Source: Chrysoperla carnea
Lineage: Eukaryota > Arthropoda > Insecta > Neuroptera > Chrysopidae
DNA: 64,000 nt
NCBI RefSeq assembly: GCF_905475395.1
Contig: NC_058342.1
Coordinates: 37,132,640-37,196,639 of the forward strand
Direction of reading: 5' to 3'
Shown here: positions 1 to 64,000 of the stretch, in pieces
Layout: each line of letters starts with the position of its first letter
Position numbering within the stretch: the first letter of the stretch is position 1
The notes under the pieces: generated by a model
What the model was told of the DNA's origin: nothing
Database searches by the model: none
Seen by the model: the letters and a program-made list of their open reading frames with translations, nothing else
Position numbers and translations under genes: made by a program

Positions 1-1203
1 ATATCACTTATTGGCAATCGCTCATTTAAATCTATACGATGGCAAAACACGTCAAGCATTTATAACATCAGCGAAATTACGGGAGTACGATGATATTTTA
101 AGTGAAGAACAAGTTTATCGAATATTAGCGTTGACAAGTCGATTATGTGAAGTATTTTCGATGTGTTCGAAGGCATTTGTTAAGTTAATATCATCCGATC
201 AGGTAAATTACGCAAACTCGAATGTAATAGTAGTAAATGACAACCTCCTTAATAATAATAATATATGAGAGGCATGGGCGTCACCATGGGAGAGGCGGGG
301 TACAGGTAGGGGCAACTACAACTGGCGACACCCCTGAGAAGAGTAATGTAGCCTCTTGTCCCAGTGGGGGATTTAAGGGATTGGAAAAGTAACAATATTG
401 TTCTAGATAAAAAAGTCCGATTCAAATTTCCAATTCGTTCCGATTGAATTCCACTTTAATCCAATAGAACCCAATTCATATTTTCAATTCGATCTCATTC
501 ATGAATGGCAATCAATTGGAAAATTTTCGATTATTCTATTGGATTCAATCGGAATGAATTGGAAACTTTTTTCCAATTAAACCCGATTTATTTCAATTGA
601 ATTTCGATTCAAAATTTTAATTGGTGTTGCAATTGGAATGAAACAGAAACTTTTTTTACAATTCAATCCGATTCGCTCCGATTGGTTGAAGGTTAATTCT
701 AGAGACCCGCGCAAAATCTTCGCAAAATTCCAAACTTTTGCAGAGTCTCAAAATTCGTTATTTTCAGAATTTTCGAGTCGACCTCAACCTTGATTAAATT
801 TTGGATTCGTTAACATTGAATTAAATTAATTTACAGATTGGAGAAACCGAAAAAGAGCGTTACAAAACGATAGCAAACGATATATTTAAAAACCACTCGC
901 CAAAAGATAAACAAATTTTACGGAACGAATGCATCAGCTGCGAAACAATGATACCTGATTGGTAAATAATTATTATTTCTAAGCGGTACAATATTCAGAA
1001 TGTACCGTGTGTTTTTCTTTTGTAGGTATAGTGTTTGTCCAAGTTGTGATGTTCGATTCCCCACATGTTTAGCAACAGGTGTACCAATAATGGATCCAAA
1101 ATTGATATGGACTTGTTGGAATTGTTTTGAGAATGCGGACGTTCGTGAAATGGCCAAATATAATTTGTGCCCGCTTTGTAGACAACCAAAAATAAGTCAA
1201 TAA
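1..1203 (+). CDS. WDR35: Intraflagellar transport WD-repeat protein, C-terminal exons (IFT121/WDR35-like), 5' truncated by window edge
   Basis: Three exons join in frame: 2-202 (the frame is open to the left edge), 837-961 and 1026-1203, ending in TAA at 1201-1203. Donors are GTAAAT at 203 and 962; acceptors are TTTACAG at 836 and TTGTAG at 1025. The encoded tail has the repeat-type helix CSKAFVKL, then ANDIFKNHSPKD, then a cysteine-rich end with four CxxC pairs (CISC, CPSC, CWNC, CPLC) that looks like two zinc ribbons, plus the motif FPTCLATGVPIMD. This layout is typical of the C-termini of the IFT-A proteins IFT121 and IFT122, which act in retrograde transport in cilia; in insects these occur mainly in sensory neurons and sperm. 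I favour IFT121, but IFT122 or IFT144 cannot be excluded by eye. The rest of the gene lies to the left, outside the window. The first intron carries an AT-rich dispersed repeat. Confidence 0.8.
203..836 (+). repeat. Intron with a copy of the CCCTGATAAAA repeat family
   Basis: This 634-bp intron of the IFT gene holds an AT-rich element at about 399-690, rich in CCAATTC and TCCGATT words in both orientations. It shares long stretches with the elements at 11032-11303 and 2617-2700. The best copy, at 11032, has CCCTGATAAAA at one end and its complement at the other, which suggests a MITE; the outer ends here are degraded. Confidence 0.55.
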
Positions 1204-4200
1204 ATCCATTTTTGGAAATACAATTTTGAATTTTTTTTCCACAAAAACCTCCCAGTTTTGAACCCTTTGCAGAGCTCCCTTTAAATTTCTTATCAGTTCT
1301 TATTCTTAGGAGGCTTTTTAAACTCCATAACCAAAGTTTGTTACATCCAAAGTGTACTTTTGGGTCATCAAAAAACCAAAATTTTTTCGTAAAAAAATCA
1401 CTCTTTTCGGAGGCGCCAGCAGGGGTTTTGTGGAAGATTTCCTGGAGTATACGGCATTCCTTATGTTTTTTGATCCGTAGAATGCATTTCTGAGGATTTC
1501 AAATTTCCATAATTCCAATTTTTATGCATTTTTTGTCGAAAAATACGGATTGTGGTGAACAACCAAGCAAAAAAAAAAATCAAACTTTTTGGAAGAATTT
1601 GCAGGGGTTCTGTGGAAGATTTAGTGAAAGTATGGGTCATTCCTTGTATGAATTTTCATACATTTTTTATCGAAAAATACGGATTGTGGAAAACTGACCG
1701 AGTAAATGGGTCTAAAACTACCAAAATTCAATTCTATGGGTCAAACCCTTTTCAGAGCCCACAAAACTAGAGCCAGTGCTTGAAATATCTGTAAAAAAAA
1801 AATAAAAATCGAAAAACTTTACACGGTACATTTTTTTATTGATTTCAGAACAAAAATAAATTTTGAAAATTTTCTCACAGGCCTGAGTTTTTGTTTTGCT
1901 GAATTTTATACAAATTATTATTTATTTAAAAGGAAAATCCTCTCCGCACATTCTTACACAAAAATTTTTACATTTATTCTTGGGATCAAAATTTTGCAGT
2001 AAAATGTAGGTTAAAGACTTTCCACTTGAAACAGAGTTTTTATTTAATTTAATCAGTCAGAATGCTGCACATCAGTATTACGCATGCGCCAACTTTGTGA
2101 TATGTATTTCTCTTTTTAAATTTATTTTAATATTATGCGGAATGATTGATTGATTGATTTTTATTTTAGAATAGATCAAGATTTTTGGTCGTTACCAATT
2201 ATAGATTTCAAAAAAAAAAATTATTATGCTTATAAGGTCCTTAAAACTAATAATTTCAAACAAAATCATACTTAAATGTTCAACTCCGACGAAAAACCAA
2301 ATACGTCACGTTCTGATAACTTTGTTTTTTAATTGTGTGCTGTCGACAAAGCATATATTGTTTGAAACTGACAATTACCTAACGGACACAGCATAAAGTG
2401 TAGTTGTTATCCACCGATGTAAAATGAATGAGAAATTTGTCTCAAAATAAACCTTATATCGAAAATGTCTGAAGATCAGCTAAAAATCGTAGAATTATCA
2501 GCCACATTTTGACATCAAAAAATGTTCTCTAACTCGAAAAAAGAGTTTCTTGTTTTTATTGACTCGATGGCCTAGAAAAACTTTAAACTCCTCACTTCTT
2601 CTTTAATGATTTGCACGCCCTGATAAAAAAGTCCGATTAATGAATCAGAATTTTCCAATTCATTCCGATTCATTATCATTAAAACCAATTAAAGAAACGA
2701 ACATTTAAGGATCATTTTTGAAATTATTATCCCATTCTTATCTTAATATTATGTAGAAACATGAAACCCATAATTGTAACATGTATGCAGTGGCAAGAAA
2801 AATTAGCTTCAATTTGGCGTAGCCACTTTTCCAGTATTTTGAAAATTTTAGTATAAATTGGCCAACAATCTACACTACAAATATACATCCCAAATTATTT
2901 CATAAAAAAAAAAGGAAAAAAATAACAACATTGGCCAAAGTTTAAAAACAATTGACTATCAAAGAGGTCACTATCAAACGACCTGACCCTGTGACCTCTG
3001 TTTAAACAGAAAAGATTCACTATATACATATTTTTAAAAAGAAAAGTCCTCTATATTAAAATAAACCCATTTCTAAAAATAAGAATTCTTCTTTTATTGA
3101 TATAGACGGGGTGGGTGGGGGTTGGAGAGACGTTGGATGTTGGACGGGGGGAATTAGGGCTTGGAATTTACATGTAAAGCACCACTTTGCTATATAAACG
3201 TACATTTTTTTACGTTTTGGCAGTTAATACAGGGTTGGATGGATGACATTTAACACATATACAAGTTTTGTGAGATCATTTTGAAGAAGAAAGAATAGTC
3301 CAGAATGTCCTGAAGAACTATTCCGGAAGACCATGATCATTCATCGGTCTCACTTCTGAATTGGAAGCTATTGAAAACAAATGTGTCCAAATATCAAGAT
3401 ATTATGGACCAAAATGGTCGAAATTCTGCACATTTTGGATAGATCCTAATGGCTGGTGTTAAATTTACCAATAAAAATGATGTATTTGTTGGGGCCACTC
3501 TGTAGTTTACGACATTAAATTTACATAGATTACAAACATGTGAAAACGTGATAGGATTCCAAAATTTTCTTTTATAAATCGCTTATCGTTCGATTAATCA
3601 ACAAACTCAGGTTGGCGATCGAATTGTTCATCTGAAATTTTGAAGAAATCTGTATTTGCGTCAAAAAAAAACCATTAATTAGGATAAATCGAACTCAAAA
3701 ATGAGATTTTGTGGCTAAAATCAATGTCATATATATACATTTCAAGATTTCGACGAAGAATCAATCAGGTCTTCGAATTTCTAATTTTAAAAACTAGAAA
3801 GATATTGTTTTTAAACCATTTTAGAATCTCAAAATTGTTTGACATTTCCAGATTTCCAGGTTGATCGCCAATCCTATTCAAAATTGGAAAAATCCACTGA
3901 GGTTTTCCCGTTTTCCCCAATTGCGTGGCACAATGAATTATAATGAAAGTTGATTTTCTTAATATTTCATCACAGCCAATTTGAATTACAGGAAAACTCC
4001 CTAATTTCTTCCCGATTAATGAATTTCTTTGAAACATGTTGAAATCTTCTAAAATATTAGCAACCCTGATAAGTAATGACGTCATATGCAAACGGAAACT
4101 TTTTATTTTTTAGGCAGTTGATCTCAAATCTTGAGAAAATCAAAAAATACAACAAATTTTGTTGAGTTTTGGAGGTTTTGAAGGATACACTGAATGGTTT

Positions 4201-4274
4201 TTTATGATTTATTATGATTTATCTGGAATTAGAGCTGTAGAGCTTTAGAGCTGTAGAGTTGTAGACTTTTAGAT
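1204..4274. other. Intergenic region with dispersed and local repeats
   Basis: I see no convincing coding exon between the IFT gene and adenylate kinase 2. At 1330-1760 is a diverged local repeat, in which the words GCAGGGGTTnTGTGGAAGATTT and TCGAAAAATACGGATTGTGG recur about 140-180 bp apart. At 2330-2600 is a copy of a dispersed family carrying ATTGTTTGAAACTGACAAT. At 2617-2700 is a partial CCCTGATAAAA element. A short G-rich run (GGGGTGGGTGGGGG type) sits near 3108-3155. Open frames such as 3765-4091 have no recognisable protein features. Confidence 0.5.
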
Positions 4275-6384
4275 TTAGGCTGTACTTTTAAAACGCATGC
4301 ACCTCATGAATATTGAATCGATACTTTGAAATACAGCACCAGCTGATTGGGCGGCATCGACTCGATGATGGATATGTTTACGTTGATAGTAATCGACTAA
4401 AGGAGTTGTTTGAGTATGATAAGTATTTAAGCGTTTGATTAATGCTGCAGCATTATCATCCGAACGACGAATTAATGGTTCACCAGTTATCTGTAAAACA
4501 AAAATTTATTTAATTAATAGGGTATTCCATTATTTTTGATAAAGTACTTCAAAATGTTGATTTTGCTAATAAAAAGCAACCAAAAATTTATTTCGGAAAA
4601 ATACACAAACTTTCTTGCCAAAAACTTAAATTTTAAACCTTTTTTAAACTGTCTAAAACGCATGCATCTAATTTGATGATGTAATATTTGTATCACTATA
4701 CGAAATAACACAAATAAGTTTGACAGATATATTCATAGACATCTGATTATAATAAATATAAATACTTATTATCTATGTTTATATTATACCCAGCTGTCTA
4801 CACTGAACTAATTGATGGTCTATGGCATCACAGCAGGGCTTACCCGCGTTTTAGGTTACGTGTTTTCAAATTTCATGATTTATTTTTGACTAACGATAAT
4901 ACCATATTTGATATCCATATTATAAACGAAACGGAGAGTTGTTTGGTCAAATACTGGACATTCGGCGAAGTACAAGGCCGGAGTGCCGGATATTCGACCC
5001 GGTATTTTGATTTAAACAGTGACGATAACAAGTATGCGCCATATTTATTGTATTCGACTATTTAGGAGATCTTGAAACTGAAAAAGGCCGACCAAACATC
5101 TTCACACGTGAAGCTCATGACACTTTTTGGGGCTGTTTCAATGAATTACTCTCCGGTATCCGGCCGAATAGTAAAAACAATCCAAACACGTATTAATTGT
5201 GCCTTCCAAAATAATAAGAAATTAAATATTTTAAGGGGGTCCACCCATTTATTCATTATTAGGTCCGAAAAATCACTTATTTTGACAATAAAAGTTGATT
5301 TTCTTAACTTAAAGAAAAACTATTTTCACCAGCTCCGAGAACGGATTCGTAATATACGTAAAAAATGGTCTTTTCCTGGTGTTCTAGGAGAATTTTTACG
5401 AAGGGACGCTAAAGTGCAAACGAAATCCAAGATGCATTAAATTGAACAACATAACCTCAAATTAAGTTATTTTGAAATATTCATTTTTGACGTTTAATAA
5501 CATTTTTTGTACATTTTAAGCATATTTAATAAAAAATAAATTAATTAACAATCAGTTTTTAATTAACTTAACCCCTTTATCCATTTTGTAATCACCAAAA
5601 ATCATTTTAATTGACAGTTAAGAAAATTTTCGTTTAATAAATAAAAAACTATTAATTTTTCGTCAGATTCGACAACGAATTCGTAATTTACGTAAAAAAA
5701 TACTTGAATTTGGTTCTTTGCCTGATATCCTAGGATAATAGGTGCACGATATAGTGTCCGAATAAACTTAACGATAAAATATATGTAATAAATGAGAAGT
5801 TAAAACTTACATCATCGACCATATGAACTTTTGGCGGTTGAAACTCTTCATGATAAGATCGACCACTAGCTGGATGAATTAATCGTCCAGTAATTCGACG
5901 TACAAGTAAATTATCATCGATCCCAAATTCAATAACCGCATCCAACGGAGTTTTCCGTTCCTCTAATAATTTATCTAATTTTTCCGCCTGCGGTACAGAC
6001 CGTGGAAATCCATCAAGAAGGAACCCATTACTACATTCTGGCTTATCTAAATTCGTTGCAATTAAATCCACAACCAAATCATCACTCACTAATTTACCTT
6101 CGTCCATAACTTTTTTTAGTTCTTTACCAAGCTTGGAACCTGAAGAGGTTTCAGCTCGTAACATGTCACCTGTTGAAAGATGACATACACAGTATTTTTT
6201 CTTTAAAAGTGGTGCCTAAAAAAAATTTCACAAAATTAACCTAAAAATTATTTGAAAATATCTTAAGTTATGTAATCGTATTTACCTGTGTACCTTTTCC
6301 CGAACCAGGTGGTCCCAGTAAAACGGCATTAATGCCACGATCGACACTTTCATTCAATTTTGGTGCGGCTTGTGCTGGAGGCAT
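4275..6384 (-). CDS. Ak2: Adenylate kinase 2 (ATP:AMP phosphotransferase), 3 exons, 239 aa
   Basis: Coding exons on the minus strand are 6286-6384, 5811-6215 and 4275-4490, with donors GTAAAT and GTAAGT, acceptors TTTTAG and TTTACAG, and all junctions in phase 0. The product of 239 aa equals the usual AK2 length. It transfers phosphate between ATP and AMP in the mitochondrial intermembrane space and cytosol. Visible motifs are the P-loop [10 protein letters not shown] (about residues 24-33), the AMP-binding segment STGDMLRA (47-54), FLLDGFPRS (98-106) and a long LID beginning [16 protein letters not shown], which marks the long-form AK2 family rather than cytosolic AK1. The LID lacks the four zinc cysteines of bacterial forms, as expected for animal AK2. 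The ATG lies 21 codons before the core domain, a normal short N-terminus. The start is the only ATG in frame upstream of the P-loop. The last residues (after SIDSI) are poorly conserved in the family and may differ in alternative 3' exons. Confidence 0.95.
4775..5735 (+). pseudogene. Unrecognised coding-like fragments inside the last AK2 intron, with a duplicated exon-like motif
   Basis: On the strand opposite AK2, and inside its 1.3-kb second intron, several stretches look protein-coding but are interrupted. At about 5018-5188 one frame reads [17 protein letters not shown] followed by [17 protein letters not shown] and then TAA. At 5332-5400 a pyrimidine-AG is followed by [12 protein letters not shown]. 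At 5668-5735 another pyrimidine-AG is followed by [23 protein letters not shown] and TAA. The last two are clearly diverged copies of one exon; the first has a deletion and frame change. I do not recognise the protein. The pieces could be a decayed nested gene or a captured gene fragment. A functional nested gene with tiny introns is less likely because frames change and stop codons intervene. Confidence 0.35.
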
Positions 6385-9024
6385 GATTTCGTTTGAATTG
6401 TATTCGCACGGTAAATGTTAAAACAAGTGAACCAGCTACAGAAAAATTAATGAAAAATCACTTTTCACTTTGAATACTTGAATGCAATTTAGTTATATAT
6501 CAAAGCCATTTGTGATTTGATAAGCCAGGTTAAGTGGTGACCTTTAGAACGTGCTATTTCAAATACAAGTGCCAACACTACAAGCATATTACAAGGTTCA
6601 CACTCACGGCTCTTTTCATTGGCGCCAATTTTAAATTTTAACTAATATTCATTCGCTTTTTATTTAACAATCCATAAAATTATTCAATTACGATCACTCA
6701 TTTTATTTCTACGCTTCGATACAGTTATTTATTTTTAATTCGTCATTAAAAAAATATTTTTTTAAATATATCAATCTTTTATTTATTTAAAGTTGGGCTC
6801 AGCTTATTGCAACGTAAAACGCTGACGTTATGAATGGTCGTCTTTGAATTATGTACTCAATTCTTTGATTCTCTTTAATCAACACTGTCTTTACATGGTA
6901 TTTCAACAAATAACTCAGTCAATTATTTGTTTTCTTTAAAACACATGAGGTGTTGAGAATTACTGAGCATTATTTAAACACAACTTTTGTAAACTGAAAG
7001 CGTTAAATCGGCTCCAACTTGAAAAATACGTCCGTAAAATGTTCCAACGTTTGAAGTTTGTATGAGTAGAAATGACTCTTAACGCACAAAAAAGGGCGTC
7101 AAATTACAGAATCTTGCTAGAAAATTTGAAACGGATTTTATGATAGTGACCAAAAATTGTGCATCGTACGTATATTTGCAATTAAACAACAGCTATTGCA
7201 AATATACGTAACGTAACGTCAAACTACTTGATTAAACGTTATGACGTATAATTTTACGCACGATAGAATATGGATCGACGATTAAGAAAAATCTGATTAA
7301 TTATTAAAATTATTTAATTGATTTATTATTAAAATTACATATAGATGAAAATTTATTTAAATTTTAAGAAAATTTAGAAAATATCGTAGACGCCAATGTA
7401 CAAAAATTGCATTTGTTTATAATGGCATGGCATAATTAGTTTTTTTTTTACGTAACAAGATAGAATTCGAGCCGAGGTTATTGAAACATCCGATAAATTA
7501 TTAAAATTAAAAATGTTTTTGGACATAAATTAGTTGACGGATGTTTTTGTAAAGAAATTTAAAAAAGCGTTTATTAATCTTACAATTTGTACTTAAGTAC
7601 ACTCAGAATCCAAATAAAAGTTCCAACTTGAAATCCGAATTGAACATATATTGACAGCACAGTTTCAAATTTTAATGAGAGTAATAATGGTGGTGGAAAT
7701 GCGGGGGTGGGGGCGGGGGAGTGGTATTGTAGTTGGATAAAAAATAATATGAATAATATAAGTTACTCCTTCAACAAAGAATATATTTATTAATTAAAAA
7801 AAATGATATATTTGTTTTGAAATGGTTAACATTAAAATAATAGGTTTAGGGCCTTAGAGCCAGGCGTGAGGCATGCTTGCTCTTTAACAGCTCTTGTCAA
7901 AATCGTATCTACCTAAAAACTATTTAAAATACGAAACTTTTCATAGATGGCAACTTCTTCTTCAGAAGGTTTGGCAGGACTGAGATTTTGTAAATTGCCG
8001 AAGGGCGAGTGCATCTAGTTCTTTCTAATTCATCAACCTTGTCACACAATTAAAAATTTTGCAGGCCCTCTGAAAATGAAATTGCCGGATATGAAAATGA
8101 CTGCCGGTTTTGAAATGACTCAGTTATTACGATTATGTGGACGGTGAACGCCTGCTTAATGGCTCTAAAGTCTAAACCTATGAAACTATAAATATGATTG
8201 TTTTTACAATTAATTAAATCTTGATGAATTAATAATTAATAATTAGGTAATCAATGAATTATATTAATTACGTATAAAAAAAATATGGCACATAAACACT
8301 AGGAAATTATTTATCAAATATCTTTATCTTTAGATACATTTGGACCACTCATTACAGACAGACTCATTACACATTCACATGGAAGTCACATGCGGAGACA
8401 CCATTCCACTCCATGATAGTGATTTGAAATTCTATGATTATATCAAAAATTATCTCGAATTCGATTCTGATAAAAATTATTGTCTAGGACAAGTATGGCG
8501 AACCAAGGACACGCGACACAATATTTTGGGCACGCCATCGATCACAAAGTTCACTATAGAAGTAAAAAATTTTGAAAACTAGGAATTCGTTAGCAGACAC
8601 ATTTAACTGTGCGAAAAGCTGACTCGTGCTGTTTTAAACATGTTTTCATTTACCTGTGCCTGCGAGTCCTTATTTTTAGAAATGAGATTAAAAACTCGCT
8701 TAGAAACCGACAGATGACTCTAGTTCGTGTACACCTTTCACTTTTTAGTAATTCGTGTATATAACTTGTATACTTGTGTGATGTTGACAAAGCATCTATT
8801 GTTTGAAACTGATAATAACCTGGCCGACACAGTATTCTATAAAACACTTAAGGAATAAACTCCAGTGGTGCGTTGGAGCTGACATATACATTTTTTCCCA
8901 ATAATCACGATTTGACAGCAAATCTATGGCCTCATTAAACATTCCTTGATGCATAAAGGTTCGACACGGCTGTCATACGTCACTTACTGGCGGAGGTTTC
9001 AAATTAGAAATCGTTTTTTTTTAG
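6385..9024. other. AK2 upstream region and intergenic DNA
   Basis: The segment next to 6384 should hold the AK2 promoter and 5' UTR; I see no clear TATA or initiator. At about 6888-6955 is a solo end (ACATGGTATTTCAACAA and CTCAGTCAATTATTTG) of the TATACATGGTAT element family. A perfect 15-bp inverted repeat lies at 7167-7181/7196-7210. A G-rich patch lies at about 7690-7725. At 8340-8582 is an 80-codon frame beginning MDHSLQTDSLHIHMEVTCGD, preceded by TTTAG; it resembles nothing I know and could be chance or a stray exon. At 8715-8850 is a copy of the ATTGTTTGAAACTGA dispersed family. Confidence 0.45.
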
Positions 9025-9375
9025 TGCAATGAAGTGAAAAAAGCCGTAGCATTATGTACGAAACACAACGAATGGGAATTAGCTGTAAATTTAGCCAAAG
9101 AATATTCGATACCTGAAATGGATAGCGTTTTATCCGAGTACGTAAATCGTTTAATACAAGATAATCGTGTTCCACAAGCGATTGAAGTTTATCAAAAAGC
9201 GAATAAGTATTTAAAAGCAGCCATATTAGCTTATGACGTAAGTTTTATGTTTTGTTAACTTTTAGATTTTCATTGAAAACATTTATTTTAATTTTTCAGT
9301 ACGGCAAGGAATTTGCGAAAACTGCTCGCCACTCCTGCAGAGTTAAAATCGTTATCTGTAATGACTGGTCCATCA
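9025..9375 (+). pseudogene. Partial, frameshifted copy of an internal IFT121-like exon pair
   Basis: After a T-rich tract and TAG, 9025-9237 encodes 71 residues including VKKAVALCTKHNEWELAV, VPQAIEVYQKANKYLKAAIL and AYD, followed by the donor GTAAGT. This is the helical TPR-like repeat region that precedes the C-terminal part of IFT121/WDR35. A 62-bp intron ends in TTTTTCAG at 9299, and 9300 onward reads YGKEFAKTAR, then needs a one-base shift to continue TPAELKSLSVMTG, after which the similarity stops near 9375. In an intact gene these exons would lie upstream of the terminal exons at 1-1203, but here they lie downstream on the same strand. Intron retention shows a DNA-level copy rather than a retrocopy. 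The frameshift and lost continuation argue for a pseudogene fragment; a misassembled piece of the gene is the main alternative. Confidence 0.7.
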
Positions 9376-10588
9376 AAATTTATAATATTTTATATTTATA
9401 ACAAAACCAAATTTATATTAAAAAAAAAACTAAAATAATATTAATTAGGGCAAAGGGCGATGGCAAAACCAAGACACTAAAATTTTAACGCAAAAACTAT
9501 TTCCATGGAATTTTAAACTCATATATTTGATCATTTGAAGGAAGGTGATTACAAATCTCAATGGATTTCATAGAATTCGTGTTTATTCGATTTATTCATC
9601 AATTTTGGAGACATCAGAGACAAAAAAAGGAACCAGCCTTTTTGGAGGGTGAAGCTTTTCAATGCAAACTGACTAAAAGTATCAAAATAACTCATAAACG
9701 AAATTTCGGATCTCTATTTGATCTATTTGATGATTATAAATCTACTTTGAGGTTACGTTACTGAGGTAATTAATGTTTGGACAATTTCCAAAATTTTTCA
9801 GATGTAATAAGCTGTCTTACAATAATTTCACGTGATGGACGAAGGATTTAGAGTCGTAAAAGTATAAAAATGATGCATAGAAATAATTTTTGGAGGCGTA
9901 TAAGAAATATAAAGTGTTTGGTGTGCGCCTGCGCCTGCCCTAAAAATAAAAAAAAAACAATAATTTGATAACGAAGGATACATTTTGATCTTTATTACAA
10001 AAATAGTTTAATTTTTGTTTATAAATATTTTGTTGATGGCACATTAAAGTCTCTAATTAAACTAATGAATTGATTAACATGAAATACTACAGTATGATCC
10101 AGGGGAAAATTACATTTTACAAACATTAATTTGGTGTAGAGTTTTCTGGGCCCATCGATAATCACTTTTGAGAAACTTATGTGAAAACTTGGCCGTAAAA
10201 AATTTGTAAAATGTAATTTAAAAAAAAAAAAAACTTAACAATCCACTTGGGGGGGAAACCTAATCTTAATAACTGTACCAGCTGCCATTTTGAAATTATT
10301 TACAACTAAAAATTTACAGAACTGAAAGGGATTTGGAGTAAAGTTTATTAATTCCTAGTAATTTGTTTCATTTTGAAAAAAGGCATTTTTGTTAAAGGCA
10401 TTTTCTTGTTCATTTTAAAAAAATGTGTCGAGTTTGAATCCATCGATGAATCCCCAAAAACTTGGAGCGTATGTTAAACGTGTGATGTTCTTTTGAAGAC
10501 GATACGTGAATTTTTGAAAATTTCAAAGAAAATAATGAAGGCGTGAAAATCAAAACAAAATAAATATCGAGTTGTTTTTTTTGGAATG
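9376..10588. other. Intergenic DNA between IFT fragment and Rab32
   Basis: AT-rich DNA with homopolymer A runs. The 67-codon frame at 9561-9764 has no recognisable features. No RNA gene or clear repeat boundary was seen. The Rab32 3' UTR should occupy the right part, since that gene is transcribed leftward and stops at 10589. Confidence 0.4.
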
Positions 10589-13500
10589 TCAGCATGCACA
10601 TGATTTTCCGCCACTTGATACTGATTTTTCTGAACCACTGTTTGTACCATTTTTACCATCCAATGCAAATATTTCGTTATCTTTTTTCGAATCATTTCCA
10701 TGTAATAATTTATCATTTAGAAGTATCTAGAAAATACAATTATCGTTAATTAGTTTCAAATTTTCCATTATAAAGTTTGTTCCACTTTAAACAAATTAAG
10801 ACGAGCAATCTTTTTCTTCTGGTTTTAAGATTTTCTTGAAAAACGTACAGGGTGATACAGATAATCAGACAAGACTTTTCGGCGTTTGTAGGCCACCAAT
10901 TTCTCTAAGGAAAAATATTCTTAAGAAATTTTATTTGGTGAGTCTTTTAGCAAAATAATCCTTCTCTCAGGGGAAAAAAAAGCTTGGCCGTTAAAGAACA
11001 AGCTGAGCATCAATCCGCACCAAATGGTCAGCCCTGATAAAATAATCCGATTGAAATCTATAATTCATTCCGATTGAATTCCAATTCAATCCAATAGAAC
11101 CCAATATGAAATTTCCAATTCGATCCCATTCATGAATTGCAACCAATTGGAAATTTCCGACTTGTGAATCGGAATTCAATCGGAAAATTTTATCCAAATA
11201 AACCCAATTCATTTAAATTAAATTTCGATTCAAAATTATAATTGGTTTCTATTGGAATCAATCGAAACTTTTTTTACAATTGAATTGATTTTTTATCAGG
11301 GAGGTTGGATCGCTCAAACTTTGTTGGATTTCTCCAAATATGTAAGCTCTGAAAGAATCCTGCTGGCAAGGTAATTGAATTGATTTAGTTGGATCGTTTA
11401 AAATGGAATGCTGGAATAGTTTTTCTTTTGGTAAATTACTTTTTTGACATTTACCTTATTGACTAATGACCTAGCAGCCTCTTCAATATTAATATTTTCT
11501 TTAGCTGAGGTTTCATACCATCCAGCAAATCCTTTTTCCTTACAATATTCATCCATTTTAGCTGGCGTATTTACTAAACCTTCTTTCTGTTGATCACACT
11601 ACGGGGGCACAAAACAAAAGATTTTAAGAATTAATTAAAGTTTTTTTGAATCGGTCAACAGGTCATTTGGATTCACTTACTTTATTCGCTAATAAGATGC
11701 ATGGAATTGGTGAGCCATCAGCTAATTGAACTTTGGAATCTAAATCCTGTTTCCATTTTACAACAGCATCAAAAGTAGCCACACGTGTTACGTCGAATAC
11801 TATAAACGCCCCTACGGCTTCTTTGTAGTAAACTCGAGTCATGTTTCCAAAACGTTCTTGACCTACAAAACAAATCGTAAAATTTAAACTTCAAATCAAA
11901 AATCACGACTGCATTAACGGTGGTAAAATCATATATACAGAATGATCCAAAACAAAAGTATACACTTTTTTATGCCTGTAAACCAAAATTCGTGAGCAAA
12001 TGTAGAAACCAGCCGTTTATCGAAAATGTCAATATTGTTAACCATTATGATCCGTCACTTGACGAACAGCTGCTCGGTTTGCCCGCCCTTGGATCGGGAA
12101 CTGCCTCCTACAGAGTGACAGGTCGTTCTCAAGGAGGGCCCAAAGGACTCTTGGTCTAGGTGCTAGGAACCCATTTGCGGTACCCCTCTTTTGTTTTATT
12201 ATTATTATGCTTATAATTACCTGCGATATCCCATAATTGTAAGCGTATAATGGTATTTGCATCCCAATTTAATACTTTCAATGCAAAATCAACTCCAATG
12301 GTGGCACGATAATGTTGTGAGAAGAATTGATGTACATATCGTTTGATTATCGATGTTTTGCCGGTACCTAATTCACCAATCACCAATATTTTGTACAAAT
12401 GTTCACGTCGTTCTGTACCAGCTTCAATCATACTTGACTAAAACAACAAATTAAAAAACTATAGAAAAATTTGAGGTTATTAATTGTTAAAATACGACTG
12501 GGGACTGAGCACAGTGATGATCTTATACAAAGTGTTCTATTATTGATAACAGAAACTTATACCAGTAAATTGAGCTTATCAAGACAAATGGAAAAGCTAT
12601 GAACCAAATTTCGATCCGAGGCCTACTTCGGGAGATATGACTATGGGAAAAATAGAAAGATTTATGAATTCACAGACCAATCAAATTCATTAACCGAAGT
12701 AGGTGTGTGTTACTTTTTACAGTAAATGATTTGTCTTGATAAGTTCAATTTACTGGTATAATTTTCTGCTATCAATAATAGAACACCCCGTATATTTTTT
12801 AAAGTGTACAATGTGTTTCAGGTAGAATGGATAACGATTTTTTAGGTTAAAAGAATCAACATTAAAGAAAAATTTAGAAAAAAAAATATTTTCTTGGAAC
12901 ACACTGAATGATACATAAATGTTTAAAAGAACGAGACCTCTATTTATAAAAACTAAAAAAAAATTAAGATGAAATTCTCAAGTTACCCAAGCCAAGTCGG
13001 TCTTTTAACACCTATACCAAAATTTTTTGCGTAGCATCAATAGTTTTAAGCGTTACAAACTTGGGACTAGACTTAGTAGATCTTGATATACGGAATGTTC
13101 GATTTACATCCAGCCATATAAGTATCATGAGTATGACAGTATACATGCCTTAAGCAATGCATCTAAGTGAGAGGTATTATATACATGTGTCGAGATAGTG
13201 TTGTAAGACGCTTGGAGAGTGGAAGTTTCTTAGTTGAATAGATGAACTAGAACAGATAAGCCACGAATATCTTTGATACCTCTTACTTAGATGCATTACT
13301 TAACGCATGTACTCTGTCATACTCGTGATATTTGTATGACTAGATGTAAATCGAATACACAAGGTATAACTCGAATATATTCGTTTTTTAAACTTTTCTA
13401 AATTATTCAACATACATAGTATTTAAACAGTTAACTCAATTGTTGATTTTCAATAGTTTTTTTATTGCTTCAATATACTTCTCAGACAATTAATATAGAT

Positions 13501-13618
13501 ATTGACTCAATAAATATTAAATATGTTAGTCAAGTAAAAATAAAGAATGAGTTAGAAATCTTATTCAGTACGTGTACCATGTATTTAAAAAGAATGTTAC
13601 CTCATCTTCGTCAAACAT
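10589..13618 (-). CDS. Rab32: Rab32/Rab38-family small GTPase, 5 exons, 232 aa
   Basis: Minus-strand exons are 13601-13618, 12221-12437, 11681-11862, 11455-11598 and 10589-10726; phases agree at every junction and the total is 232 codons plus TGA. The protein has the P-loop GELGTGKTS (27-35), switch I RATIGVDFALK, switch II WDIAGQERFGNM, NKCD (138-141) and ETSAKEN (168-174). WDIAG instead of the usual WDTAG is the mark of the Rab32/38 group, called lightoid in Drosophila, which directs cargo to lysosome-related organelles such as eye pigment granules. The C-terminus ends in CAC, a double-geranylgeranylation motif. The first coding exon is only six codons (MFDEDE), so its assignment is less certain than the rest; other 5' exons may exist. 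Intron 2 contains a SINE-like repeat with a TTA-rich tail, and intron 1 holds two foldback elements. Confidence 0.93.
11032..11303. mobile_element. CCCTGATAAAA inverted-repeat element (MITE-like), best copy
   Basis: Lies in the last Rab32 intron. It starts with CCCTGATAAAATAATCCG and ends with TTTTTTATCAGGG, so its ends are complementary. The interior is made of CAATTC, CCGATT and AATCGGA words in both orientations. The copies at 399-690 and 2617-2700 are related. It has no coding capacity, so it would depend on a transposase supplied elsewhere. Confidence 0.6.
12035..12215 (+). mobile_element. SINE-like or truncated LINE 3' end with TTA-repeat tail, copy 1
   Basis: GC-richer than its surroundings. 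It contains GACAGGTCGTTCTCAAGGAG, GTGCTAGGAACCCA and GGTACCCCTC and ends in TTATTATTATTA. Two further copies, in the opposite orientation, occur at 33084-33180 and 46503-46830. A shared 3' segment with variable 5' length and a trinucleotide tail is the pattern of target-primed retroposition. Located in Rab32 intron 2, out of frame with the gene. Confidence 0.6.
12530..12788. mobile_element. Foldback element with ~60-bp inverted ends
   Basis: The left end (GTGTTCTATTATTGATAACA onward, through TTATCAAGACAAAT) is complementary, with few mismatches, to the right end (ATTTGTCTTGATAAG onward, through CAATAATAGAACAC). The interior carries no ORF. A related half-copy lies at about 52500-52700. It sits in the first Rab32 intron. 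Confidence 0.65.
13096..13360. mobile_element. Foldback element with ~80-bp inverted ends
   Basis: The left arm begins TGTTCGATTTACATC and includes GAGTATGACAG and GCATCTAAGTGAGAGGTAT; the right arm repeats these in reverse complement and ends GATGTAAATCGAATACA. It directly follows a reverse-oriented fragment of the TTTAGTCCCAAGTTTG element family (13005-13090), so one may have inserted into the other. Confidence 0.65.
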
Positions 13619-14126
13619 AGTAAGTTGAGTTTAATAATTTATAAACGTGTAGCACAAAAACAAAAAAAAATACAATAAAAATAGAGTTATGTAAGAGTAA
13701 TAGCTGAAGAATTTAATAATTTTATTTAAAATAGATTTTAAAAATAATAATTATCTAATAATAAATCAGATAATATGAAATGATTTCAGTTTGAGGCTAA
13801 ACTAGAAAACAAACACATGAATACTAAATTACTGAATTTAAAATAATTATGTTTAGATAGATTTTTTTTTCTATTAAAACAATTTTAATTAGAATCCATA
13901 AAACCGGTTTTATTTCTCTCTGACTTAATAAAAATAAGTTAACTTCAACTTAGCTCAGGTAAAATAAGCGTAAACAACATTAGATCAGATTATTACATTT
14001 TTATAAATACCGTCAATTTTTATTTTAACTAAAAAATCTTGTTTGTTATATAATCATCATTTGTTATTATTTACGAAAATATAGACTTATGTACTCTATT
14101 AACTACTCACAACAAAATTTAAACAA

Positions 14127-14399
14127 ATATTTTTTAAGGGACAAGCTTTTATTGTACTAAAAAGTAGAAAAAAAGTTTTATCTATGAATCACTAATACCC
14201 GACTATTTTTAAAAGCTTGAGGCGCTTAATATCAAGAATGAATCGAACAATAATTAGGCATGTGGAGTAAATTAGGTGTTCCGATTTATTTTTGATATTT
14301 TATGAAATTAAACGCCTCAAGCTTTTACCATGATAAATAGATAAAGTTATCTTCTACTTTTTAGTACAATAAAAGCTTTTCCCTTAAAAAGTATTTTTA
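14127..14399. mobile_element. CAAGCTTTTATTGTAC inverted-repeat element, copy 1
   Basis: The ends are complementary over about 90 bp: AAGGGACAAGCTTTTATTG and CTAAAAAGTAGAAAA on the left, and their complements on the right, ending at CCCTTAAAAAGTATTTTT. Inner words include CCCGACTATTT and AGCTTGAGGCGC. Other copies are at 15640-15862, with half copies at 34842-34942, 47384-47520 and 63500-63855. No coding capacity. Confidence 0.7.
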
Positions 14400-14900
14400 T
14401 ACCATGTATTATACATAGTATATTAAGTTTAGTCCCAAGTTTGTAACGCTTAAAAATAATGATGCTAGGAAAAAAATTTTGTCATAGGTGTTCATAAAAT
14501 CACCTTATTAGTCCATTTCCGGTTGTCTGTCCATCTGTCTGTCAACACGATAACTCAAAAACAAAAAGAGATATCAAGATGAAATTCGTAGTTCGTAAAT
14601 GGGCAACATAGGTCAATTAGGTCTTGGGTCCAAAGGACCCATCTTGTAAACCGTTAGAGATAGAACAAAAATTTAAATGTAAAAATGTTCCTTATAACAG
14701 AATAAACAACTTTTGTTTGAAACATTTTTTTATAAACATCACTGTCTACCCACGAGGGCGCTAATTAGGTGCAAATTTTATAGTATGTATTTTAACCAAA
14801 AGTATTTAATAATAAGAAGTAACTAATGTGGGGGAAATATGACCTTAGTGATGAAACTCTACTGCTCACATGTTTATTTATTTAATAGAAGTAGAGAAAG
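14400..14900 (+). mobile_element. TATACATGGTAT element family, copy directly abutting the previous element
   Basis: Shares with the fullest copy (50673-51210) the words AAGTTTAGTCCCAAGTTTG, GATAACTCAAAAAC, GGGTCTTGGGTCC, AACCGTTAGAGATAG and CCACGAGGGCGC in the same order. It has no ORF. The family has more than ten copies or fragments in this window and is the most abundant repeat here. Confidence 0.65.
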
Positions 14901-15639
14901 GTAACGTTTTCATTCAGGAATTTGAAATTTAACAAATATCTTCCGCCATTGGTTCTTTGAAAAAAATGTTCAGGGTCGTATCAAGAGTTTCAAGCATATG
15001 TCAATTTAAAAAAGCATCCTATATCTAATTTTGTTTGCAAAAAATTATTTTCTGTAACAAAAACACGAACTAAAACTATTTTAAATTCTCTTAAACGCCC
15101 AAATTAAAATATAAAAAAATAAAATTAATTTTGAATGGAACCACCCGGTATTTTGATAATTACAAATACAAAATTTATAATTACCTTTGAGATGCCATTG
15201 AACGAAAATTTTCCATAATAAATTTTAATTTTTTTTTATGTAAATTTTATAATATACACGTTTTTAAGTCCGACCCTGCCCTTTTTAAAAGACCTTTCAT
15301 TGTGTTATTTGGACTTGTGTAACGGTTCAAACAACTTTATCGGAAAACAGTTTCGATACAGATACAGGTGTTTATAGAAACTGACTAATTAGTTTAATAA
15401 GAATAGATACGTCCTGATACACCCTGTCTGCTATTTGGCGCCTTTTTAATGGTTTAAAATCTCTAGGCTAGTCTACTTTTAAATTCATTACAAGATTAGG
15501 ATATATAACGGTATAATAAGTTAAGCCTAAAAATTGATAAAACTAAATAAAGTTCAAACACCAAAAAATATTCTGTTTGAACTAAATTATAGTATGTATA
15601 GTGTGTTAAAGCGATTAACTATGTTAGTTGTTAAAATTG

Positions 15640-15862
15640 TAGGCTTTTATTGTACTAAAAAGTAGAAAATAATTTTATTTATGAGTCACTCATACCCGAC
15701 TATTTGTAAAAGCTTCAGGCGCACATGCCTAATGATTTTTCGATTAATTCTTGATATTAAGCGTCTCAAGCTTTTATAAATAGTCGGGTATGAATGATTC
15801 ATAGAAAAAATTATTTTCTACTTTTTAGTACAATAAAAGCTTGTCCCTTAAAAAGTATTTTA
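15640..15862. mobile_element. CAAGCTTTTATTGTAC inverted-repeat element, copy 2
   Basis: Both inverted arms are present: GGCTTTTATTGTACTAAAAA on the left and TTTTTAGTACAATAAAAGCT on the right, with CCCGACTATTTGTAAAAGC and its complement inside. Shorter interior than copy 1. Confidence 0.7.
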
Positions 15863-16227
15863 TATTAAAAATTTTTAGAATTATTGAAATGAACTTGAGA
15901 AATATTTTATGAAAATAAGAATTATCTTTGTGTTTGATTGACTGGAAAATTATATACTAGAGAATGAAAATGGTAGAATTAATTAAGTTGATGTATTGTT
16001 GGTTGATTCATGATTGTATCTTGATTATTCAATTATTTTTATTTAAAATCCTTGAAGTTTTCCATTCTCTTTTAACCCTCTTTTTGAAAATTCCATTGAT
16101 TTGAGGTAAATTGTGTAAAACAACATTTTTAACAAACATGATGAAACACATTTTAGATAATGACATCCCTACATGGCTACCTTAATTTGTAGTATAATTT
16201 TAAAATAATCAAAAATTATTTTTTGAT

Positions 16228-17515
16228 TTTTATACCTTGAATTTATGTAATATATATCAAGGTATACTAAGTTTAGTCCCAAGTTAGTACTAGAGCTTAC
16301 AAATATTGATGCTACCAACAAAATTTTATCAGAGGTGGCCCTAAAATCACCTAATTAGTCCGTCTGCCCGACAACACCATAACTCAATAAAACGAAAAAG
16401 GATATCAAGCTGAAATTTTTACAGCATGCCCAGAACATAAAAGAGTTAGACCGAGTTCGTAAATGAGCAACATAGGTCAATTGGGTCTTGGATCCTTAGG
16501 ACCCATCTTGTAAGCAGTTGTAAACAATTTTTCGTAACGTCACTGTTTATCCACGAGGGCGCAAATTAGTGAAAATTTTATAGTTATGTATTATATGGGA
16601 ATATTAGTTATGAATGTGTGGCTTTCTAAGAGTGGATATCTTTATTTACTTATATGACGTCAAAAAAACAAAGGATTGCGTCATCAATACTGTTTATACA
16701 TGATATTTCAACAATTAACTCAATCAATTGTTTGTTTTCACTTGTTTTTAGTCTAATTTTAAGGTGTTAATTGTATTTTGTAAACTTTTATAAACTAATT
16801 ACATATAATTAGATGCTAAGTAAATGTTAGAAAGTTTTAGAAAGTAATTTTGCTGTGGTGGATTTAAATTTCAAACGTGCTTGCTATACTACCCATGTTC
16901 TTTATACCCTGTTATATATGAAATATATCAAGGTATACTAATTTTAGTCCCAAATTTGTAACTAGAGCTTGGAAATAATGATACTATTAAGAAAATTTTG
17001 ATGATAAAATCACCTAATTAGTCCATTTAACGATAACTCAAAAACGAACAGAGATACCAAGCTAAAATTTTTATAGCGTGCTTAGGACGTAAAATTTGAG
17101 TTTGATTTCGTAAATGATCGTTATAGGTCAGTTGGGTCTTTGGTCCGTAGAACCCATCTTGTCAACCGTTAAAAATAGAAACCGTTAGACGTTCCTTACA
17201 CAAAAATAAACAACTTTTGTTTGAAAAATTAATTCCCTAAACATCATGGTTTAACCGCGAGGGCGCAAATTGGGACAAAACTTTGATGCCCATTTTCTCC
17301 AAAACTGTAAAAGATAGGGATTTGCAAATTTGCAGTTAACTTCAAATAGTTGTATTGTGTAAAGATTCTCGAAAAACGACGAAAATTTCTAGAAAATACT
17401 TTTGAAAATTTTCGAAAACCAAAACAAATGGCTACCGAGGCCGCAAAAATTGTTGTTTCAGGGTATTTTCACAATTACCTCAGTCAATTGTTTGTTTTCA
17501 CTTGTATTTTTTTTT
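16228..17515 (+). mobile_element. Two tandem-oriented copies of the TATACATGGTAT element family
   Basis: Copy one is about 16228-16750, from TATATATCAAGGTATACTAA to CAATTGTTTGTTTTCACTTG. Copy two is about 16905-17515, from ATGAAATATATCAAGGTATA to the same 3' end, with its middle replaced by unrelated sequence after CCGCGAGGGCGC. The two lie head to tail 150 bp apart. Neither encodes a protein. Confidence 0.6.
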
Positions 17516-17959
17516 TTTTTTAATTCTAATTTTAAGCGTAGGCAATCAGTAATCAATAATCAATAAAAATAGACTCAACTCATAGATTTTATGACAAATA
17601 CAAATACAATGTATTTACAGTATTAAAAAAATCATATTGATTAGAACGCTATCGATCATTTTATCGCAAAACAAATTTATCAAACATTTACAAAACAACA
17701 ATTTAGAAAATTTATTTAAAAAATAATTTTAAAAAATAACATTTAGAAATCGATTTTTACAATCGAATTATTCGAAATTACATTTGTGGTTACTTTTTTA
17801 TTGATTTCGAAAAAAACTAATGTTTTTTGTAAAGAATAACTTAATCGTATTTCAACAATACGCAATCTGAAGCGTGAAAAATCGCGCAATCCGATTATGA
17901 GTAGTTAACAAACAATAAAGTTTTAAAAAAAGTTGATAAAAAAAAAAATTAAACTTTAC
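17516..17959. other. AT-rich DNA downstream of the Ser/Pro-rich protein exon
   Basis: Contains long A and T runs. If the donor at 17959 is real this is intron. If not, the reading frame of the neighbouring gene continues to a stop at about 17852, adding 35 codons with a hydrophobic, AT-rich composition unlike the rest of that protein. Confidence 0.4.
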
Positions 17960-18928
17960 CGATCGATTTTCATTTGAATTATTCGAAATGACATCACCGT
18001 ACGCGGGTGTTCCCATTCCCTCAGACGTTGATGAACCTCCTAAACGATCCTCTGTCTCATCACCGGCATCTTCGTCACACGATTCCGTTTTCTCTTGTTC
18101 GATAAGCTCATCCTTGGACGGTGACAGAGGTTCTTTGATCGTTGTCGATGGCGATACAATCGCTATCTGTATCGGTGATATATTTTGCGCTTCCGTCAAC
18201 GTGTTTAGATAGTCTTCGATGGCCGTGGTCGACGAAGGTGGTACCGGTGGAGGTGCATGTGAAGGTGGTAAGTCAACATCACTAGACGGTTTCTCAATGT
18301 CCATGGTTGTAGTTAAACTATTTTCTGAAATGCTTCCTTCAGCTGTAGTTGTAGCTGCGTGTCGTTTCACTGACGTCGGCGTTGCACTACTGGTTGACGA
18401 TTGTTTATCGGATGATAACTCCGAGTCCGCTATTGATATCGCTGAGACAACAGATGTATCAGATTTATGTTTGCCGATACTGAGTCGACGCACTAATGAA
18501 GCTACTTTATTTTTTGACTTACTATCGTTATTTTGTTGTTCTTCAGTTTTCGGTACTGCCGTTGAAGACTTTTTCGCTTTCGATTTATTTTTACGTGGCA
18601 TTATCGATGGTGCGTTGTCACTTGGTAATGGTACGTCTTCCGGTCGAATGTTTTCACTTGATTTCGATTTGATTTTTAATTTTTTATCACTTCGTCGGAT
18701 GCTTGATTTAATACCTTCAACGTCTCTACGCAGACTGGATCTCAAAGCGGATAATCTACCTTTAGCTGAGTTTATCTTGCTTGATAGTTTTGGAGACATG
18801 CTAGGTTTTACAACATTGATCGGGTATGGACCTGATGGACGACTATCACTTTCAGTTGCTGCTTGTGTCTCATCCTTGTTTCTCTCATGCACAACACCAT
18901 TATCGCTATCTTTTACTTTGTCATCCAT
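17960..18928 (-). CDS. Unrecognised Ser/Pro-rich basic protein, long first coding exon (323 codons)
   Basis: A long minus-strand frame starting with ATG at 18928 has clear coding composition in AT-rich surroundings. It ends at the likely donor GTAAAGTT at 17959, in phase 0, or else at a stop near 17852. The protein is hydrophilic and probably disordered. It starts MDDKVKDSDNG and has a basic Ser/Arg/Lys stretch (RLSALRSSLRRDVEGIKSS, then DKKLKIKSK) at about residues 58-90, a second basic patch LVRRLSIGKHKS that looks like a kinase site, the proline run APPPVPPSS, a suitable SH3 ligand, and an acidic segment near the end (EKTESCDEDAGDETED). No catalytic domain, signal peptide or membrane segment is visible. 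Codons upstream of the ATG stay open for about 18 residues with a run of lysines, but splicing makes those likely UTR. No family is assigned. Downstream exons were not found and may lie far to the left or be small. Confidence 0.75.
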
Positions 18929-19316
18929 TATAAACAGTGCTACAACTACAACTGTGAAGCTATCTTTCTCTTTTTCTTTTTAATGTTGCATAACACAAAT
19001 ATTTGTTTTTAAAATAATAATTTTATAATATTTAATAAATTCAAATTATTAATTTTCAATTTAAATAAGGATCTCTAATCTTTTGATTGCGCGCTCTTGC
19101 TTAAACTAAATCAGTTTTTTTTCACTGTCAGTGGTCACTGGTCACTTGGTGGTTTTTCTTGCTTCACTTGGTTCACTTGTTTGTTATGTAACAATTAAAA
19201 TCGTTCCTTTTGAGTTTTGTGTCCTTGGATTAATCAAGTTTCTTTATTTATTTTTTCTATTTTAAATTATTAATTTTAATACCTAAACTTAATTACTTCC
19301 AAAATAGTATATCTAT
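18929..19316. other. Upstream flank of the Ser/Pro-rich exon
   Basis: Holds possible splice acceptors for 5' UTR exons on the minus strand (CTTCACAG and TTGTAG just above the ATG). It is otherwise AT-rich, with a short run of CACTTGGT and GGTCACT words near 19125-19175. No coding sequence is evident. Confidence 0.35.
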
Positions 19317-20031
19317 CTATATTTTAGTATAATAAACGAAACTTTTTCCTTCGAAAAAATTGTTTGCTGAATGAATTGACTTACGTTTTTATGCATTGGC
19401 TTCAGAAAATTATCCTAAAAAAAAGAGTCCCCCCGCCATTGGAGTGAAGGGGGTTTCTATCGTAAAGTAAATCAGATAACTTTTAAAAGATTTAAAAAAA
19501 GGTCAAAATGCTAAAGTGACCTGAAATTTAAGACACTTTAATTAATAAACTTCTTTATGAACCTCCCCCGCCCTTGCAAGGGGCTGAAAATGAAGACAAT
19601 GAAAAAAGACAATTTTTTGCAAGTTAAGACTTTTAATAACTTATAAGGGCGTTTTTGAAGTCGCTAATCTCGAATTTTCAGTCAAAATATTTAAGTTGTT
19701 ACTCCTACCCCTTCTTTAACCCACAAAAGTAGACCCCCGAAATAAATAATACCATTTTTTTGAAAATTTAACCCTTTTAAAGGCATTTAAGTGGGTTTTT
19801 AAAAAGCACTGATCTCGAATTCATGATCAAATTGATTCAATTTAATCTCCTCCACTTTTAACTCGTATAAGTAGCCCCCAAAATAAATTATACCACAAAC
19901 ATGCCTTACAAAGGCTTAAATTTCGCTTTAAACCAATAATTTTTTGAAGCAATTGCAAAAAAGAGCAAGTTAGTACACCCAGAAAACAATCTTTTCGAAG
20001 GAAAAAGATTCGTTTACTATACTATAATAAA
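19317..20031. mobile_element. 715-bp inverted-repeat element
   Basis: The left end (TTAGTATAATAAACGAA, CTTTTTCCTTCGAAAA) is complementary to the right end (TTTTCGAAGGAAAAAG, TTCGTTTACTATACTATAA). The interior has no ORF of note but repeats a motif (CTAATCTCGAATTTTCAGTCAAA at 19663 and CTGATCTCGAATTCATGATC at 19808), so it may itself have grown by internal duplication. Confidence 0.6.
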
Positions 20032-22439
20032 AAGGTTCCCTTGAAAAAGTGAAAAATCCCTTTAAACTTTTCAGCAATGTATTATAAAAATTCCCAAAAA
20101 AGTGAAAATTTGTATGCGATCATTTTTCAAACGATATAGGCAATAGTTAATACATTCATGTAAAATTTGTACATACATTTAATAGTTTTTAATTTTAAAA
20201 ACCCTATATTTTATTCTATTCGTATAATACTGGGTGTAAGGGAAACTAGCGTAAAAAATTTAACAAATGATTAACTTCAAGTGTGGTAAATAACCCGGGA
20301 AAAACGAAAAGTTTAAATTTCATGTCTCAAAGCATTGTCGAAACCGTACTTTTAACGTATTCTGGATATTTCAGTTGATTCACATTTAGGTCACTTTTAT
20401 CCTATGACTTTCTTTCGATATATATACGATATTGGAAGTAAAAAAAAAACTATATTTATAAATAACTTTTGGAAATACTAGAGCTTAGTATGAAATTTGA
20501 TATGGAGTAAATATCCTGAAGCCATAATTTTTCAAAACAAAATCGATATACACTTTACGTTCAAGTCGAAGTAAACAGAAGGAAAATTCAACTTACTTCC
20601 AAAAAAAAACAGAAGAATTTTCACAAAACTTTCACTTAAAAACGCACTTATGCGTACTTTTTCCAAAATTAAAAAGACACTTGGCAGTGAAACACTTGCA
20701 AAGCAACACTTGTAGAGTTATTTGGTTTTTTTAATGAATTGAATAAGTTGACAATTGCAGGTGGAATAAAGTTTTACGGCTCCGATGTTTATTAGTTGAA
20801 TTGAATGTCTTTTACTCATCAGTGAACATGAATGCCCTAAGGTTACCTCAACATAGGTATAGGTATTAGATATTAGGTATATAGGTATCTACAATCAACA
20901 GAACTATCTAGGAGACTATGAGGCAAGGCTAGGAGGTGTAAGGTGTAAGGTGCAACAGAGTTTGTTTATATACAAAGACTATAACTCAAATGTGTATTCA
21001 AAGAGTCTTATGTCATGTTAATATAGGCAAACTAAATATCTATTTACATATATCTATGGTCATAGAAAACTGGTCTAGTTGCAGTCACTCACCAGTCACC
21101 ACTAACAACTAAAACTAACAACTCACCTAGTCACTAGGTGCTGTGTACTGTTATAGTACGGCAGCGGTGGGCCTGGACCCTCCACTAAACGTACTTTCGT
21201 CATCCATTCAAATTAGTGATGGGACGAAAATTCGCGTATTTTTACCTGACTGAGCATCGCAAAGGAGCAACGCGTGGAAATTTAGAGACAAAACGCGTGG
21301 GCCGATTTTAATGATTCAGGCGTCAATCGATTTGTCTTAATCTTGCAAGTACTATTGAAGATATGGCATTAATGAAAATTCAATATGGCGACCAACAGAC
21401 GCGTCCCTTTTATGGAATTATTCATAAAATTTGTTCAGCAATTAATCCAAATTTCAGCGGATCAATTAATAAGAAAATACTCAAGTGTAAATAAGAATTA
21501 ACCTCAAAAAGATAATTTAATATTTCATAATACCATTTACCGAAATCTAATTAATATCGTTTGAAGATATGGCTTTGATTTTACCTCGAAAAAGGATGAT
21601 TTTCGTGAAAGAGTAACCAAATTGGCTTTTAGTGGCAATTTTGTTTGAATAACTAAATCAAAGTGATTTACAATTATAATCGTTCTGAGAGAAAAGTTGA
21701 TAATTCTTCCATGAAGAAAATAAGTTGGAAGGCAACACCAAAAGTTTGGGTTGGGGCTAGTATATTGTTATTGTTTCTATTATTGACAGGAACTTGGAGA
21801 AAATATATCACCAACAATAATTTAGAATAAAATCGCGTCTGTATACAAAGATATCACTTGGCTTTAAGTAAAAATAAAGAATACATTTAGATAGAAATGA
21901 GTGACGTTAAAGTGGTATAAATTGAAGGCACGAACTATATTTTATATAATAGAAGAGTATTAAATATTTCAATCCCTATTAAAACTAATCCCTGGCTAAA
22001 GCTAAAGCTGGCTTTATGTTTTATCACAAAGAATCTAAAAAGAAATAGGTATCGAAATGTAAAAAGCATGTTTTTATATTTATTTTAAAAAGATATCATA
22101 CCCAATTTAAACAATTTTTCAAGAATTTGATAATGAAATCATTTTTAAAGATTGGGGGATATTTCTTGGAAAATAATAATAAAATAACAACAATCAATCC
22201 AAAATTAACGATACCCGTATTCATAGATCAATAAACGATCTCAAATTCTATCGATAAAAATCACTTTTGGATAAAAAAATGTTCTCAATTTGCGATTTTA
22301 AACTTGTTACTCGGAGATTTTTTAATATCGCATCAGACTTGGTCTCCGAGGTACCTAGTGGCCAGGATAAACGGTATCCATGTTGTCTTCTGGAGTTTTT
22401 GGGTCTATAAAGATTATTTAACAATTTTGGATGGCACAA
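20032..22439. other. Non-coding DNA, possible 5' exons of the minus-strand gene
   Basis: No coding exon was recognised. On the minus strand there are good donors after 20594 (GGAA then GTAAGTTG) and near 21130 (GACTAG then GTGAGTTG). Each is preceded by a less AT-rich stretch, which could be alternative 5' UTR exons of the gene at 17960-18928. A short local repeat of TAGGTATAGGTATTAGATA type lies at 20850-20890. Confidence 0.3.
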
Positions 22440-22725
22440 AAATGTAATATATATCAAGGTATACTAAGTTTAGTCCCAAGTTTTAAATTGCTGAAAAATA
22501 TTCAAGCTACGAACAAAATTTTAGTATAGATGTTCATAAAATCCCTTAATTAGAGATTTAGATTAACGTGCCCAAGACGTAAAAAAATGGGGTGTAGTTC
22601 ATAACTGAGCAACATAGGCCAAAATCTTGGGTCCTATCTTGTAAACCGTTAGAGATAGGACAAAAATGTTCCATATAAAAAAAATAAACAACTTTTGTTA
22701 GAAACATGTTTTTGTTAACATCACC
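22440..22725 (+). mobile_element. TATACATGGTAT family fragment ending at a GC-rich hairpin
   Basis: Starts ATATATCAAGGTATACTAAG and continues through CTTGGGTCCTATCTTG to AACATCACCGTG, where the family sequence breaks off at a hairpin (22726-22771). Internal deletions distinguish it from the fuller copy at 50673. Confidence 0.6.
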
Positions 22726-22771
22726 GTGTGACACAGGTCTACTCAGCCCTACCAGTAGACCTGGGTCACAC
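22726..22771. repeat. 18-bp stem hairpin, GC-rich
   Basis: Arms 22726-22743 (GTGTGACACAGGTCTACT) and 22754-22771 pair with one mismatch around the loop CAGCCCTACC. It stands out from AT-rich surroundings. Function is unknown; the stem is shorter than a usual animal microRNA precursor. Confidence 0.6.
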
Positions 22772-22897
22772 AGTAACATTAATTATATTACACTGGCACT
22801 AAATTTTAAATATATTTTCCAGAAATTAATTATAATAAAAATAAAAATTTTGCAGTAATTTTTTGTTTTGCGAATCATTTAGCGCCGTTTATGAGTT

Positions 22898-22937
22898 GCG
22901 AGGGGTGGGTATGATACACCTCTTACCCACCCCTCGC
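22898..22937. repeat. 14-bp perfect hairpin, GC-rich
   Basis: Arms 22898-22911 (GCGAGGGGTGGGTA) and 22924-22937 are exact complements around a 12-base loop. It lies 126 bp after the previous hairpin. The flanks (AGCGCCG and CACAGCGT) could extend pairing with bulges. Confidence 0.6.
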
Positions 22938-23295
22938 TACGACACAGCGTGTGAGGCTTGTCTAAGTAAAAAAGGTGGATTTTGGATTGGTGATGAACAC
23001 AAAGCAAATAAAAAGATTGATTCAGAATTGTCACCTATCACAAATAAACAAGTACAAAATTCCACAGCACAGACAAAGTCCGTGTCCGTGTTCGTCTCCA
23101 CTCCCCGTCCTTGTGCACAGATTTATTCACAGTCTTGGAATTTCGGGGGTTCATGAGGTCGTTACGATTCCGATTACGATTACATATTAATTATTAAATA
23201 TTTTTTTACAAACAAGGAAGTCAGTATTTCAGTTCAGTATTTTTAGGTGAATAAAATGTAAAACAAAAATAAAATTTTTGATTTTTCGAACTTAC

Positions 23296-23466
23296 CATCG
23301 GTTTCGGTTTTTCGATTGTCTTATGGTAAAGCATTGTGTTGTTGTTAATATGAATCACGATTGGACTTTGCGGTAAGTCTAAATTTTGTGTATAATGTCT
23401 TTGTCGCCGTTTGGTGCGTTCGCCTCGAGTACGCGGTTTCGGGGGCCGCTTCAGATCCTCAATCAT
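23296..23466 (-). CDS. Candidate coding exon, unrecognised (57 codons)
   Basis: From ATG at 23466 the frame encodes a very basic segment (MIEDLKRPPKPRTRGERTKR, then QRHYTQNLDLPQ) ending KPKPM directly before the consensus donor GTAAGTTC at 23295. The GC-richer codons contrast with the surroundings. Joined in phase 0 directly to the ATG-bearing exon at 18928, it would hit a stop after one codon, so it is either a first exon of another isoform or gene, or a uORF-bearing leader. I do not recognise the sequence. Confidence 0.35.
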
Positions 23467-24039
23467 TTTACTACGTTTACTACGAGTAATTCACATAAAC
23501 TAACAAATTTTTTTTCGATTTTTTTTTCAGTCGTGCCGATTAAGTTTTGTGTTTTGTCTATCAAAAAATACGTTGTTTTAAATATAGTATTTTTGTTATC
23601 AATAATAGGCGCCTTTTTCACTCTTTTTTTTACATCATAATTAATCTTTTTTATTGAAAATAATAAGTAAATATGGTCTGTAGGTCATTTACCAACACCA
23701 CTAATTATTTTTAAATTTCAAATAATCAAAATTCTTACATTTTTCAGTATAATTTATCATCAATTTTTTAGAAATTTATACAAATTCATCAAGCATAAAG
23801 TTTAAAGCTATTAGAAATTAAAAAGCAGAATTTTTTGCTCAAATTAATTAAGATTTCAGGTGAAAACAAAATTTTATTTTGGTTTTTAGATGTTCCACAG
23901 TAAGTAGGATCCAAAGGTTACGAAGATTGAATACATTTGACATTTTCTAAGCGGATGTTTGAAATCAATCCGAAAAATCTTTCTTCATATGACTTTTTGG
24001 ACAATTTATAAAAAAACTATGGATCTAATCATCAAATTA

Positions 24040-25040
24040 GTCCGATTATTGAATTTTTTGGATCAAAATAGCCTTATAACATGAGTTTTATCGAAATTGA
24101 AAACGAAAAATTTATCTCGAATTTTTGCAATTTTTTGAAGGGGTACCCCTTGGAAAAAATCGAAAAATTCAAAAAAAATTTTTTGTTTCGGAATTTGATA
24201 AAACTCTGTTTATTAAGTAATTTTGACCCAAAAATTTCAAAAATTGGATTCATTTAACATTTGGGCGAGTAGTTTTGGAGATAACGTCAAAAATTGATCC
24301 AAGATATCGTTTTTCTCCGAAACTATTAACTCAATTGTCCAATGAACCCGATTTTTGAATTTTTTGGGTCAAAATTACCTTATAAACTGAGTTTTATCAA
24401 ATTCCGAAACAAAAAAATTTTTTGGAATTTTTCGATTTTTTCCAAGGGGTACCCCTTGAAAAAATTTCAAAAATTCGAGATAAATTTTTCGTTTCCAATT
24501 TGGATGAAACTCATTATATAAGGTAATTTTGACCCAAAAATTTCAAAAATTGGATTCATTTAACATTTGGGCGAGTAGTTTTGGAGATAATGTCAAAAAT
24601 TGATCCAAGATATCGTTTTTCTCCGAAACTATTAACTCAATCGTCCAATGAACCCGATTTTTGAATTTTTTGGGTCAAAATTACCTTATAAACTGAGTTT
24701 TATCAAATTCCGAAACCAAAAATTTTTTTTGAATTTTTCGATTTTTTCCAAGGGGTACCCCTTGAAAAAAATTGCAAAAATTCGAGATAAATTTTTCGTT
24801 TCCAATTTGGATAAAACTCAAGTTATAAGGTAATTTTGACCCAAAAAATTCAAAAATTGGATTCATTTAACATTTGGGAGAGTAGATTTCGAGGTAATGT
24901 CAAAAATTGATCCAAGATATCGTGTATCTTCGAAATAACTAGCTCAATCGCCAAATAAACTCAATTTTTGAATTTTTTGGATCGAAATTATCTCATGTAC
25001 TGAGTTTTAGCAAATTCAGAAACAAAAAAATAATTTCGAT
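24040..25040. repeat. 306-bp tandem satellite of palindromic units
   Basis: Three units have a GGGTACCC centre at 24141-24148, 24447-24454 and 24753-24760, exactly 306 bp apart. Each unit is itself an inverted repeat: TGGGTCAAAATTACCTTATA on the left is matched by its complement on the right, so open frames of the same protein sequence (MNPIFEFFGSKLPY) occur on both strands at 24648 and 24866. These frames are therefore by-products of the palindrome, not genes. A decayed fourth unit follows to about 25040. Related sequence flanks the G-rich block at 54290-54540 and occurs at 45840-45930. Confidence 0.85.
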
Positions 25041-28000
25041 AAAATGTGGGAAAAAAAAGTGGGCGACTGGCCGAATAGTTTTTAAGATACCGAGCAAAAT
25101 TACAGGACTTCTAAACAAACTTTCACCTAATATCGAAACAAACAACAATTTTGTTTCTTTATATTTACAAAGTAGAATTCATCTGAACCCTTTATGGCAT
25201 GTGATTACTCATGCTTAACAAACTGTAAATTATCAAAATTAGAAAAAATAAGATAAAAGAAAATTCATATAGGCAATGTTTATTACATAGTAAATATATA
25301 CATTGCATAAAAAATTATCAATAAATATATTCAAGAAAAAAATTCTAAAAAATTTTCTTTTAAAAAATTTCAGAAATAAGGTTAGAAAATTTGAAAATTA
25401 ACATAAATTTCCCGCATTTTTTCTTAAAAAAAATATATAAATCAAAATTTAAATAGAGGTCTCTCTGAAACACACCAAAAATTGCATAATCGAGCAAAAG
25501 GGTACATATGTTGAGAAATTCTTAAAAGAAAAAATCAAAAATTTAAAATTTGTTGACAAGTACTTACCATTTTTGGTCTTTTTTTTAAAGAATTGGTTTT
25601 TTATTTTGTTTTTGTTAAACAATCACAGCACATTTAGGAGAGAAAGGTGAAAGAGTTTGAGTAGGAACTGTAAGAACGTGAACGCTTTTTCTTTTTTTTT
25701 TTGTTGTTATTGTACGTTTTCAAACAAACGATCACAACATTTGAGATATCAATGATTACAGATATTGGAAAATAAACACACACTTGCTGGGTTTCATACT
25801 GACACTAAGTAAGTTGAAATATACCGGCGGCCTGCTCACACTTATCACAACGACAAGTGACACCGACTACGACTAGAGCCAGTAGCTGGTAGCTGCATCA
25901 TGCCATGCTTATGCTACCATACATATACTATACTTCATTCCACCAATGCAGTGTCCTAAACAGGTGGCATCATTATTTTAATACACATTTCATTTGTTTC
26001 TATAAATATTTTGATTACTTCATTACTAAATATTTTTAAAACTAATGAATGGGACCTTGTCAAAATTTATAAGTCATATGAAAATCACTTTTAAAAATAA
26101 CGTCTTATTTTCAACATTGTAGCTTCTACAACTTTCTTTTCTTTTTAAATTATTTATATCATAATGTAAAAATCATTATGCCTTGTTAAAAATTCCGTAT
26201 TTCCCGCGCAGAATTTTAAAATTCATACTCCTGAGTATGAAAATTGTGAAAATGAGCCACGATAGTTTTGTAGTAATGCTAATTTAACTCCTCTTTCAAT
26301 CAATTTCAGGGTCATTATCAAGGGGGAGCGCTGATCAGGGCAGCTGCCCTACCCTCTTGACGTGTAGTTCCTATTGATTTAATTGGCTAAATATCTGTTC
26401 ATGCCAAAATACTATTGAAGTTATTTAAGTCGAAAATTTCTTATTTTTTGCTCCCCCCCTTGGTCCAAAAGCTGCTTTCATACATTTTTGTGTATAGCAA
26501 TCTACTTTTTATACTTAAGTCCCTGGCGCAGTAATCCTAGTAGTCAACCTTCCTATAGGAATGACTAGCTCAGCCGAGATCAGTATTGCCAACTCTACTA
26601 ACTTTTAGGTAGATCTACTAACTTTGAGTATTTTTAGAATAGAAAGTTGGTAGATTACCAACTTTGAGTAACTCGAAGTAACTAGATCTTAGATTAGATC
26701 TACCAATTTTTAAGCAGAATTTGCTGAAAACTATCAACCTTTTAAATAAAATCAACCACTTAAGACAGATTTTGAGTTGGCAACGCTGGCCGAGAGATTA
26801 CTACACGTTCCTCTTCGGAGATTCGAGAGTGATTCGATATTCACATCAGCCTGTACTAATCATAGACAAAATTCTGTAACTATTTGTGAAAAGATTTCAG
26901 CTTGAAAGGTCGTCATGTATTGATCAAGGCAAAAATTACTAAATTCAATCGATATTTTATTAGAAAAATGAATGTTGTTCGATAAGGGTTTCAACTTAGG
27001 TCTTATTTTTCGCATCCTAGCACTAGGAGTGTACTTTTGTACTAAATTCCTAGCACTCCTAGTAAAATACAATATGTAATTGAATATTGTTGACATATAG
27101 TTTCTTATATCACTGGTAACCACTTACCTAACCTTACTAACATTAAGTTGACGCTAAGGCTAAGTTCTGTCATAGATCTAAGATCTATCACCTAACGGTG
27201 GTAATTTAATAGCCAACCACTGAAATACATTTTATTATTTGTTTTGCGGTTTTGATTTTATTTAATAAGAAAAATATTATTAATTGACCTTTAAATTCAT
27301 TCTTAGTTTACTTTTCAATATTAGAAAATAAATAACAGTAACAGAGACAGAGACATCTATGAGATAAAATATTTAAGATTTTTATTTAAATTCAAGAGAC
27401 TAGACTTTGAGAGGCTTTAAGATATTTATACAATTAATTCACTGCTAGTGTTAGATAAAAATAGTAATATCATTCATTGACGTCAATAATTTGTATATAA
27501 GTCAAAATAACTCGCGTCAATCGCTTAACAATCTTTAGTCGCGTGATGAGAGATTTGCTTACGCGTTCTGCATATGCGTCAAAGATTTCGCGCGTTAAAT
27601 ATTCTTTAATCAAGAACATATATACCCCGTGATTTTGGACATATTTCAGAAATTATTCGTCCCTCCAATCATGAAATGAATGCGATGTTTGAATTTTTTT
27701 GGGTTATCCAAAACGGAAGTACAATTCTTTATTTATTTATTTGACGGTTACTCTTACCTTATCTAATGGGGTGTCTCAAGCCGATCTTTTGCTGGATTTA
27801 TTTTTCCTCGGAGAAGGATGATTTAAAACGAAAGAACCATTGCGATGATGATATCAACTCAAGTCCCTATAAATGAAAATCTGGCAGCTGACTACAGCGT
27901 GTCCAATTCGTGATCGGTTGACCGTCATAATCCGCTCGCATCAATGAGAGAAACGCGGTAAACTGTCAAGATCACTTCGTTTATAAAAATTTTTTATTAA

Positions 28001-29233
28001 AAATCACAATAAATTCATAACTTTATTTAGTTTCCCCTGTCCTGTTGTCTGCCTGTAATCAAATAAAAGCTTGTTCCTTAAAAAGTCCAGACTTACATTT
28101 ATAGGGACTTTACCTAAAACAATTCTAAATATAGGTTAAGATTTTAAATATATTAATAAAAGGATGATTTTGATGGCTGGGGCTGTGAGTTCCGTCCGCT
28201 TGAATCTACAACTGAGGACATCTTGAAGGCTTTTGAATAATAAAAAATGTTCTGTTCAAGAATAATCCATTTTGTATATTTACATTAATAATACTTTAAC
28301 TTTGTAATAGCACAATAAATACATTTTTGATGCTCAAAAACCAATAAATTTTTGAGCTCTACAAACAAGTTTTAATATAAATTTGACCCCAAAACAAACA
28401 AAAAAATAATAAGTTAAACTTTCGAGAGAAATTACTACATTCCAGAAAAACAAAAAATAAGTACAAAATCTAAATTTCGAAAACAAAATAAGTGCTAAAT
28501 AAATTGAATAATGCCCTTTTTTCGAATTCTAAAATTATGTAATAGCACCGTCATTCAAACACACGAATTGACTATTTTTTTTTATAAATCGGCGGATGGA
28601 GCAGCACCGTGCTCCGATTATTAATTATAACATCTCAATTGAGAAATCAGTTCTTTTTGTACTGGCCTCTAAAAAATTTTACCAATAAAACAAACAACAG
28701 GCACAATTTTGTAATAAAAAACTTAAATTATTGTTATTGTCCGCGTTTAAGTTCGTTTTTTTCTCTAAATGGACATTGCACACGATTTTGGAACAAAATG
28801 GCCTGACTCGTAGGTACTCATTGTACTAATTTATTACTGAAGGAAATGAAGCATTTGAGGTTGCAATTCTACGGAATAATATGATTTTTTATGGAACCTG
28901 GTTCAAAATTACCAAAGTCATATTGATTAGAAACACTCTTATAGCTTTGTGTGTAAGAGTGGCTATCTTTGTCACTTACATGACGTAAAAAAACATATCA
29001 TTGCGTCAATAACACTGTCTATACATGGTATTTCAACAATTAACTCATACAATTTTTTCAAATTTTTGTTTTTGACTTTGTTCTACACACTCATACGAAG
29101 ATTTTGAGACGGTTTCCATAAAAAATGATATCTATGTTCTTCAGAATTGCAACCATTTGGCCTGTTTCCGGCCCCATTTCTTAGATTATATGCACTTTAT
29201 TATCTATATATATTACAATATTATATAATGATT
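25041..29233. other. Long AT-rich non-coding stretch
   Basis: No convincing gene. On the minus strand a consensus donor GTAAGTAC follows AAAAATG at 25568, a possible leader exon with the start codon at its very end, and a less AT-rich stretch at 25780-25970 could be its promoter. At 26585-26770 the words CTACTAAC and AACTTTGAGTA recur. At 28050-28085 is a remnant of the AAGCTTGTTCCTTAAAAAG repeat, and at 28990-29060 a solo end of the TATACATGGTAT family. The frame at 28609-28806 has no recognisable protein features. Confidence 0.4.
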
Positions 29234-29541
29234 CGGGAAGGGACTACAAAATTACTTAACCCATCGGTAACTTGCTCAAACTTTGTAATAAAGCGGCAAT
29301 CAAACCCGTAAAAACCATGGGCTATTTCTTGAAAAAGTAGATTGAAAGCTAACTTCACGTGAAAATTAACCAGTTACCTCACCTCATCGTTAAAGTTGGT
29401 ATCCTAATATAGCATTACAAATTTCCTCTCTCTTCCTCCGGTCTGGTATTGTTACCATAGCTGATTATTTTTATGGGTTTGATAGCCGTTCTATTACAAA
29501 GTTTGATACCGATGGGTCAAGTGATTTTGCAATCAGCTCCT
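29234..29541. mobile_element. Foldback element with ~70-bp inverted ends
   Basis: The left arm (TTACTTAACCCATCGGTAAC, then CAAACTTTGTAATAAAGCGG) pairs with the right arm (CTATTACAAAGTTTGATACC, then GATGGGTCAAGTGATTTTG). There is no ORF inside. No second copy was noticed in this window. Confidence 0.6.
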
Positions 29542-32111
29542 GCATTGTTATAGCAAAAAAATTTAATGAAATGGACAATACTGAAAAATATTTTAAATAT
29601 TTCTCTTTCAACAATTATTATGTTGGTCATTGTACACAGCATTCCATGCAACCATTGTCTGACCATGGACCATCCTCAAACTAACCGAAATCTCTTCAAC
29701 ATAATACGTCACACCTATGTAATTATTTTCTAAAATTTTGCACCCGTTTATCTATTATTATAAAAAAACGATTAGAAATCATTTTTCGTAAACGATTTTG
29801 AAGAACGAATAGATAACGGTAGGAACGGACAATCGTTGTAAGTGGGATTCCAGACTCGGAAAAAAGAGAACTTACAAGCGCACTTGTCCAAGACTGTTAA
29901 TGTGTAAACGCAATTAAAAAGAAACAAAACGTACGTCAAAGCATCGTTTTCTTTTTATCGAGTCTGGACAGATCACGCCCACTTCTCCAGTCTATTCTTA
30001 TAAGTCTATGGTTAATTCTCTTGATAGATGTTTGCACAATTACCAACATTTAAAAATATTCAACAACATTTAAAATTGAGTTTTGAGATTTTCTTTTTTA
30101 AATCTCAATACGAATAAATATTTTTATTTTATTTTTTAATAAAATTCTCAAATCTCAAGAGAGATGACAATCACAGATATTACTAGTAATTTTGTACTCA
30201 ACATTTACAGACGAAATCGGTTAAAACGACTCATTGGTAAGATTCGAAATTGAATCCAAATGTAAAAATATCGTCTATAACATCCAATCAAACGAAATAT
30301 CGGTTATAAAGACCAACCATCATTCAAGTTAGTCGTCTATAACGACCAACGTGTACTTTACAATAAAATTACATTCAATGTCATTAAAACCGATTTTACT
30401 GTATAATAAATTTGGAGTTTTCCAATAATTTTTCTTGAGACAATTTTCTTTGATTTTTTTTTTATATTAATAACGTTACTAATTAAATTTCCATTAGCTA
30501 AAAATAAGATTCCAAACATGCCATTCGAAAATTTTTCTAAATTCAACAGTCTTTTTTTATGAAAATTTATTTCTAAACTACGAACACATGAAAAACTGTT
30601 GAATTGAACTATAAATAACTTTTATGGAAATCCAGGGCCGCTAATCCCAATAGCCTATAATCCCGAGGCGCCTCTTTTATCTGACATTTGCAAACCCAAA
30701 AAGAGGGTTATGTTAAGCCCCTAACCATGGTGTGTATCTGTTTGTCTGTCTGTTTAATTTGTTTATTATTAAAAAGGTAATTTGATCAAGAGTTATCCTG
30801 GCTATGTCCAAGAAAACCCTGAATATGATTGCCAGGACCCTGTGGAAGCCATAATGTTCTAATTACATGGTGCCATCTATTTCGCTTGGAATGTTTTACT
30901 AATAATTTTAAAACAAAAGATTATCATACGCACATGCGCATGTGTGGAACCTTGTACAACATTAAGTTTTCTCTTAATTAATTTTTTTGATTATCAGGCA
31001 ATCCTAAACTATAGAATTTACAACTTTTATTTAAAATATTTGTTTAAAGAATTTCCATCAAATTCAGTATTTCGTTTTTCGATCACAAAGCTCAAAAATT
31101 AAAAATAATACACGACTTTCGGCAGTTTACTTATCTGTGGATAAGTATCGATCCAGGTCCCACAGAATAATTCAATTATTTGGATAAGTTTTTAAAAATA
31201 AAATATTCCAGATGAGATGTAAGCTCCCGAAGGCGTGCTTTATTACCTTTCTTGTTAAAACAAACTTGTCGAGATTATTTCGAGACAAGCCAGACCTTTG
31301 CCTTTGCTTTGTGACCCGTTTATAAATTCTACGTTTAGAGAAAAACCTTCTTTTCTTTTTTAGTTTTTCCAAGACAAAATATATTAAAATAAAAACTCTG
31401 CTAATTATTATTCTTTAAAATAAAACCTCTTTTTCAAATAATACTTAGAAATTACGTCGCAAAAATTAAAAATTGCAGTTTAAGTTTTGTTTAAAAATAA
31501 AAAATTGATCCAAGAGATAGCAAAAGAAAATTCGGGGAGTGTTAAACGTTCTAGTTGATCCCCTAACCTCTTATTGAAACATTAAAACAGGTTTCTTAAG
31601 CTCTCATTTAAAATTTCAGACTTCTAAGTTCTAGCTCGACTGTCAAATGATGATAAAAGGAGTGGATTACCATCCTTAAATAATCATCGAAGCACCTCAA
31701 CTGACACCCTTTGGGTATTTTTTTTATGCATTTAACTTTTTCCCAATAAAATCTCGATTGCAATCAAGTTGGCTTCAAATAATTTCATAGAAATTTCGAT
31801 AAAAGTCTTTCGATGTTTCTCTTTGCTATCTATTAGTTAAAAAATTAAAATATAATTATTTAAATATACTCGAGGTCCCAAGTAATTATACTGAAAGCAG
31901 TCCCATTCATTCTAAAACAAATCAATTTCGACCTAGAATATTGATCTCGAATTTTCTTGTGACCCTGCTAGTATATTTAAAATAAAATCGTTAAAATCAT
32001 TAAAAGTTTTGTGTGGTTTGTGACCTAATTAAAAAAAATAAAATTCAGTCGTAAATTATATGAATTTGTTCTGTTAAAATGGCTTTTAAGTAGTTTTGGT
32101 ATGTGACGGCT
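29542..32111. other. Non-coding DNA downstream of MAPKAP kinase 2
   Basis: AT-rich with no recognisable gene. Around 30205-30350 the words CGGTTAAAACGAC, CGTCTATAAC and CGGTTATAAAGACC recur, which resemble internal repeats of DNA-transposon remnants. The kinase gene's 3' UTR should occupy the region just left of 32112. Confidence 0.35.
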
Positions 32112-35995
<3,884 letters not shown>

Positions 35996-37904
35996 TACTG
36001 ATAATGACTCTGATACGGAGTCTGACAGTTATACGCACACCTCACAAGGTCTAGCCAAAAAAAAAACAAATTTTTTATAATCAACCTAACTCACAAAAAT
36101 TATCTTAAACAATTGTTTGAGTCATACCAACTGATTTGAATCACATAAACATACACATCAAACGCACACTTTTCAAATTTTTGAAACGAATTTAAAAATT
36201 TTCCATACCTCACTTCATAAATTACTAATTCTATGATAATTTTTTTTTATTTTAGTTTTTTCTCCTTCCACCAAACAAATATTTATTATCTTTTATCAGG
36301 AATTATACGTCAATGAAATGCCATCTATGAGTCATTCCATGTACTAAGTAAATAATTTCATTAATTTGCAAATAATTTTTAATTGGTGTGTTTTTTTGTA
36401 AATAAAACTTTGATTACATTTTAACTTCCTAGAATTTTATTTATACTTACAAAAAAAATCAAGGTTAATGGAGTAGTTAATATATTTGTACATAGATGTC
36501 AATACCATGCATTTATGAAGGGAACTAGCCTGGTGCCCGGTGTTAGCCAGATAAGTTCCGAACATTCTATTCCTTCAGGGACGTATTTAAGCGGTTGGCA
36601 AAGAGGTAATTAGGGGTATCTATCGAAGCAAAGTTTATAAAAGGAATTTTTTAAGATTGGTATAATCTGAGTTGGTATGGTATGGTATGGTATGGATGTT
36701 AGCGGGCCATGCTCGAGCATCGCGCCTCGAAGCAATGGTTCAGAGCACCTAGCCAAATAGACCCTTGTACTCTATCCCCGCTACGCTTTTCAGTGGTTAA
36801 TATAACCAACTGATGTACTGAAACCCAGGATTTGCCTAGCGACGAGTTTCCTAATTTTTTGTGGTTCGACTATGGCCGGACCAAACCATTTCCTTCGCTG
36901 CTGTGTGAGCGCCGGGCAGCTGTGTTAGCCAGATAAGTTCCGAACATTCTATTCCATGGAGGTTATAAAGATCTCTCTAACCTCCATGTTCTATTCCTTC
37001 AGTGACGTATTTAAGCGGTCGGCAAAGGGGTAATTAGCAGCCCCCCAGTACCTATGCACCATCTATCGAAGCAAAGATTACAAAAGGAATTTTTTAAGAT
37101 TGTTATAATTTGAGTTATCGAGCTATTTATTTCTCGAGGCCTTAGCAGCGGTTCTGTATGGCTGTCATTCGAGATATAAATCATTTCCTATGTTATTTGG
37201 CTCATAGAATCTATTTTTGGGATAAAATTTCGTTTTGCCAAAAGAAATTAAGTATATTTTTATCGATTATTTACTGAAATACAAACTTATGAACAAAATA
37301 TCTTGTAAATTTCGACCACGGCTCCTTTAACAGGACTCGAATTTTTAGCATAGTACCAGGAAATCGGAGATAAACTAGAAAGGGAGAAAGTGGAAATCAT
37401 GGGAAAAGATGGCCGTCATGTTATTATTATTATCGATTATTATTGATTATCAATGTTTTTGTTATTTAAATAATACAACAAAAAACGCGCGGAAGTGGCG
37501 TTAGCCAAGTGAATTCCCACAGAGATTGAAAAAATAACTCTTTTTTTTTTTAATCGAACATTGGATTTTTCAAGAATTGGCAACCCTATAAAATAGTGAC
37601 CTTGTATAAAATGTCAAATTTGTGAAATAAATTAAAAAAGCCAATTGATTTTCAAAATTAATTTATTATTGTTCAAAATGGAATAAAAAATTGACATTGA
37701 AATTAATTTGACTATGGGGTGATCGATTTTAATCAATCAAAAAAGTACATACTAATAAAAAAAAAAAATAGAATTTTGGTTAATTTAGAGTGCACAACCC
37801 AGATATAATCAAAAATATCAAAATAAATTTTACGACTAAAACAAAGTTTGTTTTTTTAAATAAATACATATAATATTTGTGTTTCTGGCACATTTTTGGA
37901 TCAA
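35996..37904. other. Intergenic region with a duplicated segment and GC-rich insert
   Basis: Between the divergent-side end of MK2 and the 3' end of acetyl-CoA synthetase. 36541-36673 and 36922-37115 are copies of one sequence (starting TGTTAGCCAGATAAGTTCCG). Between them is a GC-richer 250-bp segment that opens with GGTATGGTATGGTATGG. The remainder is AT-rich and non-coding; the MK2 promoter should lie just right of 35995. Confidence 0.5.
36541..37115 (+). repeat. Direct duplication flanking a GC-rich insert, with a small hairpin insert
   Basis: Block 1 is 36541-36673 and block 2 is 36922-37115, in the same orientation. Block 2 contains an extra 42 bp: a perfect 11-bp-stem hairpin (36955-36988, CATGGAGGTTA and complement) flanked by the direct repeat TTCTATTCC at 36947-36955 and 36989-36997. 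The segment between the blocks (36674-36921) starts with GGTAT repeats and has no clear ORF. Confidence 0.65.
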
Positions 37905-40900
37905 TCAATATTGTGGATCCGGTGCATTTAGAGCATATCCAACTGATTGTAAGACAGTTTTGATGTCCTTGTAAACGGTACCATCTTCAATTGTACTTGG
38001 AATCTGAAACAAAATTTTAAGGATCACACATTTTTATTATGTTTTAATAAGCTCTTAAAGCTTGGTAAGCTCTTTTTTGAAGGATTTATTCCAAAGTTTA
38101 TTCCATCTGCCTTATCGGTCCTGCAAGAAATTTACAACAATTCTTATTTACCTGAATACTTTTGTCTCTTGCTAAATCAGCTATCGATTTTCGGCACGTT
38201 TTACCCGATCGAGTTCTTGGCAAACCACGTACACAAGCTGTTAAACGAAACGCTGCAATTGGCCCAATTAATTCTCTAACCAATTTAATTACCTCTTTAC
38301 TAATTATATTTTCATTTTTGGTTGAATCTAAAATCAAACAAAATACTTAGCCAACTAAATCAATAGAAAATCCAGGTTCAAAGGGGTACTCTGATCTGCC
38401 TATTAGCTATTTGCTTCTAAAAATTGGGAGAAAACGGACTGGAAGCACCAAATTTTAATGGGTGTAAAAATTATTACTATGGCTTACTTTTTTTAATAAC
38501 AAATAAACATAAAGGAATTTCCCCTTTAGTTGGTTCTGGAACACCAATAACAGCTGCATCAGCAATATCAGGATGTTTTAGAACGACGTCTTCTAACGCT
38601 GATGTAGATAAGCGATGTCCAGCCACATTGATAACGTCATCATCACGTGATGTTACATAAATGTAACCATATTCGTCTCGATAACCAGCATCCATTGTAT
38701 CGTAATAACCCTTTAAAACAAATTTATTAGTCTGCTAAGGTCTCATGGTTGTAATTCATTTCAAATCTCATTTAGTTTAACTCACAGGATATTTGGAGAA
38801 ATAAACTTCACAGAATCGTTCCGGGGATAAATATAGAGTTGACATTGTACCAGGAGGTAATGGTAATTTTACGACTATTCGACCTAATTCCATTGGTTGA
38901 GTTTCGGTATTATCCGCTCGTAAGACTTTTACTAAAAAAACAAAAATGATTATTACCAAAGGTCGTATAACTGCCCGGACCACGATTATGGTCACTCTTC
39001 CCAACAATTAAAATCAAAACTTACTATTGTACCCGGGAAACGGCATACCCGACGAATATTTTGGTGGATTTGTTGAATGCCCTAGTCCTAAGCAAGTGGC
39101 AGTTATGGAGTGTCCAGTTTCCGTTTGCCACCAATGATTTAATACAGGAACATTAAATACATTTTCCGCCCAAACTTTTGTCTCATAATCACAATGTTCA
39201 CCCGCCACAAATATATGACGTAATGTTCCTGTATTGTACTTCCGTCCATACTTGATTTCGGGATCTTCACGTCGAATTACACGAAATGCGGTTGGAACTG
39301 TAAAGATTGCGTTTACACGATGTTCTTGAATGATTCGGAAATATTGGCCTGGATCGGGAGATCGATCTGGTTTCCCTTCATACATAATACTTGTAATTCC
39401 ACTAAGTAATGGACCATAACAGATGTAGGAATGCCCAACAACCCAACCAAGATCACTCGCAGACCACCAAACATCATTCGGTCCCATACCATAAACTGTT
39501 TTCATGGTCCATGCTAATGCAACAATATGTCCGCCAACGGGACGTTGAATACCTTTTGGCTTGTCAGTGGTACCGGAGGTGTATAAAATGTACAGGGGAT
39601 CATTTGCTTCGACTGAAACACAAGGATGTGGTTCCGCTTCGTCCAGGGCATCATCCCAATCAACGTCAATTTCATTATCTAATGGGGCCACTTCGATATT
39701 CCGTCTTTGAAATATTATACATTTTTTAACTTTCCATGACGAAATTCTTAAAGCCTCGTTTACAATTACTTTATACCTGCAAATAAAATTTTTATTCGGA
39801 TTATATATTCCGTGGTGAAACCTTTACTGCATGGTAAACTGAACTATAACACTTAATTATAACAAAATACTGATGTGATTGTCACAATCACATGAGAAGG
39901 TTTTTTATTAGGTCTATTGAAAAAAAATTAGATTTATTCGAGCTGGATTTGAGCCAGCGATATATGGATTACTATTGATTTTAGTGTCTTAAGTCCATCG
40001 CTGTACCAACTGAGCTACCGATGGGTTATGTATGTACAAAAATATGCTATATATTATAAAAATGATCAATAACAAATAAGTTTAGTTTAGGTAAGTGTTC
40101 GTAGTAACCAAATCCTAAATGAGATGTTGAAGTAAATTTTACTTTTTCAACGAAGTGCTAAGGCTGCATTGTAAGAGGTATTGGAAATCGGATTGTTTGA
40201 TTTACATACTTAACTACACGACTTGGCTCAATACCGCAACTGGCTGCAATAATAACTTTCGGTTGTGTATGTTCAATTCTGGAACATAGTTCACGGGCTG
40301 CAAATCCACCAAAGACGACAGAATGGACGGCGCCTAAACGTACTGTAGCTAACATCGAAACAATCGCTTCTGGTATCAGTGGCATATAAATTAAAACTCG
40401 ATCACCTTTTTTCACACCATATGATGCTAACACACCAGATAATAATTGTACCTTCACAAAAAACAAAAACAATACAATATTACACTGTGGTTCACAAAAA
40501 TAATCCACCACCAAAACATTATAATCGTAAATTAACGTACTTTTGTAAGTAATTCTGAATAGGACATTCGTCGAATTGTTCCAGTTAAGGGACTGTCGTG
40601 AATTAACGCAATTTTATCTCCCTTGCCATTTTCAACATGTCGATCCAAACAATTGTAACATGCATTTAATTCGCCACCCACAAACCATTTGGTAAATGGT
40701 TCGTTTGAATTATCTAAAACTTTATCCCATTTTTTTGTCCATACAACTTCCTTTGCAATTTCACCCCAAAATTCATCCGGATTTTGTATTGAACGTCGAA
40801 ATGTTTCATCATATATTTCGCTATAATATGGATTTATGTAACCTGGAAAATTTGTTTAATGCAATCTAGAGAAAATCAGGTTTAAAAAGATTACGTATAT

Positions 40901-42650
40901 GCATAGTCGTGGAAAATTAATTTTACTATAACTTTTTCTTTTAGTTAAAATTATTTAAATTATTTTCTACAACTTTGCTCGTTACCAAAATAATACAGGA
41001 AAAGAAATTCTCAAAATAACAAATGATAATTAATGGAACATGCGCACATATTGTCCACACGCGGTCAAGACATTTCCAGATTCTAGAATCGAAATTACGG
41101 TATAACTCGAAAATCGATTAATCAATTTGATTTGATCACTAAAGTATATCTTTCTTTTTATGAGTAATAGAAGAAAACGAATATATGTAATACAGGATAT
41201 TTAAACAATTAACTGCGTTAGTTTTTTTATCTCTCGTTTCGATATATAGATAAATATTTGAGTTTTTGATGAAAAACAATTATTGAATTTTCAAAACTTT
41301 CAGAATGTATTATCGTTAAAACTAATCAACATTTAATATTGATATTAAATTTTAATCAAATCAATCTTTGTGCTGATTCTCCGAAAATTCTTTGGTGAAA
41401 CTAAATGGACTAAACTAGCCTAAATGGACCTAAAAATGAACCACAAGGCTTAATAAAATATATCTTGTGATTTATATATGAAATAAATATGAAAAAATGA
41501 AATAAATATTTAAGATTTTTACTCAAAGAATATGTGGTTAAAATTTCAGCTTAAGTTTCCATGCAAATTAAAAGAAAATAAATCATTAAAAATCGATATA
41601 AAATACATTTTTCTTATGGAGAAATCTTATAAAGAGACATTTTTTGAAAGTTTTTGATAATTTTCATTTGAAACGAATGAAAAAAAACACTTTAGGGTTA
41701 AAATTAGTTTTATCTTATTTTCAACTTTGATGATAAATTTTATTATAACTTCATGAATGCAGACGATGAAAAATAAGAATTAAATTTCTCGATATTTGCC
41801 TTGGTTTTCGAAATATCTAAAGCTGAATAATTAAAGAAAATTTTCAATTTTTTGAATAGAAACAAAAATTTATTAATAGGTTTAATTACGTCATTATTAC
41901 GTATTATTATTGAGAGCTTTGTCACTCATGAATAATTTTGGATGTCCCCTGACCTACCGTTTCAATTCAATGCTTGTGTTTTGAGAATCGATTAATATCG
42001 ATTACATTGATTTAATCATCTATTGGGAAAAATGAAAATTCAATCGATATAAGATAAGCGTGAACATCAAGGGGTCGTGTTGGTAGTTATACGACTTAAA
42101 GGAAAATATTTCTATTTCGAAGAAAAAGAAATCGATGCTTTCATCGACATATAAAATATGCCTAAATATAGGCAATGGCTTTAGTAAATGCATAAATACA
42201 AATAAAATTTCCATAAAATAAATTAAAATAATCGTATAATCAGTCGTTTCGTTCGAACTATTATTATGTATAAATAAAAAATTTTGATATTAGATGAGTT
42301 AAGTTAATAAGCATTCAAAATTACCATACTTCATTGTATTTAAATTTATGGCAGAAAGGTCCAAACTCCTTCCTGATACTCAATTGCGTAAACAAAGTTC
42401 AGTTTGCTTACGACATCCACTTCGCGCATGATTCAAATTTTCCTTTTCAAATAAATTTGAATATTTAATTTGGGAATTCGGATTATTGGAACACCCGAAA
42501 AATAAGAATTAAATTGATTTCTTTTTTTTTACCTGAATAATTTTCATCTGCATGAGTTGTTCGCGATGCGATTATTTGTTCGGTGAATCGTCCAACCTTT
42601 ATTGGATCCAAACTGATGTCATTTGAATTTGTCACTTGATTTGACCACAT
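37905..42650 (-). CDS. AcCoAS: Acetyl-CoA synthetase (AMP-forming), cytosolic ACSS2 type, 8 exons, 685 aa
   Basis: Minus-strand exons are 42533-42650, 40541-40842, 40210-40451, 39025-39776, 38786-38931, 38488-38710, 38152-38327 and 37905-38003; all phases agree and TGA ends the frame. The enzyme joins acetate and CoA through acetyl-AMP, feeding lipid synthesis and histone acetylation. Motifs include YYSEIYDETF near the N-terminus, WFVGGELNACYNCLDRH, ALIHDS, the AMP-binding loop YTSGTTDKPKG (about 286-296), WWSASDLGWVVGHSYICYGP, LNHWWQTETGHSI, the hinge segment YIYVTSRDDDVINVAGHR and TRSGK with the adenylation lysine at 637, the residue that is acetylated in regulated family members. No mitochondrial presequence is seen before MWSNQVT, which fits the cytosolic form. 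The exon 3 donor is GTATGT at 40209; using the nearby GTAAAT would break the frame. Intron 3 holds a tRNA-like sequence. Confidence 0.96.
39934..40027 (-). pseudogene. tRNA-like sequence (probable tRNA pseudogene) in an acetyl-CoA synthetase intron
   Basis: On the minus strand, TAGCTCAGTTGGTACAGCG matches a tRNA D-arm and A box. ATGGACTTAAGA gives an anticodon arm with TAA in the loop. TCCAT, 18 bases later, could close that stem if the extra bases are an intron. GCTGGCTCAAATCCAGC is a perfect T-arm with B box. The 5' and 3' acceptor strands do not pair, and the variable arm is too short for a leucine tRNA, so I consider it a degenerate tRNA gene or a tRNA-derived repeat. A T-run follows on the minus strand. 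Confidence 0.6.
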
Positions 42651-45150
42651 TTTTTTTTTGCACTATTAAAATTTGAAACTAAAACACTCGAAAAGTGGGT
42701 TTTTAAAAGTAAAACAAACCCCCAGAAATCAAAATGTACTCCCCAACAATTATGTATTTGTTTTTAATACTTATATTATATTTTGGATTAGTTCGCTTGA
42801 AACTGTTCCATTCACGATCTCAACTACGAGTGGAGTGTACACTTAACGAGCTCGAGTTTCAATTCAAAGTGACCTGCAAAATAGTACCAGTGTTTTTAAC
42901 AATATTTAAAAAATTGTTTTATAAAGTAGCATTAATTAATTCATACTTAAATCAGTTTCTTATAGGGGTGGCTTCACAATATTTTTTCATAAAGCCATTC
43001 AAACAAATTTTATTTTAAACGGTATCTGATTAACTTGAATCAGGGTTGTACTTAGCAAGGAGGAACTCAGTCATTCAGAAATTTCTTTGTATTTGAGAAA
43101 TCAGTAGCTACATGTTATGTGCTCAGTTAATTTACTGATCGCTGGTTAAAAATATTTCCAACACCAGAACTTCTTTATGATAATTGACAAGGGGCCAGTG
43201 GTATCTTTCCTCTTTGAATTGCGCATTTTCGTTGAACTCAGTTAAAAAGTATCACCATAGCCATGGGATATTTTAACGCATTAGGTGAGGAATATTTTGG
43301 TTCGCTATTAAAATAGCGATTATTTTGTCACTTGAAGCTCTAAGTTGGTGTTTCATGTGACAGAAATTCAGTATTGTGTTCTCTGCGAACAAAATGAATT
43401 TTGGAAAATATTGAACAAAACTTTATTTATCAAAATATTAAGCATGTTACATTGAAAACTTGTAATCCATTGGGTGAGTCCAATATGCAAATGTTGTGCT
43501 AATCATTCTCATTCAGAGTCATTAAAGGCTTTTGCCTAAAATGCCTAAAAAAGGATCAAATAATTAAATTCCATTTTTAATCGTAAGGTTTATTCTTTAA
43601 AATATTGTGCAGAACTAGCAAGGACTCTCATATCTATTATCAACAAAGCCGTAAGCCGGTTAAAACTTAATTTATATACCAGGTATTTAAACAATTAACT
43701 GTGTTATTTTCAGTTTCATAGCCTTTTAAGTAATGATTTGCATATGAGATGATTGTCAAGAGATCGGATATTTGATAAACAAATTACATAAGTTACAAAG
43801 TTTAAAAAACACATCATTTTTTTAACCATGAAATCCTTATCGGTCAATCAATTTTTTAAATTTGCGTAATATTTGGTTAGTTGTTGCTTACCAAACCAAC
43901 CAAGAAGGTAAATCGAAATTTTTAATTTCATAACTTTAATAATTTTAAAAAAATGGCGAGTATTTAAAGAGTTCGATTAACTTTAATCAGTATCAACCGA
44001 ATTCGCAGTCCCATGAGAGTTATATGACATAGTAAGCCTTCTATTTCTCCACGAAGAAGGTTTCAGTTTTCAGCTGCAGTATTTGAAGACATTCTAGAAT
44101 ATTCCGGAATAGAATAATCCCAAAAATTCAAGAACGTTCCCGAATATCATTGAATTTTTGATGCCATTCTAAAGATTCAATAATTTATCATAATTCTCTA
44201 GAAAATTCTAGATGTTCCCGTATATTATGAAATCATCTAGAAGGTACCAGAATCTTGAAAATTCAGAACGTTACTGTTTAAGGAATGGAAATAAAGCTGT
44301 TGTTTAGGGGTCAGGTTAATAATTGTAAGTGAGTCGGGTTAAAGTAAGCATATGTTAAGGAGGAAGGTGCTATTCGAGGTGGAGGTCTGGGCTATAACGT
44401 GGACTAATGATCCAAATAAAAAATTAAGTGGATTTTGATGGAATTTGATTGGACTATAAAATGATAAAAGTGTTCTATATTTTAAACTATTTTATTGAAT
44501 ATTTAAGGTCTATTGTTTACAAAAGACAATCGATAAAAATTTTTGTATACATAAAAAATTCTCACAATATTATATTTTCATTTACGATGTTCGAAAAATA
44601 TTTGCATATTGTCGTCTGTAGAACTTCTGCGTTTTACAAGGGTATGAGCAATTTTGCGCAGATAGCACTTAAAACGATCAAGACTTGGTCGAGGGTCTTG
44701 TTGAAATTGTTCTGATTTGTACAAAATTCAGCGAATGGCAAAGTGGGCACGTGTTTACAGGTTCGAGGTCGCAAAGGGACAAAGGCACACGCGTGGTAGT
44801 TTTTAAACAAGCATAAAATTAATTTTGTACCAAGTAAACACAAAATTACTGTCTGTTGATATTGATATTTTTACAGTTATTCAAATGTATTACAGTCCAA
44901 TTCATATAATTCCTACAGGAAAGTAAAATTTAAATCAAAATGAACAGAAAGATTTGGAACTCTCAATAGATAAAGCTCACGCAAGATAAAGCTTACAGCA
45001 AATGCAGATTCAAGAAAAATTCATTTTTAACATTTGAGAAGATGGTTTCAAAAATATTTTCCAAAATCATATATAAATCGTATAATTTGTGAAAGCTCGT
45101 GAAAGTTTTTATTTGAATTTTAATAGGTCTTTGTTTAATTGTTATTCTAT
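42651..45150. other. Upstream of acetyl-CoA synthetase; non-coding, AT-rich
   Basis: The part next to 42650 should include the promoter of acetyl-CoA synthetase. Frames at 42734-43018 and 44449-44715 translate to hydrophobic, low-complexity sequence without recognisable motifs. A solo end of the TATACATGGTAT family occurs near 43676-43712 (ATACCAGGTATTTAAACAAT). Around 44090-44280 the words AGAATATTCC and CTAGAAAATTCTAG form small palindromes. Confidence 0.35.
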
Positions 45151-45429
45151 TTAAGGTAGTTCTATCGGTAATAGACTTTGCATTCAGAATTTAATGAAAC
45201 TTGGCATAGTTGTCCATTATTATATCATAATTAACCAATTAAATTTTTAGGGGCCTTCAGAGAACTGAAAAAAAGATATTTTAACATTGATCCTTATGGG
45301 AAATCACAGATTTTATTTTACTTCACATAAATGATTAATAAATGGTTAATCATGATATAATAATGGACAACTATGCCAAGTTTTATTAAATTCTGAATGC
45401 AAAGTCTATTACCGGTGGAACTACCTTAA
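45151..45429. mobile_element. TTAA-bounded foldback element, copy 1 (279 bp)
   Basis: Starts TTAAGGTAGTTCTATCGGTA and ends with the complement, CTACCTTAA. The arms pair over about 85 bp (ATAGACTTTGCATTCAGAAT, then CTTGGCATAGTTGTCCATTA). A second copy is at 62682-63006. TTAA at both ends fits a piggyBac-like target duplication, although TTAA could also belong to the inverted ends themselves. Confidence 0.75.
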
Positions 45430-46502
45430 ACAAGTTTGAATAAATTTTGATACTTAAAATTAATAGCACCTAAAATGCGTACTTTATTGCCTTGAAGATA
45501 CAGGATCCAAATTTTGCTATTTTTTATAAAATTATTCAATCAAAAATTTCCAGTGTCCTCTAAGGTTATGTTTATTACTAATTGTATTTTTTTATCTTAT
45601 TAATTGTTTTAATTAAATTTAATTTGAACACATCTTACGACTTCCATATACATGAAATGAAAAGATATACATGAATGCTTCTAGCCAATTTATACAAGAT
45701 GTTCGAAAGAAAATAGTGCAAAAATTGTCACCTAGAATTATAATTTTAGCTTCTTTGATCAAACCAATGGCGCAGATCAAATGAGATATCGCCTGGACTA
45801 CTATTTTTTTGAAGTACTATTATCCCAATTACTATGAATACATTTTTCGTATTTTTGGGTCAAAATTACAGCAAGTTTATCAAATTTCAAGGCAATTTTT
45901 TGAAAATTTCAAAAAATAGAAAAAACAACTATTATTATCTAACAGTTATGAGAAAACCGGTACGATTTAAGCACCAGTCCCCTCCCCTAAGAGGCTACTC
46001 TCCCCTAATTGTACACTTAATAATAAAATAAAGTGATTGTAGAAAAGTAAAACGTATGTAAAATAGGGCGTTGTTACCGTCACACATTAGAATCATACTG
46101 ATCGTCACAGCCACAGTCTGTGTTACTATCGTATGTGTTACCTCCACCTCCACCTCCACCTACAAGAGTTAATATCAGTTTTAAAGTCTGTCTGTTTTCT
46201 CTGTCTTGAAAGTTGTGTGAGCTTTTTTATTTAATATTAATTTTCTTATAGAAAGCTTTTCTTTTCTCTCCGAAATTGAAATAAATAGTTTTAAATTTGA
46301 AAACAAATTTGAAAAGAATGCCCCAAATTTAGTATAATTCCATACTTGGTTTATTATTTTATTTTTTTACATTTTTTATGAAATTAATCGCATATGAATG
46401 CTCATATTTATGCATAATGATCATATTTTAGTCAGTGTGATTGATAATCGACTAATCTGAATGATAAGCCATCTTTGGAAATTCAAGTAAGTAATTAAAT
46501 TA
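45430..46502. other. Non-coding DNA with a possible 3' exon
   Basis: 45840-45930 resembles the GGGTCAAAATTAC satellite of 24 kb. At 46140-46160 is a CCACCT microsatellite. On the minus strand, CTCTTGTAG at 46160 is followed by an open frame to TGA at 46087 that encodes a glycine run then NTYDSNTDCGCDDQYDSNV; this could be a terminal coding exon of a gene lying to the right, but support is weak. Confidence 0.3.
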
Positions 46503-46830
46503 TCATAATAATAATAATAGAAAAAAAAAGAGGGGTACTGCAAGTGGGTTCCTAGCACCTAGACTAAGAGTCCTCTGTACCCTCCTTGAGAACGACCTGT
46601 CACCCAAAGACGTCTCGTCTTTGGGTAGGAGGCGCTATTAAAATCGTATATGAAGCTAAAAAATTCTGTCGACGCCATACGCATGCATAAAGCTCACGGC
46701 TTATTCGTCGGGATCTCACCCAGGATTGATGAATCCAAGGATTCGGACTCGAACATTCTGAATCTAACCATCTGCAGATTTCTGCAGGTGCAAATAACAT
46801 GTTGTCGTATTCGCCCAATAGTCACGTTCA
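46503..46830 (-). mobile_element. SINE-like repeat with TAA tail, longest copy
   Basis: On the minus strand this ends in TATTATTATTATTAT, preceded by GGGTGACAGGTCGTTCTCAA, GTGCTAGGAACCCACTTGCA and GTACCCCTC, which match the copies at 12035 and 33084. The 5' part includes GTTCGAGTCC, a near-match to a polymerase III B box, which hints at a tRNA-derived head. The 72-codon frame within it is not a real gene. Confidence 0.6.
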
Positions 46831-47383
46831 CCAAGATAAATAAATGATTGTTTTTTTATAGTTGGTTGAGAAGTGTACGGTACACTGGAACACTGGTACA
46901 CTACTGTACAGTGAACAGTGTTCAAACGTTCAAAGAGAACAAAATAAAGATATATAAAGTGAACATAAAATTTAGCTTCGGTATACTAAACTAAATGTAA
47001 GTAGCAAAGGATAGTTCTATTAAAGTATAATCAGACTATCCTTTTCTATGTACACTCGGTGTAAAGAGTGTGTACACTAAGATATAAAAAGAACACACGA
47101 ATAAGTAATGTAACTATCGCAAGGCATCGTCTTTAAAAAAATAGGTACAAATTAGATGTGATATATACCATTTATCTAAAACATTTTATGCAAAATTGAG
47201 TTTTTCACACTCATGAAAATTGTACCATTCTGCCTATACATCTTATTTGTAATCCAAAGAACATGGATCTTTTATCTTGCAAAACATGACGTTCACCTAG
47301 TTCACATTGTCAAATAATAAACACGTTTCTAGTTCACACAGTCAACTGTTGTGCCCTGTATTTATTAAAAAAATTTTAATCAA

Positions 47384-47680
47384 AAATACTTTTTAACGTA
47401 CAAGCTTTTATTGTACTAAAAAGTAGAAACTAATTTTATCTATGAGTCATTCATACCCGACTATTTGTAAAAGCTTGAGGCTCCTAATTATTTTTCGATT
47501 AATTCTTGATATTAAGCGTATAAAAAATGTATATATATCAAATATGGTGGAAGCTATGGGAAAATCAGGACGCCACATTCTTACCATACATTGTCATCCA
47601 AACTAAATGTGCATAAAAATTTCAGCTCAATCGGAAAGCGGGAAGTTTCATAAATTTGACTTGTATTATTTTTATCCGAG
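47384..47680 (+). mobile_element. Half inverted-repeat element joined to the CAAATATGGTGGAAG repeat, copy 2
   Basis: AAAAATACTTTTTAACGTAC and AAGCTTTTATTGTACTAAAA begin a left arm that runs to GATATTAAGCGT at about 47520. It is followed by TATATATCAAATATGGTGG and AAGCTATGGGAAAATCAGGA. Same composition as 34842-35140. Confidence 0.6.
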
Positions 47681-50672
47681 AAAAACTGAAAACAAAGTTG
47701 TCAAAATTCAAGTTGAAAATAATTTTTTTTTATTAGCAACAAAACACATATAGCTTCCGGACTATATACGCCTTATATGTTTGTATAAAGCTGTAAATGG
47801 TATTTGCTTATTGTTTTTATGTATGCGTGGCAGGTTGCAGGCATGGCGAGCTGTAAGCTTTGGTGTGGTATAAATGCAGCTAAAAAATTTATTTTACACT
47901 AAATGGTATAAACATATCATAAAAATATCAGAGCTTAAAGGTAACTCAATCAAATTACATTGTATCGATAGTCGACAGTCGACAGTCGACACCAATCATC
48001 ACATATGGTGTATTTCAAATAAATAGCAACTATAAATAAAACTTTACTTAAGGTTATACGACCATTAGATCAATGTATACACGACGCTTTGATCCTTTGG
48101 AGCCGTTTGAAGATATTATAACCATGGTAGATTATTATCTGCTAAGCTAAATAACCCGACACTTACTCAGTATTTACACCCACGTAACTTTGTTTTCTTT
48201 GGTCTTTTTGGGCTAGATCAGGCCTATAAAAACAATTGAGTGGAAATTTCAAGACCAGATGCCAAGAAAGTTCATTTCGGTGTGGTTTTCATAGCCGTAT
48301 GATTTTTCGTTCTTAAGATATGAACATATTTGTGAACGGAAATCTTACAATTTTAGAAAAATCGTCCAAATTTTTCAATATGTACCATAGTTTTGAAATA
48401 TTGATGCATAAAGATTTAGAGACAATCACTTAAAGAGAAAATAACACACAAATGCCATTAATTTTCATCACTCTAAATAAATTTTATGGAAAAACGAGTG
48501 CCGCTTGTTTGTTTCAGTTTTTAACTCGTCCACTTCCCAAACACCTTGTAATACCATTGAACTAAGTAAGTTTTCATTAACAGAGGACATTAAAAAAAGC
48601 TCTGCAATGAAGGCATGAATGCTGTGGTAATTTTTTTTTTAAATGCATAACAAACATCTTATTATTGTTAGCACTAAGAGTTTTCATTCACAAAAAGAAA
48701 AATAATCATTTTCTATAATAAGAAAACATATTAATTTGCATTTGAAAACAATAAAAAAACTATTATTAATTAAAAATGATCCTTTTCATAATTTTCTTTT
48801 CATGTGGAAAACACAAATTATTTTATGGAAAATAAGAACAACTTAAGATTTTTACCGAAATTTTCAAAATCAATTTCAAACTGTGGACAGTTTGGAAATG
48901 GGCGATTTTATGAACATCTATACCAATATTTTGTTTGTAGAATCAATTTTTTAAGCGTTAAAAACTTGGGACTAAACTTAGTATACCTTGATATATTTCA
49001 TATACACATGGTATAAAAATAAACAATACACAAAAATTTATTTTATTGACTTGCTTTTTGCTAATTTATAGTTTTTCAATAAAATTACACTTTTGAAAAT
49101 TTTAATTTCTGTGGACACTGAAAGGTTTAATTGAGCTAAAAATCATTTCCTTTTTTACATTAATTTTCAATTTTTGATGGTTTCAGATTCCGGTTGGTTA
49201 GTTAACGTCCACCAGTTTATTCAGTTATTAAGGGTTGTAAAAATACCCTTTATCAGATTGAGCCAAAAATGTGTAGGTATATGTTATCTCTGTTTTGTTC
49301 ATCCAATAAATTCTAGAAATTGTTTTCTTAGTATTCCATAATTTAAGAAAAAGGTTCTTAATTATAAGCAGTGATAATTTTAACTCTTTTTATGATTGCC
49401 ATTGGTTGCCGAGTTATCGAGTTACCATAAAGTTTACATACAAGATATTTCGATGAATTCATGGAAATTGACACATATTGACTAAAGTAAATCGTAAATT
49501 GATAAATGTTCCTCGTTTCTTTGAAATCTGCTAAAAGAAAATGCTAGGTTTTGTATTATTTATTTTAAAAAGAAAAATTGTACTAAACATAAAGCTTTAA
49601 TCTAGGCAATATTATTACATATATGTAATAATAATAACATACATTTATGATTCCTAGAACAATATTAGAAATACATTATATTTTTCTAGCTGAGAAAGCT
49701 GGGTAACGTTAATGCAAAACTTCACCGATTCACGATTTTATACTTATAATGAAAGCGCAAGAGTCCAATTGTTATTCATCAAAAATTGTCAAACTTTTGG
49801 GGATCCAGTCAAAATAACTTTTAACGACAACAAAAGATCATTCTTTTTTGAAGAAAAGTGAAAATCCGATCGTTAAAAGACAAGCCCGAACATAAAAATC
49901 ATGTGAAATTCAATATGTGGAACGGTTTACTAACTTTTTCGACGTTTTTAAAGCGTTCCTCGATATTTCTAAGGAAGTACTTTTTGGTGATACAAGTGGG
50001 GATTAGGGGTTAAGATTTTAACGACTTTAGGCACTTCTTCAGTCTTTCCAAATTAATTTAGTGGGTTGAAAATCTGTACGTAGGCTAGTTAGTCGAAAAA
50101 GTATGGATTTTTCCGGTTTATAAGGTTTTGCATACTTCCAAATCTTTCCCAAATTTAACCAGAAGAGACCTGTTTAATGAAAGACTAGCTTACTGTGCTT
50201 GTTTCAAAAACTGGCCTGACGTTGCTTCGTGTGAACAGGGCATAAATTTGATAAAATGCTAGACACGACAGACGTTAGCACTCAGTAGACAGATCACAGA
50301 TCACAGATCAGTGCAGTGATCAGGTAAGGTCGAAGGTGAGTAGGTGAATAGGTGAGTAGGTGTGTTAGATGAGGTGTGGGAGTATTGGTGTGCGTGTGAT
50401 AAAGTAAAATAAAATAAGAAGTAAGTGTGTTAGTGTTATGTGTAAGGTAGAGTTAGAGTTAGAGGTAGATATAATTTGAATGTTTTTCTGTCAACATATT
50501 CATTACATGATAATTGTAGTTTATTGTTGTCTTGTAGTTGCCTTAATTAAGTATTCAGGTCTCAATACCTTCAAGAAATCTCATACTATACCTCCTGCTT
50601 CTTCTATTCTGAGTCCCATTCTGATTCTATTCTATTCTAATACATAACGCATTCATTTTCATACCTTTAGTT
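47681..50672. other. Non-coding DNA
   Basis: GTCGAC repeats three times near 47970. 48920-49018 is a reverse fragment of the TTTAGTCCCAAG family. A less AT-rich stretch at 50265-50320 (AGATCACAGATCACAGATCAG) is followed by consensus donors on the + strand (CAG then GTAAGG at about 50323, GGTGAGTAGG after). This could be a non-coding first exon, but nothing downstream supports a gene. Confidence 0.35.
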
Positions 50673-51210
50673 TTTATACCATGTATATATGAAATATATC
50701 AAGGTATACTAAATTTAGTCCTAAGTTTATAACTAGAGTTTACAAATATTGATGCTACCAACAAAATTTTGGTACATGTATTCATAAAATCACCTAATTA
50801 GTCCATTTCCGTCTGTACGTCTACCCGTTTGCCATCACGATAACTCAATAACGAAAAGAGATACCGTGCTTAGGACGCAAAAAGTGAGATGGAGTTCGCA
50901 AATGAACAATAATGGTCAATTGAGTCTTGAATCCGTAGGATCCATCCTGTAAACCGTTTAAAAATTTAAATAAACTTCTATTTGAAACTTTTTTTCGTAA
51001 ACATCACAATTTACCCGTGAAAGCGCAAATTTAGTTAGGAACATAAGAACAAAGTATGTACTCACGTATTGTATTTGTGTGTAAGAGGAGTGACTATCTT
51101 TCTTTACTTGTATGACATAAAAAAAAACAAACGATTGCATAATCAACACTTTTTATACATGGTATTTAAACAATTAATGCAGTCAATTGTTTGTTTTCAT
51201 TTATAGTTTT
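50673..51210 (+). mobile_element. TATACATGGTAT element family, fullest copy
   Basis: Begins TTATACCATGTATATATGAA and, after about 480 bp, has the complementary TATACATGGTATTTAAACAA at 51154, then a shared tail to CAATTGTTTGTTTTCATTTA. The interior carries GTTTATAACTAGAGTTTAC, ACCTAATTAGTCCATTTCCG, GTCTTGAATCCGTAGGATCC and CCCGTGAAAGCGC. No protein is encoded. Other copies or pieces in this window are at 6888, 13005, 14400, 16228, 16905, 22440, 28990, 43676, 48920, 56245 and 57300. Confidence 0.7.
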
Positions 51211-54200
51211 AGTTAGGTGTACAATCAACACATATATGTTTATTTTGAATTATACCTCTGACTGTGTAATGTGTAACCAATCTATATACCTATGCTCATC
51301 GTTACTCTTGAGGTATTCGGCGACCGTGACTGTGACGGTGGCTGTCACCGTGGTCTACTAACAATCATACATTTTGTTTTTTGCTGCCGAAAGCCGGATC
51401 TCTCATAAACCATTTGAAATTTTTCATTTGTAATAAAATGTAAAAACGAATTTCCATTCTTTTGAATGAGCGTTTCCTAAACTTATGACCCCACGTACTC
51501 CTGTTGAAGTTCCCAGACGACAGCGAAGTCCATCCCCGTAAAGAAAAATTGGAAAATCTATACGGTTTTATTTTAACAAAAAGTTGGCAAATACTATATA
51601 GGTATGTTTTCGCAAATTGAGTTTACTTTAGAAGAAATTTTAACCTCAATTCTGATTCAAGTGATGGGAAAATCAGGATCCCACAACCTTGCCATACATT
51701 GTCATCTAAACTTAATGTGCATGCAAAATTTCAGCTCAATCGGAAAGCGGGAAGTGGATCAAATTTGACTTGCAAGATTTGATTACAGACAGAGAATAGG
51801 GGTGAAAGTAAATAAAAGCTTTTTATAATGTTTTATGGAGAGAAAGAATTTCTAAATCAGCTTCTCTAGTGACTTTTTGCCTCCGAGTTAAAGCTACGAG
51901 TCATATACCCAAATGATTGTTAACACAAACAGTAGGTGTAAAGTACACATGTAACAACACAGAACAGTGTTACACCCATCATAATAGACTAGGTAGTTGC
52001 ACGATGCTAGATGCTACAGAGTACAGATGTTTGTAAGACGTTAGATGTACAAAGACAAAGCTCACTACACTAAAAGCTCACTGATACTGATAATACAAAA
52101 ACAATCTATTCATTTTCCTATTTTAGTAAAGTCACACATTTTCTATAAGTATAAAATATTCTTATTCTAAGATAAGAACACATTCTCACATACTAAACTC
52201 TTCCCACCCCTCCCACTTCTTCGCGTGATTCACCCTCGTACCATACGAACTTGTTGCGTTTGTTAGTGCATACAGGTTTAGTACGGCGGCTAAATGGAAT
52301 TTGCATCCATCAAGTATGAAAAGTATAGCCGCAAATTGATGGAATAACATACTTGATTGATCGATATTGGACAAAACTTGCGGATAAAATCAAATTAACC
52401 CCCTCCCTATGTATAATTTGATACCTCCCACATCTAAGTGTCTCTTTATTGGTGAAATAATTAACTCAATTTACAATCAATTATTGTTTTATGATAGCTC
52501 CCTCTATATTCTAAAAGGACACCTATTAATTAAATGAGTTTGATAGGTCTGTGAATTCATTAATCTTTCTATTTTCCCAAAGCCATATCTTCTGAATTAG
52601 ACCTCAGATCGAAATAGCTTTAATAGCTTTTTCATTTGTCTTGATAACCTTAATTTACTTGTATAATTTTCTACTGTCAATAACAGAACACTCTGTATAT
52701 GATCTTCCGATATTAGGCAACAACCTGACATTTGGGTGCTCTCCTATAAATATTTATATTTGAATACGAGAAAGCCGTTCTGTGACTGTTTTGGTTCAGG
52801 CGGCCGTACTAATTTGTGCGAGGCATGTTTTTCGAGTTTAAACTTGTAAACATTATTTTATGTGTTAAAACAAAACATATGATTTTGTATGAAGCATTCA
52901 ATTAGAAAACATTCAACTCTTTCACCTCAATTGAACACCTCATCTAACTCAAAGCTTGCGAAATATTACGCGCTAAATATACTATAACGAGACCTGTTCT
53001 CATTACTTAATTTTACAATAATTATATCTTATAGGCAATATGTGTTACGTATATGTGATGGATTTTAGAATTTCTATAAGACGCCTGTTTTTCAGAGTAA
53101 AAATTGATTTTTTATAGACTATTTGGAATAATACGACAAACATTCAAATTACAGTCGAAACCTGTTATAACGTCGGTGCAGGGATCTGAAATTATTTAAG
53201 TAAATTAAGTATTTTTAAGTTAATTTAGTTTATTTGCTAATCAGTTTTCATTTCACTAAGGTAACGTCTGTCTAAGTCAACATTTTTACAAGCTTTTATT
53301 AATTTTCACTTGTCCGTTGTCTGTCTGTAATCAAATCTTACAAGTCAAATTTGATCCAATTCTCGGTTTCCGGTCTGAAATTTGACATGCAAGCTTAGTT
53401 TGGATAACAATACATGGTAAGGTTGTGGCGTAATTATTTTCCCATCGCTTCCACCATATTTGATATATATATACATTTTTTTAGTATTAAATTAAAAATT
53501 TTACATGTGCATGTAAAATTTCAGCTCAATCGGAAACCGGGAACAGACAGACACCGGGACAGGTGAAACTTAGTGATTGTTGGTCATTATAAGCGATATT
53601 GTATGATCGCATTCGGATTTAGTGTAAATCTGTCTTGTAATCAATTGATCGTTAACAGGGGTGTGGGTGTAAAGAATTTTGACTGTCGTGTGTAGTGTGG
53701 AAAAAGCTTTATGAAGTTGAAGTCCTGTAGATTGTCAATCAAATGATTTGCTGATAGGTTGGTTGCGTAGTCGTTTATATAGATAGATATATCTGTACAA
53801 TGTAGGTGATGTTTTGTGTCTACAACATCAATTCAAATATCAATTTGGTATTCTGACATATTAATGCATAATTTTTGTGCAAGTAAATAATATTAGTGTT
53901 TTAAATGTTAATGTTATTGTTAATGTTACGTGTTGATCCTTATTTGAATATTATAATTTACAATTTGTTATCACTTCTGTTATCAACTTATCATATCAAA
54001 TATTAAACATGTCTTTCAAATATTACCTACAATACAACACAATGCTTACAACGAAATCGGTTATTTTATTACGATGCAAATACATATGTGAACATACCCA
54101 TTACAAGATTTGGTAATTCTGACGAATCAAGACTAGACCAGTATTTTTTTTTTTACCAAAGTTTACCAGGTCTACCAGGTTTACCAAGGCTTGGATTGTG

Positions 54201-54289
54201 AATGAGCTTTTATTTGCTATAAAATGAAGTCCAAAGTAAGCCTTGGTATACGAACCCTTAGTTTATAAGGCTAATTTGACCCCAAATAT
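51211..54289. other. Non-coding DNA with several repeat pieces
   Basis: 51650-51800 and, reversed, 53280-53550 are copies of the CAAATATGGTGGAAG repeat. 52500-52700 is a half copy of the foldback at 12530. TTACAGTCGAAACCTG at 53150 resembles the end of the pogo-like element at 58533. The 62-codon minus frame at 52186-52374 shows nothing recognisable. Confidence 0.4.
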
Positions 54290-54539
54290 TCAAGTTTTAT
54301 TTGACGATAGAGCAAATAGATTTTAAGATATCGCTCATTTCAAAGCAATTTCATAAAATATCTCGAAAATTACTCATTTAATGATCAAATAAACACGATT
54401 TTTGTAATTTTCGGGTCAAAATTACCTTATAAACTTAGTTTCATCGAAATCGGAAACAAAAATTTTTTTTACACTTTTTGCAATTTGTAAAAATCGAAAA
54501 AATCATAAAAAATTCAAAAAAACACAATTTTTGTAATTT

Positions 54540-54933
54540 TTGGTTGGGTTGGGTTGGGTTGGGTTAGGTTGGGTTAGGTTGGGTTAGGTTGGGTTAGGTT
54601 GGGTTACGTTGGGTTAGGTTGGGTTAGGTTGGGTTAGGTTGGGTTAGGTTGGGTTAGGTTGGGTTACGTTGGGTTAGGTTGGGTTAGGCTGAGTTAGGCT
54701 GGGTTAGGCTGGGTTAGGTTGAGTTAGGTTGGGTTAGGCTGGGTTAGGCTGGGTTAGGTTGGGTTGGGTTGGGTTGGGTTGGGTTGGGTTGGGTTGGGTT
54801 AGGCTGGGTTAGGTTGGGTAAGGCTGGGTCAGGCTGGGTTAGGTTGGGTTGGGTTGGGTTGGGTTGGGTTGGGTTGGGTTGGGTTGGGTTGGGTTGGGTT
54901 GGGTTGGGTTGGGTTGGGTTGGGTTGGGTTGAG
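54540..54933 (+). repeat. TTGGG/TTAGG telomere-like tandem repeat, about 390 bp
   Basis: The left half is mostly the ten-base unit GGGTTAGGTT with variants (TTACG, TGAG, AGGCT). The right half, from about 54845, is nearly pure TTGGG. TTAGG is the usual insect telomere unit, so this is an interstitial array of telomere-like sequence or a related microsatellite. All G runs are on the + strand. Confidence 0.9.
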
Positions 54934-55662
54934 TGTGGGAGTGGGAGTGGGAGTGGGAGTGGGAGCGGGAGCGGGAGTGGGAGCAGGAGTGGGAGCGGGA
55001 GTGGGAGCGGGAGTGGGAGTGGGAGTGGGAGCGGGAGCAGGAGTGGGAGTTGGAGTGGGAGTGGGTGTGGGAGTGCTAGTTGGAGTTGGAGTGGGAGTGG
55101 GAGTGGGAGTAGGAGTGGGAGTGGGAGTGGGAGTGGGAGTTGGAGTTGGAGTGGGAGTTGGAGTGGGAGTGGGAGTGGGAGCGGGAGCAGGAGTGGGAGT
55201 TGGAGTGGGAGTGGGTGTGGGAGTGCTAGTTGGAGTTGGAGTGGGAGTAGGAGTGGGAGTGGGAGTGGGAGAGGGAGCAGGAGTGGGAGCAGGAGTGGGA
55301 GTTGGAGTTGGAGTTGGAGTGGGAGTGAGAGTGGGAGTGGGAGTGGGTGTGAGAGTGGGAGTGGGAGTGGGAGTGTGTGTGTGTGTGGGAGTGGGTGTGG
55401 GAGTGGGAGTGGGAGTGGGTGTGGGAGTGGGAGTGGGAGTGGGAGTAGGAGTGGGAGTGGGAGTGGGAGTGGGAGTGGGAGTAGGAGTGGGAGTGGGAGT
55501 GGCAGTGGGAGTGGCAGTGGGAGTGGGAACGGGAACGGGAGCGGGAGCGGGAGTGGATGTGGGAGTGGGAGTGGGAGTGGGAGTGGGAGTGGGAGTGGGA
55601 GTGGGAGTGGGAGTGGGAGTGGGAGTGGGAGTGGGGGTGGGAGTGGGAGTGGGAGTGGGAGT
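54934..55662 (+). repeat. GGGAGT hexamer microsatellite, about 730 bp
   Basis: Follows the previous array without a gap. The unit is GGGAGT with variants GGGAGC, GGAGTT, GGTGTG and GGAACG. Because the unit is a multiple of three, all frames stay open: (GS)n, (GV)n and (EW)n on one strand and (LP)n and (TP)n on the other. These 280-307-codon frames are by-products, not genes. Confidence 0.95.
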
Positions 55663-58600
55663 TTCATCTAATACCAAATTACCAAATAAACACTTTTAGT
55701 ACTTTTTCGATCAAAATTACGTTAGGATTCAGAAACTATAAACATAATTTGATTTTCAATTTGATGTTGGTACCTATCGAATCTTGTATGAATCGATAAT
55801 GATATGATTATCTAAACACTTGTTAGAACATTTTGACAACTATATCGAACAAAACTTTATAATTGATAAACTCCATTAGTTTTGATGTGAACATGTGGAT
55901 GGAAGGAACATGTGGTACCACATGGCAAATACTAGGACCAAATAAATATGTCCACCACTCCATCACATCATTTTTAAATGTATTTGTTTATCCTTCTGAT
56001 TAATTTAATTACGTAATCTTATCACAATTATCACTTCTATTGCTATCTTTTTTCGTTCTATCAATTAGTTTTTAAAACAATTTTAATAGGTTCCTAGGAG
56101 GACATGTTTTATTAAATCAAGCACCCAAATCCATAAAAAGCATAAATCAAACTAGGATCATTTAAGTATCAAGTGTCCTGAATGGTACCAATACAAAGTT
56201 GTTGAAAATGTACATTTTAATTACAAATTACATTTATTTAGAACTTGACTGAGTTAATTGTTGAAATACCATGTATAGACAGTGTTAATTACGCAATAGT
56301 TTGTTTTTTCACGTCATATAAGTAAAGAAAGATAGCCACTCTTACATACAAAGAAATAAGAGTATCTTTTTTCTCACTTATTCAGTGGATATGGTAAAAA
56401 ACAAACATATACATAGTATATGTAACGTATAAATTGAAAATATATGCAATACCTGTGTACATGTTTCAAACAAAAGTTGTTTTTTTTTCAAGACCTTGAC
56501 CTATGTTGCTAAATTACAAACTTAACTACACTTTTTAAGTTCTGAGCAATATTTTTAAATAGTAATTGATTATAAATTAGTTTTTGGAGTTAATGGAGTA
56601 AGATTATGCTTTCCTTTACCCGACCACACATTGCAAAATTTTGTAGATATGAGTATAATTGGTCTAAATTCGGAAGTTATTGTAAGCATAGAATGAAACT
56701 TTCTTAACAGGAATAATTGGCAGAACCTTTCAAACCTTTGTTGGCTTAGTTTTTGAATTTCATAAAACAGGAAATCATTAAAATATAATAAAATGAGGAT
56801 TAATTATCATTAATAATGCGTTAATTCAATCCCTTTCCCCTTTTAACTGATTTGAATTTAGGATTAACATTCTTTTTAATCTGTGGATTAACCAAAATTA
56901 AAAAGAAGCGTAGGTGTTTGTATTGCATCATTATTCTAACAAAGCCTTTGTAAGTATGGTAATATATTATCTAATAATATTTATTACATCGAAGAAAAAT
57001 TTTGTGTTACGGACTCATATTTACGGGGGTTGTAAAATAATATTCAAAATAGTTTATGGTTTGAAAATTTTAATTTATGGTCGGAAAATTTATTCCTATA
57101 AATACTCCAATTATTTTTATGGTTCTCATACGCAAAACAACGCACTTAAATTTATTCTAGATTTAGATTATGGGATGCGTATCAGTACGCGAATATGTTG
57201 CAGAACAGCTTACGTTTTTTTTTAAACACTCATCAACATATCACCCAAGCAGTGGCGACTTTCATACTAGTTATAAGTATAGCTGTTCATAACATCACCT
57301 AAAGAGTCTATTTCTGGTTTTCCAAAGAGTTAATTTCAGGATGTAAAAAGTGAGATTGAAGTTTTAAATAAGCAACATAGTTCAATTGGATCTTGGGTCC
57401 GTAGACCCATTTTGTAAACTCGTAAGGGTGAAAACTAGGTTAGAACATTATATGGGAATATCATTTATATGTGTGTGACACCACAGTCGTGCTATATTTA
57501 CACAACTGTAGCTATCTATGGGTGACTATCTTTCTTTACTTACATGATGTAAAAAAAAAACAAATTGCATAATTAACACTTTCTATACATGGTATTTTAA
57601 CAATTAACTCAGTCAATTGTTTGTTTTCACTTGTTTACTATAACGAAAAATTTTTATTCGAAATTCGACAAAGTACCACTGTTTTATTTTAAAATATATT
57701 GGACACATTTTTATCTGTGTGTATAAACATTATGGCTCACTGAAAGAATGTTTGGGGTTGATTTAAAACGAGGGGGTGGTTTTTTTTATAACTTTATTGA
57801 AAATATGTAACAATTTTTGTATATTTTTAAAAAATATCTTTTTTTTGCACTTAATAAATATTTTAAAAATAAACATGTGTCACCAAAATATGTGTCATGT
57901 TACACAAAATATGTGTCATGACACCACCGATTTATTTACTGAGCATATTTTAATTGAACAAGAACATTATTTAATTATTTTTGATTTTTACAGTCGTTCA
58001 CTTTTTTATTTTGAATCAGTGGAATTCTTAATATCAGATTAAATAATTCAATACTAAGATATGTTTGTTAAATGGAGAATCATCGAATGTTATATAATCA
58101 GGGTTTTGTAGTTATCAAAATATTCTTGTGAAAGTGAAGTTGGTTGTTATCCATTTAGGATCTGCCAATCCTGACGATGAATTCGAGCGTGGAATGGCGT
58201 TATTTTACCAAAATTTCGTTTGCCAAACCTTGTGCAAACCGTGCCCAAGGCGAATAAATCAATGCTTGATTTACCAGTCTTTACCCAAGATTGATTCTGT
58301 ATTATATTGCCAAACCTTGGTATGCGAGCTTTTTTTCTGAGCTTTATGAAGGCTAATGAACCAACTTTGTTGTCAAGTTTTATTCATGTTTTGTGCAGTT
58401 TTTCTCGCAATTTGTCACTGTCTTTTATGCTATTTGCCACTGTCTAGTATTATAATGAAAATTTTATGAAAAATTGCAAAAAATTAACTTTATTTATTGA
58501 TGATGGAATATTAATATTACTTATTTACTATTATACAGTCAAAACTGGCTATAGCGACATTAAATGGACCCACAATTATAGTTATTATAAGATATACCTA

Positions 58601-59073
58601 TTCTTATGAATATATCTTCTAAGAAAAAATTCGATAGAAGCTAATTTGGCGATACATTTACGAATTGGAGATGCTCCCAACGAGACCTTATGAAATTCCA
58701 TCTTCTCTGTTGACGATCTAGCTTTCCATTTCCAGTTTCAAGTTATGTTAGTTGAAAATTTGTTCCCTTGTATATGTTCAAAATAGTATATATTGGTCAT
58801 TATAGATGAAAGTAACAATTGGTTCTAATAACCAATTTGTCAGTATAGCCGATTTTGACTGTATTTACTTAAACTTTTCTAGAAGGTAATATTTATCAAA
58901 TCTATCGAGATTATTTTTTAAGCATATTCTCTGTGTATTGTAAGGTTAAAAAGGGCTTAATTGGTCTTAATATAAGAAAAGATAAATTACTTTTGAAAGA
59001 AAAGTGTGTGTGGTACTTTTGTACGCACGTAAGAAGTTATACCCGACTAGAAATTTTCACGTGCTCCCACTTG
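55663..59073. other. Non-coding DNA with repeat pieces
   Basis: 55663-55720 (CCAAATAAACACTTTTAGTA, then CGATCAAAATTACGTTAGG) resembles the flank left of the G-rich block. 56245-56530 (reverse) and about 57300-57640 (forward) are TATACATGGTAT family fragments. Frames at 56914-57225, 57776-58042 and 58128-58340 have no recognisable domain. At 57876-57925 the word AATATGTGTCATG recurs. Confidence 0.4.
58533..58863. mobile_element. Pogo/Tigger-like MITE (CAGTCAAAA ends), 331 bp
   Basis: Starts TACAGTCAAAACTGGCTATA and ends CAGTATAGCCGATTTTGACT followed by GTA: inverted ends beginning CAGTC, flanked by TA. CAGTC-type ends with TA target duplications are typical of the pogo/Tigger branch of Tc1/mariner elements. 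No transposase is present. Fragments of similar ends are at 53150 and 35195-35225. Confidence 0.7.
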
Positions 59074-60366
59074 TGCAGTGAAGCACAAGTCATTGTATTT
59101 TAGTATGACTTGTGGAGTGAAGCACAAGTCATAGTATTTTACTATGACTTGTGTAGTGGAGCACAAGTCATTGTATTTTACTATGACTTGTGTAGTTAAG
59201 CACAAGTCATTGTATTTTACTATGACTTGTGTAGTTAAGCACAAGTCATTGTATTTTACTATGACTTGTGTAGTTAAGCACAAGTCATAGTATTTTACTA
59301 TGACTTGTGTAGTGGAGCACAAGTCATTGTATTTTACTATGACTTGTGTAGTGGAGCACAAGTCATTGTATTTTACTATGACTTGTGTAGTTAAGCACAA
59401 GTCATAGTATTTTACTATGACTTGTGTAGTGGAGCACAAGTCATTGTATTTTACTATGACTTGTGTAGTTAAGCACAAGTCATTGTATTTTACTATGACT
59501 TGTGTAGTTAAGCACAAGTCATTGTATTTTACTATGACTTGTGTAGTTAAGCACAAGTCATTGTATTTTACTATGACTTGTGTAGTTAAGCACAAGTCAT
59601 AGTATTTTACTATGACTTGTGTAGTGGAGCACAAGTCATTGTATTTTACTATGACTTGTGTAGTGGAGCACAAGTCATTGTATTTTACTATGACTTGTGT
59701 AGTTAAGCACAAGTCATAGTATTTTACTATGACTTGTGCAGTGAAGCACAAGTCATAGTATTTTACTATGACTTGTGGAGTGGAGCACAAGTCATAGTAT
59801 TTTACTATGACTTGTGTAGTGGAGCACAAGTTACAGTATTTTACTATGACTTGTGGAGTGGAGCACAAGTTACAGTATTTTACTATGACTTGTGGAGTGG
59901 AGCACAAGTCATAGTATTTTACTATGACTTGTGTAGTTAAGCACAAGTCATTGTATTTTACTATGACTTGTGTAGTGGAGCACAAGTCATTGTATTTTAC
60001 TATGACTTGTGTAGTGGAGCACAAGTCATTGTATTTTACTATGACTTGTGTAGTTAAGCACAAGTCATAGTATTTTACTATGACTTGTGTAGTGGAGCAC
60101 AAGTCATTGTATTTTACTATGACTTGTGTAGTTAAGCACAAGTCATTGTATTTTACTATGACTTGTGTAGTTAAGCACAAGTCATTGTATTTTACTATGA
60201 CTTGTGTAGTTAAGCACAAGTCATTGTATTTTACTATGACTTGTGTAGTTAAGCACAAGTCATTGTATTTTACTATGACTTGTGTAGTTAAGCACAAGTC
60301 ATTGTATTTTACTATGACTTGTGGAGTGGAGCACAAGTCATAGTATTTTACTATGACTTGTGGAGT
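59074..60366. repeat. 39-bp hairpin satellite, about 33 tandem monomers
   Basis: Each monomer is CACAAGTCATAGTA, TTT, TACTATGACTTGTG plus an 8-base spacer: a 14-bp stem with a 3-base loop. Most copies have CATTGTA in the left arm, giving one mismatch; others are perfect. Spacers vary among TAGTTAAG, TAGTGGAG, GAGTGGAG, GAGTGAAG and CAGTGAAG. The order of variants recurs 17 monomers (663 bp) apart: the region from 59401 matches that from 60064. Since 39 is a multiple of three, a 429-codon frame stays open on the minus strand (60336-59047, 13-residue repeat QVIVKYNDLCLTT); this is probably a by-product. No promoter or related flanking gene is seen. Confidence 0.95.
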
Positions 60367-62681
60367 AATAATAATTTATAAATAATATAAACAAATAATA
60401 CATACTACAATTAGCTTACTAAAGTATTGACACCATACTTAAATATTTTTACCATCAAAACCAGTTACATTTTTTTCCCTTTATGGCACATTTTTTTATG
60501 GAAGCACCCATATTTTAGGTATTAAATTCATTCAAATAATTTGTTTGGCTGGATATGCAGCTCATTCTAACAACACAATTTTCAATAGTTTTTTATTCAT
60601 TGAGCTTGTGCTAACTTTTAGAGTTACTTAGTCATTTTCGTGTGTACCTGACTTCCGTAAATTATAGTCCAACAGACTAGGAGTTTTTAAAATTTTATTA
60701 AATGAAGTTTTGTTGGTGTAAATATTAAATTTTGTTCAGCAGGAATATAATAATCACACTTTTTAAACTTTAGACCTCCGAGTGGCGAAACTGTAAACTT
60801 CACCCCAAATAGTGGGTAAATAATTCAACCAAAAAAAGGTTGTACGGGAATAAAAACGCATTATAATGATAGGTTTTTAGGTGTCGTAATCCCTACCTAA
60901 AAAATTGTCCGATTCTAAACTTTGAGCAATTGAATTTGAGCTCTTATAATTTTTCTTTACAGTTGTAGCTATACATTTCAAGTTTTTCTTAAAAAATAAT
61001 AAAATATATAAATATTAGAAAATGTATAAATGTTTAGAAAATTGTTGGAAATATTTATAAAATAGAAAGTATTTTAAGAAATAAAAGAAATATGTTATTT
61101 TTGATTTCTCGATACGGGATTCTAAAAATACATGACTAAGGAAGGCTGCGATGTCTTTTGTTTCAAATAAAAATATTGTATTTAGCTTCAATAATAAACT
61201 TTTCTACTAAGAAGAGGTGAAAATAGAAGAAAATGGTATCAAATGTAACCGTATAAATGTATCATACACCACATTTGATTTTCCAAGGAAACAAAAAAAA
61301 AACAAAATCAAATAAAATAAAGAGAAAAAATTGGCTTTAAGTAACATGAAAAATTCTACAAAGACGCTAGCATACGTCACACGTGTGTGGATAAAATCAT
61401 TTTCATCAAAGCTGAAACCTTGTTAGATATTTTCTTATGTTTTCCAACGAACAAATATAATATCTTCCTTTAGAGTTTTCTTCTTTGATTTCCACCCTTT
61501 CATGCCCGATACAATAGAAGGAAATTGTATTTTCCACTTAAACTTTATGTTAATTTCGTACAATTGAATGAAGATCATTAGGCTTCTATATATGACACCC
61601 CCGTCGAAAAAAAAATTTCGTAAATTAAATATGAAAAGTTTTATCAACAGGTGAAAAATGATTTTGCTCATTTGATTGGTGAATTTATATACTATATATG
61701 TATATATTTTCATATTATACATATGTATTGTGGAAAATGTTATACAGAATAGTATATAACGATGGTAGAAAAACCACTCCCCCTTATTCGATATCATTTA
61801 GTATATAAGAATGAAAATCTTCGATGCGATCACACATTTTCACTTGAAAGTTCTTGAAGATCTCGAAGTTTTTCCTAACTAAAAACGGGTGTACATTGTT
61901 TTTATATAATATTCATATTCAACAAGTATAAATTTTCATTCCTTTAATATTCATGTAAGTACAACTTTATGATTTTTCTCATATTTTTTTATGCATTTTA
62001 AATTTCTTTCATGACTTGCATTCGTAATTCGATACTTACAACTCACTCTTAGTCTTAACTCAGTTTAATCTTTCTCAATCACTTCTGTGGGATGACAAAT
62101 AACAAAAAAAAAACTTTTTTAATTAAACTCGATAAAAAAATTTCCAAGCCGAGTTGTATTCTCAAACCAGAAAATTGTGTTACATAACTCAATTATGAAA
62201 ATTCATTAAAATTAATCACGCAACATATGAAAATGTTCTCATTAAAAAGACAACGGAAATGAATTTTATCAAGGTTTTAACACTTCATTTTCTTTTTTCT
62301 TTATAATTTTTCTTTTCTTTTTTTGAGAATATAATTTCCGTTTAGATTTTTTAATTATATGCTTTTTCAATTTTGTGGTTTTAAGTACTTATTAGTTAGT
62401 ATTGGGGTATGAAGTGGGGTAGTGAATACGGGGTAGTGCGCGGTATCTTCTCTTGTTGCTTGATTTATTAAATATTAACGTTGTGTTAATTAACAGTTAT
62501 TTCTTGTTTATAATAAAATCAGGGTTGTCCTGACTCTGATTAGTTTTAAATATAATTAAAATACGTTTTTCGATCTACAATTAAACGGACCATAATCATT
62601 CTTGCTTTTATTATTTATTTATTTTATTATATTATATTAAAAATTGCATGATTTTTCATTTTTTTTGCATTTTTTGTTAAC
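60367..62681. other. AT-rich non-coding DNA
   Basis: No exon or RNA gene was recognised. The 120-codon minus frame at 61435-61797 is low-complexity and rich in Ile, Phe and Tyr, as expected from AT-rich non-coding DNA. A less AT-rich stretch at 62400-62460 (GGGGTATGAAGTGGGGTAG) has no identified role. Confidence 0.4.
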
Positions 62682-63006
62682 TTAAGGTAGTTCTATCAGT
62701 AATAGACTTTGCATTCAGAATTTAATGAAACTTGGCATAGTTGTCCATTATTATATCATAAGTAACCAGTTAAATTTTTAGGGGCCTTCAGAGAACTGAA
62801 AAAAAGATATTTTAAAGATATTTGAACATTGATTCTTATGGAAAATCACAGATTTTATTTTATTTCACAAAACTGGACGTTCAGATTTTCAGTTCTGTGA
62901 CAGTCCCTAAAAATTTAACTGGTTAATTATGAGATAATAATGGACAACTATGCCAAGTTTTATTAAATTCTGAATGCAAAGTCTATTACCGATAGCACTA
63001 CCTTAA
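62682..63006. mobile_element. TTAA-bounded foldback element, copy 2 (325 bp)
   Basis: TTAAGGTAGTTCTATCAGTA on the left pairs with CTACCTTAA on the right. The arms extend further inward than in copy 1 (AAATTTTTAGGG paired with CCCTAAAAATTTAACTGG), so this copy is the better-preserved palindrome. Sequence is otherwise near-identical to 45151-45429. Confidence 0.75.
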
Positions 63007-63919
63007 GAACATTATTAAAATATTTTAAACTCTTTCGAGAAAATTTTCTTAATTAACAATTGTCTAACTTGTTGAAAAATTAACTTTAAGGTAAATTTCC
63101 AACAGTAATAGATTCTTTAAAGTAATACACCATAATTTTTTCAAATTTTTATTACAATTGGGACATACCTACTCATTTTTCTCGCTATTACAACAATCTA
63201 ACAATGACGCACGAAGACCTATTTTCAGCATAAAATTAAAATTATAAATAATGGAGATACAGTTCCGGGACTGGGAGTTTTTTATTGAAAATTTCCTACT
63301 CTTTAAGAATCTTTTTAAGAATTTTATGAAATATAGGCTAAAAATATTTTGAATTGTTTATAACTATTGCAATTTTTTATGCACTGAATGATCTTTCAAA
63401 TATTATGACAGAAAAAAATAATATAAAAATACTGAAAGCATTAAAAAATTGATTTGATGTTGATTTTTAAAGTTTAAATTAAAATCTTAAGTAAAACACT
63501 TTTACTTAAGATTACTTTTAAAACTACAAGCTTTTATTACAGTTAAAAGAGAAAAATAATTTTTTCTCCAAGTCACTACTTGAAGATTGCTTATAAAAGC
63601 TTGAGGAGTCCAAGCTAATACAAATTTGAGTTTTAACGTTCTTATAAACATAAAAAAAAAATTAATAAAAAATACTTTTTAAGGAACAAGCTTTTATTAT
63701 ACTAAAAAGTCGAAAAAAATTTTATCTATATGTCACTTATACCTTTTACTGTTTGTAAATGCTTGAGGCGCTCAAATTACAATATCAAAGATGAATCGCG
63801 GAACGCCTTATCTACTGTATTAAATAAAAAAGCTTGTAAAAAAAGTATTTGGAGCAAAATTTGTTCTTAAGGCAACAAGGAAATACTTTGATTTAAAAAA
63901 ATATTTTCTTGCGACTTAC
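63007..63919. mobile_element. Degenerate CAAGCTTTTATTGTAC element copies and AT-rich DNA
   Basis: At 63524-63610 is a diverged arm (ACAAGCTTTTATTACAG, TATAAAAGCTTGAGGAG). At 63655-63855 another copy runs from ATACTTTTTAAGGAACAAGC through AATGCTTGAGGCGC to AAAAGCTTGTAAAAAAAGTA. The rest is AT-rich non-coding sequence. Confidence 0.5.
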
Positions 63920-64000
63920 TTGCAGTCAGCGAAACGATCTTGGTGCATGAATTCTGGTCGAATAGTGTTCATAGCCATATACTCAGTCATATTGATACAG
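63920..64000 (-). CDS. Possible coding exon running off the right edge, unrecognised
   Basis: On the minus strand one frame is open from the window edge to a consensus donor (GTAAGT at 63919-63914) and reads CINMTEYMAMNTIRPEF, MHQDRFADC and two bases of a further codon. The other two frames contain stops. The GC content is higher than in the flanking DNA. The length is too short to assign a family, and whether the first ATG inside is a start cannot be told. The next exon was not found within this window. Confidence 0.4.

Follow-up and report, generated by a model that had tools for sequence, protein, structure and literature searches.

A dispersed palindromic satellite array in Chrysoperla carnea, probably derived from a module of a foldback-type transposon

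The array in the window and its relatives in the genome

A tandem array in which each unit can fold on itself raises the question of whether the symmetry is kept for some function or was simply inherited from the DNA that was amplified, and of how such an array came to stand where it does. We addressed this question for an array contained in a 64,000-nucleotide stretch of Chrysoperla carnea DNA (hereafter, the window), which corresponds to C6:37132640-37196639. The array consists of 33 head-to-tail palindromic monomers of 39 bp on the forward strand (59084..60370, with cores from 59084 to 60362), the spacer of the last unit running into flanking DNA. At the left edge it is preceded by a partial monomer that starts at unit position 25 (59069..59083, forward strand). 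All 32 intervals between the 33 units measure exactly 39 bp and TRF reported a period of 39 with 33.3 copies at 59069-60366, which confirms the original prediction of about 33 head-to-tail monomers with exact spacing.

Each monomer is laid out as a stem strand CACAAGTCAT[A/T]GTA, a TTT loop, the second stem strand TACTATGACTTGTG and an 8-bp spacer, corresponding to a 14-bp stem with a 3-nt loop. The loop and spacer are those originally described; the claim that every monomer forms a 14-bp stem does not hold in full, since the stem is perfect in only 10 of the 33 units. In 21 of them a T at position 11 faces the T at position 21 (T in 33/33) and gives a T.T mismatch. As had been noticed, changes are focused on one stem position and on the spacer: position 11 is T in 21 units and A in 12, positions 32, 36 and 37 of the spacer vary, and positions 38 and 39 deviate in the last unit only. 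Other stem changes were seen at positions 8 (C31/T2), 10 (T31/C2) and 20 (C32/G1). When the monomer types are written as letters, the order along the array is ABCCCBDCBCCCCBDCEFBGGHDDCBCCCCCIJ, in which blocks such as DCBCCCC recur. The folding check was positive: a 157-base stretch of four monomers gave four separate hairpins, one per unit, with a calculated energy of -48.2 kcal/mol as compared to a mean of -13.8 for shuffled sequences (z -15, DNA parameters). A scan of the window with a 19-bp core, allowing up to 3 mismatches, gave 44 matches (0.17 expected in shuffles), of which 43 fall within the array and the remaining one, with 3 mismatches, at 27057.

In the whole-genome search that the original prediction had proposed, the 31-bp core (with A or T at position 11) was found 1,032 times as an exact match (597 + 435), and the reversed control gave 0 matches. 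The exact units total about 40 kb in an assembly of 559 Mb (559,487,470 bp; 337 contigs), and the 39-bp repeat is a minor, low-abundance satellite. The matches listed in a search with the whole array include long arrays on each of the six large contigs, together with many shorter hits of about 176-215 bp. The matching published assembly, inChrCarn1, is reported to have been made with PacBio HiFi reads (PMC10116181); for this reason, and because many other loci contain this unit as well, the window array is considered real and an array invented by the assembly unlikely. The monomer core had 0 matches in a virus collection, and the titles and abstract openings of the few papers listed in literature searches on Chrysoperla and satellite DNA or transposable elements contained nothing on this repeat.

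A foldback-type transposon carrying the monomer

Short arrays of the monomer have common flanks, and the monomer itself was found as a module of a foldback-type transposon with long modular inverted repeats, to which we gave the label FBL. A complete copy is located at L073:826-3492 (C4:18.68 Mb). Its outer inverted repeats (826-960 and 3358-3492) are 99% complementary, and it contains tandem modules of 16, 70, 74 and 39 bp, the last being present in both arms (1478-1671 and 2894-3087) in opposite orientation. The arms of the copy at L065 measure 373 nt and are 92% complementary. FBL usually bears four to five copies of the 39-bp module per arm. The 16-bp module contains a 12-bp perfect palindrome. 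The idea that every tandem module of FBL is palindromic was dropped, as the 70- and 74-bp modules contain no palindrome of at least 8 bp.

The FBL end motif gave 77 matches genome-wide (39 + 38). With a register in which the 4-base variable tip is counted as part of the element, picked by eye and then used for all copies, 9 of 14 paired FBL copies have identical 9-bp flanking duplications; in the remaining five the flanks agree at 7, 1, 0, 5 and 1 of 9 positions, and an additional pair read from end fragments (L088/89) matches at 7 of 9. FBL therefore shows the features of foldback elements, namely inverted repeats made of tandem modules and target duplications of about 9 bp. Units of 39 bp are contained in 4 of the 14 paired copies (9, 7, 3 and 29 units) and are absent from the other 10. 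A genome search for the Mutator domain PF10551 gave 14 matches, none near the 77 FBL ends, and tied no transposase to FBL. Twelve of these 14 matches to the MULE transposase domain sit in the last 2 Mb of C1 (138.2-139.8 Mb). The tips of the FBL copies in L073 and L075-L089 differ (CGGT, GGAA, GCAA, CGAA and others, just outside GTGGCTATCCGCACAATA) and the two tips of one copy are often unlike, the invariance of GTGGCTATCCGCACAATA being due to the design of the search.

An exact right junction between FBL and array is present at 21 places; the locus at C1:62.92 Mb accounts for two of them, and another is at C5:17757498. The FBL copy at C1:62.92 Mb also contains the T8/C10 monomer that is kept in the window array. 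At least three loci with FBL on both sides carry expanded arrays, of 29, about 149 and 202 units. The smallest lies in L086 (C6:34.876 Mb), where 29 monomers occupy most of the 1,372 bp between the FBL ends, so that this copy is mostly satellite; its flanks show no clear 9-bp duplication (1/9 matching). At C2:2.14 Mb, about 149 units stand between stretches that match FBL (by eye), and at C5:17.75 Mb an array of 202 units has FBL sequence at both sides. The repeat is thus short within the transposon, long in satellite-like arrays and amplified inside the element.

Position 10 of the unit distinguishes these arrays. A C was found in 36 of 36 units of eight short FBL arrays and in 36 of 36 units of L073, L074, L075 and L090 (9 units in L090), making 72 of 72 in short FBL arrays. 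In 12 arrays of more than 10 units, a T is present in 920 of 956 monomers; it is also present in 8 of 8 units of the two short arrays at C2:0.217 and C2:0.99 Mb, neither of which matches FBL. The 202-unit array shows both states (19 C, 182 T and 1 A), arranged so that the array opens with CCCC on the left and closes with CCCCCCC on the right, T prevailing in between. Transposon-type monomers thus stand at both edges of this array and the derived type within. Two transposon-type monomers, with C10 and a GAGTGGAG spacer, are retained within the window array (59825..59902, forward strand). The change from C10 to T removes the only mismatch of the stem, a C.A pair, and the calculated folding energy goes from -9.1 to -12.3 kcal/mol; for the T11 mismatched unit, the main variant of the window, -9.8 kcal/mol was calculated.

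Neighbouring elements and array junctions

The contexts of 33 arrays, tallied by reading several analyses rather than by one script, were FBL in 18 cases, a MITE in 6, a TA-flanked element (here called T) in 3 and none recognised in 5, while for one array (C2:82.7 Mb) the flanks lay outside the loci. The arrays with no recognised mobile neighbour, in the comparison with T, MITE and FBL, are those at C1:0.74, C2:0.217, C2:0.99, C2:37.96 and C5:45.8 Mb. Outside this set of 33 are several of the listed whole-array matches, at C1:5.9, C3:22.9, C3:84.2, C3:87.4, C3:93.1, C5:2.8, C5:4.3 and C6:27.8 Mb, and the FBL/array junctions at C1:2.39, C1:23.08, C3:10.70, C3:64.45 and C6:29.49 Mb were excluded from the reading. 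Inverted or partial units are present inside or at the edge of some arrays.

The MITE makes 8-bp duplications and its end has 81 matches in the genome. At C1:54.7 Mb, two direct copies of 305 bp (98.7% identical) flank the array, with CTCATAGT outside both, and a similar composite with an extra MITE copy is present at C1:79.2 Mb, with GTATCCTT outside both ends. These MITE-array-MITE loci with outer duplications fit composite transposition and also fit recombination of a circle with resident MITEs. A MITE is found on one side only of the arrays at C3:92.7, C4:2.9 and C2:7.03 Mb, and at C5:13.98 Mb a MITE end fragment alternates with runs of monomers. Insertion of arrays into hairpin loops of other repeats was considered and rejected, the MITE being a whole 305-bp element beside the array.

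Two copies of T were identified (L094 and L095; 1,660 and 1,661 bp), with TA on both sides and terminal inverted repeats. No open frame of at least 90 residues was found in T, and its label as a Tc1/mariner-like element is putative. A 15-mer from the T end has 101 exact matches in the genome, with 0 and 1 for the reversed control. At C2:48.8 Mb, T retains 43 bp of one end and 357 bp of the other with the array in between, the outer bases being AA on both sides and not TA; at C5:10.87 Mb, the array adjoins 98 bp of the T end.

The third of these loci is the window. Immediately left of the array is the right end of T on the reverse strand (59041..59073), identical over 33 bp (the A of TA plus 32 bp), whose final 5 bp, ACTTG, are common to the array start; BLAST extended the identity to 35 bp (100%, 59039-59073). 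The TA at which T is placed belongs to a dispersed repeat, S, the left part of which covers 58996..59040 (forward strand, left limit approximate) and which resumes after the array at 60367..60413 (forward strand), about 20 bp of intact S copies being absent by eye. S was recognised since three alignments, 74-75% identical, run across the joined window flanks and since its sequence is uninterrupted in copies that retain the left part, such as L018, L019, L021 and L023. No T sequence was found right of the window array and no target duplication was seen. The junction looks repair-like, as if T had been lost and the gap filled from an array, and an insertion followed by a deletion would look alike; gap repair is a reconstruction from three loci, of which the window is without one T end. 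An explanation of this junction as an insertion into a loop was dropped, as the junction proved to be a truncated T element. Just left of the array, a small element with inverted ends ACAGTCAAAACTGGCTATAGCGAC.../...GTCAGTATAGCCGATTTTGACTGT was seen by eye at about 58534-58865.

Symmetry, origin and chromosomal setting

Taken together with the position 10 pattern, these contexts make it very probable that the window array is a secondary, dispersed copy of a satellite whose monomer is the FBL inverted-repeat module. The 39-bp repeat would originate as a tandem module in the FBL inverted repeats, and unequal exchange or slippage would enlarge the module array inside the element; the variant with the perfected stem (C10 to T) predominates in the expanded arrays. 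Array DNA may move by transposition of its carriers and also by repair of breaks left by transposon excision, with template switching into an array through microhomology. The dyad symmetry derives largely from FBL, in which 13 of the 14 stem pairs are present. A more specific reading, in which a nomadic palindromic module is copied into the excision gaps of unrelated transposons by hairpin-assisted, microhomology-driven template switching, with foldback, MITE and TA-type carriers in one genome, is proposed tentatively.

The direction from FBL to satellite is indicated by the gradient from C10 at the edges to T10 in the interior and by the uniformity of the short arrays. The opposite order, a satellite that came first and was captured by FBL, MITE and T each on its own, could explain why three kinds of element hold or adjoin the satellite and why 10 of 14 paired FBL copies are without a 39-bp unit, and PMC12628747 relates a proposal that in Xenopus the MITE miDNA4 took up a tandem repeat that was already there. 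However, the short FBL arrays resemble each other in copy number and flanks and have C10 in common, FBL bears other tandem modules too, C10 is retained at both edges of the 202-copy array, and the arrays beside MITE copies are mainly of the T10 type, with junctions in common. It is strictly speaking conceivable, but unlikely, that FBL captured an older satellite. With FBL as the probable source, one assembly shows a series that goes from the short module to expansion within the element, a transposon that is mostly satellite, arrays beside other elements and arrays with no recognised carrier, and the steps from transposon to satellite become directly testable, including whether a better palindrome expands more.

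The perfected stem in the expanded arrays suggests that hairpin formation may have helped expansion. That hairpins or cruciforms actually drive amplification, by slippage or fold-back synthesis that favours palindrome quality without benefit to the host, is possible but doubtful. A single base, which converts a C.A mismatch into a perfect stem, separates the short FBL arrays from most expanded units, and some arrays contain inverted or partial units. On the other hand, the C10 to T change may have arisen once and hitch-hiked, and the mismatched T11 unit of the window was amplified too. The candidate observation that array ends are cut at the hairpin tip or loop was also rejected: mapped ends spread over the unit and do not cluster at the loop, as judged by eye with no statistic and with one end of the C1:0.74 Mb array mapped incompletely.

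Selection for the hairpin is not supported. Among 1,140 monomers (238 distinct) no compensatory Watson-Crick double change was found, nor in a first set of 1,000 (215 distinct), and double changes in stem pairs numbered 2 and 2, where 4.7 (1,000 monomers) and 6.1 (1,140 monomers) were expected under independence. The power of this test is reduced by low divergence and by the collection of units by similarity: monomers with up to 6 substitutions from the consensus were gathered, which favours conserved units, the 1,000-unit set was without inverted units, and units from added loci needed at least 2 of 3 loop bases to be T. Minor bases had frequencies of 0.4-7.2% for stem positions, 0.6-2.7% for the loop and 2.1-49.8% for the spacer; within the spacer, positions 35, 38 and 39 vary no more than the stem. 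The TTT loop is therefore conserved like the stem, and conservation extends to the entire 31-bp core, as recent amplification predicts. Of the options originally offered, pure amplification is favoured by the evidence; a protein-binding array, a replication pause site or a source of structured RNA is not supported.

Accordingly, it is highly improbable that selection maintains the array as a structured element of one of these kinds. The tandem monomers do fold strongly, the stem is less variable than spacer positions 32-34, 36 and 37 (stem position 10, at 7.2%, comes nearest) and most expanded arrays have the stem-perfecting substitution in common. Nevertheless, compensation is absent, conservation is no weaker in the loop than in the stem, most units of the window array (21/33) are of the mismatched variant, and the arrays, on six large contigs and in differing surroundings, have no common genomic address. 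The original prediction had named two outcomes that would speak against the structural interpretation; stems do differ at other loci without compensation (C10 in all 72 short-FBL monomers), whereas an assembly artefact, the other outcome, is unlikely. No present function of the hairpin is indicated. By analogy, a putative sequence-specific binding to the transposon module is possible, the precedent among foldback elements being Galileo, for which the Tetris paper (PMC4079207) cites extra transposase-binding sites in tandem repeats.

The route to satellite DNA is a known one, to which the present repeat clearly adds a new example; here the unit is palindromic, and two further element families contain or border arrays. 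The closest precedent for an FBL-derived satellite, as described in PMC4079207, is Tetris/TIR-220 of Drosophila virilis. Tetris is likewise a non-autonomous foldback element: its inverted repeats contain tandem repeats, it makes target duplications of 8-10 bp, and its repeat has grown within the element into longer arrays that resemble a satellite. The comparison is one of description. The monomer is palindromic and of 39 bp here, as compared to about 220 bp in TIR-220, and, unlike what is described for Tetris, the arrays here are also found next to, or in place of parts of, two other element families. Xstir, miDNA4 (Xenopus) and the Donax MITEs, in the account of PMC12628747, likewise have a tandem repeat within a small inverted-repeat element that can turn into satellite, and microhomology-driven integration was proposed for them. 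In contrast to these MITEs, the likely source here is a foldback element, and at two loci the array lies between MITE copies in direct repeat, with a single 8-bp duplication on the outside. The macro-dyad satellites of Tribolium madens (PMC13081366) are also insect satellite DNA with hairpin or cruciform potential; their symmetry, as reported there, spans tens of kilobases at putative (peri)centromeric sites, whereas here 39-bp palindromic units form short dispersed arrays.

C6 is likely the X chromosome, reported as 38.62 Mb in Chrysoperla carnea (PMC10116181), and the window would therefore lie on the X. FBL ends are enriched on C6 (19/77 as compared to 5.6 expected by length; binomial p 2e-6), as are FBL/array junctions (6/21; p 0.003), both p-values being too small as the ends of one element are not independent. 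No X excess was seen for MITE ends (7/81) or T ends (4 among the 100 listed; the total is 101, and the one left is presumably that of the window). The window also contains an interstitial telomere-like TTAGG/TTGGG array (54542-54930), directly followed by about 121 GTGGGA hexamers (54935-55662). One strand of this region is strongly enriched in G, with a GC skew of 0.64 for the 54-56 kb bin; for comparison, bumblebee telomeres are stated to use TTAGGTTGGGG (PMC9841428). A 306-bp tandem repeat at 24042-25029 is 67-78% alike, in pieces, to period-306 repeats at two contig ends (400 bases at the start of C1 and 440 at the end of C6), where the comparable 94 and 134 bases are identical between successive units.
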